The position numbers were made by a program, and so were the translations under genes. Below are positions 1-61,806 of a stretch of 61,806 bases of DNA, piece by piece. The DNA is taken from the NCBI GenBank assembly GCA_017938285.1, contig JAGBBW010000142.1, forward strand, positions 1 to 61,806. The letters are read 5' to 3'. Source of the DNA: Lachnospiraceae bacterium (GTDB taxonomy: Bacteria; Bacillota; Clostridia; Lachnospirales; Lachnospiraceae). How positions within the stretch are numbered: position 1 is the stretch's first letter; every line of letters begins with the position of its first letter. The notes beneath the pieces were generated by a model. It made no database searches. It was not told where the DNA came from and saw nothing but the letters and a program-made list of their open reading frames with translations.

Positions 1-2
1 AG

Positions 3-413
3 GGAAAACTTAACGGAATTGAAAATGCTGTGGTTCTTTTGAGCTATCCTGAAAAAGCATTTGGAAATCCAAAAGCACTAAGGGCTTTTCTCAGCACAGA
101 TGTATCCTTGCCAACCGATGAAATTCTTTCGTATTACGTATGCCGGTGGTCAATTGAAATATTTTTCAGGCAGTGTAAGAATAAACTGGCACTGGATAAT
201 TACCAGATACGTTCTTCGAAAGGTATTCAAAGATACTGGTTGCTGATGTTGCTGGCACACTATATCTGTGTCACGGAAACCGGAAAATTCTGCGCTTTCG
301 TAAACGGATATCATCAGATTAGTGACATCATCCAACTGAAAAAATACCGGTATCTGTTCCAATGCGCAAAAGCAAGCAGCGATTTTGAATCATTCATGAA
401 ATTAGCAGTATAG
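3..413 (+). mobile_element. IS4-family transposase, C-terminal fragment
   Basis: The reading frame is open from the left window edge, so only the C-terminal part of a DDE transposase is visible and the true start lies outside. Around residues 36-50 (counted from the GTG at position 30) it shows Y-x2-R-x3-E-x6-K, the signature around the catalytic glutamate of IS4-family transposases, followed by the usual hydrophobic C-terminal helices. The insertion sequence end must lie shortly after the TAG stop, because a toxin-domain frame becomes recognisable from about 444 in the same frame. The element therefore probably inserted into, or brought, the toxin tip that follows. Whether the full transposase is intact cannot be judged here. 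Confidence 0.85.
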
Positions 414-443
414 TTTTGTGCATTTTTTCAAATTTGCTCATTT

Positions 444-731
444 ATAGCTAAAAAATTAAATCCTTCACTTAAAGCGAATAATCCTAAAGATTGCTTTTAT
501 GGGGAGGGGCAGTATTTATCTGATATAGTACCTGGTACTAAATCACCAGCCCAATTATCGAGTATTTTTATCCACAATCCATTTCAAGGAGCAAAATATG
601 CTTATTATGTAGAGATAGATGTTACAGATTTGGATGTAGTATATGGAAGAGACAATGTATTTGTCATTTTAAATCAAGAATCTTTAGATTTAATGGATAG
701 AATAGTTTCTTATGGAAAGGTGGGTGATTAA
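444..731 (+). pseudogene. Tox-HYD1-like toxin domain, C-terminal remnant
   Basis: An open frame of about 95 codons without its own start or ribosome binding site. It contains NPKDCFYGEGQYLSDI and then PGTKSPAQLSS, which resembles the HYD1 domain (Tox-HYD1, ADP-ribosyltransferase-like) found at the C-terminus of RHS and other polymorphic toxins. The N-terminal delivery part is missing; the transposase fragment lies directly upstream in the same frame. It ends one base before the start of a DUF6881 gene, the normal toxin-immunity spacing. Most likely an orphan toxin tip left by recombination or cut off by the insertion sequence. Domain assignment is from memory of the motif. Confidence 0.7.
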
Positions 732-732
732 A

Positions 733-1020
733 ATGACATATATAAAGGTACAATGGATACATGATTTTCAAGATGAGCCAATTCTTTTATATTCCGAGTT
801 AGATAGTAAGAGGAATGAAATTAGAAAAGTTGAAGTTTACAAAAATGGTAAATTAGGATATGCTTGTGAAAACAAAAGTGTAAATGGAACATTTGTGTCA
901 AAGACAGAAATACCATTATTGGAAGATATTAATGCAGATATACAATTTGAAGCTTGGGAACTTGATAAAGAATACTTTGAGTCAATATGGAATAAGGCTG
1001 TCAGTGAAAATTGTATTTAA
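733..1020 (+). CDS. DUF6881 family protein, probable immunity protein
   Basis: A 95-residue acidic cytoplasmic protein beginning MTYIKVQWIHDF and containing EPILLYSELD and EIRKVEVY, the hallmark of DUF6881, a family commonly found as small immunity-like genes beside polymorphic toxins. The ATG at 733 is chosen because GGAAAGGTGG precedes it and it starts one base after the toxin-tip stop; an upstream in-frame ATG at 712 lies inside the toxin. It would neutralise the HYD1-type toxin at 444-731. As the toxin is a remnant, the gene may now serve as protection against siblings carrying the complete toxin. The family is recognised; the immunity role is inferred from context. Confidence 0.75.
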   Translation: MTYIKVQWIHDFQDEPILLYSELDSKRNEIRKVEVYKNGKLGYACENKSVNGTFVSKTEIPLLEDINADIQFEAWELDKEYFESIWNKAVSENCI

Positions 1021-1081
1021 TTATGTCTGCACTTAAGGGCATCCAAAATCAAAACTGAATATTGAGTGTTTAATGCTGCAG

Positions 1082-1131
1082 AACGCATTGTTTTCATGGC
1101 ACCTTGGTGCTGTGGAGACAATGCGTTTTTT
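1082..1131 (+). terminator. Rho-independent terminator after the DUF6881 gene
   Basis: AACGCATTGT pairs perfectly with ACAATGCGTT over a 26-nt loop that contains a smaller GCACC/GGTGC hairpin. The stem is followed by a run of T. It lies about 60 bases after the immunity gene stop. Confidence 0.75.
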
Positions 1132-1305
1132 GATAAATTATAAATTCTTTTCCAGACTGCTGATATTGGTCTACTTCTTTCGAATATCGGTAAGTGCTCC
1201 AAAACAAGGGGTATCCCATATCTGACCTCCTTCTGCTATACTGACCGTATAAAAAAGTATAGCGAAGGGGAAGTACATTTGAGTAAATAGAAGGATTCGG
1301 AGTAA

Positions 1306-1676
1306 CAGGAAAGTTCCGGGGAAACAGAGAGTGCAACCGGAGGTACACTGGTAATTCTTCTGGAGAAAGAAACGGAAACAGCAACCGGCAGTGCATTAGA
1401 ATTGTTTGCATACGATAATTATAACCGGTTAATTTCCTATGAGAGCGGAGATGTTCACGTTGCGTATACCTACAATACAGAAGATTACCGGACCGGAAAG
1501 CTGCTCTGGGAGGATGGATTTTTTACAGAAACCCACTATATTTACGAAGGTTCCCATGTTATAATACGAGCCAAAGGTAAGTATTTTAACATGGGATAAT
1601 GGAGACGGATGCGGACGGAACCATAACCGCCCACAACATGTACGGAACTCATTTGGCGGCCCGCACCCAGGGATAG
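1306..1676 (+). pseudogene. RHS/YD-repeat protein remnant with frameshift
   Basis: Two adjoining frames encode typical RHS core sequence. The first (1306-1599) has YDNYNRLISY followed by VAYTYN and YRTGK, a YD repeat. The second, shifted near 1600 and ending at the TAG at 1674-1676, has ETDADGTITAHNMYGTHLAA, the usual continuation of the same repeat unit. No start codon or ribosome binding site is present. This is a piece of a large wall- or secretion-associated RHS toxin whose remainder is gone; the frameshift and the stop mark it as dead. It probably travelled with the immunity candidate at 1720. Confidence 0.8.
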
Positions 1677-1719
1677 TACGGTCTTTCACCAGAAAAGAAA
1701 CCAAAAACCAGGAGAAAAA

Positions 1720-2205
1720 ATGAACATAAGTAAAGAATTTATTGATAAAATTTTAAATTGCCCATGGTTACAGAACTGTGGAAAAAAGGATAGTTTAGAA
1801 GTTGGGGCAGCGTATCTGGATAAGACAGCAGATGTCAGAAAATATATTGTTTCTCTTAAATGGGAAAATTTGTGTCTGGACAAACAGGGAGATTTTACGA
1901 CATATCTTTTTAAAAATTATAGGGATGAATTTAATAAGTATTGGAACGAAACAGTCCGGATGATAAAGAAAGAGTATATGCCTGCAATTTCTGACAGAAT
2001 TAACGAGAGGCTGCTTAGGCTTGGACTGCCGGGGGATGTTCTGGATGATATGAAGATGAACATTGTAAGTTTGTTTATGCTGGAATATTATTCAGAGTAC
2101 TATTCCTGTGATTTTTATGAAAGCATATTAAAAATATATATGGCAGGACATCTGCCATGCGGATGGAAAGGGAAGTATCCGGAAGGAAAATTTTTGGTTT
2201 TTTAG
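1720..2205 (+). CDS. hypothetical protein, candidate immunity protein
   Basis: A 161-residue soluble protein with a good ribosome binding site (AGGAG six bases before the ATG). No catalytic motif is visible. The C-terminal stretch, GHLPCGWKGKYPEGKFLVF, resembles the closing segment of small proteins I have seen paired with RHS or CDI toxins. It directly follows an RHS remnant and precedes another toxin/immunity pair, so an immunity function against a lost toxin tip is the best guess. No family name can be given with confidence, and the role rests only on position and size. Confidence 0.5.
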   Translation: MNISKEFIDKILNCPWLQNCGKKDSLEVGAAYLDKTADVRKYIVSLKWENLCLDKQGDFTTYLFKNYRDEFNKYWNETVRMIKKEYMPAISDRINERLLRLGLPGDVLDDMKMNIVSLFMLEYYSEYYSCDFYESILKIYMAGHLPCGWKGKYPEGKFLVF

Positions 2206-2338
2206 TTCAGGCTTAGGTTTTAGAAATCCTTTGCGGTAGAAATTACAATCTGCTGTATATTACGGTCTCGGATAGTTCTGTTTTTGTGGTACTGTAATTT
2301 TATATCATATTCGCAAGGTTTTTGGTAGTGATACTTGA

Positions 2339-3379
2339 GGCAAGGTCGTCAGAAAAGCTTTCTTAACAGAATCCGTGTCAGGATTTGCCACGGATGTTGC
2401 AAAGCAGGTACTTGTCGAGGACAAGTCACTGAAAAAAGTTGATTATGGACAGGCTTTTGAAACTGCTGCGGTTTCCGGTGTGTTCGGTGGTGTCATGGAA
2501 CTGGGTTCTGCTGCTATTTCCAAAGTGGATGACTCAGCCGCAGTACTGGTAAAAAAAGCGAAGATTCCTGAGAAGTTCAAAAAATTTACCCTGCCGGGAA
2601 GCAAGGGCAAATCAGCGGATGCCGACCTGGATATGCCGGCTGCTGGAAAGTCCAAGGGAGCCGACCTGAATATGCCGGCTGCCGGAAAATCCACAGGAGC
2701 AGACCTGGATACGCCAAGTGCCAGCAAATCCACAGGTTCCCTGCCGGATATTCCACAAGGTACAAAGAACAGCCAGATAGACATGGAGGACCTTTCCGGT
2801 CAGGCAGGTCCATCGGTGGAGCTGCCTGAACCAGCAGGGAAGCCGAAGAGTGGAGTACCGGAGCTGCCGACAGGCGGCAAGGTGGATCTGGACTATATAG
2901 TGGTAGATCCTTCAACGATAACACCAACGAATTCGGGTCCGCTTAAGATGAATCTGCAGTTTTTTGCGGAGAGTGGAAGAAACTCCCTTGGAGTAGTAAC
3001 TGGTTCTGGAAATAGTAATGTGTCTCGTATGATGAGAGGAAAGCAAGGGAATATTGGTCTAATTCCTCAAGAAGTAGCAAGTAAGCTCAAGGGAAGAAGT
3101 TTTAATGGTTTTGATGATTTCAGAGGTGAATTCTGGAAAGAAGTGGCAAATTCCTCTTATGCAAAAGAGTTTTCGTTTAGTAATGTAGGTAGAATGCAAA
3201 AAGGACTTGCACCTAGAGTATTGGATACTCAACAATATGATGGAGCATTGAGTTATGTATTACATCATAAAAAACCAATTTATGATGGAGGGGGTGTTTA
3301 TGATTTGGATAATCTCGTGATTGTTACACCTAGAATGCATCAAGAAATATTAGACAAATCCTATCATTTTAATTATTAG
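2339..3379 (+). pseudogene. colicin-E9/pyocin-like HNH DNase toxin, N-terminally truncated
   Basis: The frame is open from 2339; a GTG at 2375 is the first possible start but has no ribosome binding site, so this is probably the C-terminal tip of a larger toxin. Order of parts: an RHS-like hydrophobic pre-toxin stretch (FATDVAKQVLVEDKSL), a low-complexity linker with 13-residue repeats, an LKMNLQFFAE motif, then a DNase domain over about the last 130 residues. The DNase has FDDFRGEFWKEVA, RMQKGLAPR and HHKKPIYDGGGVYDLDN...TPRMHQEI, which follows colicin E7/E9 and pyocin S DNases closely, including the HNH (beta-beta-alpha metal) histidines. The next gene is an Im7/Im9-like immunity protein. 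The nuclease tip itself looks intact. Confidence 0.8.
2621..2737 (+). repeat. three 39-bp tandem repeats in toxin linker
   Basis: Units start at 2621, 2660 and 2699, each beginning GC(C/A)GACCTG. They encode 13-residue repeats of the type ADLDMPAAGKSKG, giving a flexible, acidic/proline spacer between the pre-toxin part and the DNase tip. The third copy is the most diverged. Confidence 0.8.
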
Positions 3380-3394
3380 AGGAGAGTGAAGAAT

Positions 3395-3607
3395 ATGAGT
3401 CAAGAAAAGCTAACTAGAGATGAATTAGTTGAGTTAGTAAGAAAAATTATGAATTGTGAGGGTAGTGAAGCGGAAATTGATGAGATGACATTTTTATTAA
3501 TGAAAAATGTTATAGATCCGCAAGTTACAAACTATATTTATTATGATGAAAAAACTCCAGAAGAGGTGGTCGATTTAGCATTGGCATACAAGCCTATTCA
3601 GTTATAA
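3395..3607 (+). CDS. Im7/Im9-like colicin DNase immunity protein
   Basis: A 70-residue acidic protein starting MSQEKLTRDELVELV. It follows the Im7/Im9 plan: a first helix ending in LV..I.N, an acidic second helix, then DPQVTNYIYYDEKTPEEVV, where the paired tyrosines match the IYY hot spot that contacts the nuclease in Im9 (Im9 has HP where this has DP). The ATG at 3395 has GAGGAGAG upstream; an in-frame GTG at 3386 is less well placed. It starts 15 bases after the DNase toxin stop. It should bind and neutralise the DNase encoded at 2339-3379. Short compared with Im9 (86 residues): the C-terminal tail is missing. Confidence 0.8.
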   Translation: MSQEKLTRDELVELVRKIMNCEGSEAEIDEMTFLLMKNVIDPQVTNYIYYDEKTPEEVVDLALAYKPIQL

Positions 3608-3763
3608 CTCAACTTTTCCATTAACATGACAGGTGTAACCGCTTGAAAAATCAGGAAAATTTTTTAAACAAAATGGTGTATGAAATCAAAATAGCGCCAA
3701 ATCTTTGGCATAATAAGATTACCTCTAATCAATAACATACAAAGAAAGGTGCTAATTTTATGA

Positions 3764-3904
3764 TATACCAAAGGGGGAGGAGTGCCAAAATTATATACGT
3801 GGCCTCATTATCAAGAAGAAGGTATAATGCAGCTTGTTGACAGAATGCTGCATAGACAAACAGGTCATATAGGCGGATTTAGCATATGGGGACCTGGAAA
3901 ATAG
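3764..3904 (+). pseudogene. toxin C-terminal tail remnant
   Basis: A 46-codon frame without start or ribosome binding site, ending in TGHIGGFSIWGPGK just before the AGGAGG of the SUKH gene. The pattern GGVPKLYTWPHYQEEGIMQL looks like the extreme C-terminus of an RHS-type toxin, kept because it carries the recombination junction with the immunity gene. I cannot name the toxin family. The sequence from 3608 to 3763 has no coding remnant I can recognise. Confidence 0.5.
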
Positions 3905-3913
3905 GAGGCTAAT

Positions 3914-4321
3914 ATGAAATGGAATTGCGAAAATAAAGTTGTTACAAGCGATGTTATTAAGATGATTGAAACAGAACTTAAAATTAAGTTTCCCAAAGAT
4001 TTTATTAAAAATATTAAACAATATGATGGAGGATATCCAATACCAAATAAAATCTCTATTGAGGGACAAGAGGAAGTTTTAAATAATTTGGTAAGTTTTC
4101 TGGAAGAGGATACAAGTTTTATTCTTGACATAATTAGTAATACTGAAAATTTTAGAGATTCTAATCTTGTGCCTATAGCAGAAGACCCTTTTGGAAACTT
4201 GTTCTGTTATTCATTTGGAGAAAATACTTGTAAGATTGTATTTTGGCATCACGAAAAAAATGCTGAAATAAAATATGTGTGTAACAATTTTGAGGAGTTG
4301 ATTGCAATGTTACATGAATAA
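3914..4321 (+). CDS. SMI1/KNR4 (SUKH) family immunity protein
   Basis: A 135-residue protein with the SUKH pattern: an N-terminal helix pair (IKMIETELKIKFPKDFIKNIKQYDGGYPI), a central acidic region, then LVPIAEDPFGNLFCYSF, the strand-turn motif D-P-x-G-N-x-x-C/I typical of SMI1/KNR4, and VFWHHEKN near the end. SUKH proteins neutralise many different polymorphic toxins. AGGAGG stands 5 bases before the ATG. The partner toxin survives only as the 46-codon tail upstream, so this is an orphan immunity gene. Base composition is AT-rich like the rest of the toxin strip. Confidence 0.85.
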   Translation: MKWNCENKVVTSDVIKMIETELKIKFPKDFIKNIKQYDGGYPIPNKISIEGQEEVLNNLVSFLEEDTSFILDIISNTENFRDSNLVPIAEDPFGNLFCYSFGENTCKIVFWHHEKNAEIKYVCNNFEELIAMLHE

Positions 4322-4480
4322 AGATTTATTTATGTTTCTATTTAAGGTTGTACACTATGCGAAAATCGATTATGGTCTTTAAATTAATTGAAACAGCTTT
4401 TAGAGTGGGGAGTCTATGAAATTAGTTTAGGGATACTAAGGTGAACTATGATATCTGGGTAATCCCATGGGTGCTGTAGA

Positions 4481-4512
4481 AGATATTTTGGTCAAAATTA
4501 ACCAAAATATCT
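4481..4512. promoter_or_regulatory. 12-bp perfect inverted repeat, operator candidate for the DUF4143 ATPase
   Basis: AGATATTTTGGT (4481-4492) and ACCAAAATATCT (4501-4512) form a perfect palindrome with an 8-base spacer. The right half plus flank, TAACCAAAATATCTT (4499-4513), recurs with one change as TAACCGAAATATCTT at 4573-4587, just before the ribosome binding site of the ATPase gene. A protein-binding operator is more likely than a terminator, since only a short T run follows. Confidence 0.5.
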
Positions 4513-4602
4513 TTTGGAAATCTTGAAAAGATGAGAATTTTGGAGTATGCTATAAGAAATTCAGGGAAAAACTAACCGAAATATCTTATAGGAGCGAGTG
4601 GT

Positions 4603-5862
4603 ATGGAGAAGGAAATTAAGAGAGACTACTATCTGGAACAACTGATAAAACGTAAAAGTAATGGATTAATTAAAATTGTAACAGGAATTAGAAGATGCGG
4701 GAAATCATATTTACTACGCACTTTGTTTAAGAAGTATCTGCTGGAGAGTGGTGTGGATGAAAATCACATTATTGAAATGGCATTTGATTTGTTTGATAAT
4801 ATGGAATATCGTGATCCTAAGGTATTTTATCCATGGGCAAAGGAACAGCTTAAAGATGGAGAACCATACTATTTTCTATTAGATGAGGTGCAGTTGTTAG
4901 ACGAGTTTGTAAGCGTTCTGAATGGTCTGGCTGATAAAAAGAATTGCGATGTTTTCGTAACTGGAAGTAATGCAAAGTTTCTATCAAGAGATATAGCAAC
5001 AGAATTTGGAGGCAGAGGGGACGAGGTTCCTATGTATCCTCTGAGTTTTTCGGAATTCATGACTGTATACGATGGAAACCGGTACGATGGTTGGAACGAG
5101 TATATTACCTATGGCGGCATTCCACTTGTGGTATTGGCTGAAACCGAAGACCAGAAGATGGTACTCCTGGATAATCTGCTTAAGGAAACTTATATTAGTG
5201 ATATTGTAAAACGAAACCGAATCAGAAATATTGGTGAGATGGAAGCCTTGCTGGATGTACTGTCGTCTGCAATCGGAGCTCTGACTAATCCAAATAAACT
5301 TCAAAAAACTTTTAAGAGTGTAAGTAAATCAAAGATTACTGCAACAACGATAACGAAATATATTGAATACTTGGAAGATGCTTTTTTGATTGAGGAAGCG
5401 GGCAGATACGATATTAAGGGGAAATCTTACATCGGCACACCTGTAAAGTATTATTTTATGGATATGGGACTTAGAAATTCACGAATCAATTACAGACAAA
5501 TGGAAGTAACACATTCCATGGAAAATGTAATTTATAATGAACTTAGAATGCGGGGATTTCGTGTGGATGTCGGAAATCTTACCATTGTGGAAAATGGTAA
5601 AGAGGGTAAACCGGTAAAGAAGCAGTTGGAAGTTGATTTTATCTGTAACAAAGGCTCCAAAAAATATTACATTCAGTCAGCATATATGCTCGGCACATCG
5701 GAAAAGGTGGAACAGGAAATCCGGCCATTCCGAAAAATCAATGATTCGTTTAAAAAAATCGTAATTACTTCAGACACTCCGAAACCTTTTTATAGCGAAG
5801 AGGGTATATTAATGATGAATGTGTATGACTTTCTGCTTAATGCAGATTCATTGGAACTATAA
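4603..5862 (+). CDS. AAA ATPase with DUF4143 C-terminal domain
   Basis: A 419-residue ATP-binding protein of the widespread AAA_14/DUF4143 family. Walker A is GIRRCGKS (residues 28-35), Walker B is YYFLLDEVQ (near 90), and VTGSNAKFLS is the following sensor-like strand. The C-terminal half holds DUF4143, with a PD-(D/E)XK-like layout (ENVIYNEL, then QLEVDFICN). Biological function of the family is not settled; links to DNA-related or stress functions have been proposed. The ATG follows TAGGAGCGAG. It is a single gene between an upstream palindrome and its own terminator, so it is likely an autonomous unit. Members are often strain-variable, in keeping with the neighbouring toxin array. Confidence 0.85.
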   Translation: MEKEIKRDYYLEQLIKRKSNGLIKIVTGIRRCGKSYLLRTLFKKYLLESGVDENHIIEMAFDLFDNMEYRDPKVFYPWAKEQLKDGEPYYFLLDEVQLLDEFVSVLNGLADKKNCDVFVTGSNAKFLSRDIATEFGGRGDEVPMYPLSFSEFMTVYDGNRYDGWNEYITYGGIPLVVLAETEDQKMVLLDNLLKETYISDIVKRNRIRNIGEMEALLDVLSSAIGALTNPNKLQKTFKSVSKSKITATTITKYIEYLEDAFLIEEAGRYDIKGKSYIGTPVKYYFMDMGLRNSRINYRQMEVTHSMENVIYNELRMRGFRVDVGNLTIVENGKEGKPVKKQLEVDFICNKGSKKYYIQSAYMLGTSEKVEQEIRPFRKINDSFKKIVITSDTPKPFYSEEGILMMNVYDFLLNADSLEL

Positions 5863-5871
5863 AAAGCGTAG

Positions 5872-5914
5872 CAGCTGTTATGGAGAGTAAGTTCTTTGTA
5901 ATAGCTGTTTTTAT
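5872..5914 (+). terminator. Rho-independent terminator of the ATPase gene
   Basis: CAGCTGTTA pairs with TAATAGCTG (one G-U) around an 18-base loop and is followed by TTTTTA. Confidence 0.75.
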
Positions 5915-5958
5915 ATCAGGAGAGAGCCTCCAGCAACAATATTTTCCCCACCGAGTCT

Positions 5959-5985
5959 TAAGAAATCCCCCATTTCTGACGACAT
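5959..5985 (+). promoter_or_regulatory. weak sigma-28-like promoter candidate before the flagellar gene
   Basis: TAAG, 15 bases, then GACGACAT resembles the flagellar sigma factor consensus TAAA-N15-GCCGATAA only partly. It lies about 90 bases before the DUF6240 gene. A GGAAATC/GATTTCC hairpin lies between it and the gene near 6005-6024. Confidence 0.25.
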
Positions 5986-6072
5986 ACATAATAGTGAACA
6001 AATCGGAAATCAGGAGGATTTCCCGCCTGTCTGGAACGGAGTCAAATAACACAGGCCAAGGAGAGAACGAAA

Positions 6073-9000
6073 ATGAATATGTTAAATGCCCTTTCGGCAT
6101 ACGGAGCACAGCAGAAGGAGTCCACGGCAAAGACGCTGAGTAATCCAACTGCGGACGCCGCCGGTAAAACCAGCGCCTCTTCCGTATCCGAAGCAATTCT
6201 TTATACAGACGAAACTACGCTGGAGCAGAAGCAGACCTCGGAGATTTATTCCAAAAACGGCATGGGTGAGGAAAAGAAAGCCCAGGAGGTAAAGGAAGAA
6301 GGCACCGAGGCGGAAAAGAACCAGGAGCGTCTCGATAATGTTTCCAGCCGTATGACGGCGGAGGATATGGCCCAGCTGCAGAAAGAAGGTTTTCCGGTAG
6401 GGGAAATGACGGTGGAGCAGTTAGAGGCGGCCATGGAGCGTATCAAGCTGCAGAAGGAGCTGGCAGCCAATGCGGTGGAAAACCAGGTACAGCAGATTCA
6501 GGATGACCGTGCGGCGGTTATTGAACAGGCAATTAAAATGCTGTCCGGTAATCCAAAGGCAGAAATGATTGCAGACAAGCTGGTAAAAGCAAATATTCCG
6601 ATAACCCAGGCGAATTTAGAGAAGGTGGCAGTAGCACTGGAAAAGGCGAACGGCGGCATTAAACTGACACCAGCAGAATGTGAATATATGGTGCGGAACA
6701 AGCTGGTTCCGACACTGGAAAACGTGGCGATGGCACGTTCGGCGGCACAGACGTATAACAAAAAAGAGCATACCCTGACGCCGGAGGCATGGGCACAGCT
6801 GGAACCAAAGGTAACCCATATGCTGTTCCAGGCAGGTCTGCGTAACAATAACGATATGATAAATGCGGCACAGACGTTTATTAAGAGAGATATTCCGCTG
6901 ACGGTGGAAAATCTGAAATCCTATAGTCTGTTAGCTGGTATCCGCCTGTCAGAAGAGGATATTCTGACAAAGGCAGTCAATGCCATTTCCGTTGGTCAGG
7001 ACCCGAAAAATGCAAATCTGCTTTCTTCCACAGCGAAGGAAGTACGCCAGATTATGCGTAAGACCGAGGGCGTAACCGGTCAGGCAGTAGATTATGCAGC
7101 AGCCAGAAAGGCAATGGAGCAGCCGGGAGTCAGCGGAGATAAGCTGGATCTTTCTCTTGGCGACCTGGCAGAGGTACAGGAACTCATTGACAGCGACAGC
7201 CCGGATGTAAAGACCTACATGCAGACCTTTGTGGAGTCCAGTGCGGCCCAGGCGGCATCTATCCGTGCGAGACGTCAGTTAGAGGAAATCCGTGCGAAGA
7301 TGACCTATGAGTCTGGTTACCGTCTTGCTAAGGAAGGTATCCGCATTGATACTGTCAGCATGGAAAAATTAATTGACAATTTAAAAACACTGGAAGCCAG
7401 ATTTTTCTCCAGCTTCTTTACCCAGGCAGGTATGGCGGCTACGGCAGAAGGCATGGAAATGTTAAAGGATACGAGCCGGAAACTGGAAGAAATTAAAAAT
7501 ATGCCGGCACCGCTGATTGTGGATACCATGGATACCGGAACAAAGATTACACTGAATGAACTTCACGAAACCGGTATGAACCATCTGGCAATGCGCCGTT
7601 ACAATGAAACGTTTGAAACGGTTATGACGTCTCCGAACAAGCTGTTCGGCGACAATTTACAGAAAGCATTTGGCAATGTGGACAGTCTGCTGCAGAACAT
7701 TGGTCTGCCTGCCAATATGGAAAACCGCCGTGCAGTGCGTATGCTGGGGCACAGTTCTGTGGAAATTACGCAGGAAAATGTGGAAAAAGTAAGAGATTAT
7801 GACAGCAAGCTGCAGGAAGTTTTAAAGGAACTGCATCCGGCAGTTACCGTGCGTATGATTCGTGACGGTCTGAATCCGTTGGAGCAGCCGATTGAAGATT
7901 TGTCTGCAAAGATTGCCCAGATTAAAGAAGAAGAAGGTATTACGACGGAGGATAACTATAGTATCTTCCTGATTAACTTAGAGAAAAAGAAGGAAATTAC
8001 GCCGGAAGAGCGTCAGGCATATATCGGAGTTTACCGTGCGCTGCACCAGGTGGGAGGTTCGGAAGAAGAAGCCATCGGAAACGTATACCGCCAGGGACAG
8101 GAACTGACGTTACAGAATCTGCTGACAGCAGTACGAAGCGGCAGAGCCCAGGGGATTGATGCTTATGTGAATGAAACCTTCCGTACGGCAGCCGGAGCCT
8201 CCTCGGAAAAGGCACTGGTGGAAGACCAGATTAATGCGGGCATGCTGGGCATAAAATTCGGAAAAGGCGCCCAGGCTCTAAACAATCTGGCGGAAAAAGT
8301 CGATAATACTATCAGCGAATGTTCCCAGAACACGGAAGAAGTGGCACAGGAACAGCTGACAACAGTGCGTACCCTTGCAACCGAAGGGCAGAATGCGACC
8401 AGATTCCTGGAGGATTTCAATATTCTGACTACCATGGAAAATCTGGAGGCAGCGAAAAATCTGCTGGCGGATGATATGACGATTTTTAAGGAATGGAAGC
8501 GTTTTAAGTTTATGGAAAATGGCGAAGAGCCGGTGCTTCCTGACTTTGTAGAATGCATGGAGGATAAAGAAACCATGCAGGCGGCTTACCAGAAGTTTAT
8601 GAAGGAAACCGGAGATTTAAAAGCAAAGATGACGCAGGATCCTTCCATGACCAGACAGGATACCAAGTCCATCAAGAAGATGAATGTCGGTATTCGTTTC
8701 ATGAACCGTCTCAGTAAGAGAGAGTATTACCAGATTCCGGTAGACACGGGAACAGACATTGTAAATATGAATGTAACAATTCTGGAAACAGGAGAAGATA
8801 AGGCGAAAGCAAAGGTAACAGCGGAAATTCCAACGATGAACCTCGGAAAAATTTCCTGTGAAGCCAGCATTCAGGATAACAAATTAAAGTGCTTTATCAG
8901 CAGTGACAACAGAGAGGGTACCCAGGCACTGAAAGACCGCCAGATGAACCTGTTTGCTTCCCTGGCCCAGGGCAGAATCCAGATTGGTTCCATCTACTAT

Positions 9001-9171
9001 GGTACAGAGGAAGTGCGTCCGGATACCTATGCCTACCAGACCGAAGGTGCTTATAAAGATACACCGGAGGGAGAAGGAGCACAGGATACGGACAACAGCA
9101 GATTGTACCGCATTGCGAAGGCACTGGTAGTACATGTCAGAAATGCAGATATGGATGTGGCAATGTATTAA
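6073..9171 (+). CDS. large flagellin-associated DUF6240 family protein
   Basis: A 1032-residue, mostly helical, acidic protein without signal peptide or membrane segment. It begins MNMLNALSAYG and has repeated motifs of the form P-I-T-x-x-N-L-E-K and LTxENL, typical of the long Lachnospiraceae DUF6240 proteins encoded beside flagellin or hook genes. The C-terminal quarter turns beta-rich (VDTGTDIVNMNVTILETG, then KISCEASI), reminiscent of hook-length-control C-termini (FliK-like), but I would not push that. The ATG is preceded by AAGGAGAG. Flagellin starts 40 bases downstream with no terminator, so the two are cotranscribed. A role in flagellar assembly or length control is an inference from neighbours. 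Confidence 0.7.
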   Translation: MNMLNALSAYGAQQKESTAKTLSNPTADAAGKTSASSVSEAILYTDETTLEQKQTSEIYSKNGMGEEKKAQEVKEEGTEAEKNQERLDNVSSRMTAEDMAQLQKEGFPVGEMTVEQLEAAMERIKLQKELAANAVENQVQQIQDDRAAVIEQAIKMLSGNPKAEMIADKLVKANIPITQANLEKVAVALEKANGGIKLTPAECEYMVRNKLVPTLENVAMARSAAQTYNKKEHTLTPEAWAQLEPKVTHMLFQAGLRNNNDMINAAQTFIKRDIPLTVENLKSYSLLAGIRLSEEDILTKAVNAISVGQDPKNANLLSSTAKEVRQIMRKTEGVTGQAVDYAAARKAMEQPGVSGDKLDLSLGDLAEVQELIDSDSPDVKTYMQTFVESSAAQAASIRARRQLEEIRAKMTYESGYRLAKEGIRIDTVSMEKLIDNLKTLEARFFSSFFTQAGMAATAEGMEMLKDTSRKLEEIKNMPAPLIVDTMDTGTKITLNELHETGMNHLAMRRYNETFETVMTSPNKLFGDNLQKAFGNVDSLLQNIGLPANMENRRAVRMLGHSSVEITQENVEKVRDYDSKLQEVLKELHPAVTVRMIRDGLNPLEQPIEDLSAKIAQIKEEEGITTEDNYSIFLINLEKKKEITPEERQAYIGVYRALHQVGGSEEEAIGNVYRQGQELTLQNLLTAVRSGRAQGIDAYVNETFRTAAGASSEKALVEDQINAGMLGIKFGKGAQALNNLAEKVDNTISECSQNTEEVAQEQLTTVRTLATEGQNATRFLEDFNILTTMENLEAAKNLLADDMTIFKEWKRFKFMENGEEPVLPDFVECMEDKETMQAAYQKFMKETGDLKAKMTQDPSMTRQDTKSIKKMNVGIRFMNRLSKREYYQIPVDTGTDIVNMNVTILETGEDKAKAKVTAEIPTMNLGKISCEASIQDNKLKCFISSDNREGTQALKDRQMNLFASLAQGRIQIGSIYYGTEEVRPDTYAYQTEGAYKDTPEGEGAQDTDNSRLYRIAKALVVHVRNADMDVAMY

Positions 9172-9211
9172 ATGGTTATTATAAATGAGATACTGAAAAT
9201 GGAGGACGTAC

Positions 9212-10666
9212 ATGAGAATTAATCACAATATTCCGGCGTTAAAGACAAACAATATTTTAGGCAAGAACAGCGCAAACATGGAACGAAGTCTGGAGAGACT
9301 TTCTTCCGGTTACCGCATTAACTGTGCGGCAGATGATGCGGCAGGTATGGCAATTTCCCAGAAGATGAAGACACAGATTGCAGGCTTAAACCAGGCATCC
9401 AGAAATGCTTCCGATGGTATTTCCGTTATTCAGACCGCCGAAGGTGCGCTGATTGAAGTAGAAGAAATGTTACAGAGAATGCGTGAACTTTCCGTACAGG
9501 CGGCCAACGGTACATCCACCGATGATGACCGTGCCCAGCTGCAGGCAGAGGTAGTCCAGTTAAAGGATGAAATTAATCGTATTTCCACAACAACAGAATT
9601 TAATACAAAGAAGCTGCTGGATGGTACACTGGACAGACGGTCGTATTCCAGTGATTCTGCGGTGGAACTGATTTCTCTTTCTGATACGGTAGATGTGAGG
9701 GAGTATAAGTTTACAGTTGGAGGTAATGAGGCAGAACAGGCTGTACTGGTAGGAGATGTAATAGATGCGGCAAGTGTACCTACGACACAGACAGAATATA
9801 CTCTGACTATTAATGACCAGGATATTACAATTCCGGGTGGAGCAAATTTACAGACAGTTCTCACTGAATTAAATGCAGTATGCGGAAATATGGGTATCCA
9901 GGTAGGATATACTACCGGTGCGCTGGATGAGGATGGTCTTGGTGGATACGAAGAAGTTACAGCAGGTACTGCAACAGTAGGCAATAAGCTTGTATTTGTA
10001 ACAGATGATTATGGTACAAATGCAGAAATCAATATTTATGCAGAACAGGAGCTGGCAGATATGCTTGGTTTGAGAGCAGCAGGGATGTCTGAGAAAGGTT
10101 CCAATTGTGAGGTGACGCTGAATACATCCGACGAAGGTGGTTTTACCAGTACAGCAACTGTCAGCATCGATGGTGATTATGTAACTGTCAGAGACCGTGA
10201 TGATTTTGAAATGGTATTTCAGGTATCCGGAGCTGCCGGAGAGGAAGTTACCGTCACCGTCCTCGATGCGGGTCCAATGACCCTTCAGATTGGTGCCAAC
10301 GAAGGACAGACTATGGAAGTACGTGTTCCAAGAGTGGATACCACAACCTTAAATATTGACATTGCCAACATTGGAACCCAGGAAGGTGCCATGGCTGCCA
10401 TCACGTTATTTGAAAATGCGGTAAATGAAGTGTCTACCGTACGTGCAAAGCTTGGTGCTTACCAGAACCGTCTGGACCATGCCATCAACAGTCTGGATGT
10501 TTCTGCTGAGAATCTGACAGAAGCACTGTCCCGTATTGAAGATACTGATATGGCGAAGGAAATGGCAACATTTACCCAGTATCAGGTACTGACCCAGGCA
10601 GCTACTTCCATGCTGGCACAGGCAAATGAAAGACCACAGAATATTCTGAACTTATTACAGAGCTAA
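9212..10666 (+). CDS. flagellin
   Basis: A 484-residue filament subunit. The N-terminal D0/D1 region starts MRINHNIPALKTNN and contains LSSGYRINCAADDAAGMAIS and the QRMRELSVQA segment (about residues 88-97) that in other bacteria binds TLR5. The C-terminal D1/D0 region has NRLDHAINSLDVSAENL and ends ANERPQNILNLLQS. The central part (about residues 140-390) is variable, rich in Thr/Val/Asp and probably surface exposed. It follows the DUF6240 gene by 40 bases with GGAGGA before the ATG, and a terminator lies downstream. It would be exported by the flagellar type III system and bound by FliS, encoded next. Confidence 0.97.
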   Translation: MRINHNIPALKTNNILGKNSANMERSLERLSSGYRINCAADDAAGMAISQKMKTQIAGLNQASRNASDGISVIQTAEGALIEVEEMLQRMRELSVQAANGTSTDDDRAQLQAEVVQLKDEINRISTTTEFNTKKLLDGTLDRRSYSSDSAVELISLSDTVDVREYKFTVGGNEAEQAVLVGDVIDAASVPTTQTEYTLTINDQDITIPGGANLQTVLTELNAVCGNMGIQVGYTTGALDEDGLGGYEEVTAGTATVGNKLVFVTDDYGTNAEINIYAEQELADMLGLRAAGMSEKGSNCEVTLNTSDEGGFTSTATVSIDGDYVTVRDRDDFEMVFQVSGAAGEEVTVTVLDAGPMTLQIGANEGQTMEVRVPRVDTTTLNIDIANIGTQEGAMAAITLFENAVNEVSTVRAKLGAYQNRLDHAINSLDVSAENLTEALSRIEDTDMAKEMATFTQYQVLTQAATSMLAQANERPQNILNLLQS

Positions 10667-10676
10667 TGAGAACTAC

Positions 10677-10703
10677 GTTACCGTTTGCGGAGTGAACCGT
10701 AAC
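10677..10703 (+). repeat. imperfect palindrome related to the one at 36402
   Basis: GTTACCGTT and AACCGTAAC flank TGCGGAGTG. The same arrangement (GTTAC, then TGCG, GAGTGAAC and GTAACAGA) recurs at 36402-36438, suggesting a dispersed REP-like element. Confidence 0.4.
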
Positions 10704-10716
10704 AGAAATAAGAAAG

Positions 10717-10757
10717 CAGGGAGAAATATGCCGGTACAGGCAGTTCTCCTTGTTTTG
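10717..10757 (+). terminator. terminator after flagellin
   Basis: CAGGGAGAA pairs with TTCTCCTTG (one G-U) over 18 bases, followed by TTTTGTTAT. Confidence 0.7.
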
Positions 10758-10805
10758 TTATAGGACAGTTTGGATATGCTGATTGTTTACAAGCGAAATA
10801 ACATT

Positions 10806-10880
10806 TCATGGACTATTTGTTTCCGGGCGAAAGCAAATAGTCATGATGGCAGACCAGAAACTGCAGGTGCAGATTTCTGG
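10806..10880 (+). promoter_or_regulatory. structured 5' leader of fliS, two strong hairpins
   Basis: The first hairpin pairs TCATG-ACTATTTG (one bulged G) with CAAATAGTCATGA, 13 base pairs over a 14-base loop (10806-10846). The second pairs CCAGAAA-CTGC with GCAG-A-TTTCTGG around AGGT (10854-10880). Neither is followed by a T run, so they look like leader structures. No known riboswitch consensus is recognised. Confidence 0.5.
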
Positions 10881-10920
10881 ATGCGTCTTTGCGATAAGTC
10901 GCTCAGAAATGAGGATTAAT

Positions 10921-11400
10921 ATGACACAGGAACAAATTCAGACCTATACCCTTCGGGTTTCCCAGGCTTCTCCCTGTGAACTCGTAGTGATTATGTATGA
11001 TATTATATTGGATGATGTAAAAAATGCAAAACAGGCGAAGGAACAAAAGGAGGACAAGCAGTACCAGGCGGACTTAAACCATGCCGGAAAATTTGTGAAT
11101 GAGCTGATGGAAGCACTGGATTTTTCGGAACCGATTGCCTTTCGCCTGATGAGTCTGTATATTTATGTGAATAAAATGCTGGCAAGAGCCAGAGTCAGTG
11201 GAAAACCGGACAGTCTGGCAGACGTGGAGATGGTGATAGAAAATCTCCGGGCAGGATTTGATGGTATTAAAAATCAGGATACTGCGGGACCTGTCATGCA
11301 GAATGTACAGCAGGTATATGCCGGTCTGACTTATGGCAGGGGGACATTAAACGAAACCTGTCTGAATGCCATGGATTATAACAGAGGTTTTAACGCATAA
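10921..11400 (+). CDS. fliS: FliS family flagellin export chaperone
   Basis: A 159-residue helical protein. The N-terminal TLRVSQASPCELVVIMYDIIL matches the FliS pattern (A/S-x-P-x-E-L-V-x-M-L-Y-D-G), followed by a helical bundle with SLYIYVNKMLARARV. FliS binds the C-terminal D0 helix of flagellin in the cytoplasm and prevents premature polymerisation, so the gene fits next to flagellin. The ATG at 10921 has AGGA at proper distance; the frame is open further upstream (to 10783), but that stretch is the structured leader. Somewhat longer than typical FliS (about 130). Its TAA overlaps the ATG of the next gene. Confidence 0.85.
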   Translation: MTQEQIQTYTLRVSQASPCELVVIMYDIILDDVKNAKQAKEQKEDKQYQADLNHAGKFVNELMEALDFSEPIAFRLMSLYIYVNKMLARARVSGKPDSLADVEMVIENLRAGFDGIKNQDTAGPVMQNVQQVYAGLTYGRGTLNETCLNAMDYNRGFNA

Positions 11401-12338
11401 TGGAGAATTTAATTATTTCATTTAATGTGGTTCTGCCACTGTTTCTCTGTATTATGCTGGGGTATTTTCTGCGGCGCATTCATATGGTAGACACACCTTC
11501 CCTGAATAAAATGAACCAGTTGTGTTTTAAAGTGTTTCTGCCGATTTATTTGTTTAACAATATTGCAACAACAAATCTGTCAGCAGCTTTCAATGCAAAG
11601 CTGCTGGCGGTAGCAGTAGGCGGTCTGGTAGGACAGTTTTTCCTGCTGATGCTTCTGATACCGAAAATTGAAAAAGAAAACTCCCGCCGGGGTGTGCTGA
11701 TTCAGGCAATATTCCGCAGTAATTTTGCCTTGTTCGGGCTTCCTGTGGCGTTGTCACTTTGTGGCACAGAGAACATCGGACCTACTTCTCTTTTGGTGGG
11801 ACTGACGGTTCCGGTATTTAATATTCTGGCAGTGGTGACATTGGAGAGTTTCCGGGGTGGTAAGCCCAGCGTGAAAAAAATGTTAAAAGGCATTGCCACC
11901 AATCCGCTGATTATTGCATCCCTGATTGGTATTGTATTTAATGTATTACAGATTTCCCTGCCATCGGCTGTGCAGAAGTCCGTAACAGACCTTGGGGGCG
12001 TGGCAACACCTTTATCCCTGGTGGCTTTGGGCGGTTCTTTTACGGTGTCAAAAGTAAAGGAATACCGGAAGCAGCTGGCCATAGGAGTATCGGGCAGACT
12101 GGTATTCAGCCCACTTCTTATGATATCTATTGGTATCGCCATGGGATTTCGTAATGAAAACCTGATTCCGCTTCTGATTATGTCCGGGGCACCTACGGCG
12201 GTGTCTTCTTTTCCAATGGCACAGCAGATGGATGGAGACGGGGATCTGGCAGCAGGACTGGTGGTATTCAGCTCCGGTCTGGCAATTCTCACTATGTTTT
12301 TATGGATTTTCGTCTTGAAACAGGGCGGTGTTATTTAA
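11400..12338 (+). CDS. AEC family transporter
   Basis: A 312-residue integral membrane protein of the auxin efflux carrier family, with about ten hydrophobic segments and the usual inverted repeat of five. Visible family traits are LPLFLCIMLGYFLRR at the start, NKMNQLCFKVFLPIYLFN, and GAPTAVSSFPMAQQMDGD in the second half. In bacteria these carry organic acids or amino acids; the substrate is not readable here. The ATG overlaps the fliS stop (TAATG), so it is translationally coupled to fliS, an unusual partner with no obvious flagellar link. A strong terminator follows. Confidence 0.9.
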   Translation: MENLIISFNVVLPLFLCIMLGYFLRRIHMVDTPSLNKMNQLCFKVFLPIYLFNNIATTNLSAAFNAKLLAVAVGGLVGQFFLLMLLIPKIEKENSRRGVLIQAIFRSNFALFGLPVALSLCGTENIGPTSLLVGLTVPVFNILAVVTLESFRGGKPSVKKMLKGIATNPLIIASLIGIVFNVLQISLPSAVQKSVTDLGGVATPLSLVALGGSFTVSKVKEYRKQLAIGVSGRLVFSPLLMISIGIAMGFRNENLIPLLIMSGAPTAVSSFPMAQQMDGDGDLAAGLVVFSSGLAILTMFLWIFVLKQGGVI

Positions 12339-12399
12339 TAAAGTGTCGTGTTTCCAGTACCGTTGTGTTAAAATTTCTATCAATAAATGTATGAATTAC

Positions 12400-12451
12400 A
12401 GGAACTGTTGTAAAAGTTCGGATTTTCTGAATTTTACAGCAGTTCCTTTTA
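12400..12451 (+). terminator. terminator of the fliS-AEC transcript
   Basis: AGGAACTGTTGTAAAA pairs with TTTTACAGCAGTTCCT (16 pairs, one G-U), then TTTTAT. Confidence 0.85.
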
Positions 12452-12476
12452 TGGTTAAGCAGGAAAAAACACGGTT

Positions 12477-13328
12477 TTATCGCTTCAAAGCAGCGAGTTC
12501 TGCCCGTAGCTGCGCAATCTCATCCTCTTTCTGGCGAAGTGTATCATGGGCCTGTTTCAGTCCGTCATCCAGTTCTTTCATTTTGGAATTTCTAAGCTGT
12601 TCCCGGTAGGAAAATTCTTCTCTGGCCTGACATTGCTGACAGACTGCCTCATCCTCCAAAAGCTGCCGGAGGCCGGAAACTGCTGCCTGTAAATAGTCGT
12701 TATTCTGCGCCAGCATTTCAATTTCCCGCCAGGTGGAAGCAGTAAACACCCGCGCCCAGAGGTCGATGTCATAAGCTTTGTCTTCCTCGGTTGCAAGGGC
12801 AATCTGCGTCAAATCTACCACGGAGAGCAGCAGTTTGTCGCTGTAGGCATAGCAGTAATCGGGATTGGAAATGTTCATCAGCTGATAGGAAGCATAAAAT
12901 TCCGGATGTTCCGGAAACAGGGAGAAATTTAAAAAGTCTGCGTGAACAATCGGAAACACGGCATCGTAGGTGTTATCATGGTTCAGCTGGTCAAAGCCAC
13001 GGCAGGCGTGGGAGAAGGCATGCTCTTTGCAGAACCGTCCCAGACAGACCTGCAGTTCCAGCGTAAGGGACATGGAGTTATTAATGGTGACGGCCAGCTG
13101 CAGCAGAAAGTCCTTGTCTTCAATCCGCTTGCCAAGTTCTACGGGATTCTGCAGGGAAACCGAAAGGGAATCCTCCGGAGAAAGGCGCAGCACCGCCCGG
13201 CAGAGCCCCTCCAGTGCTTTTGGAGAAGACTGGAACACTGCCCGGAACAGATATTCGTTAGTTAATTTGTAAGGCAGGTCTCCCCTGGTACAGGACAGCT
13301 CTCTGCCGCTATTGTTTGTTACTATCAT
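12477..13328 (-). CDS. Rpn/PD-(D/E)XK nuclease family transposase-like protein
   Basis: A 283-residue protein of the Rpn/PDDEXK_2 group. Recognisable segments are LTNEYLFRAVFQSSPKALEG at the N-terminus, LTLELQV (the E-x-Q strand of the nuclease core) and FPEHPEFYASYQLMN. The proposed catalytic acid in the second motif is less clear than usual, so activity is uncertain. The last 40 residues form a coiled coil (LRQKEDEIAQLRAELAALK). Related proteins promote recombination or transposition in E. coli (RpnA) and are numerous in Lachnospiraceae. Transcribed alone on the minus strand, converging with the AEC gene. Start chosen at ATG 13328 with GAAAGGATG upstream. Confidence 0.8.
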   Translation of the reverse strand: MIVTNNSGRELSCTRGDLPYKLTNEYLFRAVFQSSPKALEGLCRAVLRLSPEDSLSVSLQNPVELGKRIEDKDFLLQLAVTINNSMSLTLELQVCLGRFCKEHAFSHACRGFDQLNHDNTYDAVFPIVHADFLNFSLFPEHPEFYASYQLMNISNPDYCYAYSDKLLLSVVDLTQIALATEEDKAYDIDLWARVFTASTWREIEMLAQNNDYLQAAVSGLRQLLEDEAVCQQCQAREEFSYREQLRNSKMKELDDGLKQAHDTLRQKEDEIAQLRAELAALKR

Positions 13329-13595
13329 AAATACATCCTTTCTTTTTTACGTTTAGGCAAAGTTATAGTGTAATTGGTAATTGGGGTAATCTGCCGGAAT
13401 AGGGCAGTTACGAAATCAACCGATAGGATTTGTTTCCAGAAACAAGTTTATTATAACAACGGCAGGAAAAGAAAACAAGAGGAGTTTTTCTGGGGGCAGT
13501 CGGGTGGTTGAGATAAAAGAAATGACTAAATAAGCGGTTTTGAAGGGATTACCGTCGAAAAAACAGCCTGAAATTTTGTGAGTATTCCACAAAGT

Positions 13596-13638
13596 TTTCC
13601 TGAATTCCTTGTGCACAATGACATAAGGAATTCAGGAA
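13596..13638. repeat. 14-bp perfect hairpin downstream of lacI-type gene
   Basis: TTCCTGAATTCCTT and AAGGAATTCAGGAA surround 15 bases. On neither strand is it followed by a T run, so it is not a standard terminator. The rest of the stretch between the Rpn gene and the regulator (13329-13595) shows nothing clear. Confidence 0.5.
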
Positions 13639-13660
13639 TAAAGAGGAGTCGGTAGTCTGG

Positions 13661-14671
13661 TTATTTTTTTGGTTCATCCAGTCGTCTGGTAGATTCTCTT
13701 GGAATGAATTTCGCCCGGAGCAGCATTTTTGACAAGGCAACACCACGAATCAGACCATCCAGCATGAGGACAGCACTTTTTCCTAAATCATACCGGTCCT
13801 GACGGATGGTAGTGAGTTTTGGTGAAAGCTGGGTTGCCACCGGCAGGTCATCGTAACCAATGACACTGATGTCATCCGGCACTTTTAAATTCATGCGGTT
13901 CAGTTCTGCAATGACGCCGCTGGCAATCATATCCGATGCGCAGACGATGGCGGTAGCTCCGTTTTCCACAAAAGTTGGAACGTGGGATTTGGCACAATCC
14001 GGTACATAATAACCGTATGCCACCAGTTCTTCCTGTGGTTCAATACCGTTTTCTCTCATATGCTGGTAAAAGGCCAGGTTACGCTCTTCGGAAACCATGG
14101 AGTTTTTGGAACCATTCAAAAACGCAATTTTCTTATGTCCCATGGCAACCAGATGATTCACGGCATGGGCGATTCCTTCATTACTGTCGGTGCCTACATA
14201 ACCAACATGATGATTTCCTGGTATGTAGTTATCCAGAAGTACCGTAGGAACCGTAGTGCGGTTCAGCTGGCGGATCCAGTCGTCATGCAGGGTAAAACCA
14301 AGCAGAAAGCCGCCGGAAAAACCATGACGCAGCATATAACTGTCATATTTTTCGGTAGTCTGCATAGTTAAGTTGGACGGAATGACCGTTACCTCCCAGT
14401 TGCGGCTGGCAGCACCTAATTTAAATCCCATGACGATTTCGTAACCGAACTGGTCAATGGTCTCATAATCCATATTGCGGTCTTCGATGAAAACGCAGAC
14501 CTTGGTTGTAGTGCGGGAGCGGATTTTCTTGGAGGCGTAGCCCATTTCCACGGCTGTGTCCAGAACGAGCTGGCGGGTTTCCTCACTGATGTCGCTGGCA
14601 CCGTTTAAGCCTTTGGAAACGGTACTGACGGCAATACCAAGCCGGTCCGCAATGTCTTTGATTGTTGGCAT
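13661..14671 (-). CDS. LacI family transcriptional regulator, probably of malQ/glgP
   Basis: A 336-residue repressor. Residues 1-25 form the LacI helix-turn-helix (MPTIKDIADRLGIAVSTVSK), followed by the hinge helix, and a periplasmic-binding-like sugar domain with YVGTDSNEGIAHAVNHL, ATAIVCASDMIASGV and SVIGYDDLPVATQLSP near the end. It is divergent from malQ. Its own promoter (14827-14855, minus strand) and the malQ promoter both carry CGAAAATTT-type sequences, so autoregulation and control of the glucan genes are likely. The effector is probably a sugar or sugar phosphate, not identifiable from sequence. Confidence 0.9.
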   Translation of the reverse strand: MPTIKDIADRLGIAVSTVSKGLNGASDISEETRQLVLDTAVEMGYASKKIRSRTTTKVCVFIEDRNMDYETIDQFGYEIVMGFKLGAASRNWEVTVIPSNLTMQTTEKYDSYMLRHGFSGGFLLGFTLHDDWIRQLNRTTVPTVLLDNYIPGNHHVGYVGTDSNEGIAHAVNHLVAMGHKKIAFLNGSKNSMVSEERNLAFYQHMRENGIEPQEELVAYGYYVPDCAKSHVPTFVENGATAIVCASDMIASGVIAELNRMNLKVPDDISVIGYDDLPVATQLSPKLTTIRQDRYDLGKSAVLMLDGLIRGVALSKMLLRAKFIPRESTRRLDEPKK

Positions 14672-14826
14672 AATAGTGTCTCTCTTTCTAAGCAGTCTGA
14701 TCTTTTTGTTATGGTAACTGTTTCTTCACAGTTACGGGTTCGTTCTCTATCAATGAAAAGGTTACGTGCTGATATTTTGTTGTGTATTTGCAGCCAAAGG
14801 CTGGTTCTGGTTTTATACACTTGTCT

Positions 14827-14855
14827 ATTTTAACACGGTACCATACTTTTTTCAA
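14827..14855 (-). promoter_or_regulatory. promoter of the lacI-type gene
   Basis: On the minus strand TTGAAA (14850-14855), 17 bases, TAAAAT (14827-14832), giving a long 5' leader of about 150 bases before the gene. Confidence 0.6.
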
Positions 14856-14878
14856 CGAAATTTTCGAAAATTTTCTGA
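14856..14878. promoter_or_regulatory. LacI-type operator candidate upstream of the repressor gene
   Basis: CGAAATTTTCG (palindrome, 14856-14866) runs into CGAAAATTTTC. It touches the -35 box of the regulator's promoter. Related CGAAAATTTACG sequence sits just downstream of the malQ -10 box. Confidence 0.5.
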
Positions 14879-15022
14879 AACTTTTTTAAGCTGCCCTATT
14901 TTTTTGAAATGGAACTGCCATGTTGTGATTAATAAAATCAGATTTTGAAGGTTCTTTATCCGCTCACTCCCCCTTAGGCTAAAAATATCGGAAACCTTCC
15001 GCCTTTCATAGTCCCATGGCAG

Positions 15023-15099
15023 AAAAAAAGAATGAGGAACCTATGGCTGACAGTGAATAGTCGCTGAACAGTCAGCCATAGGTTCCTCATTCTTTTTTT
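15023..15099. terminator. 29-bp perfect hairpin with A/T tails, bidirectional terminator or palindromic element
   Basis: The arm at 15023-15051 and the arm at 15071-15099 are exact reverse complements over 29 bases, with a 19-base loop, seven A on the left and eight T on the right. This is the structure of a two-way intrinsic terminator, yet no gene ends here: it stands between the divergent lacI-type gene and malQ. It may end an unannotated RNA or insulate the malQ promoter. Confidence 0.7.
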
Positions 15100-15192
15100 T
15101 ATAACATAGATATAAGAGGCTGAAATTTCCAATATTTTTATCCCTAAAAGTCATTTTCCACAAAAGTAGAATAAAAAAACATAATTTTTTTG

Positions 15193-15221
15193 TTGACAGA
15201 AACGAAAAAACCATGTATCAT
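15193..15221 (+). promoter_or_regulatory. malQ promoter
   Basis: TTGACA (15193-15198), 17 bases, TATCAT (15216-15221). Confidence 0.8.
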
Positions 15222-15230
15222 GGAATCAGA

Positions 15231-15261
15231 AACGAAAATTTACGAAAATTCGTTAGCGAAA
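15231..15261. promoter_or_regulatory. operator region of malQ
   Basis: AACGAAAATTTACGAAAATT is followed by TTCGTTAGCGAA, an interrupted palindrome. The elements lie directly after the -10 box, where a LacI-type repressor would block transcription, and resemble the site in front of the regulator gene. Confidence 0.5.
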
Positions 15262-15274
15262 CTAGGAGAAAGGT

Positions 15275-15283
15275 ATGGTATAA
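15275..15283 (+). other. two-codon mini-ORF before malQ
   Basis: ATG GTA TAA is placed six bases after AGGAG (15264-15268), the best ribosome binding site of the leader. Its stop lies three bases before the malQ ATG (15287), which itself is 18 bases from AGGAG. This geometry suggests termination and re-initiation, or a mis-spaced start. Confidence 0.35.
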
Positions 15284-15286
15284 ACT

Positions 15287-16789
15287 ATGGGTAAAAAAGG
15301 TGTAACACCATTAACTCGCGGTGCCGGAATCTTAATGCCAGTTAGCAGCCTGCCAAGTCCTTACGGAATTGGTACCTTGGGCAAAGCAGCATATCAGTTT
15401 GCTGACTTTGTAAAGGCAACCGGCGGCAGATACTGGCAGGTACTTCCGATTGGACCGACCAGTTATGGTGACAGTCCATATCAGTCCTTCTCTGCATTTG
15501 CCGGAAATCCTTATTTTATTGATCTGGATGTTCTGGTGGAAGAAGGATTGATAAAGAAGGAAGAAATCACCGCAAGAAACTGGGGGGACAATCCAGCGGA
15601 TGTGGATTACGCAAAAATTTATGAGAACCGTTTTGAGGTACTGAAGCTTGCGTATGAAAGAAGCAGCCACACAAGAACAAAGAATTTTAAGCAGTTTGAA
15701 GCAGACAATGCCTACTGGCTGGATGATTACAGCCTGTACATGGCTGTAAAAAACAGTTTTGACAGCAAGTCCTGGACGGAGTGGGATGATGATATCCGTC
15801 TCCGCAGACCGGAAGCAGTAGCACGATATGAAAAGAAGTTAAAGAAGGAAATCGGCTTCTGGAAGTTCTGTCAGTATAAATTCGATGAGCAGTGGAAAAA
15901 ATTAAAGGCGTATGTAAATGAGCTGGAAATTGAAATCGTTGGAGATATTCCGCTTTATGTTGCCATGGACAGTTCGGATGTATGGGTACACAGTGACCTG
16001 TTTGAACTGGACGAAGACTTAAGAGAAATCAATATCGCAGGAGTACCGCCTGATATGTTTTCCGAAACCGGCCAGCGCTGGGGTAACCCGCTGTACCGCT
16101 GGGATGTAATGGAGAAGGATGGTTTTGGCTGGTGGAAAGAGCGTATGAAGTTCTGCGCATACCACTATGATGTGATCCGTATCGACCACTTCATCGGTAT
16201 TGTAAATTATTATTCCATCCCTGCTACCTGTGAAACCGCCATGGAAGGTGAATGGAAGAAGGGACCAGGAAAGAAGCTCACCGACATGATTAATGAAACC
16301 ATCGGTGATGCAAAGATTATTGCGGAGGATTTAGGTGTGCTGACCCAGCCGGTCATTGACCTGATTGCTTCCAATAATTATCCGGGCATGAAGATTTTAG
16401 GCTTTGGTCTGGATATTACACCTGATAACGAGTATCTGCCGCATAATTACACGACAGATAACTCTGTAGTATATATTGGAACACATGATAATGAAACTCT
16501 GGTTGGTGCATTGTCTGCGCTGACAGAGGAGCAGCAGTACAGACTGGTTGATTATTACGATGCGAGAAATCCTTTTGATATCGCAAGAGCAATGATTAAG
16601 CGGGCATATTCTCTGAACTGCCGCGTGGCTATTTTCCAGACCCAGGATTTATTATACCTGGACAACTGGGCAAGAATGAATTTTCCATCAACGATTGGGG
16701 AGAATTGGAGATGGAGAATGACAGAGGACCAGTATCAGAAGATTGATACCGGTTACTACAAGTATTTAGCGGATCTGTATAATCGATAA
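15287..16789 (+). CDS. malQ: 4-alpha-glucanotransferase (amylomaltase)
   Basis: A 500-residue GH77 enzyme, the usual length for the short bacterial form. Motifs in order: ILMPVSSLPSPYGIGTLG, YWQVLPIGPTSYGDSPYQS, GDIPLYVAMDSSDVW, the nucleophile region VIRIDHFIGIVNYY, AEDLGVLTQPV with the acid/base Glu, and GTHDNETLVG. It transfers alpha-1,4-glucan chains between acceptors in the cytoplasm and releases glucose, feeding glycogen phosphorylase. The in-frame TAA just upstream fixes ATG 15287 as the only early start. Glycogen phosphorylase follows 270 bases later on the same strand. Confidence 0.97.
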   Translation: MGKKGVTPLTRGAGILMPVSSLPSPYGIGTLGKAAYQFADFVKATGGRYWQVLPIGPTSYGDSPYQSFSAFAGNPYFIDLDVLVEEGLIKKEEITARNWGDNPADVDYAKIYENRFEVLKLAYERSSHTRTKNFKQFEADNAYWLDDYSLYMAVKNSFDSKSWTEWDDDIRLRRPEAVARYEKKLKKEIGFWKFCQYKFDEQWKKLKAYVNELEIEIVGDIPLYVAMDSSDVWVHSDLFELDEDLREINIAGVPPDMFSETGQRWGNPLYRWDVMEKDGFGWWKERMKFCAYHYDVIRIDHFIGIVNYYSIPATCETAMEGEWKKGPGKKLTDMINETIGDAKIIAEDLGVLTQPVIDLIASNNYPGMKILGFGLDITPDNEYLPHNYTTDNSVVYIGTHDNETLVGALSALTEEQQYRLVDYYDARNPFDIARAMIKRAYSLNCRVAIFQTQDLLYLDNWARMNFPSTIGENWRWRMTEDQYQKIDTGYYKYLADLYNR

Positions 16790-17061
16790 GCGCTGGTGAA
16801 AAAAGCGCCATATTATGTCATACGATATTTTTGCAGCGGTGTCTGCTTTTCGCAGAATGGTGATGTGCAGTAAAAGGTCATCTCCTTTTGTGGAAATTCT
16901 GTAGAAAGAACGTTTTTTCCTGTATATTCGGGGTGTATGGGAAGAAACGGCAGATACCGGGCAAAACAGGGACAGGTATGCGCAAAATTCATCCGGCAGG
17001 TACGAGGAAGTAAGTGAAGCAGAGTGATTCTGCTTTACATAATAAGGAGGATTATAACACA

Positions 17062-19404
17062 ATGGGACATTTTCAGAAAAATGTAAAGGAAATTTTAGCA
17101 CTTGATTTTGGCAAGGACATGAAGGAGGCTACTACCATCGAGCTGTATCATGCAGTATCCAAGGCAGCGATGGCAGAGACAGGACTGGATTTTGTAAAGA
17201 AAGCAAAGGAAGCAGAAGGCAAAAAGGCCTGCTATCTTTCCGCAGAATTCTTAGTAGGCCGTCTGGTTTACAACAACCTGTTAAGCTTAGGCCTGTTACA
17301 CCAGTTTGGTGAGCTCATGAGCGAAAATCAGAGAGATATGAGAGAGTTTGAAGAGATTGAGGATGCCGCTTTAGGTAACGGCGGTCTTGGCCGTCTGGCA
17401 GCCTGCTTCCTGGATTCCGGTGCAACCATCGGTGCAAACTTAAATGGTTACGGTATCCGTTACAAATACGGTCTTTTCAAGCAGACAATTGAAAATGGTT
17501 TCCAGAAGGAACAGCCGGATGACTGGACAAAGGCAGGAGACCCATGGTCTGTACGCACTGAAGAGGATAAGGTGTTGGTACACTTCAAGGGTCAGGATGT
17601 GTATGCTGTGCCTTACGATATGCCGGTAATCGGTTACGGTGCAAAGAAGGTAAATCTGTTACGTCTGTGGCAGGCAGAGGCGGTGAATGAGTTTAACTTT
17701 GATTTGTTCAACGACCAGAATTATGATAAGGAAGCGAAGGAAAGAAACGCAGCAGCGGCAATTTCTGCCGTACTTTATCCAAATGACTCCACAAAGGCAG
17801 GCAAGCAGTTAAGATTAAAGCAGCAGTATTTCTTCTCCAGTGCGTCCTTGCAGGATATGATCCGCACATATAAGAAGAATCACGGCAGTGATTTTGGCAG
17901 ATTCTCTGAGGAGTATGCCATCCAGTTAAATGACACCCATCCAACTGTGGCGATTCCGGAACTGCTGCGTATTTTGATGGAAGAGGAAGGCGTAAGCTTC
18001 CCGAAGGCATTAAAGATTGCCAAAGAAACCTTTGCCTATACCAACCACACCATCATGGCAGAAGCCTTGGAAAAGTGGGACATCGAGCTGTTCAAATCCG
18101 TAATTCCTCACGTATACAAGTACGTTGTGATGTTACAGAAAGCACTCCGTAAGGAGTTAACCGGACTGGGTGTTACAGAAGACGACCAGAATCAGTATGA
18201 TATTATTTCCGGTAATCTGATTCACATGGCAAGAATGGCGATTTTTGCAAGCCATTCGACCAACGGTGTTGCCCAGATTCATACCGAAATTTTAAAGAAT
18301 GATGCGCTGAAGGAATGGTATGCCATTTATCCGGAGCGTTTCAATAATAAGACCAATGGTATTACCCAGAGAAGATGGCTGGCTCTCTGCAACCAGGAGC
18401 TGTCCGGCTTTATTACTGACAAAATTGGCAGCGGCTGGGTAACAGACCTTTCGAAATTAAAGAAGTTAGAAGCTTTTGCAGAGGACAAGGAAACTCTGGA
18501 GAAGTTTGATGAAATTAAGAAGTTAAAGAAGCAGCAGCTGGCAGAGTTTATTCTGGAAAAGGAAGGTGTTTCCTTAAATACCAACTCCATTTTTGACATC
18601 CAGATTAAGCGTCTCCACGAGTACAAGCGCCAGCTTCTGAATGCCCTGTCCATTCTGGATATTTACTACGGAATCAAGGATGGAAGAATTAAGAATTTTT
18701 ATCCAACCACCTTTATTTTTGGTGCAAAAGCAGCTCCGGGTTATTATCGTGCCAAGGGCATTATCAAGTTTATCAACGAGATTGCAAAGCTGGTAGCGAA
18801 TGATCCGGAAGTAAATGACAAGCTTCAGGTAATTTTTGTACAGAACTATAATGTTTCCTATGCAGAAAAGCTGGTAACAGCGGCAGACGTGTCCGAGCAG
18901 ATTTCTACTGCGGGTACAGAAGCTTCCGGTACCGGTAATATGAAGCTTATGTTAAACGGTGCGGTTACCCTCGGTACTTACGATGGTGCCAATGTGGAAA
19001 TCGTTGCCGAGGCAGGCGAAGAAAACAATTATATCTTTGGTAAGCGTGTAGAAGAAATTGAAGCAATGAAGAATGACTACAATGCAAGAGCACTGTATGA
19101 GTCCGAACCACGAATCAAGCGTGTCGTGGATACTTTGGTAGACGGCACTCTTTCTGATGACGGTACAGGCATGTTTGAGGAACTGTACCATGCACTTCTT
19201 GACGGTGCACACTGGCATCAGCCGGACCACTACTTCCTGTTTGCAGACTTCATTTCCTACTGCGATGCGAAGCTGCGCGTAAACAAAGATTATCAGGATA
19301 CACAGGCGTTTCGTAAGAAGTGTTTTATGAACACAGCGAACGCAGGCAAGTTCTCCAGTGACAGAACTATCCGGGATTATGTAGAGGATGTCTGGAAGCT
19401 GTAA
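17062..19404 (+). CDS. glgP: glycogen/maltodextrin phosphorylase
   Basis: A 780-residue GT35 enzyme that splits alpha-1,4-glucans with phosphate to glucose 1-phosphate. Visible are CYLSAEFLVGRL, ALGNGGLGRLAACFLDS, IQLNDTHPTVAIPELLR, and the pyridoxal-phosphate motif EASGTGNMKLMLNGAVTLGT with its lysine. ATG 17062 is chosen for the AAGGAGG eleven bases before it; an earlier in-frame start would lack one. It works with MalQ to degrade glycogen or maltodextrins. No terminator separates it from malQ, and the 16790-17061 stretch contains only an AGCGC-type short hairpin. The LacI regulator probably controls both genes. Confidence 0.96.
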   Translation: MGHFQKNVKEILALDFGKDMKEATTIELYHAVSKAAMAETGLDFVKKAKEAEGKKACYLSAEFLVGRLVYNNLLSLGLLHQFGELMSENQRDMREFEEIEDAALGNGGLGRLAACFLDSGATIGANLNGYGIRYKYGLFKQTIENGFQKEQPDDWTKAGDPWSVRTEEDKVLVHFKGQDVYAVPYDMPVIGYGAKKVNLLRLWQAEAVNEFNFDLFNDQNYDKEAKERNAAAAISAVLYPNDSTKAGKQLRLKQQYFFSSASLQDMIRTYKKNHGSDFGRFSEEYAIQLNDTHPTVAIPELLRILMEEEGVSFPKALKIAKETFAYTNHTIMAEALEKWDIELFKSVIPHVYKYVVMLQKALRKELTGLGVTEDDQNQYDIISGNLIHMARMAIFASHSTNGVAQIHTEILKNDALKEWYAIYPERFNNKTNGITQRRWLALCNQELSGFITDKIGSGWVTDLSKLKKLEAFAEDKETLEKFDEIKKLKKQQLAEFILEKEGVSLNTNSIFDIQIKRLHEYKRQLLNALSILDIYYGIKDGRIKNFYPTTFIFGAKAAPGYYRAKGIIKFINEIAKLVANDPEVNDKLQVIFVQNYNVSYAEKLVTAADVSEQISTAGTEASGTGNMKLMLNGAVTLGTYDGANVEIVAEAGEENNYIFGKRVEEIEAMKNDYNARALYESEPRIKRVVDTLVDGTLSDDGTGMFEELYHALLDGAHWHQPDHYFLFADFISYCDAKLRVNKDYQDTQAFRKKCFMNTANAGKFSSDRTIRDYVEDVWKL

Positions 19405-19481
19405 GAGAGGATGTAAAAAAAGAAGCTGAAAAATACACATAATATGAGTAAGTTTGGTAAAAATAAATCTATAATATACAG

Positions 19482-19510
19482 TTGACATGGTATGTTAATT
19501 GTTATATTAT
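19482..19510 (+). promoter_or_regulatory. promoter of the type III antitoxin RNA
   Basis: TTGACA (19482-19487), 17 bases, TATTAT (19505-19510). Transcription would start right before the first RNA repeat. Confidence 0.85.
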
Positions 19511-19521
19511 GATAGTAGATA

Positions 19522-19625
19522 GGTCTCCATTAACCTTATGGTCCTGAACCATAGAAGAGATGAACATTAAAGATGGTCTCCATTAACCTTCGGTAATCAA
19601 TCCGTAAAGAGATGAACATTATTGA
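19522..19625 (+). ncRNA. type III antitoxin RNA, two tandem 53-nt repeats (CptI/ToxI-like)
   Basis: Two units start at 19522 and 19575. Both share GGTCTCCATTAACCTT at the 5' side and GAGATGAACATTA at the 3' side. The centre differs but stays a hairpin: TATGGT/ACCATA in unit 1 and CGG/CCG in unit 2. Conserved flanks with a covarying centre are expected for RNA antitoxins whose repeats are cut by the partner RNase and fold into inhibitory pseudoknots. The unit is bracketed by a promoter and an intrinsic terminator, and the toxin gene follows, the canonical type III order. Two long repeats fit the CptIN branch better than ToxIN, which has many shorter ones. Confidence 0.85.
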
Positions 19626-19656
19626 GTGGGAAGCTTAGTCTTCCCACATATTTTTT
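19626..19656 (+). terminator. regulatory terminator between antitoxin RNA and toxin gene
   Basis: GTGGGAAG pairs with CTTCCCAC around six bases, followed after ATA by six T. In type III systems this partial terminator sets the excess of RNA antitoxin over toxin mRNA. Confidence 0.85.
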
Positions 19657-19682
19657 ACCTAAAAATACGAAGGATCAGTCTT

Positions 19683-20216
19683 ATGTTTGCATTAGAGGGA
19701 AAGCTGACATTTATTAACATTGACAAAAATTATCTCAGAAAACTACATGATGCGTGCTCTGAGGTATATTACAAAGCCAATGGGTATGAAAATAAGCCGT
19801 ACATAGGAATTTTGATAAATAAAAATGACAGAAAATATGTTATACCGTTGTCATCAGCCAAAGAGAAGCACAAGATATGGAAAAATGTTAATAAAGAATG
19901 CTATTTAATTTATGAAATAGCAAAGAAAGCCTATATGGGACAGAATGATATTTGGGTGGCGGCAGAGCAGGATAATGTAAAACATATTCTTTCGGTTATG
20001 GATATTAAGAAAATGATTCCTATTGTTGACGGTGTTTATAGCAGAGTAAACCTTAATCCTGATAAAAAGGATACGGATGAGGTTAAGAAATACAAGGATT
20101 TGTTGAATAAGGAATATTCTTTTTGTCTGAAAATAATCCATGAGGTTATTGGAAAGGCAAATAGATTGTATGACAAACAGGAAAGAGAGAAAAGAAATGA
20201 GGCTGCAACAGCATAA
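19683..20216 (+). CDS. type III toxin, ToxN/AbiQ/CptN-like endoribonuclease
   Basis: A 177-residue basic protein. After an N-terminal strand-helix part (FINIDKNYLRKLHD) comes PYIGILINKNDRKYVIPLSSAK, the beta-barrel core seen in ToxN and AbiQ (K-Y-x-x-P-L-S/T-S), then KHKIWKN and a helical C-terminus. These toxins cut mRNA and are held inactive by their own repeat RNA; several act in phage defence. ATG 19683 is preceded by GAAGGATCAG; the frame runs upstream into the terminator, which cannot be coding. The antitoxin RNA and terminator are directly upstream. The acyltransferase gene starts inside its last 20 bases. Confidence 0.82.
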   Translation: MFALEGKLTFINIDKNYLRKLHDACSEVYYKANGYENKPYIGILINKNDRKYVIPLSSAKEKHKIWKNVNKECYLIYEIAKKAYMGQNDIWVAAEQDNVKHILSVMDIKKMIPIVDGVYSRVNLNPDKKDTDEVKKYKDLLNKEYSFCLKIIHEVIGKANRLYDKQEREKRNEAATA

Positions 20217-21270
20217 AGGAACACGAAAACACTATATCGATAATCTGCGGAATATGACAATTCTGCTGTTATTTCCCGTGCATACATTTATGATATGGAA
20301 TGATTTCGGTTCCCGTTTTTATATCTGGCAGGGAGAAAACAGAATATTGAGTACCTGCATTGTGCTGGTAAATCCATGGTTCATGCCATTGTTGTTTGTC
20401 CTGGCAGGAATGAGTGCAAGATACGCTCTGGAAAAGAGAAGCAGAAAAGAATTTGTGATACAGCGGATTCATAAACTACTGATACCATTTTTGGGCGGAC
20501 TGGTGTTTCTGGTGCCGTTTCAGACAGTGTATGCAAGAAAATTTTTTGAAAATTATGAGGGAAGTTTGTGGGAGAATTTGTGTTATTTTTTTACACATTT
20601 GACGGACTTTAGTGGTTATGATGGAGCATTTACCCCGGGACATTTGTGGTTCATTTTATTTTTGTTTCTGATTTCGCTGCTTGCCCTGGCAGTGTTTCGC
20701 TTCCTGCCGTATGAAAAGCTGGCGGCCCATGTAGAGAAGCTTCCTATAGTAGGTGTAGTGCTTTTGTTTCTTCCGGTATGGCTGATGTATTATCTGGGCA
20801 ATTTCGGTGGTTACAGTATTGGAAAGAATTTAGCATTATATTTACTTGGGTATTATGTGCTGAGTAATGATTTGGTTGCGGAAAAGCTGGAAAAGAGCAG
20901 AAAATGGCTGACTTGTGTCTGTGTAATTGTAACTATCGCTTCAGTGATAATGTATTATTCATTTTCGTATTATGGTGATTTGTGGGTTAATTTTGTAGGC
21001 TGGTTTTCCATTCTGGTGTTGCTTGCTACAGGGAAAAAATGTTTCAATAAGCGAACAGGATTCACAGACTATTTTAACCAGGCTTCCTATCCGGTTTATA
21101 TTCTGCATCAGTCTATTCTGGTGGCGTTAGCGTATTATGTTGTGCAGATAAGTGAAAATTTACTAATACAGGTTGCAAGTATTGGTTTTGGAAGTTTTCT
21201 GCTGACGGTGCTGGCATATCATGTAGTTCGGCTGATTCCGTTTGCAAGGAAACTAATTGGAGTAAAATGA
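20197..21270 (+). CDS. acyltransferase family membrane protein
   Basis: A 357-residue polytopic protein of the Acyl_transf_3 family (OpgC/OafA-like). It starts MRLQQHKGTRKHYIDNLRN, has the early arginine/histidine motif (LLFPVHTFMIWNDFG), PLLFVLAGMSARYAL and HLWFILFLFLIS, with about ten membrane segments and YILHQSIL near the end. It would transfer an acyl group to a surface glycan or lipid. ATG 20197 overlaps the toxin gene by 20 bases in another frame, preceded by GGAAAGAGAGAAAAG. The upstream in-frame starts lie deep in the toxin. The overlap suggests coupling with the toxin mRNA. A strong terminator follows. Confidence 0.88.
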   Translation: MRLQQHKGTRKHYIDNLRNMTILLLFPVHTFMIWNDFGSRFYIWQGENRILSTCIVLVNPWFMPLLFVLAGMSARYALEKRSRKEFVIQRIHKLLIPFLGGLVFLVPFQTVYARKFFENYEGSLWENLCYFFTHLTDFSGYDGAFTPGHLWFILFLFLISLLALAVFRFLPYEKLAAHVEKLPIVGVVLLFLPVWLMYYLGNFGGYSIGKNLALYLLGYYVLSNDLVAEKLEKSRKWLTCVCVIVTIASVIMYYSFSYYGDLWVNFVGWFSILVLLATGKKCFNKRTGFTDYFNQASYPVYILHQSILVALAYYVVQISENLLIQVASIGFGSFLLTVLAYHVVRLIPFARKLIGVK

Positions 21271-21271
21271 A

Positions 21272-21323
21272 ACATGGGACCATTTCAGACAGTAGATTGT
21301 TGTGGAATGGTCCCATGTCTTTT
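21272..21323 (+). terminator. terminator after the acyltransferase gene
   Basis: ACATGGGACCATT pairs perfectly with AATGGTCCCATGT (13 pairs), followed by CTTTTT. Confidence 0.9.
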
Positions 21324-21357
21324 TAGTATTTGGAAAGGTTGTAAAGTAAGTCTTCAG

Positions 21358-22863
21358 TTACTCTTTTATCAATGTTTGTAATATTCCCAGACACCGTTTT
21401 TCTGTTTCTTCTATCTGCCGGATATAGCCACAGGTCTGTTCCCGCACTTCTCTGTTTGCCAGCCGTTTAGTTCTGTCTTCACCGGTGGAGGCAGGAGAAT
21501 TAAACAGGGCTGTCATCTGTTCTACCAGATTTTTTGTCCTGGAAAATAAGTTTGCCAGTGCTTTATATTGTTCTACTTGTGTAGTGTTACTACGATTGTA
21601 GTCTTTCTCGCTCTTAGCCAATGCTGTAAAGTACTTCGCAGCGCAGTTTCTTCCGTCCCGCAGACAGTTCATGGCATCATCCTGACAGAACATCTTTTCA
21701 AACAATAGCACTTCGTTTCCTTTGGCAGAAAAAGAACTTTCATCAGAAAGCATTTTTGCCCAGGCAGCATAACCAGAAATTCCCTTACAGTAACTGCCAT
21801 CCTTTCGTCCGGTCATAACGGAAACCGCAGTTTTTATAACTTCCTTTGGCGTGTGGGCTGGTCCGGCAACCGGGCCAAGGCACATGACGGACTGGGTATC
21901 GGTGTTTTCCCACCAGTTGTCACAGATAAAATAACCGCAGTCATCGAACTGGACACTTCCGCCAAAGGCAGGGTCATGCTGGAAGAAATTCCAGCCAAGC
22001 AGAGTGTTTCCGTTATCCCGGTAACCGGTAATAATACAGGCTTCCGGCGGTCCGATGATACCCTGGGCAATGCAGGGATATCCTTCATCAATGTGAGTTC
22101 GGATAAAGCGGATGAAATCCTCTTTGGTGGTCTGTCCGGTACGTTCCAGCATGGAAAATTCCCGGCCAAGGGCTTTGGCAGCATAGGAATAGACGGTTTC
22201 CCCGCCGCCTTCTGTGAAGGTGTGGTAAATATCCACGTTGCACATATCCCATTCGGTTTCGTTCCAGGTGAAACGGAAAGCACCGCCGCAGAGGGTCAGT
22301 ATTTCCGCATAATCAAGGTCATCGCCCAGATAGTCGGCGCAGGCTTTCAGGCAGATCGGATAGGGGGTGCAGCCGCCGTAGGTTCCCCATTCTACCTTTG
22401 GGACGCCATATAAAATGGTACTGCTGTTATTCTGGTATTTTTCTTTCCGGTTCATGTTGATATCGCTCCTTTGCTCTTTCTGACAGAGCAGTCCGATGCC
22501 ATAGATGCCCGGCAGCAGTTCAGATTTTCCCATAAGGGGGCGTTCTTTCCGGAAGTCACTGGGAGTCCGGCCAGTAATTCTGGTAAAGGCACGGGTGTAG
22601 CTTTCATGGCTGGAGAACCCATAATCCAGTGCCAGTTCCAGAATGGTTTTGTCCGAATGCAGCAGCTCAAAGGCAGAGGCGCAGATTTTCCGGGTACGGA
22701 TGTAGCGTGCCAGAGAGCTGCCGGTATCCTTCTGGAAGAAATCCCGGATGTGGGCATAGGAAAAGCCAAGGCACTGTTCCAGTTTGTTATAAGGGATTTT
22801 CCCATCCTTTAAGTGGGATTCTATGTAACTGATCAGGGCGTAAGTAGACAACGGATAGCTCAT
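21358..22863 (-). CDS. AraC family regulator fused to a BtrH-like papain-fold domain
   Basis: A 501-residue fusion. Residues 1-110 carry two AraC helix-turn-helix motifs, ending ELALDYGFSSHESYTRAFTR and TGRTPSDFR. The rest begins VPKVEWGTYGGCTPYPICLKACADYLG and includes GYPCIAQGIIGPPEACIITGY and GWNFFQHDP, a layout like the butirosin BtrH N-terminal (C39-like cysteine peptidase/acyltransferase) domain. Candidate Cys and His are visible, but I cannot prove catalysis. The last 120 residues are helical. It may sense a small molecule or peptide bound by the C39-like fold. Single gene on the minus strand. Confidence 0.8.
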   Translation of the reverse strand: MSYPLSTYALISYIESHLKDGKIPYNKLEQCLGFSYAHIRDFFQKDTGSSLARYIRTRKICASAFELLHSDKTILELALDYGFSSHESYTRAFTRITGRTPSDFRKERPLMGKSELLPGIYGIGLLCQKEQRSDINMNRKEKYQNNSSTILYGVPKVEWGTYGGCTPYPICLKACADYLGDDLDYAEILTLCGGAFRFTWNETEWDMCNVDIYHTFTEGGGETVYSYAAKALGREFSMLERTGQTTKEDFIRFIRTHIDEGYPCIAQGIIGPPEACIITGYRDNGNTLLGWNFFQHDPAFGGSVQFDDCGYFICDNWWENTDTQSVMCLGPVAGPAHTPKEVIKTAVSVMTGRKDGSYCKGISGYAAWAKMLSDESSFSAKGNEVLLFEKMFCQDDAMNCLRDGRNCAAKYFTALAKSEKDYNRSNTTQVEQYKALANLFSRTKNLVEQMTALFNSPASTGEDRTKRLANREVREQTCGYIRQIEETEKRCLGILQTLIKE

Positions 22864-22959
22864 AGTCAGGGTCCTTTCTTTTCATCGCGATGTAAGTTTA
22901 TTATACAGCAGGCAAAGAAGTTTTCTTGACTTTTTTGAGGAACTACGGTAACACCCGGA

Positions 22960-24321
22960 TTACTCTGTGGCAGTGTCATCAAAAATCATTCTTGCAACAT
23001 ACCAGTTTCCGTCCATCTTCACCAGCCAGAGCGGGTGGTTCACCAGAATGGTTTTATTTTCCCCGGTATAGTATATGTACATTTTTTCCTCAATGGACAT
23101 CTGGATATAGACAAGGTTTTCACTGTAAGCGAAAAAGTTTAACAGTTCGTGATTTCCGAATGTGACAGAGGAATGGGCCGGGAACCAGTGATTGTCCATG
23201 GAAATAATCAGCTTATAATAGGCGGAGTTCTTTGGGAAAAACGGTTCCAGTGCTGTCTGGGAAGCGTCATCTGAGCAGAACAGGGCGTAGGTTTCCAGAA
23301 AGTCTGTCGCCGCCGCCGCACATTCTTCCTTCAGGGAATCGTCACTGACAAGTCCGTGGGAATAGGAGTTGGTCACCGGGTCATAGTCTGGTGTGTGTCC
23401 TGTGCCAAAACGGTCCATAAAGGAAACGGAATCCTTTGTGTAGGCAAAGTCAATGTAGTATTCCGTAAAGGATGGGATAGTCAGCAGCTCCGGAAGCACT
23501 GCATATTCCGGGAAACGCACTGCCGTCTGGGTAATAACGGACAGTTTCTCCACTGGAATGTTTTTGGTGAGGATGTTTCCTTGGTCAAGGACATGTCCGC
23601 CAAAGGAAAGCGACATGGAAGCAGGAGCAGAAGCATAGGCAAGCTTATAATATAGTCCTCCGGTGGCTTCGTCCTTTTGCAGAGTAACCTCAGAACCATA
23701 TCGGTCAGTAACCCGGATGTCCGGCTCTTTGTATAATCCGCTGAAAGCATAGTTGACATAAGAAACCGGGGTGTCAGTTTCCACGGTGCTGACAATATGC
23801 TCCGTGGCTGCCGGAATACCGTTAATGTACACAGTCATGGAAGACGGCACAGTAATGGCAAAACTTTTTGTTGGTGTCACCAGCAGGGTAATTTCCTCCA
23901 GCGTCCAGCCGGAAAGACCGTAACCGGCGTTAGTGTGGTCCGAAGTAAAGGAAACCGTGGCAACATGGACATCGTCTGCAAGGACTGCATAAACCGGGTG
24001 GGACTCGGTGTAGGAGCCGGAAAGCTTTCCAAAGGAAAGTTCTTTCCCTGCAATAAAGTCGTAAAATAAAGACAACAGAAGGTCAGTGTCCTCATAAGGA
24101 TTTTCCACCGTATTGGTAAGGTAATTTTGGAATTCCTCCGTTTCTGATTCCTGAAATATAGTCAGGGTGTCTTCCATAAAATGCACCGGTCTTGTGTTTT
24201 CATAGACGGTCAGAAACTTCCACAGCTGGGAAAGTCCATAGACAATGGCACCGCCAAGCAGCAGTATGTAAAGGACATAAAACAGCCAGAACCAGGGGAA
24301 GCGCCGGATATTATTCTTCAT
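22960..24321 (-). CDS. membrane-anchored hypothetical protein
   Basis: A 453-residue protein with an N-terminal anchor (FWLFYVLYILLLGGAIVYGL) and a large extracellular part. Two segments, each ending in a WYVA/hydrophobic strand pattern, resemble NTF2-like or TcaA-like domains (DFIAGKELSFGKLSG; VYINGIPA). Aromatic and Thr-rich, few cysteines. Start ATG 24321 is chosen because GGAGGG precedes it and it overlaps the end of the upstream phosphodiester glycosidase gene by 11 bases, so the two are translationally coupled. A cell-envelope role beside a glycosidase is likely; no function is recognised. Confidence 0.65.
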   Translation of the reverse strand: MKNNIRRFPWFWLFYVLYILLLGGAIVYGLSQLWKFLTVYENTRPVHFMEDTLTIFQESETEEFQNYLTNTVENPYEDTDLLLSLFYDFIAGKELSFGKLSGSYTESHPVYAVLADDVHVATVSFTSDHTNAGYGLSGWTLEEITLLVTPTKSFAITVPSSMTVYINGIPAATEHIVSTVETDTPVSYVNYAFSGLYKEPDIRVTDRYGSEVTLQKDEATGGLYYKLAYASAPASMSLSFGGHVLDQGNILTKNIPVEKLSVITQTAVRFPEYAVLPELLTIPSFTEYYIDFAYTKDSVSFMDRFGTGHTPDYDPVTNSYSHGLVSDDSLKEECAAAATDFLETYALFCSDDASQTALEPFFPKNSAYYKLIISMDNHWFPAHSSVTFGNHELLNFFAYSENLVYIQMSIEEKMYIYYTGENKTILVNHPLWLVKMDGNWYVARMIFDDTATE

Positions 24322-25375
24322 CGGTATCCCTCCTTTCCACGAGAAAGCAGGTAGGCATACGGCGGTCGCCGATGATTCCGGATTTGCTGGAAACAATTTC
24401 GTCTTCGAAAATCATGAGCGAGGAGCTTCCACCGTCCAGATTGGCAGCGTTTACTGCACCAAAGCGAAGCATGACTTCTATCAGGTCAGCATAACTGGCA
24501 CCAAGGGAACCGGGCTGTCTGCCGTCAATCACAAGCAGCAGAACGGCACCGTCAGCACGCTGGCCAATGGCAGTCCGGGGGTTTAAGCCGGAACTGCTGC
24601 CGGATACACTGGCGGGTTCTCCATTGATAATCAGGGCGGGACCAAAGGTTAAGGCATCCCGTATTCCCATGCCGGCGGCTTCGTCTGCTGTCATATAGCC
24701 TACAATCAGCTTGTCCTCATGGTCAAAGCCGATAATCAGGTCGCTGGTGTCCCTGGGACCATAGAGAAATTCCCCCTGGGAAAATACGAAACCGGTAGGA
24801 ATGGAGCCGGTTCCGGTACCATTCGGATCGTAGAAACCGCCGCCGTTGATTCCGGCAATGGCATTATAGTGTCCGGCGATGGTTAAGAGTTTTTCACCGG
24901 CACCGTCCGGATTGCCAAAGGAAGCACAGGTGCCGACAAAGACACGGGAAGGGTCTTTGACAATCATCATCCGCCCGGAATAGGTGAGTCCGGAAACTTC
25001 GGTAATTTCGATCTCTTTTTCGTCTGCCGCTGCAGAAGTTTCGGAATGCTCCGGGATAACAATTAAGTCGGGGTTGGAAACGGCATCCATCTGTTCTACA
25101 TTATTTGTCGCAAGAATAGTTGCAATTTCTTCGGACGGAAGAAACCAGGTGGCGAGGAAATCCAGGGCACTGGTTTCCAGTACGGAGGTGACAAACAGGC
25201 TTCTTGCAGAGGGGGACGGTCCATAGTTAAAGGTATAAACCAGTCCGTAAATTCCGCCAGCCAGGATTGCTGCGGTAGTAAACAGAAGCAACAGGAGACG
25301 GAATATAATTTTTCCGAGGACTCGTCCGATGGATACCGGTTGTTTTCCGGGATCTTTGGTAAGTTCAGCTGACAT
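24311..25375 (-). CDS. phosphodiester glycosidase (NAGPA domain) family membrane protein
   Basis: A 354-residue protein with a cytoplasmic N-terminus, one membrane segment (about residues 22-48), and an extracellular NAGPA domain. Typical motifs are GINGGGFYDPNG, GFVFSQGEFLYG, LTFGPALIINGE, NPRTAIGQRADGAVLLLVIDGR and AANLDGGSSS. The family hydrolyses phosphodiester-linked sugars, in Gram-positives probably on wall polymers or exopolysaccharide. It is the first gene of a two-gene minus-strand unit with the membrane protein at 22960. Confidence 0.9.
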   Translation of the reverse strand: MSAELTKDPGKQPVSIGRVLGKIIFRLLLLLFTTAAILAGGIYGLVYTFNYGPSPSARSLFVTSVLETSALDFLATWFLPSEEIATILATNNVEQMDAVSNPDLIVIPEHSETSAAADEKEIEITEVSGLTYSGRMMIVKDPSRVFVGTCASFGNPDGAGEKLLTIAGHYNAIAGINGGGFYDPNGTGTGSIPTGFVFSQGEFLYGPRDTSDLIIGFDHEDKLIVGYMTADEAAGMGIRDALTFGPALIINGEPASVSGSSSGLNPRTAIGQRADGAVLLLVIDGRQPGSLGASYADLIEVMLRFGAVNAANLDGGSSSLMIFEDEIVSSKSGIIGDRRMPTCFLVERRDTDEE

Positions 25376-25502
25376 GACAGTTCCTTTCTGTGCTGATTCC
25401 CCTTTAAGATGGCAGGGGCTCAGTTACTTGTAGTATTTCTGGTGATATACACGCTTTATCATACAATAGACAGGGTGGAAAAGCAAGAACGGAGCGAAAC
25501 TC

Positions 25503-25724
25503 TTATTGTTCTGTTTCCACGGATTTTAATAATTTCATTAAGTACTTATAGCGTTCCTGGACAGAATTGATATGATAAATACTGCTGCTGATTAAGTCGG
25601 GATCTACCACATTTTCAAAATGGGAATAGGCAGTTTCCAGTTCTGCTTTTGTCATATCAATTTCTGTTTTCAGAATATCAAGCGCGGTAGGTTTTTTTTC
25701 TTTTTTCTTAAATAAATGCATCAT
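25503..25724 (-). CDS. YaaL family protein (DUF2508)
   Basis: A 73-residue helical protein with KTEIDMTKAELETAYSHFEN and DPDLISSSIYHINSVQERYKYLMKLLK, the DUF2508 pattern. In Bacillus yaaL lies between recR and bofA. Here it sits back to back with bofA and about 25 kb from recR. Function unknown; the link with sporulation is through gene neighbourhood only. Confidence 0.85.
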   Translation of the reverse strand: MMHLFKKKEKKPTALDILKTEIDMTKAELETAYSHFENVVDPDLISSSIYHINSVQERYKYLMKLLKSVETEQ

Positions 25725-25899
25725 AATTTACCTCGGTTCCAGGCAATTGCCTCTGATTATAATTATATTAAAGTATAGTCCGGGACTGTCTGGTTTATAC
25801 CTGTATTTGTCCAAAAAAACAGGCATAGACGTGACAGGCCCTGCATACAATGGGTACAGAACAGTAACCGGAAAGAGAAAGCCGGAATGGAGGTGCAGA

Positions 25900-26106
25900 A
25901 TGAAAACATGGACAGACAGGATTGTGGATATGGTATTCCGTGGAGTGGCAGGATTGGTAGTGATTTATATTTTGCAGCGGCTCTGCCTGCATCAGGGGCT
26001 GCCGGTTCTGGCAGGAATAAATTTCGGAACGTTTCTTTTGGTGGCAATTCTCGGAATGCCGGGATTTCTGCTGGTTTTCGCCGCATCACTCATCTATTTT
26101 TACTAA
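25900..26106 (+). CDS. bofA: BofA family pro-sigma-K processing inhibitor
   Basis: A 68-residue membrane protein with two hydrophobic segments and GINFGTFLLVAILGMPGFLLV, the BofA signature (G-x-N-x-x-x-x-x-x-x-G-x-P-G). BofA holds the SpoIVFB protease inactive in the forespore outer membrane during sporulation. ATG 25900 follows GGAGGTGCAG; an open frame upstream to 25747 lacks a ribosome binding site. Divergent from yaaL. Confidence 0.88.
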   Translation: MKTWTDRIVDMVFRGVAGLVVIYILQRLCLHQGLPVLAGINFGTFLLVAILGMPGFLLVFAASLIYFY

Positions 26107-26263
26107 TTTTATTGTGAGTTTTACACAAAATTTCCAGGGTCAGATTGTGCAGACTGCCGAAAGAGGAATTGGAGTTTTCTGGAATAAATTCTGGACAATC
26201 TGAACAAAGAAATAAACATTTTTCGGCAAAAGAACCAAAAATGAAGAATTTTGGAAAAAGTCA

Positions 26264-26292
26264 TTGACAGGAGAGAATTTCCCGGCTATCAT
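26264..26292 (+). promoter_or_regulatory. promoter of the Tad pilus operon
   Basis: TTGACA (26264-26269), 17 bases, TATCAT (26287-26292). The leader that follows folds AATTTTCC (26301-26308) with GGGAAATT (26331-26338) around a CCGGCA/TGCCGG hairpin. The remaining bases between bofA and the first tad gene show no gene. Confidence 0.8.
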
Positions 26293-26454
26293 GAAGCCAG
26301 AATTTTCCGTATGGTTCCGGCAGTGCCGGTGGGAAATTAAATTTATCAGATTTACTTATTTTTTCTTAGTATCAGGTTTTGTTCTGCGTTTAATAACTAT
26401 TAATCGCAAAATCCCCGAATAGAACTCATACAAAGCAAAAGGGAAGGTGTTGTA

Positions 26455-27360
26455 TTGGAGAAAATCATTGGTATTTTCGACGAACAGGCCGTGTATGCAG
26501 AACGTTTCAAACGTTATATTAACGAACGGAAGGATATTGGCTGTTTCGCCGTGACATTTCAGAAGGAAGAAGAACTTCTGGACTATTGTGCCAGAAAAAA
26601 ACTGAGCTGCCTGGTTGCAGGAGAAGAAGCTGCAAAGCAGCTGAAAGACCAGTCCCTGCCCTGCGGGGTCAGGATGTGGATACTGACAGGCAGGGAGCCG
26701 GCTGCTGTAGAAGCAGAAGGCAGACATTTTTTGTTCCGCTATCAGAAAGCAGGTGAGATAATCCGGCAGATTCTGCTGGTGGAGATGGCCAGGGAAGAAT
26801 ATATGAGTGAGCTGTTTACGGTACTTTCTGTGGAAAGCTGCCGTCTGGCAGCGGAATATGCGGACAGGCTGCTGCAGGAGCTGGCAGAAAAGGGAAAAAC
26901 ATTGTTCCTCCCCTGGGACCCGTTTTATGGATATGGACGGACAGATTCCGGTGATGGAGCCGGTGCGTCTTTAAGTGAGCTTTTATATCTTGTGAGGAAA
27001 GACAGGGAACAGGCCAGAAGGTTATTTGATGGTCTGCCAAAAAGAAATGGAGCAGAATATTTCTGTGGACCGGAATACTGTACGGATTTGTGGCAGTATT
27101 CGGCAGAAGAAATGCGGCAGCTGGTGTTATGCTGCCGGGAATATGGAGGTTACAAGCATGTAGTATTTCTTTGTGGAGCTTTTCATGAGGGTGCAGTATC
27201 CATCATGAACCAGAGCTGCCAGGTGTGTCTGGTGACTTCAGAAACACCGGAGGGAAAACAAAGAAAGCAGGAATTTTACCGCCAGATGAAGTATGCCGGA
27301 GAACAGGGCGTGCTGTCCAGGGTGGTGGAAATTACGGTTTCCACGGAACAGGGGGTGTAG
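26455..27360 (+). CDS. TadZ/CpaE-like protein without a P-loop
   Basis: A 301-residue cytoplasmic protein, first gene of the pilus operon. The N-terminal 100 residues have a receiver-like alternation of strands and helices (IIGIFDEQAVYAERFKRYI). The second half has the strand order of a deviant Walker ATPase (KTLFLPWDPF, then ELLYLVRKD and HVVFLCGAFH), but no GKGGxGKT motif, so it probably does not hydrolyse ATP. TadZ proteins place the pilus machine at the pole. Start is TTG 26455 with AAGGGAAGG upstream. The tadA gene follows after nine bases. Confidence 0.7.
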   Translation: MEKIIGIFDEQAVYAERFKRYINERKDIGCFAVTFQKEEELLDYCARKKLSCLVAGEEAAKQLKDQSLPCGVRMWILTGREPAAVEAEGRHFLFRYQKAGEIIRQILLVEMAREEYMSELFTVLSVESCRLAAEYADRLLQELAEKGKTLFLPWDPFYGYGRTDSGDGAGASLSELLYLVRKDREQARRLFDGLPKRNGAEYFCGPEYCTDLWQYSAEEMRQLVLCCREYGGYKHVVFLCGAFHEGAVSIMNQSCQVCLVTSETPEGKQRKQEFYRQMKYAGEQGVLSRVVEITVSTEQGV

Positions 27361-27369
27361 CACAATCCA

Positions 27370-28593
27370 ATGGAGGAATTGAGGCAGCGTCTGAGGGAGG
27401 AAATAGTAGCTTCCTTTGATTATTCCACGGAAATCACGGAGGAGGATTTATACCGGAAAATAGACCAGCTGATTATGAGGGAAGCGAAACAGACCTTTCT
27501 GAGTCTGGAAAGGAAGGAAAAACTGCGGCGGGAGCTGTATGCTTCCATTCGGGGTCTGGATATTCTGGAAGAAGTGCTTTTACAGGATTCCGTAACGGAA
27601 ATTATGATTAATGGTGCAGAAGATATTTTTCTGGAGGAAAGCGGCAGGCTGTACCGGTGGGGGCGGAAGTTTGAGTCACGACAGAAGCTGGAGGATATTA
27701 TCCAGCAGATTGTGGCTAAGGCAAACCGGATGGTCAATGAGGCCAGTCCTATTGTAGATGCCAGGCTGGAGGATGGTTCCAGGGTGAATGTGATTCTGCC
27801 GCCGGTAGCACTGGATGGACCGATTGTAACGATACGTAAGTTTGCAAAAGAACCGCTTACCATGGAAAAGCTGGTGGAAAAAGGTACACTGACAGAAGAG
27901 GCAGCAGAGTTTCTGCGGTGTCTTGTGGAAGCACGTTACAATATCTTCATCTGTGGTGGGACAGGTTCGGGTAAAACCACTTTTTTAAATGCGCTGACTG
28001 CTTTTATACCGGAAGGGGAGAGAATTATTACCATTGAAGATGTGGCAGAACTGAAGGTCAATGGTGTGGAAAACCTGGTCCGGCTGGAAGTCAGGAATAA
28101 AAATAGCGAAGGTATGGGAGAAATCAGTATACGGGACTTAATACGGGCGGCACTCCGGATGCGACCTGACCGCCTGCTGGTCGGGGAAGTGAGAGGTGCG
28201 GAAACGATAGATATGCTGCAGGCGATGAACACCGGTCATGATGGTTCCTTGTCTACCGGTCATGGAAATTCCATTTCGGATATGCTGGACCGTCTGGAAA
28301 CCATGGTGCTGCTAGGGTCAGATATTCCGTTGATGGCGGCCAGAAAGCAGATTGCTTCTGCGATTGATATAATGGTGCAGTTAGGCAGACTGCGGGATGG
28401 AAGGAGATGTGTACTGGAAATCGCAGAGATTCTTGGCTGCCGGGATGGTGAGATAGAAAAAAATCCCTTGTTTGTATATCAGGCTGCAGATGGGACCGGA
28501 GAATTAAAACGGACCAGGACAGCATTTATCCAGCAGATGAAGTTACAGCGGGCTGGAATAAAGGAGTGGGGCAGTCATGAAAAAGAAGCTTAA
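27370..28593 (+). CDS. tadA: Tad pilus assembly ATPase TadA/CpaF
   Basis: A 407-residue secretion ATPase that powers Flp pilus extension and retraction. Seen: SVTEIMINGAEDIFLEESGR (the CpaF N-terminal domain, about 74-93), RLEDGSRVNVILPP, Walker A GGTGSGKT (196-203), the Asp box ERIITIEDVAEL, Walker B RLLVGEVRGAE and the histidine box TGHDGSLSTGHGNS. Length and motifs are complete. It overlaps the following tadB gene by 17 bases. Confidence 0.95.
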   Translation: MEELRQRLREEIVASFDYSTEITEEDLYRKIDQLIMREAKQTFLSLERKEKLRRELYASIRGLDILEEVLLQDSVTEIMINGAEDIFLEESGRLYRWGRKFESRQKLEDIIQQIVAKANRMVNEASPIVDARLEDGSRVNVILPPVALDGPIVTIRKFAKEPLTMEKLVEKGTLTEEAAEFLRCLVEARYNIFICGGTGSGKTTFLNALTAFIPEGERIITIEDVAELKVNGVENLVRLEVRNKNSEGMGEISIRDLIRAALRMRPDRLLVGEVRGAETIDMLQAMNTGHDGSLSTGHGNSISDMLDRLETMVLLGSDIPLMAARKQIASAIDIMVQLGRLRDGRRCVLEIAEILGCRDGEIEKNPLFVYQAADGTGELKRTRTAFIQQMKLQRAGIKEWGSHEKEA

Positions 28594-29314
28594 ACAGGGA
28601 GTTTTGACTACAACTGTAGTACTGATGCCTCTGCTGTTTACAGCATGGCTGTTCTTTGATTTTGCAGCAGTTTCCCTGCTGCTTCTGGGATACATTCCTC
28701 TGGCATTCCAAAAGCAGAAAAAAGAGGAAAAAAGAAAGGAAAAGTGGGAACTGAATCTTGCGTTTAAGGATGCGCTCGTCTGTCTGGAAAACAGTCTGGC
28801 AGTGGGGTATTCCCCGGAAAGCAGTGTGAAGGAATCTGTAAAAAATCTGGAACAGTTATATGGCAGGGATCACAGAATCTGTCAGGAGTTCCGGTATATG
28901 CAGCAGCAACTGGAACTGGGGCAGGGCATGGAACAGGTATTTCAGGAATTTGGCGAACGCAGTGATGTGGAGGATATTAAACAGCTGGCAGATATTTTTG
29001 CTATTGTGAAACGGACCGGAGGAAATCTGGGACAGGTATTGCGGCAGACAGGAGGTGTGTTACAGGCGAAAATTGAATTAAAAAGAGAACTACGGACTGT
29101 AATTGCAGGAAAACAGATGGAGTTTCAGATTATGTGCATGGTGCCTTATGGAATTCTGCTGTATTTAAAATTTTGTGCTCCGGCAATGAGTGAAGGACTG
29201 TATCATAATCTGTTTGGAATTTTGTTTATGTGGCTTGTTCTGGGGGCATGGCTGGGACTAAAGGCACTGGGCAGTCATATTGTCCATGGTGAAATTGGAA
29301 AGCTGGAGGGATAG
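28577..29314 (+). CDS. tadB: TadB-like inner-membrane platform protein
   Basis: A 245-residue protein of the T2SS-F type. Two membrane segments lie near the N-terminus (TTTVVLMPLLFTAWLFF and the following one) and two near the end. Between them is the conserved cytoplasmic helical part (FKDALVCLENSLAVGYSPES; VKRTGGNLGQVLRQTG, the family G-G-x-L). It forms the platform on which TadA acts. Overlaps tadA upstream; tadC starts three bases downstream. Confidence 0.85.
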   Translation: MKKKLKQGVLTTTVVLMPLLFTAWLFFDFAAVSLLLLGYIPLAFQKQKKEEKRKEKWELNLAFKDALVCLENSLAVGYSPESSVKESVKNLEQLYGRDHRICQEFRYMQQQLELGQGMEQVFQEFGERSDVEDIKQLADIFAIVKRTGGNLGQVLRQTGGVLQAKIELKRELRTVIAGKQMEFQIMCMVPYGILLYLKFCAPAMSEGLYHNLFGILFMWLVLGAWLGLKALGSHIVHGEIGKLEG

Positions 29315-29317
29315 CAG

Positions 29318-30625
29318 ATGAAGGGGCATAGGGAAAAGGCATTTTTCCGGCTTTTGGTGCCGGAAGACAAGCTTCGGAATGCGATGGAACTGTATCCCGG
29401 AAAAACCAGGGATGAGGTAAGCCGTCTGGTTTTTATGGGACTGAAAAAGAAACTGCTGCCGGGAGTACTGGTGTCTGCTGTACTGCTGTTGTCTGCTGCC
29501 GCAGCCGGCAGGACTGCGGAAGAAGAACCGGGGATGAAACGGCCTGTACCGGGTGCAACAGCCAGAAAAGAGACCGTTTTTCTGGAACTGGAAGAGGAAT
29601 GGAAGGCGCTGGATGTTGTGATTTCAGCAAGGGAATATGAAGAAAAGCAGATTGAGAAAATGTTTAAGGAAGCGGAGCAGTATCTGTATCAGGTAATTGC
29701 CGGGCAGAACGAATCTCTGCAGAAGGTAACCAGAAATTTGTATTTTCCGGAAACCATTCCGGCGTATGGAAACAGTATTGCCTGGAGTACGGATGCACCC
29801 TGGTATGTGACAGCAGATGGTACGGTACGGAATGAACAGCTGACCGTGGCAGAAAAGGTAAACGTAACTGCAGAAATCAGGTATGGGTCGGAATGCAGGT
29901 ATTTTACGACAGAGATAATGGTCTATCCGAAAGAGTATACGCCGCAGGAAAAACTGCTGCAGGAGATTTCCGGGAATCTGCAGAAGCAGGAAGAAGAAAC
30001 CCGGACATCAGAATATTTTCTGCTGCCGGAGATGGTGCTTGGTTATACGCTGAAGCAGGAAGAACGAGGTGGTTTCGGTGTGGGTGCATTTCTTGTTCTG
30101 ACTGCAGTGGCAGTACCGGTGTTTTTATATGCCGGTTATTTCAGTGATATGGACAACAGAAGAAAAAAAAGAAAGGAACAGGCGGAAGGTTGTTATACGC
30201 AGTTTGTTACAAAACTGTCTCTGCTGATGGCAGCAGGGATATCGGTGAGACAGGTATTCTGCCGCCTTGCAGGGGAATATGGAACAAGACAGGGGACGGA
30301 GCATGTGCTGGCGCAGGAACTGACAGTGGTGAGACAGGAATTGGAAAATGGATATTCAGAAACAGTAGTATATGAAAATTTTGGCCGCAGACTGGGAGTA
30401 CTTTCCTATCAGCGGATGGCTTCCCTGCTGACCAGAAATGTATCCCGTGGTATTCAGGGAATGCAGTCGTTACTGTTACAGGAAGCAAAAGAAGTCATGG
30501 CCCAGGAACGGGCAAATATCAAGGTAAAGGGAGAACAGGCAGGAACAAAGCTGCTGCTTCCTATGATGGGGCTTTTGGTTCTGGTATTTGCCATTTTGCT
30601 TGTACCAGCATTCCGGTCTTTTTAG
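29318..30625 (+). CDS. tadC: TadC-like platform protein with an extra N-terminal extracellular part
   Basis: A 435-residue protein. After a first membrane segment (LLPGVLVSAVLLLSAAAAG, about 45-63) comes an extracytoplasmic region of about 180 residues with a beta-sandwich look (AYGNSIAWSTDAPWYVTADG, resembling immunoglobulin-like or Big domains). A second membrane segment (FGVGAFLVLTAVAVPVFLYA) is followed by a cytoplasmic T2SS-F domain with FVTKLSLLMAAGISVRQVF and a C-terminal membrane helix. TadC pairs with TadB. The large insert is longer than in proteobacterial TadC and may contact the pilus or the wall. Confidence 0.8.
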   Translation: MKGHREKAFFRLLVPEDKLRNAMELYPGKTRDEVSRLVFMGLKKKLLPGVLVSAVLLLSAAAAGRTAEEEPGMKRPVPGATARKETVFLELEEEWKALDVVISAREYEEKQIEKMFKEAEQYLYQVIAGQNESLQKVTRNLYFPETIPAYGNSIAWSTDAPWYVTADGTVRNEQLTVAEKVNVTAEIRYGSECRYFTTEIMVYPKEYTPQEKLLQEISGNLQKQEEETRTSEYFLLPEMVLGYTLKQEERGGFGVGAFLVLTAVAVPVFLYAGYFSDMDNRRKKRKEQAEGCYTQFVTKLSLLMAAGISVRQVFCRLAGEYGTRQGTEHVLAQELTVVRQELENGYSETVVYENFGRRLGVLSYQRMASLLTRNVSRGIQGMQSLLLQEAKEVMAQERANIKVKGEQAGTKLLLPMMGLLVLVFAILLVPAFRSF

Positions 30626-30697
30626 GGAAACGCTGGGTAAAGCGTTTCCTGCGCCGAGGTCTTCTAAGGAAGCAGTGAATTAATCAGTGTTTCTTTA
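30626..30697 (+). repeat. palindromic repeat element, copy A
   Basis: GGAAACGCT and AGCGTTTCC form the left hairpin; TAAGGAAGCA and TGTTTCTTTA form the right one around GTGAATTAATCAG. The same two hairpins in the same order occur at 59663-59784, and a left-hairpin-like piece at 38616-38639. Here it lies between tadC and the pilin gene, where it may attenuate transcription or stabilise pilin mRNA. Confidence 0.7.
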
Positions 30698-30730
30698 GAG
30701 TATATTCATAAGAAGGAGGAACTACAAAAA

Positions 30731-31027
30731 ATGGAAATGGAGAAAATTATGGAGCAGAAGGAAGTTTGGGAAGAAGAGGAAATGAATATTCAGGAGACAA
30801 TTGTAGAACATGTAGAAAATCCGGAGGAGCATTCTGTACAGGATGAAGAAAGACAGGCGGGGCCAATGGGTTTCCGGGAAGATGACAGAGGAATTGGTGT
30901 CATTGAAATTGTGCTGATTCTGGTAATCCTGATTGCACTGGTTCTTGTATTTAAAAATGAAATAACATCCATTGTGACAAATGCTTTTGCCAGAATTTCC
31001 GGTGATGCAAACAGTATTATACAATAA
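30731..31027 (+). CDS. Flp1-like pilin
   Basis: A 98-residue protein: a long acidic leader (residues 1-53) followed by the single hydrophobic pilin helix IGVIEIVLILVILIALVLVF and a short basic-neutral tail. The Gly-Ile/Val-Glu spacing (G-V-I-E) after the leader is the expected prepilin peptidase site with Glu+5-like position. It would be the major subunit of the Tad/Flp pilus. Strong AAGGAGG ribosome binding site 10 bases before the ATG fits a highly made subunit. The leader is unusually long and acidic. Confidence 0.8.
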   Translation: MEMEKIMEQKEVWEEEEMNIQETIVEHVENPEEHSVQDEERQAGPMGFREDDRGIGVIEIVLILVILIALVLVFKNEITSIVTNAFARISGDANSIIQ

Positions 31028-31045
31028 AGAGTCCAGGTGGAAGGA

Positions 31046-33442
31046 ATGAAGGGAAAGAAGGGCAGCATTACCGTTTTTCTGGCACTGGTGTTTGGACTGC
31101 TGTTTTCCATGGTGCTGACATCGCTGGAAGCAGCGAGGATACAAGGGGCAACAGCGTATGTGTCCATGCTGGCAGAACTGGCAGGCGATTCCTTTCTGGC
31201 CTCGTATTATTATCCGGTGTTTGAAGAATACCGTCTGTTTGGTGTGCATGCCGGAGAGGAAGCGGGATACTTTTCTACAGATGTAGTTGAGGAGCGGCTG
31301 GAAGAGAACATTATATATGGTGTGGACGGACTGGAAGGAGGTCTGATTGGACTGGTACAGCCTGAAATTTCACTGGAGCAATATGAAACCCTGCTCACTG
31401 GAAATGGAAGTGGATTTCTGGCCCAGGTCCGGGAACAGGCCTTGCTGGATGGATTGTCACTGACAATATCGGAAGTGTTTTCAGAAGAAATGTTTACGGA
31501 AGCAGCGGTAGCAGGCAGGATATTTCAAAAACAGGAAGAAACAATGGCGGAAATTACTCCGGCGGTAATGGAACTGCTGCAGTTGATGGAACTTACGGAT
31601 GGTATTTTAATGGGGAACAGCGGGCTGGAACTGGATGGAAATGGACGGCTGCAATGTGCGGAAGCTTTTGTGAAACAGATTGTTCCCATAGAACCGGAGG
31701 AACTGGAAGGATGCTTTGAAAACCAGGAGGTATTTGAAGCGATGGAAGAAAAACTGTTCCGGGCAGATGAACTGGCAGCAGTAGTGTATTCGCAGACAGA
31801 GGAAGCGTACGAACTGGAGGAAACTATTGAAGAACTGGAAAACAGACTGGAAGAGTATGAGGAAAGCCAGTCAGAATGGAGGGTGGAGATTGCTTCTTTA
31901 AATGAAGAAAGAAGAGAGGCGGCAGTGGCAGGAGATATGGAATGGGCCTCCAGGTGTACCGCAGAAATCAGGGATCTGAGAGACAGGATTAACACGGTGG
32001 ATAATCTATACAGGATGGTTACCGGCAGAAGAGCAGCAAAAATCCGGGAGAAAAACAGGCTGATGGAAAGGATTTCTGCCAATTACGAAACACTGGAACA
32101 GAAGCTTCGTGCAGTACAGAGGGTACTGGATACAGCAGGAGAGGTACTGGACAGGCTGGAGGTGAAGCAGGAAACTGCCCGGTTATCTGTGGAGGCGTAT
32201 GAGATATTTCTCGAAGGAATGGAAGCGTCTTTATCGGAAGAACTGCTGCAGGTTTTTGAGGGAGAACTGGATACGATGAAGGCATACGCAGGAATGACAG
32301 AACAGGGCTATGTGGTATCTGAAATGCGGGAAAGTGTGGAACAAAACCGGATGCTTCTGGAGGAAGCAGAACTGGGAGGGTTTTCAGAGGAAGAACTTTT
32401 ACGTGTCATGAGGGAAATGGAGCTGGTAGAGCAGTGTATGCAGGAGTATACGACGGAACATCTCTGGTTTACTTATGGAACCATTACCGTGACCGAAAGT
32501 ACCGGCGAAAATGTGGCAGGTGTACTGCAGGAGCTTCTGGCGCAGGGAATTCTGGAACTGGCAGGTATTCCGGAGGAAGAGGTGTCAGACAGGGAACTGA
32601 CAGGGCAGGAATTGCCGTCTGCTGCGCTGGAAGAAGAAGGACTGCTGGATAGTCTCCAGAACTGTATGGAGGCGATAAGCCGGACCTTTCAGGCAGAGGA
32701 TATTGGAACGCTGCTTCGGAATGCTGTGGAGCCGGCGGTAACAGCGACGGCACTGGAACTGTACTGCATAAAATATTTTCATTGTTATGGGGAAGAGGCA
32801 CCGTATACAAAGTTAAATTATGAGAGGGAATATCTGTTGTCTGGTAAAAAAGAGGATAAAGCAAACCTCTTGTATATGGTTCTGCGGCTGCTGGCGGTCC
32901 GGACTCTGTTTTGTATTGTGATGATATTAAAAAATCCGGAGAAAATGTCTGTTTTACAAAGTTTTGCAGCTGGTGTGGCTGGCTTTACCGGGATACCGGT
33001 TCTGGCAGCGGCAGCGAAATATGCCCTGCTGCTGTTATGGGCAGTAGAAGAAGCATTTGTAGAGGTTGCAGCCATGCTGGAAGGAAAAAAGATAGCAGTA
33101 CTCGGCAGTGGAGGTGTGATTTCTTTTGGTGAAATATTTACGTTCCAAAAAGCGGATGTAACACAGAAGGCAGGGGCTTTTCCAGAGACAGTTTCCGGGG
33201 CAGGATATGAGGAATATCTGAACCTGCTGTCGCTGCTGGTTCCGGTCAGAAAGAAGGCGTACCGTACCATGGATTTAATACAGGAAAATATACGGAACCG
33301 GTATCTGGACAGTTTTCGTATGCGGAATATGGTAATAAGAATCTGTTTTCAGACGGAAGTGGAATTGGAAGAAAAATTCCGGACGGGAATATTCCCGGAA
33401 ACGGTTTATAAGCTGCAGTGGCAGGAAGAGTGCTCCTATTGA
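31046..33442 (+). CDS. DUF5702 domain protein (TadG-like)
   Basis: A 798-residue protein with an N-terminal membrane segment (GSITVFLALVFGLLFSMVL), the TadE/TadG-type start of minor pilins. The extracellular part is acidic and contains a coiled coil (about residues 250-370: LEETIEELENRLEEYEE and following). The C-terminal third has two more hydrophobic stretches (LRLLAVRTLFCIVMIL; VAGFTGIPVLAAAAKYALLLL). This is the DUF5702 layout found in Firmicute Tad loci. Start ATG 31046 is favoured over GTG 31037 because AGGTGG is then properly spaced. A role as pilus-tip or anchor protein is inferred. Confidence 0.8.
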   Translation: MKGKKGSITVFLALVFGLLFSMVLTSLEAARIQGATAYVSMLAELAGDSFLASYYYPVFEEYRLFGVHAGEEAGYFSTDVVEERLEENIIYGVDGLEGGLIGLVQPEISLEQYETLLTGNGSGFLAQVREQALLDGLSLTISEVFSEEMFTEAAVAGRIFQKQEETMAEITPAVMELLQLMELTDGILMGNSGLELDGNGRLQCAEAFVKQIVPIEPEELEGCFENQEVFEAMEEKLFRADELAAVVYSQTEEAYELEETIEELENRLEEYEESQSEWRVEIASLNEERREAAVAGDMEWASRCTAEIRDLRDRINTVDNLYRMVTGRRAAKIREKNRLMERISANYETLEQKLRAVQRVLDTAGEVLDRLEVKQETARLSVEAYEIFLEGMEASLSEELLQVFEGELDTMKAYAGMTEQGYVVSEMRESVEQNRMLLEEAELGGFSEEELLRVMREMELVEQCMQEYTTEHLWFTYGTITVTESTGENVAGVLQELLAQGILELAGIPEEEVSDRELTGQELPSAALEEEGLLDSLQNCMEAISRTFQAEDIGTLLRNAVEPAVTATALELYCIKYFHCYGEEAPYTKLNYEREYLLSGKKEDKANLLYMVLRLLAVRTLFCIVMILKNPEKMSVLQSFAAGVAGFTGIPVLAAAAKYALLLLWAVEEAFVEVAAMLEGKKIAVLGSGGVISFGEIFTFQKADVTQKAGAFPETVSGAGYEEYLNLLSLLVPVRKKAYRTMDLIQENIRNRYLDSFRMRNMVIRICFQTEVELEEKFRTGIFPETVYKLQWQEECSY

Positions 33443-33499
33443 AACAGTGATTCAGATGTGGGCAAATTCATGAAAATGTAGGAAAGGAGGTGCATTCCG

Positions 33500-34387
33500 G
33501 TGCCTGTTCTTAAAAAGAGTAAAACGTCCTGCCGGTATCAGGTGTCTTTTTTGAAACCTTTGTTTTTATCTTGTTTGACTGTCTCTCCCCAAAATAAGTC
33601 AGCTCCGAGGGCAGGATGTAAGAACAGGTACCGGAGTGCATCTTTAACAGCAGAAGCAGCGCTTGTGTTTCCAGTGTTCTTTTTTGCAATTTATATGTTC
33701 TGGCAGTGTTTTTTACTTGTATTGTTTCAGATGAGTGTCTGTCATGAGGTATCGGGGGCGGCAATGAAATATGCCCATCTTGGTTATCCGGAACGTAAAG
33801 CAGAAGAGGAACAGGTGAATCTGTCCTGGCTGTACCAGCCGTTATTGTGGAATGCGGCACCGGAAAATGACCGGGTGGAACAAATGCTGGTATTGTGTAT
33901 CCCAGAAGAAGATGGTTCCATTCGTGTGGATATCAGTTACAAATTTATATGTGAAGCAGTGTTTTTTGTACGGATGGAACTGCCGGTACAACAGACGCTG
34001 AGGTTCTATCCCTATCTTGGGAAAACAGACCCGGATCTTTTTTCAGAAATACCTGCAGAACAGACGGCAGATATTGTTTACATGACAGAGCATGGGAGCG
34101 TTTATCACGAATCCAGGGCGTGTGTCTATCTTAACGTAACCGTACGGAAGGTGGCTGCAGAAGGAGTAGGACAGGAAAGAAATTCTTCCGGAGGAAGATA
34201 TACAGAATGTTCCAGATGTCAGGAGGATGCCGGAGGAAGCTGGGTGTATATTTCTGCCGGAGGAAACAGGTATCATTGGAGTCTGGAATGTCCGTCCATA
34301 AAACGTACGGTTCTGGAAAAGAGCCGGGAAGAGGTGACCGGGGTACCGGCCTGTCATAAGTGTGGAGCAAGAGAGGAGACAGAGTGA
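33500..34387 (+). CDS. TadE-like pilus protein with two C-terminal cysteine/histidine repeats
   Basis: A 295-residue protein. SLTAEAALVFPVFFFAIYMF (about 50-70) is the TadE-type processing site and membrane helix. The extracellular part ends in two similar units: VYHESRACVYL...YTECSRC and RYHWSLECPSI...VPACHKC. Each has Y-H-x-S-x-x-C followed by C-x-x-C, a small zinc-binding-like fold also seen in other Gram-positive surface proteins. GTG 33500 is the start, with AAGGAGGT eight bases before it. The stop overlaps the start of the prepilin peptidase gene. Confidence 0.78.
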   Translation: MPVLKKSKTSCRYQVSFLKPLFLSCLTVSPQNKSAPRAGCKNRYRSASLTAEAALVFPVFFFAIYMFWQCFLLVLFQMSVCHEVSGAAMKYAHLGYPERKAEEEQVNLSWLYQPLLWNAAPENDRVEQMLVLCIPEEDGSIRVDISYKFICEAVFFVRMELPVQQTLRFYPYLGKTDPDLFSEIPAEQTADIVYMTEHGSVYHESRACVYLNVTVRKVAAEGVGQERNSSGGRYTECSRCQEDAGGSWVYISAGGNRYHWSLECPSIKRTVLEKSREEVTGVPACHKCGAREETE

Positions 34388-34800
34388 ATGTAATGGAAGG
34401 AATGGTGCTGGCAGGACTTTTTCTGCTGGCGCTTGTAGATATAAAAGAAAAAATGATACCGGTGATACCAGTGATGGCAGCAGGGGGACTGCTGCTGGTA
34501 TATCAGTTGTGGCAGGGGAAAGGAATCTGGGAGGTTCTGGCCGGGCTGCTGCCGGGGCTGCTTCTTTTACTGTTGTCTTTTTGTACCAGGGGTGGAATTG
34601 GTTCCGGAGACGGCGGGGTATTGTGCGTACTCGGAACAGCCTGTGGAGTGCAGGAGACGGTGGCAGTACTTGGTCTGGCTTTTGTTTTGGAAGCAGTGAT
34701 TGCCGCAGGTCTTCTGGTTACGCGAAGGGCAGGAAGAAAAACGGAACTTCCGTTTCTGCCTTGTGTACTGGCAGGATATATAGTGGTTTTGCTCCGGTAA
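34384..34800 (+). CDS. tadV: A24 family prepilin peptidase (TadV/CpaA)
   Basis: A 138-residue polytopic aspartic protease. The two catalytic sites are visible: D-I-K-E-K-M-I-P after the first helix (LFLLALVDIKEKMIP) and GSGD in GGIGSGDGGVL. It removes the leader of the Flp1-like pilin and the TadE proteins. Probable start GTG 34384, overlapping the upstream TGA, with AGGAG upstream; ATG 34393 is an alternative. Short, as in TadV, without the methylation domain. Confidence 0.85.
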   Translation: MNVMEGMVLAGLFLLALVDIKEKMIPVIPVMAAGGLLLVYQLWQGKGIWEVLAGLLPGLLLLLLSFCTRGGIGSGDGGVLCVLGTACGVQETVAVLGLAFVLEAVIAAGLLVTRRAGRKTELPFLPCVLAGYIVVLLR

Positions 34801-34822
34801 ACAGAAAAAGAGGGAGAAAGGC

Positions 34823-35032
34823 ATGAAAATAAAGGCAAGTTTTACGGTGGAAGCGGCGCTGGTTTTTCCACTTCTTAGTCTGGTAATATGCGGAATGTTG
34901 TTGCTGACCCTGCGGTTGTATGGAAAAGTGGAGCAGTATGCCGGGCGGCTGCAGACAGAAGAAAGACAGGGAATACCTTCTACAGAGCTGATACGGCTGG
35001 AAGCGGTGATAGAAGAGGTATTACAAGAGTGA
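34823..35032 (+). CDS. small TadE-like pseudopilin
   Basis: A 69-residue protein: basic start, then ASFTVEAALVFPLLSLVICG, the TadE processing site (T-V-E-A-A-x-V-x-P) and membrane helix, and a short acidic helix. A minor pilin of the Tad system. Ribosome binding site GAGGGAGAAAGG before the ATG. Confidence 0.82.
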   Translation: MKIKASFTVEAALVFPLLSLVICGMLLLTLRLYGKVEQYAGRLQTEERQGIPSTELIRLEAVIEEVLQE

Positions 35033-35054
35033 AGAGTTTTAGGAGGTAGACAAC

Positions 35055-36257
35055 GTGCAGGCTGAATATAAAAAGGAATGGCTGGATACATATTTATGGG
35101 TACTGGCAGAACAGGCGGGAGAGCATGAATTTGAAGAACAGATGCTGCTGCATAATCCGGGGGAAGGGCGGCTGGAATTTTTGAAGCAGGAACAGGAGGG
35201 AGAGGAATACTTTTGTTATAAAGTAACAGGAAAAAAAGCCTTGAGCAGTATTTACGCAGTAATGGCCATCGGTGAGCGGCAGATCAGGAAAATTTTACAC
35301 CAGATTTTTTCCATTCTGGAAAGCGGAAGGGAGTATTTACTGACAGAAGAGGATTTTGTATTGTCACCGAACTATATATTTGCGGCATTTCCGCAGATGA
35401 CACTGGAGCTCTGCTATGTACCCGGATATGGAGTGCCACTGCAGGAGCAGCTGGAGGGGTTGTTTGAGTATTTATTGAACCGGGTAGATTATGAAGATAA
35501 ACAGGCGGTCAGTCTGCTGTATGACTGCTATATGTTTTGTGTACAGGAAAAAGGTGGTCTGCCGGAGATCAAAAAACGTCTGGAAAAAGAGGACCAGAAA
35601 GAAAAAGAAGAAGATACCGAAACCGGCGGACTGGCGGGTGACCGGCTGATGGAAAAGGAGGGAGGATACCCAGGGATAATAGAAGAAGACGACTGGAACT
35701 ATGAGGCAGGACCAGAGAAGAAACCGGAGGCCTCGTCCTATGTTTCCTGGCTGACAGACCGTCTGTTCCACCGGAAAAAAAGAGAAACTGCACTGGTGGC
35801 GGAAGAAACACCGGAATATTGTGCCATTCCGGGAAAAACGGAGGGGGTATTGGAAAAAACAGGACCGGAGGAGAGTGGGAAGCAGCAGGAAAGCAGAATA
35901 CCTGTGGAAGAACCGGATATGGAACGGACCGTATTATTATCCGTACGGGAAAACCGGACAGTCCCGGAACTGGTCTATGAACGCACAGGAGAAGTGATTC
36001 CTCTGACGAAGTTTCCGTTTTATATTGGAAGTGCAGCAGAATATACGGATTTTGTACCAGTAGGAGACGACATCAGTAGAATGCATTGCTGTATCAGTAA
36101 AAAGCTGGATAACTATTATCTGGCGGATTTAAACTCAACGAATGGAACATACCATAACCAGAAAGAGGTTCTGCCGGGAAAGCTGGAACTTCTGGCAGCG
36201 AATGATGAGGTGAAAGTGGCTTCACAGATATTTTATATTAAATTTCCTTGTCACTAA
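35055..36257 (+). CDS. DUF6382-FHA protein
   Basis: A 400-residue cytoplasmic protein. The N-terminal DUF6382 part spans about 1-180 (WLDTYLWVLAEQAGEHEFEEQ). An acidic, low-complexity linker spans about 180-300. The C-terminal FHA domain starts near 320 with YIGSAAEYTDF, SRMHCCI and DLNSTNGT. FHA domains bind phosphothreonine, so the pilus may be controlled by a Ser/Thr kinase; none is encoded in the window. Last gene of the Tad operon; GTG start with AGGAGG upstream. Confidence 0.85.
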   Translation: MQAEYKKEWLDTYLWVLAEQAGEHEFEEQMLLHNPGEGRLEFLKQEQEGEEYFCYKVTGKKALSSIYAVMAIGERQIRKILHQIFSILESGREYLLTEEDFVLSPNYIFAAFPQMTLELCYVPGYGVPLQEQLEGLFEYLLNRVDYEDKQAVSLLYDCYMFCVQEKGGLPEIKKRLEKEDQKEKEEDTETGGLAGDRLMEKEGGYPGIIEEDDWNYEAGPEKKPEASSYVSWLTDRLFHRKKRETALVAEETPEYCAIPGKTEGVLEKTGPEESGKQQESRIPVEEPDMERTVLLSVRENRTVPELVYERTGEVIPLTKFPFYIGSAAEYTDFVPVGDDISRMHCCISKKLDNYYLADLNSTNGTYHNQKEVLPGKLELLAANDEVKVASQIFYIKFPCH

Positions 36258-36356
36258 AACAGGAAACTGCTATACTTTCTAGGGAGACAGAAGTTACTGC
36301 TCATAGAGCATTCAGACACTTGCTGTCGGAATACGAAAAACATGAGCCATGTGTGA

Positions 36357-36434
36357 GCAGGCTCCTTTTGCGAAGCAAAGCTCTAAATGAGCCTGCGAAT
36401 CGTTACAGTCTGCGAGGTACGAGTGAACTGTAAC
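36357..36434 (+). repeat. two adjacent palindromes between the Tad operon and glpK
   Basis: GCAGGCTC (36357-36364) pairs with GAGCCTGC (36389-36396), enclosing a TTTTGC/GCAAA hairpin. GTTACAGT (36402-36409) pairs with ACTGTAAC (36427-36434). The second is related to the palindrome after flagellin (10677). No T run follows, so a REP-like element is more likely than a terminator. Confidence 0.5.
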
Positions 36435-36479
36435 AGACGAAAAAGTTATGAACTACATAGAAAGTGCAGGAAACAGTGG

Positions 36480-37979
36480 ATGCAGAAAAAATATATTATG
36501 GCACTGGACCAGGGGACTACCAGTTCCAGGTGCATTTTATTTGACAGAAAAGGAAACCTGTGCAGTATGGCACAGCGGGAATTTGAACAGATTTATCCGA
36601 AGCCTGGCTGGGTGGAGCATAATCCGCGGGAAATCTGGTCGTCCCAGTTAGGAGTTGCAACGGAAGCCATGGCTAAAATAGGTGCAGAAGCAGAAGAAAT
36701 TGCGGCAATCGGCATTACAAACCAGAGAGAAACTACAATTGTCTGGAACCGTCATACCGGAGAGCCGGTGTATAATGCGATTGTCTGGCAGTGCCACCGG
36801 ACGGCTGATATGGTGGAAAAGCTGATGGAAGAAGGGTTTGGAGAGGTAATCAGGAAGAAAACCGGGCTGGTGCCGGATGCTTATTTTTCAGCAACAAAGA
36901 TTACCTGGATTCTGGACAATGTACCGGGGGCAAGAGCAGCGGCAGAAGCCGGGGAGCTGCTGTTTGGAACGGTGGACACCTGGCTGATCTGGAATTTGAC
37001 CAAAGGAAAAATTCATGTGACGGATTATACAAATGCTTCCCGTACGATGTTGTTTGATATTCACAGGCTCTGCTGGGATAAGGAACTGCTGGAAAAATTC
37101 CGGATTCCGGAGAAAATGCTGCCGGAAGTAAAACCATCCAGTCATGTGTATGGAAAAACAGACAGGGCACTGCTGGGGGGAGAAATTATCATTGGTGGTG
37201 CGGCAGGAGACCAGCAGGCGGCATTGTTTGGACAGTGCTGTTTTGCAGAAGGAGATGTAAAAAATACGTATGGAACCGGCTGCTTTCTTTTAATGAATAC
37301 AGGAACGGAGGCTGTGGTATCAAAACATGGTCTGATAACCACGATTGCTGCCAGTACTTCCGGGCGGGCAGAATATGCCCTGGAGGGCAGCGTTTTTGTG
37401 GCAGGTGCAGCAATCCAGTGGCTGAGGGACGGTATGCGTCTGATTCGTTCGGCAGGACAGTCCCAGGAGTATGCGGAGGAAGTACCGGATACCAGCGGAA
37501 TGTATATTGTTCCGGCATTTTCAGGACTGGGAGCGCCATATTGGGACCAGCATGCCAGAGGAACCATAGTAGGCATCACAAGAGGGTGTACCAGGGAACA
37601 CTTTATCCGGGCAACACTGGAGTCAATTGCATATCAGTCCTATAGCGTACTGCGTGCCATGGAACAGGATGCAGGGACTAAAATCAGGACATTAAAGGTA
37701 GACGGTGGCGCCAGTGCAAATGATTTTCTAATGCAGTTTCAGGCAGATATCGTGAATGCTGTGGTGCATCGTCCGGGCTGTATTGAAACAACAGCACTGG
37801 GGGCAGCTTATCTGGCAGGTCTTGCCGTAGGATATTTTAAAAACAAAGAAGAAATAAAGGAGAACTGGCAGCTGGCAAAGGAATTTATGCCTGATATGGA
37901 AGAGGAACGCCGGAAAAAGCTTCTGCAAGGCTGGGATAAGGCAGTGCGCTGTGCTCTTAGCTGGCAGGATGAGGAGTAA
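36480..37979 (+). CDS. glpK: glycerol kinase
   Basis: A 499-residue FGGY-family kinase that makes glycerol 3-phosphate from glycerol and ATP. Motifs: [16 protein letters not shown] at the start, [55 protein letters not shown] and [21 protein letters not shown] 36480 is chosen by the AGGAAA eight bases upstream. Full length. No glycerol facilitator or GlpO/GlpD is seen next to it; a rhomboid gene follows after three bases, so the two share an mRNA. Confidence 0.96.
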
Positions 37980-37982
37980 GCC

Positions 37983-38630
37983 GTGAGGGAAGCAACAGAA
38001 ATTTTTGAAGCAAAGAAAGGTTCCGTAAACGTAATGATTGCTGCAGTTACCGTGGTTGTCTTTTTCGTAATGCAGTTTTTGGAAAAACGTAGTGCAGGTG
38101 GAGTGTTTTATGGACACACTTCCCGTTTTTTACTGGAACATGGTGCACTATATGGACCTTATGTAAAAGATGGAGAATGGTACCGTCTGTTTACGTATAT
38201 GTTTCTGCATATGGATATCGGACATCTGGTGAACAATATGCTGGTGCTGTTCTTTCTTGGAAATGCCCTGGAGTATTATGTCGGAAAAATTCCTTATATG
38301 GTGTTATATTTCTGCAGTGGTATTCTTGCGGCATTAGGTTCGGTCGTGTATAATATAAACAATCCGGTTTGTGTTGGTGCTTCCGGTGCCGTGTTTGGCA
38401 TCACGGGTGCCATGGCGTGGCTTCTGGTTAAGAACAGGGGGCAGCTGGCCGGTATGACGAAGCAGAGGATGTTTTTGTTTATAATTATGAGTGCCTATGG
38501 TGGTTTTGTGGATAAAAGTATCGACAATGCTGCCCATATGACAGGACTGGCGGCCGGTTTTCTGCTGGCTATGCTGTTTTACCGGAATCCGGAGCAGGCA
38601 GCGGAAGAAGCAGAGGGAAACATTGATTAA
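37983..38630 (+). CDS. rhomboid family intramembrane serine protease
   Basis: A 215-residue polytopic protease. HLVNN (81-85), the catalytic serine in GASG (Ser134) and the catalytic histidine in DNAAHMTG (His185) are all present. It cleaves transmembrane helices of unknown substrates. Start GTG 37983, three bases after glpK. The TAA stop lies inside a palindrome related to the repeats at 30626 and 59663, so the present C-terminus (GNID) is set by the element. Confidence 0.93.
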   Translation: MREATEIFEAKKGSVNVMIAAVTVVVFFVMQFLEKRSAGGVFYGHTSRFLLEHGALYGPYVKDGEWYRLFTYMFLHMDIGHLVNNMLVLFFLGNALEYYVGKIPYMVLYFCSGILAALGSVVYNINNPVCVGASGAVFGITGAMAWLLVKNRGQLAGMTKQRMFLFIIMSAYGGFVDKSIDNAAHMTGLAAGFLLAMLFYRNPEQAAEEAEGNID

Positions 38631-38639
38631 AGCGTTTCC
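38616..38639 (+). repeat. palindromic repeat, partial copy B, containing the rhomboid stop codon
   Basis: GGAAAC (38616-38621) and GCGTTTCC (38632-38639) surround ATTGATTAAA. It matches the left hairpin of copies A and C, with the rhomboid TAA in its loop. The right hairpin is missing. Confidence 0.5.
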
Positions 38640-38683
38640 CCAGCCGGATTATCACCTGTAAAGGGTTGAAATGGAGGTTTTTT

Positions 38684-39691
38684 ATGAAAATCCATATTTA
38701 TTATGGTGGACGGGGCCTGATTGAAGATTCCAATCTGTATGTGTTGTCCCGGATTACAGAAGTACTGGAAGAACTGCGGGTTGAAGTAAAACGGTATAAT
38801 CTGTATGAGTGTAAAAGTGAAATTGCAGTGCTGGCAAATGGGGTTACGGAAGCAGATGGTGTAATTCTTGCAGCTTCGGTGGAATGGTATGGTATCGGAG
38901 GACTGCTGCAGCAGTTTCTGGATGACTGCTGGTTGTATGCAGATAAATCAAAAATGACAAAACTTTATATGATGCCAGTAGTAATTTCCAGTACATACGG
39001 AGAAAGGGAAGCAGAGCAGAATCTGATGAAATCCTGGGAACTGCTGGGCGGTTGTCTCTGTCCTGGAATTACTGCCTATGTGGAATCGCAGGCTGATTTT
39101 GAAACCAGTGCAAATTATGCGAAAGTGATGGAAAACCGGGCAGAAAATTTATACCGTACGATTAATCAGAAAATCCAGGCGCTGCCGTCCAGTACATTCG
39201 CACTGAAGCAGAAAATTGTGAAAAGTGCACCAATGGAACTGACACCGCAGGAGAGTGAACAGCTTTCCAAATATGTTTCAGATGATACCTATGTGAAGAA
39301 ACAGAAGGAAGACATTGAAGAATTATCCCAGTTGTTTAAAGGCCTGATGGACCGGGCGGAAACCGGAAGGGATGCAGGACAGGAATTTGTCCGGAATATC
39401 CGGGAAGCATTTCAGCCACCGATGGAGGATATCAAGGCAGTGTTTGAAATTCGTATGACAGACACCGGAAAAACACTGGTGGTGGATGTGAACCGGAGTC
39501 AGTTAAAGTGTTATTATGGCGAGAGCAGTTATTCTGATGTGGTTGCGACAACGACAAGGGCGGTAATTAATCGTCTGGTAACAGGAAGAACCACGTTCCA
39601 GGGAGCGTTTATGTCCGGAGAATTGTCAGCCAAGGGTGATTTTAAGACGCTGCGTGTGTTTGACCAGTTGTTTCAGTTTGATCAGAAATGA
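38684..39691 (+). CDS. flavodoxin-like protein with SCP2-type sterol-binding domain
   Basis: A 335-residue cytoplasmic protein. The N-terminal half follows an NADPH-dependent FMN reductase/flavodoxin plan (MKIHIYYGGRGLIEDSN, ADGVILAASVEWYGIGGLLQQF). The C-terminal 110 residues form an SCP2 domain (IKAVFEIRMTDTGKTLVVDV, then SGELSAKGDFKTLRVFDQLF). SCP2 domains bind lipids, so a redox enzyme acting on a lipophilic substrate is possible. ATG 38684 follows GGAGG. No partner gene indicates the pathway. Confidence 0.78.
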   Translation: MKIHIYYGGRGLIEDSNLYVLSRITEVLEELRVEVKRYNLYECKSEIAVLANGVTEADGVILAASVEWYGIGGLLQQFLDDCWLYADKSKMTKLYMMPVVISSTYGEREAEQNLMKSWELLGGCLCPGITAYVESQADFETSANYAKVMENRAENLYRTINQKIQALPSSTFALKQKIVKSAPMELTPQESEQLSKYVSDDTYVKKQKEDIEELSQLFKGLMDRAETGRDAGQEFVRNIREAFQPPMEDIKAVFEIRMTDTGKTLVVDVNRSQLKCYYGESSYSDVVATTTRAVINRLVTGRTTFQGAFMSGELSAKGDFKTLRVFDQLFQFDQK

Positions 39692-39763
39692 TAGAAGAAC
39701 CGGAGTCAAAAGAAGAACGTAGTACCAAAACAATACAACAGGACTGGAAGGGAGTAAAAAGAT

Positions 39764-40177
39764 ATGGATTCTTGTATTTTTTGTAAAATTGTAAAAGGAG
39801 AAATTCCATCATCTGTTATTTATGAGGATGATAATGTAAAGGTGATTCTGGATATTGCACCGTCTGCAAAAGGACATGCTATTTTACTGGTAAAGCATCA
39901 TGTGGCTGATATTTTTGAGCTGGATGCGGAGCTTGCCGGAAAAATATTTGCGGTTGTACCAAAGGTGGCAGCAGCAATAAAAGCGGAGCTTGGCTGTGAT
40001 GGCATGAATATTCTTCAGAACAATGGAGTGGAAGCAGGTCAGACGGTATTCCATCTTCACATTCATTTCATTCCAAGATGGAAGGATGATGCAGTGAATA
40101 TCAAGTGGACACCGGGAAATTATGCAGATGGTGAGGCAGCAGCACTGGCAGCAGCGATAAAGTCCCGGCTGGATTAA
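39764..40177 (+). CDS. HIT family nucleotide hydrolase
   Basis: A 137-residue Hint-type protein. CIFCKIVKGEIPSSVIYEDD is the typical start and HLHIHFIPRW carries the H-x-H-x-H catalytic motif. It hydrolyses adenosine phosphoramidate-type nucleotides. Ribosome binding site GGAAGGGAG. Followed by a terminator shared with the converging small gene. Confidence 0.93.
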   Translation: MDSCIFCKIVKGEIPSSVIYEDDNVKVILDIAPSAKGHAILLVKHHVADIFELDAELAGKIFAVVPKVAAAIKAELGCDGMNILQNNGVEAGQTVFHLHIHFIPRWKDDAVNIKWTPGNYADGEAAALAAAIKSRLD

Positions 40178-40195
40178 AAGGAAAAAGAGTGGCAG

Positions 40196-40254
40196 AAGGA
40201 TAAAATGGGAAGAGTTCACAGCGGTTTGAAAAACTATTCCATTTTATCCTTTTT
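40196..40254. terminator. terminator between the HIT gene and the convergent small gene
   Basis: AAGGATAAAATGG pairs with CCATTTTATCCTT (13 pairs) over a 30-base loop, with TTTTT on the right. Confidence 0.75.
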
Positions 40255-40278
40255 ATGACTGTCATGGAAACAGTAAGA

Positions 40279-40560
40279 TTAGTCTTCTTCAATAACCTGG
40301 ATTTCCAGATAGTCAAATTCAATGGTGTCTACAAAATTGTCCTGATAAAACCTTGCTTTATCATGCTTCTGGAATTCTCGCACCGTGGAATCCAGCCAGA
40401 TTGGTTTGGATAAATCAAATTCATTGCAAATGCTGTCAATGGCAGCGAAAATTTTCCGGGTACGGTTTAATTCCGGGTTGTCATTTTCTATTACAATATC
40501 GTTTAACAGATGATTTTCTTTCCATATTTTTGCCCATAAACGAAACATAAGATTCTCCAT
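40279..40560 (-). CDS. small hypothetical protein
   Basis: A 93-residue acidic protein (MENLMFRLWAKIWKEN at the start, IEFDYLEIQVIEED at the end). It has one probable helix bundle (RTRKIFAAIDSICNEFDLSKPIWLDS) and no signal or membrane segment. I recall similar short proteins as conserved in Lachnospiraceae but know no function. Transcribed alone; the true-gene call rests on codon quality and the shared terminator. Confidence 0.65.
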   Translation of the reverse strand: MENLMFRLWAKIWKENHLLNDIVIENDNPELNRTRKIFAAIDSICNEFDLSKPIWLDSTVREFQKHDKARFYQDNFVDTIEFDYLEIQVIEED

Positions 40561-40698
40561 TCCGGGAAGGTATTTTTGGTGTCCTGCCCAATACAGATTA
40601 GTTTACTATATGTTTTTTTCTTTTGCAATCACAAAAAACGATGGGAAACTGTCCGTTGCTGACCGGAAGGAGAAAGCCAGAAAAAGGTTGTTAAAATA

Positions 40699-40727
40699 TT
40701 GACAAAGAGAAGGGCTTGTGGTACATT
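40699..40727 (+). promoter_or_regulatory. promoter of the PTS IIC-like gene
   Basis: TTGACA (40699-40704), 17 bases, TACATT (40722-40727). Confidence 0.7.
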
Positions 40728-40787
40728 TTGCTTTATCGTGCTAACGGTATGAAGGAGAAAAGCGAAATAAAAACAGGAGGATGTTTT

Positions 40788-41894
40788 ATGGAGAAAGTAA
40801 AAAAATATTTGAACCGGATTTTTATTGATGGTCTCAGCGGCATGGCCCTTGGTCTGTTTGCGACCCTGATTATTGGAACCATTATTGAACAGGTGGGTAC
40901 GCTGCTTCCAGGTATGGAAGGCAGTTACATAAAGTTTTTTGGTTCTGTGGCAAAGTATATGACTGGTGCAGGCATTGGTGTTGGTGTGGCTGGTAAATTC
41001 AAATCTTCTCCATTAGTTACCGTATCTGCGGCAACTGCCGGTATGGTGGGGGCTTATGCCAGTAAGATTTTAGCAGGTAGTTTTCTTGTTTCTGCCGGGG
41101 AGCTGGTGTGGGCAGAAAGCGGCAGTGCTGCGGGTGCGATGGTGGTGCTGTCAGGTTTTGGGGAACCGCTGGGAGCTTTTATTGCTGCGTATGCAGCGAT
41201 TGAACTGGGAAGTCTTGTTTCTGGAAAAACAAAAGTGGACATTATTGTGACACCACTGGTTTCCATTCTTACCGGTTCGGTGGTGGGACTGCTGGTTGGA
41301 CCGTCCATTTCCCGTTTTATGACCTGGCTTGGAAGTATTGTAAATTATAATGTAGAACAGAATCCGGTGCTGGGCGGAATTATCGTGTCTGTACTGATGG
41401 GTATGATTCTGACACTGCCAATCAGTTCGGCAGCCATTGGAATTTCTCTTAATCTGACTGGTCTGGCAGCAGGTGCGGCAACCATCGGCTGTTGTGCCAA
41501 TATGGTAGGCTTTGCCGTGGCAAGCTACCGGGAAAATAAAGTGGGCGGTCTGATTGCCCAGGGCATTGGAACAAGTATGCTGCAGGTGCCGAACATTGTG
41601 AAGAAGCCGGTAATCTGGCTGCCTGCCATTATTACCAGTGCTGTTTTGGGACCAATTGGAACAACGCTGATTGTTATGACGAATAATGCGGTTGGTTCCG
41701 GTATGGGAACTGCCGGTCTGGTGGGACAGATTATGACTTACCAGGTAATGGCGCCACAGGAGGGAGCTGTGATTACTCTGGTGAAGATTGCGGTAATGCA
41801 TGTGGTTTTACCAGCGGCATTATCTTTGGGAATTTCTGAACTGATGAGAAAGAAGGGAATCATTCAGGACGGAGATATGAAGCTGGATGTGTAA
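40788..41894 (+). CDS. PTS_EIIC_2 family membrane protein (PfoR-like)
   Basis: A 368-residue membrane protein with about ten hydrophobic segments, beginning MEKVKKYLNRIFIDGLSGMALGLF. GFGEPLGAFIAAYAAIELG, GTSMLQVPNIVKKPVIWLPA and MTNNAVGSGMGTAGLVGQ are typical of the family that includes Clostridium perfringens PfoR. There are no IIA or IIB domains and no phosphorylation site visible, so whether it moves sugar is open. ATG 40788 with AGGAGG at nine bases. It has its own promoter and terminator. Confidence 0.85.
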   Translation: MEKVKKYLNRIFIDGLSGMALGLFATLIIGTIIEQVGTLLPGMEGSYIKFFGSVAKYMTGAGIGVGVAGKFKSSPLVTVSAATAGMVGAYASKILAGSFLVSAGELVWAESGSAAGAMVVLSGFGEPLGAFIAAYAAIELGSLVSGKTKVDIIVTPLVSILTGSVVGLLVGPSISRFMTWLGSIVNYNVEQNPVLGGIIVSVLMGMILTLPISSAAIGISLNLTGLAAGAATIGCCANMVGFAVASYRENKVGGLIAQGIGTSMLQVPNIVKKPVIWLPAIITSAVLGPIGTTLIVMTNNAVGSGMGTAGLVGQIMTYQVMAPQEGAVITLVKIAVMHVVLPAALSLGISELMRKKGIIQDGDMKLDV

Positions 41895-41916
41895 AGAAGC
41901 TGTAACAGCAGTAAAA

Positions 41917-41951
41917 CAGTTGTAGTTTGAAAAGACTATGGCTGTTTTTTT
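41917..41951 (+). terminator. terminator after the PTS IIC-like gene
   Basis: CAGTTGTAGT pairs with ACTATGGCTG (three G-U) followed by seven T. Confidence 0.75.
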
Positions 41952-41961
41952 ATACCACAGG

Positions 41962-41992
41962 TTGATTGCGTCCTTTCCCGAAATAGTATAAA
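41962..41992 (+). promoter_or_regulatory. probable promoter of the tRNA-like/Y-like RNA
   Basis: TTGATT (41962-41967), 19 bases, TATAAA (41987-41992). Spacing is one to two bases long. Transcription would begin about 26 bases before the tRNA-like domain, just after the upstream terminator. Confidence 0.5.
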
Positions 41993-42025
41993 CTATCCTC
42001 AGTCCACAGAACAGAAACAGCATAC

Positions 42026-42150
42026 GGGGATGTAGCTCAGATGGTAGAGCATTTGGCCGAAACGTAGTGCCTTGGCAAAGGCACGGACAGCAAACCAGAA
42101 CGATGAGGGTATTTATGCAGATTGTCGCAGGTTCGATTCCTGTCATCCCC
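42026..42150 (+). ncRNA. tRNA-shaped Y-RNA-like RNA (candidate Ro60-like partner)
   Basis: Ends: GGGGATG (42026-42032) pairs perfectly with CATCCCC (42144-42150), a 7-bp acceptor stem. D arm: GCTC-AGATGGTA-GAGC. T arm: GCAGG-TTCGATT-CCTGT with the TTCRA loop. Between D and T arms lie about 75 bases instead of an anticodon arm: TTTGG pairs with CCAGA, then an asymmetric internal loop (CCGAAACGTA against GGACAGCAAA), then GTGCCTT/AAGGCAC with a GGCA tetraloop. ACGAT/ATTGT forms a variable-arm hairpin. The strand TGGCCGAAACGTAGTG resembles the Ro60-binding strand of vertebrate Y RNAs (TGGTCCGAAGGTAGTG). There is no anticodon loop and no encoded CCA. A Ro60-related gene follows. Confidence 0.8.
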
Positions 42151-42154
42151 GCTA

Positions 42155-42220
42155 AAGGCGGCCACAGCAACTAATTTTGGATTGGAATTCACTTAAAATG
42201 GGTTTAAACTATGCCGCCTT
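42155..42220 (+). promoter_or_regulatory. long-range stem between the RNA and the DUF2828 gene
   Basis: AAGGCGGC (42155-42162) and GCCGCCTT (42213-42220) are perfect complements over 50 bases that include small AATT and TTTAAA palindromes. No T run follows, so it may be an attenuator, a processing signal or a 3' domain of the RNA rather than a plain terminator. Confidence 0.45.
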
Positions 42221-42279
42221 GTTTGAAAGAAAAAAATCAGAAGGAATAAGTGTTTATAAATGAAGGGAGGAACTGCAAA

Positions 42280-43833
42280 ATGTCAGATATGGGTAAGTTT
42301 TTAGATTCCTTACAGGATGCACTTTTGGAACCGTCCAATGTCAGCGTGACGGAAAACGGCGCTGTCGGTTACCGTACCACGGGAAAAGCACTGCTTGACT
42401 TGAATTTTGCAGTGTCTTCTCTGCGGAACGTGAGTGAGGAAGAAATCATAAACCGCTTTGTCAAGGCGTTTTATGAGGATAAGCGTCTGGCGGTGAAGTG
42501 GCTGTTTTTTGCTTCGGACGTGCGCCAGGGCATGGGTGAGCGGAGATTGTTCCGGGTAGTGTTTCAGTACCTGGCAGAGAGCCATCCGGAGATTGTAAAG
42601 GCGGTGTTTTCGCTGGTGCCGGAGTATAACCGGTGGGATAATCTGTGGGGGCTTCTGGATACTGGACTGGCAGGTGCGGTGGCAGATCTTGTGAGGGAGC
42701 AGCTTGCAAAGGATATACAGAATATGGAAGAACAGAAGCCAGTGTCCCTGCTGGCGAAGTGGCTGCCGTCCATCAATGCTTCTTCGGAGGAGACGAGACG
42801 GCGGGCAAAGCAGCTGGCAAACGCACTTGGTATGTCCAATGCGGAATACCGGAGGACGTTAGCTGGTATGAGAGATTATCTGAAGGTGGTGGAGACCAGA
42901 ATCAGCAGGGGTGCGTGGGAAGAGGTGTGCTATGAGCAGGTACCGTCCAGGGCAAACCTGTTGTACCGGAATGCGTTTTTGAAGCATGATACAGAACGCA
43001 GACAGGAGTATCTGGAGAGCCTGCAAAAGGGTGAAACAAAGATACATTCCGGCGTACTGTTTCCAAGTGACGTGGTGCACGGATATTATAAGCCGCTTAG
43101 TTACTGGCGGTCCAGACTCAGCGGCGAGACGGATGCCACGCTGGAGGAACTTTGGAAGGCACTGCCGGATTACGTCCAGGGTGCGTCCAACACAATCTGC
43201 GTGGTGGATGGTTCGGGAAGTATGCAGAGACGTATTGCTGGTACGGAGCTGAGCTGCCAGGAGGTGGCGAATGCACTGGGAATTTACTTTTCGGAACGCT
43301 GCTCCGGCAAGCTGAACGGTAAGTACATTACATTCAGCCAGACGCCGCAGTTTGTCACATTAAAGAATGCGGCAACCCTTAGGGAGAAGCTGGAGATTGC
43401 TTCTGCTTATAACGAGGTGGCAAATACCAATATTGAAGCAGTGTTCGGGCTGCTTCTCCAGACTGCCATTATTGGAAAGCTGAAGCAGGAGGAACTGCCG
43501 GAAACGGTTCTGGTGCTTTCTGATATGGAGTTTGACGACTGTGCCTGTGATTCGGACGGTAATCCGTTCCAGTCCGGCAGACTGCTGGAAACAATTGCAG
43601 AAAAGTTCCGGAAGTGGGGCTACAAGCTGCCAAGACTGGTATTCTGGAACATTGCCGGCAGAACCGGAACCATCCCGGTACGGGAAAATGAGCTGGGCGT
43701 GGCACTGGTCAGTGGATTCAGTCCAGTCATTATGAAGATGGTGCTGAGCAGACAGACGGACCCTTACGAGTGTCTGCTGGAGCAGCTCAATGGAGAGAGG
43801 TATGAGGCTGTAGAGGCAGCACTGGCCGGATAA
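42280..43833 (+). CDS. DUF2828/TROVE-like vWA protein (Ro60 relative)
   Basis: A 517-residue cytoplasmic protein. Residues 1-290 are helical repeats with landmarks of the DUF2828/TROVE group: RLAVKWLFFASDVRQGMGER, LVPEYNRWDNLWGL and KWLPSINASSEETRR. The vWA domain follows (about 300-500) with a metal-binding D-x-S-x-S in VVDGSGSM and LVLSDMEFDDCACD. Ro60 has the same two-part plan: a HEAT-like ring that holds Y RNA and misfolded RNA, and a vWA domain. ATG 42280 has GGGAGGA upstream; GTG 42250 is less likely. It lies 130 bases after the tRNA-like RNA, with no strong terminator between. RNA binding is inferred from family and context. Confidence 0.82.
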   Translation: MSDMGKFLDSLQDALLEPSNVSVTENGAVGYRTTGKALLDLNFAVSSLRNVSEEEIINRFVKAFYEDKRLAVKWLFFASDVRQGMGERRLFRVVFQYLAESHPEIVKAVFSLVPEYNRWDNLWGLLDTGLAGAVADLVREQLAKDIQNMEEQKPVSLLAKWLPSINASSEETRRRAKQLANALGMSNAEYRRTLAGMRDYLKVVETRISRGAWEEVCYEQVPSRANLLYRNAFLKHDTERRQEYLESLQKGETKIHSGVLFPSDVVHGYYKPLSYWRSRLSGETDATLEELWKALPDYVQGASNTICVVDGSGSMQRRIAGTELSCQEVANALGIYFSERCSGKLNGKYITFSQTPQFVTLKNAATLREKLEIASAYNEVANTNIEAVFGLLLQTAIIGKLKQEELPETVLVLSDMEFDDCACDSDGNPFQSGRLLETIAEKFRKWGYKLPRLVFWNIAGRTGTIPVRENELGVALVSGFSPVIMKMVLSRQTDPYECLLEQLNGERYEAVEAALAG

Positions 43834-43888
43834 TGGTGAAATGATGTAGTAAAAATAGAAAAGAAACGGAAATAAGAACAAAAATAGT

Positions 43889-43951
43889 CCCCTGGGATTC
43901 CGGCAGACACTGCAAGGCGGCAGAATGGTCTGTGGAAATCCCAGGGGTTTT
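43889..43951. terminator. terminator after the DUF2828 gene, shared with mtnN
   Basis: CCCCTGGGATT pairs perfectly with AATCCCAGGGG; inside, CAGAC pairs with GTCTG. TTTT follows on the plus strand. Confidence 0.85.
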
Positions 43952-43995
43952 GCTTTAGGAAAACATTTTAACCGGTGGTTTCTTAAAATAAGTAC

Positions 43996-44694
43996 TTATG
44001 CTACTTCTTCCACCAGTGCCAGCATAAGCTTCACGGTATGTTCAATTGCCTGCTTTTCAAAGGCAGGGTAGTCCATCTGGGCAGAATTGTCTGCTTTGTC
44101 AGAAATAGCCCGGATGATCAGGAATGGCAGGTTATTATTATAAGCAGCCTGGGCAATGGCTGCACCTTCCATTTCCGTACATCTTGCCTGAAAATTCGTC
44201 ACGATGAACTCTTTTTTTGCTTTGTCTGCGATGAACTGGTCACCGGTAGCAACACGGCCTTCATGGACATGGATTTCCGGATTGACTCTTTCACAGACTG
44301 CTTTTGCTTTTTCACGAAGGGCGGTATCCGCCGGGAAATAGGAAACCGGCATTCTTGGAATGACACCAAGGTCATAGCCGAAAGCAACGGCATCCATATC
44401 ATGCTGGACCGCATCGGTACAGAGCACAATGTCACCGATGTCAATGGCGGCGTCCAGGGAACCTGCAATTCCGGTATTAATCACGCAGTCCACATGGAAC
44501 AGGTCTGCAAGAATCTGGGTACAGCAGCCGGCATTTACTTTGCCGATGCCGGAACGGACTACGGTTGCCGGTCTGCCAAGCAGAAGGCCATCATAAAATT
44601 CCATGCCGGCTTTTGTAGTAATGGTTAAATTTGTCATTTTTTCTTTTAACTGTGCAACTTCTTCTTCCATTGCACCGATAATTCCTGGTTTCAT
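43996..44694 (-). CDS. mtnN: 5'-methylthioadenosine/S-adenosylhomocysteine nucleosidase
   Basis: A 232-residue enzyme of standard length. It removes adenine from methylthioadenosine and S-adenosylhomocysteine in methionine salvage and the activated methyl cycle. Seen: IGAMEEEVAQLKEKM at the start, NTGIAGSLDAAIDIGDIV, the substrate-binding CTEMEGAAIAQAAY, and RAISDKAD with the catalytic Asp. Single gene, minus strand, AAAGGAGAATATCT before the ATG. Confidence 0.95.
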   Translation of the reverse strand: MKPGIIGAMEEEVAQLKEKMTNLTITTKAGMEFYDGLLLGRPATVVRSGIGKVNAGCCTQILADLFHVDCVINTGIAGSLDAAIDIGDIVLCTDAVQHDMDAVAFGYDLGVIPRMPVSYFPADTALREKAKAVCERVNPEIHVHEGRVATGDQFIADKAKKEFIVTNFQARCTEMEGAAIAQAAYNNNLPFLIIRAISDKADNSAQMDYPAFEKQAIEHTVKLMLALVEEVA

Positions 44695-44863
44695 AGATAT
44701 TCTCCTTTACTATATGAAGAAAGTCGTTGGCGCACACGCAACAACGCAGATATAAAAGGGTTTCCCTGGTTAAGTATATCATAGCAAAAATGCCTTTTCA
44801 ATGAAAAAGGTCGAATTTATTTCTAAAAATTCATATAAATGTATCGAATTGTTGCTGTATGCA

Positions 44864-44892
44864 TTGCAAAAAAAATAGATTTGGTGTAAAAT
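44864..44892 (+). promoter_or_regulatory. promoter of murG
   Basis: TTGCAA (44864-44869), 17 bases, TAAAAT (44887-44892). Confidence 0.6.
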
Positions 44893-44927
44893 AGATATAC
44901 TTAAAATAATAGGAGTACTATGGCTTA

Positions 44928-46004
44928 ATGAGACGAATTGTTTTAACCGGCGGTGGCACAGCGGGCCACGTTACACCGAATCTGGCCCTGCTTCCCCATC
45001 TGCAGGAGAAGGGTTGTGAAGTCAGCTATATTGGTTCCTATGATGGAATAGAAAAAGGGCTGATAGAGGCGGCCGGAGTTCCTTATTATGGAATTTCATC
45101 CGGTAAGCTGCGCAGATATTTTGATGTAAAAAATTTTTCAGATCCGTTAAAGGTTCTGAAGGGCTTTTTTGAAGCCAGAAAGTTGTTAAAGAATCTCAAG
45201 CCGGATGTGGTGTTTTCCAAAGGCGGCTTTGTTAGTGTACCTGTAGTGCTGGCGGCGAAGACACGGAAGATTCCATGTGTTCTTCATGAGTCGGATATCA
45301 CACCGGGACTGGCAAATAAGCTTTGTATACCACTGGCAAAAAAGGTCTGTGCCAATTTCCCGGAAACGATGAAATATCTGCCGGAGGATAAGGCGGTGCT
45401 GACAGGTACACCAATCAGGGAAGAACTATTTAAAGGAAGCCGGATTGCCGGACTGGACTTCTGCGGTTTTACAGCGAATAAACCGGTGATTATGATTGTT
45501 GGCGGCAGCACAGGTGCGGCAGCATTAAATGAAGCGGTAAGGAATCTTCTTCCGACCCTGCTTCGGGATTTTCAGATTATTCATCTGTGTGGAAAGGGCA
45601 AGGCAGAGAAAGAGTATGAAACTGCCGGGGGTTACCGTCAGTTTGAATATGTCAGCAGGGAAATGAAGGATCTGTTTGCAGCAGCAGACATCGTAATTTC
45701 CAGGGCAGGAGCAAATTCCATTTGTGAGCTGCTGGCACTCAGAAAGCCGCATATTCTGGTTCCGTTGTCGGCCGCAGCAAGCAGGGGTGACCAGATTTTG
45801 AATGCAGAGTCCTTTGAACATCAGGGATTTTCCTACGTACTGCAGGAAGAGGATCTGACCAACGACACACTGCTTCGTGCGATCCGTCATGTGACGGAGC
45901 ATCGCCAGACGTATGTGGAGGCGATGGAAAAAAGCAAGCTGAACGAGGCAATTACAACCGTTCTTGGTCTGCTGGAAACAGCAGCGAAGGATAAAAGGAA
46001 GTAA
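44928..46004 (+). CDS. murG: UDP-GlcNAc--lipid I N-acetylglucosaminyltransferase
   Basis: A 358-residue GT28 enzyme that makes lipid II from lipid I on the inner face of the membrane. Motifs: [14 protein letters not shown] (the usual GGTGGH loop, here with Ala), [42 protein letters not shown] and [17 protein letters not shown]. It is away from the usual mur cluster and is followed by a chemotaxis receptor gene in the same direction. Confidence 0.93.
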
Positions 46005-46029
46005 ATTACGACCTGAAAGGAGCACAATT

Positions 46030-48153
46030 ATGGGGAAAAAGGAAGCAAAAAACAAGGGGCAGCTGACGGAAGCGTTAAAGGTTGCTGACAAAGTGAAGGG
46101 GATGAATCTGGTAGTAAAGATATTACTGATGTCGATGGTGCCGATTGTCCTGATGGTACTGGTGGCGATTTATGCCATCCAGAGTACTGGTACGGCTACT
46201 GCCAATAAGATGGCAGAGCAGGAACTGGTTACTGCAAGTTTTGCGGTTGAAATGGAAATGGATGTTCTTGCGCCAAATGGAGCATACCGTATGCGTGGTG
46301 AAAAACTGTACCGGCGGAATGTCAGCGTGGATGACAATATGGCGGTATTTAATAATTTCCGTAATAAAACGCAGCTGGTGCTGATGTTCTATTTTGGAGA
46401 AACCTGTCTGATCAGTACGATTACCGATGCAGACGGAAATGAAGTTCTGGGGGAAGCACTGCCGGCAGATATTATTGAAACAGTAATGACAAATGGCCAG
46501 CCGTATTTTGATACAGAAGTGGAAATTAATGGAGTATCCTATTTTGGTTACTATGCTCCATTGTTAAATACGGCTACTTCTTTTGCCGCAGATGCCTGTG
46601 TGTTTGTAGGCCGTGAGCGCAGTGAAACCATCGCTATTTACCAGGAACAGATTACAAAGAACGTAACACTGATGAGTATTCTTTTTGTAGTCAGCGCAGT
46701 GGCACTGTTCTTCCTGTTAAGGGCGATTACAAAGCAGTTACTGGTAGTAGTAAAGCAGTTAGACAAGGTTGCTGCCGGTACATTATATGTAGACCGTAAG
46801 TCTGCACTGATGAACCGTGGTGACGAAATTGGTAAGATTGCCCGTTCCATCCGTGCCCTGGTGGACTCCTTTACAGATATTATAAAGAGAATTATGACAG
46901 CAGCCGAGAGACTGTTTGACTTCTCCAAGATGTTTACAAACCGTTTCGAAACCATTACAGAGGCGATTGCCAATGTTAATACCGCAGTGGATGAGATTGC
47001 CAATGGTGCAACTTCCCAGGCAGGGGAAACACAGGTAGTAAATGAAAAGATTCTTAATATCGGTAATGCAATCGAAGCAACTACGGAAAATGTAGAAATG
47101 CTGGCGCAGAGTACACAGAAGATGAAGGATTATAACATGACCGTGAATGCCACTCTTCAGGAACTGGGTGAAATCAATTTAAAGACCCAGCAGTCCGTGG
47201 AAGAAGTACAGGCAAAGACCAATGCAACCAACAAGTCTGCCATGGAAATCCGTTCTGCAACCGATATGATTACAGAAATTGCAAGTCAGACCAACTTACT
47301 GTCCTTAAATGCATCCATTGAGGCAGCCAGAGCAGGTGAGGCAGGTCGCGGTTTTGCCGTAGTTGCGGATGAAATCCGTAAACTGGCTGACCAGTCCAAG
47401 GAATCTGCTGCAAGAATTACCGCTATTATTGGCGAACTGATCAAGAATTCCAACAACAGCGTGGATATTATGAAGCAGATGTCGGAAATTATGAATGTGC
47501 AGAGTGAACATCTGGATACTACCAAGAAAGTATTCCTTTCTTTAAATAATGAAATTGACAGCGTTGCCGGTGCCGTAGACAGTATTACCGGTGAAGTGGA
47601 ACAGTTAGACCTGCTGAAGAATGATGTAATGAGCAGCGTGGAAAGTCTTGCTGCAATCGCAGAAGAAAATGCTGCAAGTACAGAGGAAACATCTGCGGCT
47701 ATGCAGGAACTGAACGAGATTATTGTAGAATGTAAGGAAAAGACCGAAGAGATGGTATGCCTTGCGGATACTTTAATGGAAAGCACCACAATGGTGACAC
47801 TGGAAGACCAGATGGACCAGACGGAGGAAGTAATTGAGGATGTTCCGATGTCTTTTGAACCGGAATCTGATGTGGTTTCCGATGTGTACAAGACTCCGGA
47901 ACCTCCAAAGGAAAATGCACAGGTAGTTTCCCAGGAAGAGTTTTTTGGTATGTTTGGTGAAGCTGTGGAAGAAGTGGGCGAAGAAACTCTTCTTGCAGAA
48001 GAAAATCCATGGACCGAGGCAGAAATAACAGAAGAGGTCATGGAAAATCTGGAGGAAGCAGCTCCGGCAGAAGTATTTGCAGAAGATTTTGCTGAACTGG
48101 CACAGGAAGAACTGGAAAGTTTTACAGAAGAAGATAATAAAACTGAAATTTAA
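46030..48153 (+). CDS. methyl-accepting chemotaxis protein
   Basis: A 707-residue receptor. The first membrane helix is at about 27-50 and a sensor domain of about 155 residues has a single-Cache look ([26 protein letters not shown]). A second membrane helix lies near 215-235, then HAMP ([18 protein letters not shown]), then the signalling hairpin with [20 protein letters not shown] and [15 protein letters not shown] at the tip. The C-terminal 120 residues are an acidic disordered tail without a clear CheR-binding pentapeptide. ATG 46030 follows AAAGGAGCAC. It signals to the flagellar motor through CheA; no other che gene is in the window. Confidence 0.93.
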
Positions 48154-48218
48154 AAGAGAGGCGCAGCGCCAGTTGTTATGGGGCTGCGCAGTACTCTTTA
48201 AAGAAGTGAGGAAGTTTC

Positions 48219-49793
48219 ATGTCTTATACGGCGTTATACCGGAAATTCCGTCCTACCACCTTCGGGGATGTAAAAGGACAGGATCATATTGTAACAACAT
48301 TGCGTAACCAGATTAAAGCGGGGCGTATCGGGCATGCCTTCCTGTTTACCGGAACGAGGGGAACGGGAAAGACCACTTCTGCGCAGATTCTGGCGCGGGC
48401 GGTAAATTGTGAGGAGCCCGTGGATGGAAATCCCTGCGGGGTCTGTCCGATGTGTCGTTCCATAGCAGCAGGAACTTCCATGAATGTGATTGAAATCGAT
48501 GCTGCCTCCAACAATGGTGTGGATAATATCCGTGAAATTGTGGAGGAGGTACGATATTCCCCAACGGAAGGCAGGTACAAGGTATATATTATTGATGAGG
48601 TGCATATGCTTTCTGCCGGGGCGTTTAATGCGTTATTAAAAACCCTGGAAGAGCCGCCTTCTTATGTTATATTTATTTTAGCGACAACAGAAGTGCATAA
48701 GATTCCGATTACCATTCTGTCCCGGTGTCAGAGATATGATTTCCGGCGGATTACAGTGGATGAAATTGCAGGAAGATTAAAGGAGCTGACAACAGCAGAG
48801 CAGCTTTCCGTGGAGGACCGGGCTCTTCGTTATGTTGCTACGGTGGCAGATGGTTCCATGCGTGACGCCATCAGTCTGCTGGATCAGTGCATTGCGTTTT
48901 ACCTCGGTGAAACGTTGACGTATGACAAAGTACTGGAAGTGCTTGGAACGGTGGATGTATCCATTTTTGGACGGCTGATGGTGCATATCCGTACAGGTAA
49001 TGTAACAGAAAGCCTGCGGCTGCTGGATGAAATTATTACGAGAGGACGGGAGCTGACCCAGTTTACGGTGGATTTTACCTGGTATCTGCGGAATCTTCTG
49101 CTGGCGAAGGCATCGGAGGAATTAATGGATACCATGGAAATCCCAACGGATTACCGGGAGGAATTTCTGCAGGAAGTTCATGCAAACAGTGAAGAACGTC
49201 TGGTGCGGTTTATCCGTATTTTTTCAGAACTGACAAACAAAATCCGCTATGCTTCCCAGAAGCGTGTTCTGGTGGAGGTGGCGTTGATTAAACTGTGTAA
49301 GCCACAGATGGAAACCGGGACCGATGCCCTGGAAGACCGTGTGGCAAGGGTGGAAGAGGCCATAGAACATGGTGTGGCGGCTGCACCGTTTACAGGAACT
49401 GCAGTGCAGTCAGGCCCGTCAGCTTTGGAAAAAGAGGCTTTGGAAGAGGTAACGGTCAGTTATCCGAAAGCCCTCCCGGAAGATATTATGGAAGTGGCAA
49501 AGAACTGGTCCGGAATTTCTGCGAAACTGCCGGGTTCCATCAAGGTTGCCCTGAGCAGTGCAAGACCAAGTGTGGGTAGTGAAAACCAGTTGCTTCTTGT
49601 GTTTTCTGAGGCCTTTGACAAAGAGTTTATGGAACAGGGAGACCATCTGGAGGAAATTAAAAAGGTGATTCTTTCGCAGATTCAGAAAGAAGTGGAAGTA
49701 CAGACGGTACTGGCAAACAACCAGAAAGAAGCAGGTATGTATCCGGACATCACAAAATTATTAAATAAGGTGCCGGTAGAATATATAGATTAA
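48219..49793 (+). CDS. dnaX: DNA polymerase III subunit gamma/tau
   Basis: A 524-residue clamp-loader ATPase. YRKFRPTTFGDVKGQDHIV at the start, Walker A GTRGTGKTT, zinc cysteines in NPCGVCPMC, Walker B IIDEVHML, the SRC motif ILSRCQRYDF, and a C-terminal tau part ending in the polymerase-binding region. First gene of dnaX-ybaB-recR. A GCGCAGC/GCTGCGC hairpin without T run stands in the short gap after the receptor gene. Confidence 0.96.
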   Translation: MSYTALYRKFRPTTFGDVKGQDHIVTTLRNQIKAGRIGHAFLFTGTRGTGKTTSAQILARAVNCEEPVDGNPCGVCPMCRSIAAGTSMNVIEIDAASNNGVDNIREIVEEVRYSPTEGRYKVYIIDEVHMLSAGAFNALLKTLEEPPSYVIFILATTEVHKIPITILSRCQRYDFRRITVDEIAGRLKELTTAEQLSVEDRALRYVATVADGSMRDAISLLDQCIAFYLGETLTYDKVLEVLGTVDVSIFGRLMVHIRTGNVTESLRLLDEIITRGRELTQFTVDFTWYLRNLLLAKASEELMDTMEIPTDYREEFLQEVHANSEERLVRFIRIFSELTNKIRYASQKRVLVEVALIKLCKPQMETGTDALEDRVARVEEAIEHGVAAAPFTGTAVQSGPSALEKEALEEVTVSYPKALPEDIMEVAKNWSGISAKLPGSIKVALSSARPSVGSENQLLLVFSEAFDKEFMEQGDHLEEIKKVILSQIQKEVEVQTVLANNQKEAGMYPDITKLLNKVPVEYID

Positions 49794-49811
49794 GGAAGGA
49801 GAATAAGTATT

Positions 49812-50168
49812 ATGGCAAAGCGAGGAGGATTTCCGGGAGGTATGCCTGGAAACATGAATAATCTGATGAAGCAGGCGCAGAGAATGCAGCGTCAGATGGA
49901 GGAAAAGCAGCAGGAACTGGAAACAAAGGAATTTACAGCAACAGCAGGCGGCGGTGCGGTCAGCGTAACGGTTTCCGGCAAGAAAGAGATTACTGCGGTG
50001 ACGTTACAGCCGGAAGTGGTAGATCCGGATGATATTGAAATGCTCCAGGATTTAATTATGGCAGCAGCCAACGAAGCGCTGCGTGAGATGGAGGCGGCTT
50101 CTGCGGAAGTAATGAACTCCCTGGCTGGTGGTCTGGGCGGCGGCCTTGGCGGAGGGTTTCCGTTCTAA
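49812..50168 (+). CDS. YbaB/EbfC family nucleoid-associated protein
   Basis: A 118-residue protein: Gly-rich start (MAKRGGFPGGMPGNMNNLM), helix QAQRMQRQMEEKQQELE, and VSVTVSGKKEITAVTLQPEVVDPDD, the YbaB core; the tail is Gly-rich. It binds DNA as a dimer. Located between dnaX and recR as in most Firmicutes. Its stop overlaps the recR start (TAATG). Confidence 0.95.
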   Translation: MAKRGGFPGGMPGNMNNLMKQAQRMQRQMEEKQQELETKEFTATAGGGAVSVTVSGKKEITAVTLQPEVVDPDDIEMLQDLIMAAANEALREMEAASAEVMNSLAGGLGGGLGGGFPF

Positions 50169-50764
50169 TGGATTATTACAGCAGTCAGATTACAAAATTA
50201 ATTGAAACGTTATCCGGGCTTCCGGGTATTGGAAGCAAGTCGGCTGGACGGCTTGCTTTTCATATTATTAATATGCCGGAGGAATCGGTAGAGGCATTGG
50301 CGGATGCCATTGTTTCCGCCAGAAAAAAGGTATGCCGCTGTAAAGAGTGCTGTACGCTGACAGATAATGAAATCTGTCCGATCTGCAGCAGTACGGAGCG
50401 GGATAAACAGACTATTATGATAGTGGAAAACTCCAGGGATCTGGCAGCGTATGAAAAGACCGGTAAATATAACGGTGTTTACCATGTGCTGCATGGAGCA
50501 ATTTCCCCGCTGTTAAATGTAACTCCTGCAGATCTGACCATCAAAGAACTGTTAGTGCGTCTGCAGAAGGATGTGCGTGAGGTTATTATTGCGACGAACT
50601 CCAATATTGAAGGAGAAGCAACGGCAATGTACATCAGTAAAATATTAAAGCCGGCAGGCATTAAGGTGACAAGAATTGCCAGCGGCGTGCCGGTAGGCGG
50701 TGACCTGGAGTATATTGATGAAGTGACACTGCTTCGTGCACTGGAAGGAAGAAAGGAACTATAA
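50168..50764 (+). CDS. recR: recombination mediator protein RecR
   Basis: A 198-residue repair protein acting with RecF and RecO to load RecA. LPGIGSKSAGRLAFHII is the helix-hairpin-helix, CKECCTLTDNEICPIC the zinc finger, then the Toprim domain with IMIVENSRDLAAYEKTG and ATNSNIEGEATAMYI. Complete. Translationally coupled to ybaB. Unlike in Bacillus, yaaL and bofA do not follow. Confidence 0.96.
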   Translation: MDYYSSQITKLIETLSGLPGIGSKSAGRLAFHIINMPEESVEALADAIVSARKKVCRCKECCTLTDNEICPICSSTERDKQTIMIVENSRDLAAYEKTGKYNGVYHVLHGAISPLLNVTPADLTIKELLVRLQKDVREVIIATNSNIEGEATAMYISKILKPAGIKVTRIASGVPVGGDLEYIDEVTLLRALEGRKEL

Positions 50765-50794
50765 CCGCAGCCGATACACAAAGGAGGTGCCGGG

Positions 50795-51886
50795 ATGGAT
50801 AATGCGATTCTGCATGCAGGTGTGGATGAATTAAACATAATCAAAGAGTATGTGCTGGAACTGAATGGATATCAGGAAAAAAATACAGAGCTGCTGAAAG
50901 AAGAAGCACGTCTGGAAAAACTGATTGCCAGCAAGGAAAAAGATGTAACGGATGAAACGGAGACAACTTTAAAAAAGCGGAAAAATGAACTGACTATGAC
51001 GTATGAAAGCCAGATTACAAATTTAAATGCCCGGAATAAAAAAGTAAGGGCAAAAAAAGAAAAGGACAAGGGCGCAAAAATGTCAGAACGTATTTCTGAG
51101 GAAACGGCGGAATTAAGGGACAAAAACAAAGAACTGCTGCTGGAAATCAGGTCTAAAATGAAAGCGGACAAAACTCCCCGGATTTGTAATTCCACACTGT
51201 TTTTTTCTTTCTTTATGCCAAAAGCCCTGCTGGAATTTTTCATATTTCTGCTGGGACTTCTGGTGGTATTCCTTGTCATTCCGTTTGGCATTTATCTGGC
51301 ATTTTTTGCAGAGAAGTTTGGAGAACTGGCACTGGCCATCCTTTATATTGTCATGATTTTACTGGTGGGCAGTCTGTATCTTGCAATTAATAACAAAGTG
51401 AAAGAACGCCATCTGGAAACCATACGGGAAATCCGGGGACTGCGTCACCAGATTCGTAAAAACCGCAGCGGAATCCGTAAGATTCAGAAAGGAATAAAAA
51501 AGGATTCGGATGAAAGTGTCTATGGTCTGGAGCAGTATGATGATGAACTGGCGGAAATAGAGGAAGAAATCCGCAGGGTGGCTGAGGAAGAGAAGGAAGA
51601 ATTGAATACCTTCGAAACGGTGACCACTGCCCGGATTAAAGAAGAAATCCAGGGACGTTATGCGGAAGAATTAAGTTCCCTGCGGCAAAAACAGAAGGAA
51701 GCGGATGCAGAGCAGAAGCAGACAGAAGAAAAGATAAAAGAAATTTCCCTGATGCTGTCAAAGCAGTATGAAGCCTATTTAGGTAAGGATATGCTGACGG
51801 TGCAGAAACTGGACAGGTTGATTGCAAGGATTGAGAAGGGCGAGGCAGCAGATATAGGAGAAGCACTGGCACTGGAAAGAAACTGA
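50795..51886 (+). CDS. coiled-coil membrane protein of unknown function
   Basis: A 363-residue protein: an N-terminal coiled coil (about 15-125), two close membrane helices (about 150-175 and 180-203: FFIFLLGLLVVFLVIPFGIYL; LAILYIVMILLVGSLYLA), and a long C-terminal coiled coil to the end. Lys/Glu-rich throughout. A hairpin anchor between two cytoplasmic coiled coils suggests a scaffold or membrane-shaping protein. It follows recR by 30 bases with AAGGAGG, so it shares the replication-repair operon. No family recognised. Confidence 0.75.
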   Translation: MDNAILHAGVDELNIIKEYVLELNGYQEKNTELLKEEARLEKLIASKEKDVTDETETTLKKRKNELTMTYESQITNLNARNKKVRAKKEKDKGAKMSERISEETAELRDKNKELLLEIRSKMKADKTPRICNSTLFFSFFMPKALLEFFIFLLGLLVVFLVIPFGIYLAFFAEKFGELALAILYIVMILLVGSLYLAINNKVKERHLETIREIRGLRHQIRKNRSGIRKIQKGIKKDSDESVYGLEQYDDELAEIEEEIRRVAEEEKEELNTFETVTTARIKEEIQGRYAEELSSLRQKQKEADAEQKQTEEKIKEISLMLSKQYEAYLGKDMLTVQKLDRLIARIEKGEAADIGEALALERN

Positions 51887-51910
51887 TGGCAAAAAGAATA
51901 AGTGGATGAA

Positions 51911-51957
51911 ACGTCCCCTTGTATAGTTGTTTTGAACTATATAAGGGGACGTTTGTT
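51911..51957. terminator. terminator between the coiled-coil gene and yyaC
   Basis: ACGTCCCCTT pairs with AAGGGGACGT and inside ATAGTT with AACTAT. The T tail on the right overlaps the yyaC stop codon. Confidence 0.85.
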
Positions 51958-52516
51958 ATACTATGACATCTGCTGTCTGCTGTTCCATTTTTGCCAGACA
52001 GTAAAAGATTCCGGTGCAGATATGGTCTGCCAGTGACATAACCGTATAAAGTCTGGTGGTCTGTAACAGCGAATGTTCCAGAAAACCGGATAAATTTACA
52101 ATTCCGGTAATAAAAATATTTCCGACATCCGGGAGTTCTTTTCCAACGCCTGCGCCTGGTTTTAAGGAACCCTGCGCCAGGGTAAAATAGCCAATATGGG
52201 AAGATTTCCCCAACGATGCATCTATGGCGATGATGAAAGGGTTTTCGAAGGTGATATAAATTTCTTCCAGGACGTCCTGAAGATTTTTTGCATGTACTGG
52301 TTTTTCCAGTGTACCGTAAACGGTAATGGAGGAATAGCGGTGCTGCTGCAGCTTATATCCGATAATAGGTCCCAGCGAATCGCCGGTTGCCCGGTCAGAG
52401 CCAATGCAGAGAAAAACAATCGGCTGACAGTATTGCCGTTCCATGGAAATCATTTGTAACAGTTCTCTTCCAAATTCAAAAGAGGAGGATAGTTGATTTG
52501 AATTATAATAAAACAT
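51956..52516 (-). CDS. yyaC: spore protease YyaC
   Basis: A 186-residue protein of the GPR-like YyaC family. PIVFLCIGSDRATGDSLGPIIGYKL, VHAKNLQDVLEEI, IIAIDASLGKSSHIGYF and KPGAGVGKELPDVGNIFITGIVN follow the family closely. Found in spore-forming Firmicutes; presumed protease or peptidase of the spore. Supports a sporulating lineage. Minus strand, single gene. Confidence 0.92.
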   Translation of the reverse strand: MFYYNSNQLSSSFEFGRELLQMISMERQYCQPIVFLCIGSDRATGDSLGPIIGYKLQQHRYSSITVYGTLEKPVHAKNLQDVLEEIYITFENPFIIAIDASLGKSSHIGYFTLAQGSLKPGAGVGKELPDVGNIFITGIVNLSGFLEHSLLQTTRLYTVMSLADHICTGIFYCLAKMEQQTADVIV

Positions 52517-52699
52517 AGGATTTCCTTTCTGTGCACGTTTTCTTTATCAGAGTATTGCCTGTTTTAAAGAATGTAGACTGATTTTATAAAATTTTTTTCG
52601 GGCGACACAATGTGCCAAAATAAGCAGATACAAGGTGATACAATACAAAAAATGAAACAGGTAAATTATTACAAAAATTAGTAAAGGAACAGGAGCGGT

Positions 52700-53668
52700 A
52701 TGGCGGAAATGAAGTATGAAGTAAGAAAGACGGAAGAAAACAGGGGACAACAGCTTCCAAATAACAGGAAACAGATTGGGAAACCACAGGAGGCTGAGCT
52801 GGAAGTATTTATTGAAGACTATGCATTTTCTTTTGCGAAAGGGCTGGCAGAGCGGGATTACACCGGATGTGTGGTAGGAGTGCTGGTTGGGGAACACCGC
52901 ATGACAGGCAGCCGGGAGCAGATTCTGGTCAGCGGCGTGCTGGAGGCAAGGGATGTGCTGGTGCGGGATGTGGTCTGTTTTACGGAAGATAACTGGGCGG
53001 GGATTTACCGGGATATCCGGGAGTATTTTCCTGACCAGCAGATTGTAGGCTGGTATCTGGGCGGTCCCGGCTTTCTGCTGGAAGATGAGGAGCGGCAGAA
53101 GAAAATCCAGAACGACAACTTTGGCGGTGGAGATAAAATTCTTTTGAAGGTGGATTCCATAGAAAAGGAACAGAGTGTGCTCTATTATAAAGAAGAAAGT
53201 ATGCAGACACTGTCTGGTTATTATATATATTATGATAAAAATGAAGAAATGCAGAATTATATTGCAGGTACCCATCAAATGATTCCTATGGAGGAGCGGA
53301 CGGTGTTTCTGGAAAAAGAGTCATGGGAAGGAGCAGGACGGAGGGAACGTCCACAGCCCCAGGAGCCTTCTGGTTTTTACCGTCTGTTTTATGCAACCAG
53401 CGGGGTGCTGACCTGTCTGGCAATTCTGGTGATTGCCGGACTGGCGATGCAGATACAGGAGCGGGATCAGTTGAAGGAACTGCTGAATGAACAGGAACGT
53501 CAGGCGTCTTCCGTGCAACAGGTTTACATAGTGGAGGAAGGAGAAACACTGGAATCCATATGCCTGAAATTTTATGGGTCGTCAGAACAGGTGGAGGCGA
53601 TACGGCTGCTAAACAGTCTGGAAGGTAAGGAAGAACCGGAGGCTGGTCAGAAACTGTTTCTGCCATAA
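52700..53668 (+). CDS. degenerate MPN/JAMM-like protein with membrane helix and LysM
   Basis: A 322-residue protein. Residues 32-200 follow an MPN (JAB1/Mov34) fold: CVVGVLVGE, ILVSGVLEA, then YFPDQQIVGWYLGGPGF. In active JAMM proteases the last segment reads GWYHSHPG; here both metal-binding histidines are replaced (L and G), so it is presumably an inactive, perhaps binding, domain. A membrane helix lies at about 240-258 and a LysM domain at about 273-322 (VYIVEEGETLESICLKFYG). Topology would place the MPN domain inside and LysM outside, on peptidoglycan. ATG 52700 with GGAGCGG upstream. Partner unknown. Confidence 0.72.
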   Translation: MAEMKYEVRKTEENRGQQLPNNRKQIGKPQEAELEVFIEDYAFSFAKGLAERDYTGCVVGVLVGEHRMTGSREQILVSGVLEARDVLVRDVVCFTEDNWAGIYRDIREYFPDQQIVGWYLGGPGFLLEDEERQKKIQNDNFGGGDKILLKVDSIEKEQSVLYYKEESMQTLSGYYIYYDKNEEMQNYIAGTHQMIPMEERTVFLEKESWEGAGRRERPQPQEPSGFYRLFYATSGVLTCLAILVIAGLAMQIQERDQLKELLNEQERQASSVQQVYIVEEGETLESICLKFYGSSEQVEAIRLLNSLEGKEEPEAGQKLFLP

Positions 53669-53772
53669 GTTATGGGTGGATGGTTCACGGAATTTTCACG
53701 GTTTTATCATGGGATGGACGCATTTGAACGGTATGATGGTAAAAAATTAAGAGTACAAAAGGGAGGATTTAT

Positions 53773-55611
53773 ATGAGATATAACAAAAAGCAATTATACA
53801 GGAAAGGGCTGGCAATCCTGCTGGCCGGCATGCTGCTGGCAGGAGCAGGTTGTGGAACGATGCCGTCAGACAGTACAGAAAATATGGGAGAAAACGGAGT
53901 GCAGCAGGAAGATGGTATGGAAAGTGGCAAACCCGTGGAAAACGCGGAGGGAAACACGAATACTTCCGGCGCAGAAATATCAGCAGGACAGGGAACGGAA
54001 CTTAGTCCGGAATTTGCAGAAATTACACCGATGGAAGAATTACTGGCCGGAGTGACAACCCAGGTGGAATTTTCCGGGAATGGTGCAGCAATTACCGGAA
54101 GCGGCTGTTTCATGGCAGATGGGGTGCTGACGATTACAGACGCAGGTACCTATATTCTGAGTGGTATGTTGGAAAATGGAAGTGTCCTGGTGGATGCGGA
54201 AAAGTCCAGTGAGGTAAATCTGGTATTATCCGGAGTCACAATTACAAATAATGATAATGCGGCGGTTTTTATAAAGAAAGCAGAAAAAGCCAATCTGTAT
54301 CTGGCAGAGGGGACAACCAATACTCTGACAGACGGCGCTTCTTATGTGTATGCCTCAGAAGAAGAAACGGAACCGAATGCGGCGCTGTTTTCCAAAACGG
54401 ATATGACTATCAGTGGAGAAGGAATACTGAATGTGAATGCCAATTATAATGACGGCATTGTGGGTAAGGACAGTCTGGCGCTGCTGGGTGGTATCGTGAA
54501 GGTAACAGCGGCAGGTGACGGTATTGTAGGAAAAGACTACCTGTATGTGGCCGGTGGTTCTTATGAACTGGTGACCGGAGGCGGTGCAAAAAATGCAGAA
54601 GCCCATTTTTCTGAGATGGACCGTGGATTTTTTGGTGGTTTTGGAGGCAGTACTTCCACAGAGGAAGATTCGGTCAGCAGCAAAGCAGTAAAAACGGATG
54701 GTCTTCTGCATGTAACAGGCGGCAGTTTTGTTATTGACAGCTGTGACGATGCCCTGCATTCCAATGATGCGGTGGTTCTGGATGGCGGAACTTATACTGT
54801 TTCGACTGGAGATGACGGCATACATGCGGAAACAGAACTGTTTATTAATGGTGGTGTATTTAATATAGAAAATTGTTATGAAGGACTGGAAGCACTGGAC
54901 ATCACCATCAATGGAGGGGAAATTTCCATTATGGCGCAGGATGACGGTGTGAATGCCGCCGGAACAGCTACGGAAGATGGGGCAGACCAGGATGATTCAC
55001 AGCAGGGATTTTTTGATGGAGGATTTGGCGGTGGTCCGGGCGGTCCAGGAGGTCCAGGTGGTGGCCGTGGAGACATGGGTGGCTTTGGCAGGATGGAAGA
55101 TACCAGTGCCAGCTTTACGGTGAATGACGGAGTGCTCCGGGTGAATGCCGCCGGAGATGGCCTGGATGCCAATGGAGGTATTGTAATCAATGGTGGTGAA
55201 GTGTATGTAGATGGGCCGGTGAATAATGGAAATGGCAGTATGGATTATGCGACAAATTGTACAGTAAACGGAGGTATTCTGGTAGCGGCGGGAAGTGCAG
55301 GAATGGCACAGGCTTCCAGCAGTACCTCTTCCCAGGCAGCGGTATCCTATACGGATGGGACACAGAAAGCCGGGACGGTAGTGACGGTGACGGATGCTTC
55401 TGGCAATGTACTGGTCAGTTATACTGCTGCAAAGAATTTCGAGAATATCGTAATCTCTGCTCCGGGTATGGAAAAAGGCAGTACCTGTATCCTTTCTGTC
55501 GGAGATAAGGTAACAGAAGTAGAATTGACGGATGTGGTTACGTACCTGGGTACATCCGGAGGTATGGGTGGTTTTGGAGGCTTTGGCGGAGGAGACCGCT
55601 TTAAGTATTAA
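53773..55611 (+). CDS. Cthe_2159-type carbohydrate-binding lipoprotein
   Basis: A 612-residue secreted lipoprotein: basic start, hydrophobic helix and lipobox ending AGAGC (Cys near residue 27), then a Ser/Glu-rich linker. The body is a right-handed beta-helix of the Cthe_2159 (DUF4353) family, with repeats such as GTYILSGMLENGSVLVDAEK and GDDGIHAETELFINGG. Members bind acidic plant polysaccharides such as polygalacturonate, with calcium. Two glycine-rich loops (GGGPGGPGGPGGG near 420; GGMGGFGGFGGG at the end) are characteristic. A single gene after GGGAGG. Confidence 0.88.
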   Translation: MRYNKKQLYRKGLAILLAGMLLAGAGCGTMPSDSTENMGENGVQQEDGMESGKPVENAEGNTNTSGAEISAGQGTELSPEFAEITPMEELLAGVTTQVEFSGNGAAITGSGCFMADGVLTITDAGTYILSGMLENGSVLVDAEKSSEVNLVLSGVTITNNDNAAVFIKKAEKANLYLAEGTTNTLTDGASYVYASEEETEPNAALFSKTDMTISGEGILNVNANYNDGIVGKDSLALLGGIVKVTAAGDGIVGKDYLYVAGGSYELVTGGGAKNAEAHFSEMDRGFFGGFGGSTSTEEDSVSSKAVKTDGLLHVTGGSFVIDSCDDALHSNDAVVLDGGTYTVSTGDDGIHAETELFINGGVFNIENCYEGLEALDITINGGEISIMAQDDGVNAAGTATEDGADQDDSQQGFFDGGFGGGPGGPGGPGGGRGDMGGFGRMEDTSASFTVNDGVLRVNAAGDGLDANGGIVINGGEVYVDGPVNNGNGSMDYATNCTVNGGILVAAGSAGMAQASSSTSSQAAVSYTDGTQKAGTVVTVTDASGNVLVSYTAAKNFENIVISAPGMEKGSTCILSVGDKVTEVELTDVVTYLGTSGGMGGFGGFGGGDRFKY

Positions 55612-55692
55612 GTTTAAAAAATGATGCCAAATTTCCAGGAATGTGTTATACTCTTTATCGTATCAGGAATAATAGGAAAGCAGGTAGATTTC

Positions 55693-56862
55693 TTGGAAGA
55701 GGTTAGACGAAAAAAAATAAACGCAGAAAAAATAATACGGATTCTCACCGGGATTCTTGTGTTGTCTGCAATTACCGGGGGGATTCTCTGGGTACAGCAG
55801 AAACGGGGGCATGAATACGCAGGATATGAAGTATTGTCGGAACAGGGGATTTCTTCCGGACTGACCGGTGTGGTCCAGGGAAAGAATGAACTGCTGCTCT
55901 GCAGCAATGATGGTGCAAAGGCCATTAACCAGAAAGGGGAAGTACAATGGGAGATTTCCTACCAGTTGGACAACCCTGCAATTACCTACTGTCAGGATGT
56001 GGCGGCAGTGGCAGATATCGGTGGCAGGTCGGTATATGTAGTGGCGGAGAATGGAATTCCGTATCATTATGAAGTGATTTATCCGATTGTAAAACATGAA
56101 GTGGCGGCCCAGGGGGTAACGGCGGTCCTTCTGGACAATGAAACCGAGGATTTTATCCAGTTGTATGATATTAATGGCACGCTCCGTGTGGACATTAATA
56201 CGAAGACAAAAACGGATGGGATTCCTATTGACATTGCATTGTCTGAGGATGGAAAGAAACTGGTTACATTATATGTTACTTTCCAGGGAGATGCCATGAT
56301 CTGCAAGGTGACTTTTTATAATGCCGGCGAAGTTGGGAAAAACTATAACAGCAATGTAGTGGGACAGACGATTTTTCCGGACAATCTGCTGGCGTACGAT
56401 GTCTGTTTCCTGAATGCGGATACGGTCTGTGTACTTTTAGAAAATGGGTTCAGGATTTTCCGTCTGACGGAAGTGCCGGAACTGGTTTTGGAAAAGACGC
56501 TGGAGGAGGAAGTGGTGGAAGTGCTTTGCGTGGAGAACGGACTCTATATTGTGAAAGAGGACGCCATGAAGCAGCGGACCCTGACATTTTATAATGCGAA
56601 AGGGGAAGCAAAGGCTTCCTGGGATGAAATTCCGGATTATGAGCGGTTGTCAGCAACGGAAGACGAAGTGATTTTTACCAGTCCGCAGAGTGCGGTGATT
56701 TATCGCAGTAACCGGTCTTTAAAGTTTGGCAGTACGTTTGACCAGAGCGTGGAAGCCGTATTTCCGGCAGGGGGTGACCGGTATTTTCTGGTAGATTCGG
56801 GAACGGTGCGGACAATCCGTCTGACGGATGATGAGAAAAAAGAAGAAAGCAGGGAGAAATAA
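55693..56862 (+). CDS. DUF5711 family membrane-anchored protein
   Basis: A 389-residue protein with one N-terminal membrane helix (IIRILTGILVLSAITGGILWV) and an extracellular beta-propeller-like part (repeats such as ELLLCSNDGAKAINQKGEVQW and DIALSEDGKKLVTLYVT). Assigned to DUF5711, function unknown. TTG 55693 is preferred, with AGGAAAGCAGG upstream, because a TATACT-like -10 box lies at about 55650; an ATG at 55621 would precede it. cvpA follows after two bases, so they form one unit. Confidence 0.68.
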   Translation: MEEVRRKKINAEKIIRILTGILVLSAITGGILWVQQKRGHEYAGYEVLSEQGISSGLTGVVQGKNELLLCSNDGAKAINQKGEVQWEISYQLDNPAITYCQDVAAVADIGGRSVYVVAENGIPYHYEVIYPIVKHEVAAQGVTAVLLDNETEDFIQLYDINGTLRVDINTKTKTDGIPIDIALSEDGKKLVTLYVTFQGDAMICKVTFYNAGEVGKNYNSNVVGQTIFPDNLLAYDVCFLNADTVCVLLENGFRIFRLTEVPELVLEKTLEEEVVEVLCVENGLYIVKEDAMKQRTLTFYNAKGEAKASWDEIPDYERLSATEDEVIFTSPQSAVIYRSNRSLKFGSTFDQSVEAVFPAGGDRYFLVDSGTVRTIRLTDDEKKEESREK

Positions 56863-56864
56863 AT

Positions 56865-57590
56865 ATGAACTGGTTATTATTAGCTGCGGTGGTAATCATC
56901 GGAGCCTGTGCATTTGCAGGATGGAGAGCTGGCTTTGTAAAGTCGGTGTTTTCACTTATATCTACAATAGCGGTCATTATCATTACCATTCTGGTAAGTC
57001 CTGTTGTTACCAATATGCTAAAGAGCAGTGAAAAGATTACAGGAGCGGTTACGGGTAAGCTGGAACAGATTATTGACCTGTCCGGGATTGCAGAAAATCT
57101 GTCTGACGGAGAGGAAAGAAATCCTGCGGCATTTATTGACAGTCTGGAACTTCCGGACAGTATCAAGGATACGCTTAAAACTTCCCTGACAGAAACATTG
57201 GAAGAAAAAGAAGCGGAAGCGGCAGATTTTGTAGGTGATCAGCTGAATGCGCTGGAAACTTATATTTGTGAACTTCTGACGAATATCATACTGAATGCGG
57301 TGGGCTTTTTTATTACATTTCTTATCGCAGCCGCCGGAATTGCAGTGTTATGTTTTGTGCTGGATGTTATCAGCAGGCTTCCGGTACTGCATCAGATTAA
57401 CACACTGGCCGGTCTTGGACTGGGTGCCCTGGAAGGTCTGGTAATACTCTGGATTGTGTTTATTGTAATTACCATGCTTGGCAGTACAGAGTTTGGTCAG
57501 AGCTGTATGGTTATGATTAATGAGAGTAAGATTCTTGGTTTTTTGTATGACAGCAATGTTTTAGCAAAAATCGTATTAGGAAAAGCATAA
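56865..57590 (+). CDS. CvpA family membrane protein
   Basis: A 241-residue protein with four membrane helices: AAVVIIGACAFAGWRAGFVKSVFSLIS at the start, a middle soluble region, then two more (AVGFFITFLIAAAGIAVLCFVLDVI; GLGALEGLVILWIVFIVITML). G-W-R-x-G-F-V-K and the L-x-G-x-x-L-G...G motif fit CvpA (colicin V production family). Function in Gram-positives unclear. Cotranscribed with the DUF5711 gene. Confidence 0.85.
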   Translation: MNWLLLAAVVIIGACAFAGWRAGFVKSVFSLISTIAVIIITILVSPVVTNMLKSSEKITGAVTGKLEQIIDLSGIAENLSDGEERNPAAFIDSLELPDSIKDTLKTSLTETLEEKEAEAADFVGDQLNALETYICELLTNIILNAVGFFITFLIAAAGIAVLCFVLDVISRLPVLHQINTLAGLGLGALEGLVILWIVFIVITMLGSTEFGQSCMVMINESKILGFLYDSNVLAKIVLGKA

Positions 57591-57596
57591 AACCAG

Positions 57597-57625
57597 TTGA
57601 ATTTCTGTGGATTTTAGGTTATACT
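57597..57625 (+). promoter_or_regulatory. promoter of the Eda-VOC gene
   Basis: TTGAAT (57597-57602), 17 bases, TATACT (57620-57625). The leader up to 57744 has ACTCCG/CGGAGT and CAGGCAG/CTGCCTG hairpins. Confidence 0.7.
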
Positions 57626-57744
57626 GTTTATGTAAGCACTTACACTCCGAAGAGAAGCGGAGTTGTGATAAATTTAATACAGGCAGATCCGGAGGAAATT
57701 CCGTATGTCCTGCCTGAAAGTTAATCAAAAAGGAGACAGAAGGT

Positions 57745-58704
57745 ATGAACGAAGTATTAGTACAGTTTCAGAAGCTTGGTATTATTCCTGTAGTAGTTAT
57801 TGATGATGCAAAGGATGCAGTGCCTTTGGCGAAGGCACTTTGTGAAGGTGGTCTTCCGGTAGCCGAGGTTACATTCCGTACCGATGCAGCGGAAGAAGCA
57901 ATCCGTCAGATGAGCCAGGCATGTCCTGAAATGTTAGTGGGTGCAGGTACTGTATTAACCACAGAGCAGGTAGACAGAGCAGTGGCAGCAGGAGCAAAGT
58001 TTATTGTCAGCCCTGGTTTAAATCCAAAGGTTGTTAAGTATTGTCAGGAAAAGAATGTGCCGATTACTCCAGGTACCGCAAGACCAACGGATATTGAAAT
58101 GGCACTGGAACTTGGTCTGGAAGTAGTGAAGTTCTTCCCGGCAGAACAGAACGGCGGTCTCCCAATGATTAAGGCAATGGCAGCACCTTACACCAAGGTG
58201 AAGTTTATGCCTACCGGCGGTATTAATGCAAAGAACTTAAAGTCCTACCTTGATTTTGATAAGATTATTGCCTGTGGCGGTTCCTGGATGGTTCCAAAGG
58301 ATTTGGTAAAGGAAGGAAACTTCGAAGAAATCAAGAGACTGACAAGAGAAGCAGTTAATACTATGCTTGGTTTTGAATTAAGACATGTTGGTATCAATGC
58401 ACAGAATGAAAATGAAGCAGAAGATGTTGCAGGTTCTTTCGAGAAGTTATTTGGTTTCACAAAGAAGGTAGGCGGCAGCTCTGTATTCGCAGGTACTGCG
58501 ATTGAAGTAATGAAGCAGCCATATCTTGGTGCCAACGGCCATATTGCCATTGGTACAAACTACATTGAGAGAGCAGTGTACCATATGGAACTTCAGGGCT
58601 TCGAGTTCGATATGAGCACAGCAAAGTATAAGAATGACAAGCTGATTGCTGTATACTTAAAGGGTGAACTGGGCGGCTTTGCAGTTCATTTAGTACAGAA
58701 ATAA
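57745..58704 (+). CDS. KDPG/KHG aldolase fused to a VOC (glyoxalase-like) domain
   Basis: A 319-residue fusion. Residues 1-208 are an Eda-type class I aldolase with Glu41 in EVTFRT, GAGTVLT and the Schiff-base Lys129 in VVKFFPAE; it splits 2-keto-3-deoxy-6-phosphogluconate or 4-hydroxy-2-oxoglutarate into pyruvate and a second product. Residues 210-319 form a VOC fold (LRHVGINAQNENEAEDVAGSF, IERAVYHMELQGFEF, GFAVHLVQK). The VOC part may bind metal or a sugar acid; its ligands are not certain. No kdgK, uxaC or edd is adjacent. Own promoter and terminator. Confidence 0.9.
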   Translation: MNEVLVQFQKLGIIPVVVIDDAKDAVPLAKALCEGGLPVAEVTFRTDAAEEAIRQMSQACPEMLVGAGTVLTTEQVDRAVAAGAKFIVSPGLNPKVVKYCQEKNVPITPGTARPTDIEMALELGLEVVKFFPAEQNGGLPMIKAMAAPYTKVKFMPTGGINAKNLKSYLDFDKIIACGGSWMVPKDLVKEGNFEEIKRLTREAVNTMLGFELRHVGINAQNENEAEDVAGSFEKLFGFTKKVGGSSVFAGTAIEVMKQPYLGANGHIAIGTNYIERAVYHMELQGFEFDMSTAKYKNDKLIAVYLKGELGGFAVHLVQK

Positions 58705-58758
58705 AGATTTCATTGGTATGCTTTAAATACAAAAAAACAGAACAGAACGTGGTTATAT

Positions 58759-58818
58759 GAAACATACCGGGTTGCTGCAGGATGGAAATTTCCTGACGGC
58801 TTCCCGGTATGTTTCATT
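58759..58818. terminator. terminator after the Eda-VOC gene
   Basis: GAAACATACCGGG pairs perfectly with CCCGGTATGTTTC (13 pairs); it lies just before the stop of the convergent small gene and probably serves both. Confidence 0.75.
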
Positions 58819-58823
58819 GATTC

Positions 58824-59003
58824 TCAATCTTTCTTTTTCAGAACATTCCAGATTAAATATCCGATAAATACAAGGAACAAAAGCAGAACTACAATGACAA
58901 TTACTTTGGTTTCAGGGGAAGTAACACCGAGGTTAAATGTCATTGGTTCATAAATAACATCTAAAAAAGGAAAAAAGCAGTACAGGATATAAAACAGATT
59001 CAT
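58824..59003 (-). CDS. small membrane protein, paralogue of the next gene
   Basis: A 59-residue protein: a hydrophobic N-terminus (MNLFYILYCFFPFLDVI), a short polar part, then a C-terminal membrane helix ending FIGYLIWNVLKKKD. The helix and tail nearly repeat those of the upstream gene (FIGYLIWNTLKNKK), so the two arose by duplication. ATG 59003 is chosen for GAGGTGAT just before it; GTG 59012 is less likely. Its ribosome binding site overlaps the end of the upstream gene. Function unknown. Confidence 0.65.
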   Translation of the reverse strand: MNLFYILYCFFPFLDVIYEPMTFNLGVTSPETKVIVIVVLLLFLVFIGYLIWNVLKKKD

Positions 59004-59013
59004 ATGGATCACC

Positions 59014-59202
59014 TCATTTCTTGTTTTTTAGCGTATTCCAGATTAAGTACCCAATAAAAATAAGCAGAAGAACCAGTACGATGATTGGTACGGGTGTCAT
59101 GGCAGGCGATGGTTCGCCAGCAGGTGGAGTTATTTCCGGCGGTGGTGTAATCACCAGATCCAGAAAAGGGAATGGTGTCCAGAAAGAAAAAAATAAGTTC
59201 AT
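59014..59202 (-). CDS. small membrane protein with Pro-rich linker
   Basis: A 62-residue protein: MNLFFSFWTPFPFLDLVI, then a proline-rich stretch (TPPPEITPPAGEPSPAMTP), then a membrane helix (VPIIVLVLLLIFIGYLIW) and a basic tail. Paralogue of the gene at 58824. The Pro-rich linker has the look of a spacer through the wall or between two membrane-associated parts. Middle gene of a three-gene minus-strand unit. Confidence 0.65.
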   Translation of the reverse strand: MNLFFSFWTPFPFLDLVITPPPEITPPAGEPSPAMTPVPIIVLVLLLIFIGYLIWNTLKNKK

Positions 59203-59223
59203 AATGATTATCTCCTTTCAAAA

Positions 59224-59631
59224 TTATAATTGCAGCACCACTCCGGCCAGGCAGGAGGCTGCATTGAGACATAGGGAAAACAACAGGGCACAGCGTCTGG
59301 TGAAAAAGCCTCCGGCAAAAGCAGGTTTTTCTTTGGCAGAAGCAGTAACGTTTTTTTGCCGGACAGCATATAGGGAAAACAGCCAGGCTTCAAATAACCA
59401 TACGGCAAGTTCCAACAACAAAAGAAAAAGGAACAATGTAGTCCGTGAAACTGTAACCAGAAGATAAAATATAGTATACAGTGCATTGGCTAACGGGTTT
59501 GTGAACAGGTTCACCAGACAGGTAAAGCGGAGCCAGCCGGGAGTTTTAAAAAAGAACCAGCATAGGAGTCCTTCAATTATTATGGTAAGAAGCAGGGCAG
59601 TCAGGTAAGGAAAAAGATAGGTGACATTCAT
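59224..59631 (-). CDS. four-helix membrane protein of unknown function
   Basis: A 135-residue polytopic protein (MNVTYLFPYLTALLLTIIIEG; WLRFTCLVNLFTNPLANALYTIFYL; ELAVWLFEAWLFSLYAV; last helix CALLFSLCLNAASCLAGVVL). TNPLAN is a recognisable turn between helices. ATG 59631 follows AGGAGGATTGTCC. First gene of the unit with the two small proteins, spacing 21 bases. No function is recognised; the three may form one membrane complex. Confidence 0.65.
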   Translation of the reverse strand: MNVTYLFPYLTALLLTIIIEGLLCWFFFKTPGWLRFTCLVNLFTNPLANALYTIFYLLVTVSRTTLFLFLLLLELAVWLFEAWLFSLYAVRQKNVTASAKEKPAFAGGFFTRRCALLFSLCLNAASCLAGVVLQL

Positions 59632-59662
59632 GGACAATCCTCCTGTCAAATATTATTTTTAT

Positions 59663-59784
59663 GGAAACGCTGATGAAGCGTTTCCTGCGCTGAATTTGTG
59701 CAGCGAAGCTGCAATTTCTACTGCAAATTCGTGCAATCTGCCGGAGGCTTCTAAGGAAGCAATGAATTAATCAGTGCTTCCTTA
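59663..59784. repeat. palindromic repeat element, copy C (long form)
   Basis: Left hairpin GGAAACGCT/AGCGTTTCC (9 perfect pairs), right hairpin TAAGGAAGCA/TGCTTCCTTA (10 perfect pairs) around ATGAATTAATCAG. Between them is a 66-base middle with GCAGC/GCTGC and GAATTTG/CAAATTC pairs that copy A lacks. A MITE-like element in the gap between the small membrane genes and the MFS gene. Confidence 0.75.
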
Positions 59785-59807
59785 TGAAGTGGGATAGCAG
59801 GCGGCAG

Positions 59808-60932
59808 TTAAGTACGAGACCTTCGGTAAAGGAGGAACGCAGCAGCCATACAGCCGGTTGCCAAAAGAGTCAGCAGGCATAAAATCAGGGAATCCGGCAG
59901 CGTATCCGGCGGTATCCAGGTAGAAGGCAGATAACCAAGGAACAGCATGACGGTGGAAAGACCCATGGCAAAGCCGGGGTGGTCCGGCAGGATACAGTAC
60001 AGTTCAAACAGTGTTACAGGCATGGCAGCATGGAAGAACAGAATGCCAAGGAAACAGAGGAGGGGGATATTACCGCCGAATGTCAGCAGCAGGGTACTGA
60101 TACCAAGTGTCAGAATGCCGGACAAATAATTACCACTTCTCGAATCTATGGATTTCCATGAGGTGTGGTTGCGGAAAAAGGCGGTACACACATTCGATAA
60201 AAAGCCTCCCATAAATTTTCCAAGAAAGGCAGTAATACCAGAGGCCATCGCCAGCAGAAAAATTGCCAAAGGACCGTTTCCCGGCAGAGTAAACAGGAGG
60301 CGGTAGGAGCTTGGGAAAAAGAGCCCGCCAAAGGAACGGATAAATACTGCCAGCAGGGAAAGCAGAAGCAGAAGGGTAGTTGTTTTTACAGGTAAAGGAG
60401 AGCGGGCAGAGTGACGGGAACTGCGGACTCTCTTCTGCAATACTAATAATATAAGTAAAAAGAGAACCAGCAAAACCGTTACTGTCTGTCTGCGAAAGTC
60501 TGACAGACCAGGACCTGATGCAAGGAACGTACCAAGGGAAACCCCAAGTGCCCCTGCAGATACAAAAATGCCACTGTTACGGAGTCCTTTCGTATCGGTA
60601 CGGGCAATGCCGATACTACCACCGACATGGTAAAAGGCATTTCCAAAACCACACAGCATGAGACCGGCAGTGTAAAGGCGGCAAAAACCACAGATATAAC
60701 CGACTAAAACAAACAAAATACCAATAGAAGTACTTTTTCTGGCTGGAAAGCGGTCAAAAAAACAGCCAATCGGTGCCTGCAGTGCAAAAGCGAGAAAATT
60801 GTAAAATAATGCAGCAGAAATACCGGCAACTAATCCGCACGGAGGAAAATATGTAAAATAAAAGTAGAGACAGGCGAGGTCGATAGTAAAATGCCCAATG
60901 GTAAGAAGGGGCAGGGTGATGTCTTTTTTCAT
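59808..60932 (-). CDS. MFS transporter
   Basis: A 374-residue membrane protein with about eleven to twelve helices. The first helices include TIGHFTIDLACLYFYFTYFPP, the loop after helix 2 has APIGCFFDRFPARKSTSIG (the MFS G-x-x-x-D-R-x-x-x-R/K motif) and GNAFYHVGGSIGIARTD matches the fosmidomycin-resistance-like subgroup. Substrate unknown. A GGACAAAAC/GTTTTGTCC palindrome stands 44 bases before the start. Confidence 0.88.
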   Translation of the reverse strand: MKKDITLPLLTIGHFTIDLACLYFYFTYFPPCGLVAGISAALFYNFLAFALQAPIGCFFDRFPARKSTSIGILFVLVGYICGFCRLYTAGLMLCGFGNAFYHVGGSIGIARTDTKGLRNSGIFVSAGALGVSLGTFLASGPGLSDFRRQTVTVLLVLFLLILLVLQKRVRSSRHSARSPLPVKTTTLLLLLSLLAVFIRSFGGLFFPSSYRLLFTLPGNGPLAIFLLAMASGITAFLGKFMGGFLSNVCTAFFRNHTSWKSIDSRSGNYLSGILTLGISTLLLTFGGNIPLLCFLGILFFHAAMPVTLFELYCILPDHPGFAMGLSTVMLFLGYLPSTWIPPDTLPDSLILCLLTLLATGCMAAAFLLYRRSRT

Positions 60933-60975
60933 AGGAAGGCACTCCTTGTTTATTAAAGATGAATCACTTTCTTAT

Positions 60976-61000
60976 GGACAAAACAACAGGTGTTTTGTCC
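60976..61000. promoter_or_regulatory. palindrome upstream of the MFS gene
   Basis: GGACAAAAC and GTTTTGTCC, perfect over 9 pairs with a 7-base centre. Operator candidate. From 61001 to 61248 nothing else is visible except AT-rich sequence. Confidence 0.4.
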
Positions 61001-61248
61001 TGTGCTGAATAGTTACGATGTATCATACAAATAGACGCAAAAAACGATAAAAAAGTTTCAGGGCAGACCCAAAATAAAGTATAACATGAAAAAATACATT
61101 TCTCCAGTAGTTATATCAGTTTTTAGCTGTGTGATCAGTGGCTTTATGAAAAAGAAACTACATCTTGTAGAAATGGGGAAGTTAGACACAAATAATAGTT
61201 TAAAATGAAAGAATAATTCGAAAAATAGGAAAAATATAAAAATAGGTA

Positions 61249-61277
61249 TTGACAGAAAGATTTTTACATGCTAGAAT
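61249..61277 (+). promoter_or_regulatory. rRNA promoter P1
   Basis: TTGACA, 17 bases, TAGAAT. Confidence 0.8.
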
Positions 61278-61341
61278 AGGCTTCGCTTCGAAAGACAGTT
61301 GAAATGCGGTGGGAAAATGATTAAGAAACTTAAAAAAGTGC

Positions 61342-61370
61342 TTGACAAACAAAACACACTGTGTTATGAT
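61342..61370 (+). promoter_or_regulatory. rRNA promoter P2
   Basis: TTGACA, 17 bases, TATGAT. Shares AAAAAAGTGCTTGACAAACA with P3. Confidence 0.85.
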
Positions 61371-61467
61371 AACGAAGCTGTTTCAAATAAGCGAATAGTT
61401 AGAATAATTCGTACGATTTGTTTTTAGAGTCGAGAAACAAAAAAGTTGAAAAACTTGAAAAAAGTGC

Positions 61468-61496
61468 TTGACAAACAAAATAAAGTATGATAAACT
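61468..61496 (+). promoter_or_regulatory. rRNA promoter P3
   Basis: TTGACA, 17 bases, TAAACT. The -35 surroundings copy P2. Confidence 0.75.
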
Positions 61497-61772
61497 AACA
61501 AAGTCGCTTGTGAGAGCGAAAACAAGAAACAAACCGCAACCAGATGAAACCGGTTGCAGCGAAATCGTTGATTTCGTTTAGAACCTTGATAATTAAACAG
61601 TGAAACAACCCTGAAAATTCAATGAATTTTCATTCTAAGAGAACAAATCGAACGAAGTTCGATTGGCCTTAGAAACAGTAAAAAGCGATTTGAGAAATCG
61701 CTTACGGAACGAACCTTTGCTTTTTAGGAAAGTAAAAAGCCAGAAGTGAGTTCTGAGAGGAAACAAACATTT
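61497..61772 (+). other. 16S rRNA leader
   Basis: Transcribed spacer with several hairpins (GCAACC/GGTTGC near 61535, GAAATC/GATTTC near 61561, TGAAAATTCA/ATTTTCA near 61611, AAGCGATTT/AAATCGCTT near 61683). These would pair or fold for RNase III processing and antitermination. No gene. Confidence 0.7.
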
Positions 61773-61806
61773 CAACATGAGAGTTTGATCCTGGCTCAGG
61801 ATGAAC
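61773..61806 (+). rRNA. 16S ribosomal RNA, 5' end (partial)
   Basis: AGAGTTTGATCCTGGCTCAG at 61780 is the universal 16S start (E. coli position 8 onward). By that alignment the mature 5' end is near 61773. The gene continues beyond the window. Confidence 0.97.

Follow-up and report, generated by a model that had tools for sequence, protein, structure and literature searches.

A Y-like RNA in tRNA order upstream of a DUF2828 gene in a Lachnospiraceae bacterium

The window analysed here, a whole stretch of 61,806 nucleotides from a Lachnospiraceae bacterium, contains a 125-nt element (unit 1) shortly before a DUF2828/DUF7788 gene. This element is, in our assessment, probably a bacterial Y RNA of the YrlA kind laid out in tRNA order, and most likely the RNA partner of the protein encoded downstream. 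The case is carried by the parts of the element, their covariation in relatives, its association with DUF2828 genes and its rotational relation to YrlA. Judged from sequence, the ends of the conserved element form an acceptor stem. What is new is this tRNA-order form, as Y RNAs themselves are known, including in mycobacteriophages. The features of the locus are as follows.

42026..42150, + strand: unit 1, acceptor-closed (tRNA-order) Y-like RNA; Rfam tRNA 50.1 bits, R2 model 52.8 bits (training member), covariation with 10 relatives
42026..42032, + strand: acceptor stem of unit 1, 5' strand GGGGATG; 7/7 pairs with 42144-42150, all 7 covarying in relatives
42035..42050, + strand: D arm of unit 1, GCTC-AGATGGTA-GAGC; Rfam tRNA model, stem invariant in 11 aligned units
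42051..42055, + strand: possible anticodon-like stem of unit 1, ATTTG; pairs with CAGAT at 42118-42122, split-stem scan p ~0.07
42067..42073, + strand: Y stem of unit 1, 3'-type strand GTGCCTT, first in the permuted order; 7-bp hairpin with 42078-42084, 7/7 pairs covarying
42078..42084, + strand: Y stem of unit 1, 5'-type strand AAGGCAC; 7-bp hairpin, covariation
42087..42093, + strand: conserved ACAGCAA motif of unit 1, 2 nt past the Y stem; survey of ACAGCA sites at DUF2828 loci
42127..42143, + strand: T arm of unit 1, GCAGG-TTCGATT-CCTGT; Rfam tRNA model and alignment of 11 units
42144..42150, + strand: acceptor stem of unit 1, 3' strand CATCCCC; pairing with the 5' strand, covariation
42154..42221, + strand: unit 2, Y-closed RNA, AAAGGCGG-CC-ACAGCAA ... 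CCGCCTTG; motif/partner scan, closing stem formed in the predicted fold
42280..43833, + strand: DUF2828/DUF7788 protein, 517 aa, with a vWA-type DxSGSM motif; PF25043 E 7.8e-43, PF11443 E 7.6e-36

The Rfam tRNA model (RF00005) matches unit 1 over its full length (model positions 1-71; 50.1 bits, E 6.1e-10 in a 411-base stretch), with acceptor, D and T arms present and an anticodon region of 62 nt, compared to 9 in the model. The first-pass annotation had described such a tRNA shell, with a perfect 7-bp acceptor stem, D and T arms and a long hairpin in the anticodon region, about 130 nt before a DUF2828/vWA gene. Each of these observations is borne out: the shell occupies 42026-42150, the hairpin comprises GTGCCTT, a GGCA loop and AAGGCAC, followed by GG and then ACAGCAA, and 129 nt separate the end of unit 1 from the ATG at 42280. 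A pattern scan of the source genome returned 42077-42093 as its sole match to AAAGRYRCNNACAGCAR. At the 3' end, CATCCCC is followed by G CTA, with CCA not encoded, and NCCA is encoded in only 9/57 tRNA-order units. Promoter and terminator scans at the locus recognised none. The fold of unit 1 modestly beats its shuffles (z -2.06; 6/200 equally good), and our argument thus stands on conservation rather than on folding energy.

Such conservation is evident in both principal stems. All pairs of the Y hairpin (7/7) and of the acceptor stem (7/7) covary across 11 aligned tRNA-order units, which were picked from 17 bacterial units, the criteria being a good acceptor stem and the best hairpin found locally; the first-pass annotation had suggested looking for covariation in these two stems. 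The six units left out of alignments A5 and A6 (L019; L027 at -300 and -171; L048 at -811 and -684; L051) showed a hairpin that was weaker, shorter or contained G-U pairs, or else an unusual D arm. When rotated units were aligned freely and at full length with MAFFT (A3), the 3' strand was misplaced, and A5, with linkers cut, was used instead. The D-arm stem is invariant in the 11 units and hence uninformative on pairing. The conserved motif of the units, AAAG-RYRC-NN-ACAGCAA / GYRYCTTG, differs from the vertebrate motif. An earlier suggestion that one strand of the hairpin nearly matches the Ro60-binding strand of human Y1 is rejected as chance: ungapped, the window matches at 12/16 positions and 16 other bacterial units, each taken at its best stretch, at 6-9/16; the stretch compared in the window, mostly linker plus GTG, the first three hairpin bases, is not conserved in those units.

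A simpler unit, overlooked in the first reading of the sequence, sits between unit 1 and the DUF2828 gene. The ends of unit 2 pair as a Y-type stem, a feature of YrlA, but the tRNA-like interior is missing; its fold scores z -1.66, with 11/200 shuffles equally good. Many other units similarly have no tRNA-like part, and a Y-type closing stem occurs in most units.

The YrlA model itself (RF02553) does not match the window even with E values up to 5 allowed, and all YrlA matches reported here fall below its gathering score of 69 bits. Among 10 DUF2828 loci scanned, the only strong matches were full-length ones at L010 (45.6 bits) and L029 (45.7 bits); further DUF2828-linked loci gave 40.1 and 34.3 bits (L175) and 39.8 bits (L181). 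At TROVE genes, RF02553 matched at 4/6 loci, namely L171 (39.9 bits), L173 (39.8, positions 24-84 only), L174 (33.8) and L170 (27.9, positions 23-86 only), and some DUF2828-linked units score about equal to these TROVE-linked RNAs.

Relatedness in a rotated order was assessed with two models, R1, built from tRNA-order units rotated in silico, and R2, the unrotated, native equivalent. At four of the six loci with TROVE Ro60 genes, R1 reaches 50.0, 47.9, 41.1 and 40.9 bits, compared to 15.6-22.1 bits for R2. That R1 finds the TROVE-linked RNAs, with R2 far lower, supports unit 1 as a circular permutation of a YrlA-type bacterial Y RNA, the relation to known Y RNAs which the first-pass annotation had proposed. 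R1 also scores 46.2 bits at L010, while unit 1 of the window scores 21.5 bits with R1 and 52.8 with R2, of which it is a training member. At L174 and L170, R1 matches just the tRNA-like part, with the Y stem outside. Scores alone are unspecific, R1 reaching 41 bits at tandem-unit junctions and R2 54 bits on a plain-tRNA-sized match. True YrlA-order matches have 7/7 acceptor pairs (12 of the 35 checked) and tandem-junction matches 3-5/7. Model searches of viral loci covered 74/80, leaving out near-copies (L065, L066, L083, L093, L115 and L123), and acceptor pairing was examined in the top 20 of the 33 R1 matches obtained there.

Unit 1 and YrlA share two modules, a protein-binding stem and tRNA-like D, T and acceptor arms, and both adjoin a Ro-like gene. 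They differ in that the ends of unit 1 are the acceptor stem and its putative protein-binding stem is a closed hairpin, as well as in the ACAGCAA motif, which is not at the matching place in four TROVE-linked examples. In L171 and L173, a CAGCAA is found outside the stem, ~40-60 nt before the YrlA matches. A circular superposition of YrlA (6CU1) on tRNA is described in PMC11472068.

The association with DUF2828 genes, and with it the expectation that homologous RNAs would lie beside other such genes, is supported by a survey of loci. At least one paired unit lies within 700 nt upstream of the gene in 36/45 bacterial and 46/80 viral loci; no paired unit was found in the scanned region of 9/45 and 34/80, respectively, at least six of the viral ones being near-copies counted once. 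ACAGCA sites possess a 7-bp partner strand in 62/79 cases at bacterial and 92/134 at viral loci, against a null of 4-5%, and control-hexamer sites in 3/27 and 2/46. Correcting one mis-set gene start (L032) changes the bacterial counts to 37/45 loci and 64/81 sites. The 45-locus counts leave out L017, L018 (truncated where the gene begins) and L011-L013 (fragments of a single broken gene). As for named records, the plasmid locus L178 has two ACAGCA sites, both unpaired under the script's rule, KVP40 has one with an unconvincing partner, and KP2025 has none upstream.

Primary sequence alone does not suffice as a marker. DUF2828 is present in 40/397 genomes of one bacterial family, where AAAGRYRCNNACAGCAR occurs at 124 places in 100/397 genomes (places counted by hand). 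By hand count, 24 of these lie ~2 kb or less upstream, on the same strand, of the 40 DUF2828 genes and 100 lie away from DUF2828, an excess over the 36 places of a reversed-pattern control. The motif was therefore rejected as a specific marker by itself and separates only together with its partner strand: within fetched loci, it is paired in 5/5 cases near DUF2828 and 3/26 elsewhere. A tight tRNA-order pattern has 22 places in 21/397 genomes, six of them adjoining DUF2828, and among 15 such loci fetched only the four at DUF2828 possess both hairpin and T loop. A seeming off-site unit (L166) looked like chance, and matches to Gut-1 and Clostridiales-1 RNAs near two loci gave no sign of the same RNA.

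The protein scores well above the cut-offs of both its Pfam families (PF11443, 124.3 bits, cut-off 29; PF25043, 146.7 bits, cut-off 27.1) and matches phrog_850, 'RNA-binding protein', at E 3.5e-125. With DxSGSM invariant in a 12-sequence alignment, it is a likely Y-RNA-binding, Ro-like protein. The TROVE family (PF05731) has no match in it at E up to 1 and none was found in the source genome (87% complete); the vWA_Ro60 model gives 12.6 bits, below its cut-off of 27.7. The first-pass annotation had called DUF2828 TROVE-related, a claim weakly favoured by hhalign, which aligns the two collinearly over 393 columns (E 2e-4, probability 47%, 16% identity; E 2.8e-4 over 316 columns with A2), but not by the PF05731 search. 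A PDB profile search reached TROVE entries only at E 0.24, and on these profile comparisons the relationship may be regarded as weakly supported. NCBIfam returned nothing meaningful for the protein, and PADLOC had no match. Neighbouring ORFs read as putative MTA/SAH nucleosidase-like, MurG-like and DnaX-like genes, giving the surroundings a chromosomal, housekeeping appearance. A literature search under the name DUF2828 gave plant papers.

Several known systems invite comparison. The Ro60/Rsr, Y RNA and PNPase complex (RYPER) of Deinococcus radiodurans likewise combines a vWA RNA-binding protein of comparable length with an RNA from a nearby gene, but the window protein is DUF2828/DUF7788 by Pfam, not TROVE. 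A tRNA body is opened at another place in the permuted tRNA genes of algae and archaea as well, but those permuted genes yield a normal tRNA, whereas here the tRNA order belongs to the gene and the permutation to its relative, YrlA. A further comparison is with the Ro-like proteins of phages: JoeDirt gp52, a 'Ro-like RNA binding protein', and CKA15_055 belong to the same family, being tblastn matches of the window protein, and both JoeDirt and Listeria phage cka15 feature paired ACAGCA units near the Ro-like gene. The window locus differs in looking chromosomal and in having its tRNA-like unit in tRNA order.

According to PMC12282133, Y RNAs have been identified in mycobacteriophages (citing Chen 2014) and proposed for cka15, and a phage family member has an HHpred match to Rsr; the cka15 region discussed there (26,236-26,727) matches ROOL RNA slightly below cut-off. 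PMC12363180 describes mycobacteriophage proteins, which may or may not be DUF2828, as structural matches of RO60. The suggestion of a new type of Ro/Y RNP was thus too strong, mycobacteriophage Y RNAs having already been reported, while the novelty of the tRNA-order form stands. Literature searches for permuted or tRNA-order Y RNAs (including PMC11472068, PMC7765460 and PMC7824862) showed no report of this form, though Chen 2014, Sim and Wolin 2018, Sim 2020 and Wang 2018 may mention it.

The occurrence of DUF2828 in 682/50,697 phage records raises the possibility of a phage-type decoy, in which the tRNA body would act as bait for host anticodon nucleases or tRNA-modifying enzymes, with DUF2828 doing no more than shielding it. 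We consider this unlikely: DUF2828 does lie by tRNA genes in KP2025, JLBYU28 and cka15, with RNA ligase genes near it in the last, but the neighbours of the window gene look chromosomal and many units, unit 2 included, have no tRNA-like part.

In most bacterial loci examined, the units directly precede the gene in the same orientation, as would 5' UTR elements that let DUF2828 regulate its own mRNA in the style of an autoregulatory decoy. A WYL/WCX-type regulator gene also precedes the units or the gene in 9/45 loci by sequence-motif scan (of two calls checked, WCX was confirmed in L046 and not found in L031). A cis-acting leader cannot, however, account for the phages JoeDirt, JLBYU28, 6ec and KP2025 (the last by a YrlA match), where units lie downstream of the gene, and a closed tRNA acceptor stem speaks for a free RNA; we hold this reading to be quite improbable.

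Unit 1 could also be a genuine tRNA gene interrupted by an intron-like Y insert, its hairpin removed or tolerated to yield a translating tRNA. An anticodon stem across the insert is indeed found at p<=0.05 in 37/57 tRNA-order units; 30 units combine 5 bp with a U33, and some of their loops are textbook ones, among them CTGTTAA (Asn), CTGATAA (Ile) and CTGTCAC (Asp). The window unit, however, has no canonical 7-nt anticodon loop on a 5-bp stem by Rfam alignment or split-stem scan, the p of ~0.07 from the latter making its anticodon-like stem weak, and no tRNA in the window is recognised by ARAGORN. Moreover, the CTGTTAA stretch is kept in the TROVE-linked RNAs L171, L173 and L174, so that an anticodon-like arm occurs in Y RNAs too and does not prove translation. 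We know of no bacterial splicing route for a Y-hairpin insert in a tRNA, and a translating tRNA seems very unlikely here. Least credible, and rejected, is a degraded tRNA pseudogene that happened to gain an insertion, which would suit the degenerate anticodon arm and modest folding of the window unit but is largely refuted by perfect stems that covary in relatives (7/7 and 7/7), a shared ACAGCAA and the same adjoining gene.

Returning to a YrlA-kind Y RNA in tRNA order, the element has two modules. The first, a 7-bp stem with ACAGCAA 2 nt on, is common to the units counted and is most likely the grip of the protein; the second is the tRNA body of acceptor, D and T arms. Whereas YrlA ends at its protein-binding stem and has a loop-capped acceptor stem, unit 1 is the same circle opened at the acceptor stem and closed at the protein-binding stem by a 4-nt loop. 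Its ends would be cut by tRNA-maturing enzymes, with RNase P acting before 42026 and 3' processing near 42151, the latter also releasing unit 2 with a start at ~42152-42154. DUF2828 may bind the stem and ACAGCAA as a ring, and the tRNA body might then recruit a tRNA-recognising enzyme or nuclease to this putative ring, by analogy with D. radiodurans, in which a Y RNA tethers Rsr to PNPase.

A bolder extension, conceivable though doubtful, is that the enzymes of tRNA maturation (RNase P, 3' processing, CCA addition) turn this RNA into a tRNA-ended Y RNA with a Ro-like ring at the place of the anticodon, through which a quality-control or RNA-repair ring would enter the tRNA pathway and meet modification enzymes, perhaps EF-Tu or a synthetase. 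Genes might, moreover, toggle between tRNA order and YrlA order as units duplicate in tandem and their outer halves are lost, giving two ways to one particle.

If our reading is true, DUF2828 genes would mark a large and widespread set of Ro-like particles with a short, searchable RNA signature. They would also present a natural experiment, the same RNA in two circular orders, and two questions would thereby become testable: what the tRNA mimicry of bacterial Y RNAs is for, and whether Y RNAs are made or used by tRNA-maturing enzymes.

The first-pass annotation had described a tRNA-like element here, and it proved real: the Rfam tRNA model aligns over its full length to 42026-42150 (50.1 bits), the anticodon region taking up 62 nt against 9 in the model, and ARAGORN calls no tRNA there. 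The locus is laid out as follows.

42026-42150, + strand: Y-like RNA in tRNA order (the ends of the element form the acceptor stem)
42154-42221, + strand: unit 2, closed by its Y stem, between the element and the DUF2828 gene and overlooked at first: AAAGGCGG-CC-ACAGCAA, loop, CCGCCTTG
42280-43833: gene 3' of the element for a DUF7788 + DUF2828 protein, whose PHROG family carries the annotation 'RNA-binding protein' (E 3.5e-125)

Within the insert of the element, a hairpin (GTGCCTT-GGCA-AAGGCAC; stem 7 bp, loop 4 nt) is followed by GG and ACAGCAA. ATTTG/CAGAT around this hairpin is a possible anticodon stem (p ~0.07), and a weak case can be made that it stands in for one; a recognisable anticodon has been lost from this copy.

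Of 98 related genomes, 11 encode the window protein or a relative, and so do 40 of the 397 from the bacterial family (own genome counted in both sets); further relatives lie in five named-genome loci, 682 of 50,697 phage records and 4 of 72,556 plasmids. Viral stretches carrying one numbered 340, of which 80 were kept, and the unit counts below are based on 45 bacterial and 80 viral DUF2828 loci. The gene is broken or interrupted by a stop in two genomes (L011-L013 in G080; L058 in G328), as would be expected of a dispensable gene, and is absent from the three same-genus genomes searched (G001-G003). In a sequence-motif scan, nine of the 45 bacterial loci (L031-L035, L038, L046, L053, L055) had a WYL/WCX-type regulator gene ahead of the Y units or of the DUF2828 gene; of two tested against Pfam, L046 matched WCX (2.7e-08) and L031 gave no match. 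Matches to Gut-1 RNA (two copies) or Clostridiales-1 RNA also adjoin DUF2828 genes (L014 2783-2940; L005 174-339).

The search for similar RNAs upstream of other DUF2828 genes, proposed with the original claim, recovered them widely. Within 700 nt upstream on the same strand, the bacterial loci hold 79 non-redundant ACAGCA sites; each of four control hexamers occurs there 3 to 12 times. Pairing was scored when the 7 nt ending 2 nt before ACAGCA found a 7-bp partner strand, as they did at 62 of the 79 sites (control hexamers, 3/27). The partner lay downstream in 54, so that the stem closes the unit, and upstream in 10, giving a local hairpin like the window's, with both in two; shuffling the strand paired 4.2% and 0.3%, respectively. 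Most bacterial units are thus closed by their stem, like known Y RNAs. Because the motif was first picked out by reading bacterial loci, these are not an independent test, and viral and named-phage loci served instead: 92 of 134 viral sites were paired (shuffled, 4.6% and 0.7%; control hexamers, 2/46). Loci with one or more paired units numbered 36 (of 45) in bacteria and 46 (of 80) in viruses; correcting the gene start in L032 gives bacterial figures of 64/81 sites and 37/45 loci. The most frequent form is AAAG-RYRC-NN-ACAGCAA ... GYRYCTTG, with stem pairs differing among units (A-U, G-C, U-A, C-G).

Genome-wide, hand counts put the bare motif at 124 places, spread over 100 of the 397 genomes (36 places for the reversed pattern). 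Of these, 24 lie on the same strand as one of the 40 DUF2828 genes and no more than ~2 kb upstream of it; the remaining 100 exceed the control. Across 30 fetched loci, a partner strand accompanied 5/5 motifs beside DUF2828 versus 3/26 loci elsewhere, two of those three motifs sitting in long open frames. The sole match in the window's genome is the window's own. A tighter tRNA-order pattern matched at 22 places, in 21 of the 397 genomes (at one place when reversed), with six of them adjoining DUF2828; among 15 fetched loci, a fetch that left out six places (the window unit, that of genome G036 and four others), hairpin and T loop occurred together only in the four beside DUF2828.

A descriptor script (score at least 26) identified 69 tRNA-order units in 34 of 125 loci, 57 of them non-redundant; 17 lie in 13 bacterial loci, and model R2 (below) adds one in L026 (40.6 bits). 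In each of the 17 bacterial units the best local hairpin 2 nt upstream of ACAGCA (or its variant), counted without a shuffle control, had a stem of 5-7 pairs and a loop of 3-5 nt; 14 were mismatch-free. In 11 aligned units, all seven Y-stem and all seven acceptor pairs changed on both sides, with 100% and 98.7% of cells paired (covariation score 0.83, against 0.235 shuffled and 0.10-0.15 slid), so both stems covary as the claim anticipated; the D stem, being invariant, is uninformative on pairing.

YrlA order, where RNA ends form the Y stem, is seen for the same parts at two bacterial DUF2828 loci, L010 and L029: Y stem, T arm, acceptor 3' strand, loop, acceptor 5' strand, D arm, Y stem. Both align with the whole Rfam YrlA model, at 45.6 and 45.7 bits (cut-off 69), above the RNAs at 4 of 6 TROVE loci (27.9-39.9 bits). 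Two covariance models were built from the same 11 tRNA-order units, rotated to YrlA order (R1) and native (R2). R1 recovered the RNAs at those four TROVE loci at 40.9-50.0 bits (L173 50.0, L174 47.9, L170 41.1, L171 40.9; in L174 and L170 the tRNA-like part only), and DUF2828-linked RNAs in L175 (53.6 and 32.2), L010 (46.2), L029 (35.0), L181 (38.5) and L183 (31.9). R2 gave 15.6 to 24.9 bits at those TROVE loci, L175, L010 and L029, and the proposed circular permutation is supported. The window scored 21.5 with R1 and 52.8 with R2, of which it is a training member. Since a plain-tRNA-sized match can score 54 bits with R2, and R1 gives up to 41 where tRNA-order units follow one another, scores alone are not specific, and acceptor pairing was checked in 35 R1 matches: 12 combined 7/7 pairs with a short cap (L010, L063, L084, L087, L090, L171, L173, L174, two in L175, L181, L183), 20 had 3-5 of 7, and three (L029, L085, L170) were unparsed or misparsed. 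Tandem units 6-9 nt apart in several viral arrays suggest that the permutation may have arisen by duplication and loss.

In 37 of 57 tRNA-order units the Y hairpin splits an anticodon stem that scores p<=0.05 against insert shuffles; 30 have 5 bp and U33. A similar stretch with CTGTTAA is retained in the TROVE-linked RNAs L171, L173 and L174. In both orders, then, the Y stem seems to interrupt the anticodon stem, consistent with descent from a single tRNA-like body. The CTGTTAA mini anticodon arm (Asn anticodon) is common to TROVE-linked and several DUF2828-linked tRNA-order RNAs. L041 (minus strand, ~3215-3290) shows a third arrangement, Y-closed, with D, anticodon-like and T arms inside in tRNA order (45.3 bits with the tRNA model, of which positions 5-66 are matched); as we read the sequence, the Y stem takes the place of the acceptor stem.

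Among named phages, paired units occur in Bacillus PJN02, Listeria cka15, mycobacteriophage JoeDirt, Campylobacter F360, Escherichia JLBYU28 and Staphylococcus 6ec, downstream of the DUF2828 gene in JoeDirt, JLBYU28 and 6ec. KVP40 has the motif at -27 with no convincing partner strand, and neither of two sites in plasmid locus L178 is paired by the rule. Klebsiella phage KP2025 has no unit upstream of its DUF2828 gene and two YrlA matches downstream; a 432-nt 'tRNA-Arg' is annotated across the gene start (L175 1405-1836), within which only 1405-1476 matches the tRNA model. In cka15, three paired ACAGCAA units (L180 4673, 4762, 4831) directly precede the DUF2828 gene. Its highly transcribed region 26,236-26,727 (CKA15_059-061) was considered possibly a Y RNA (PMC12282133); OR088597.1 26,195-26,746 (L180 3470-4021) matches ROOL RNA RF03087 at 90.1 bits (E 4.5e-17), just below the 99.1-bit cut-off.

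As to the protein, the claimed kinship of DUF2828 with TROVE is suggestive only: the profiles are collinear over 393 columns, DxSGSM metal site included (E 2e-4), but the alignment probability is 47%. CKA15_055 has an HHpred match to Rsr (PMC12282133), and mycobacteriophage cluster C and AF proteins, which may or may not belong to the DUF2828 family, match RO60 structurally (PMC12363180).

Our literature search, which did not extend to key Wolin-group papers, found no report of a tRNA-order Y RNA or of the DUF2828 ACAGCAA signature, and both are apparently new. tRNA-mimicking Y RNAs are already known in bacteria and phages. The circular relation between YrlA and tRNA is likewise in print (PMC11472068). 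Mechanistically, the DUF2828 protein would grip the Y stem and ACAGCAA, tRNA enzymes would make the tRNA ends, and the tRNA body may tether something to the protein. Of the systems worked out so far, RYPER (Rsr with Y RNA and PNPase; PMC8394870) comes closest to this model. RNA ligase genes lie near the cka15 DUF2828 copy, and a review casts the TROVE proteins of jumbo phages as an RNA-repair platform that has a tRNA-like partner (PMC7824862); both point to a possible role in tRNA or rRNA repair and quality control.
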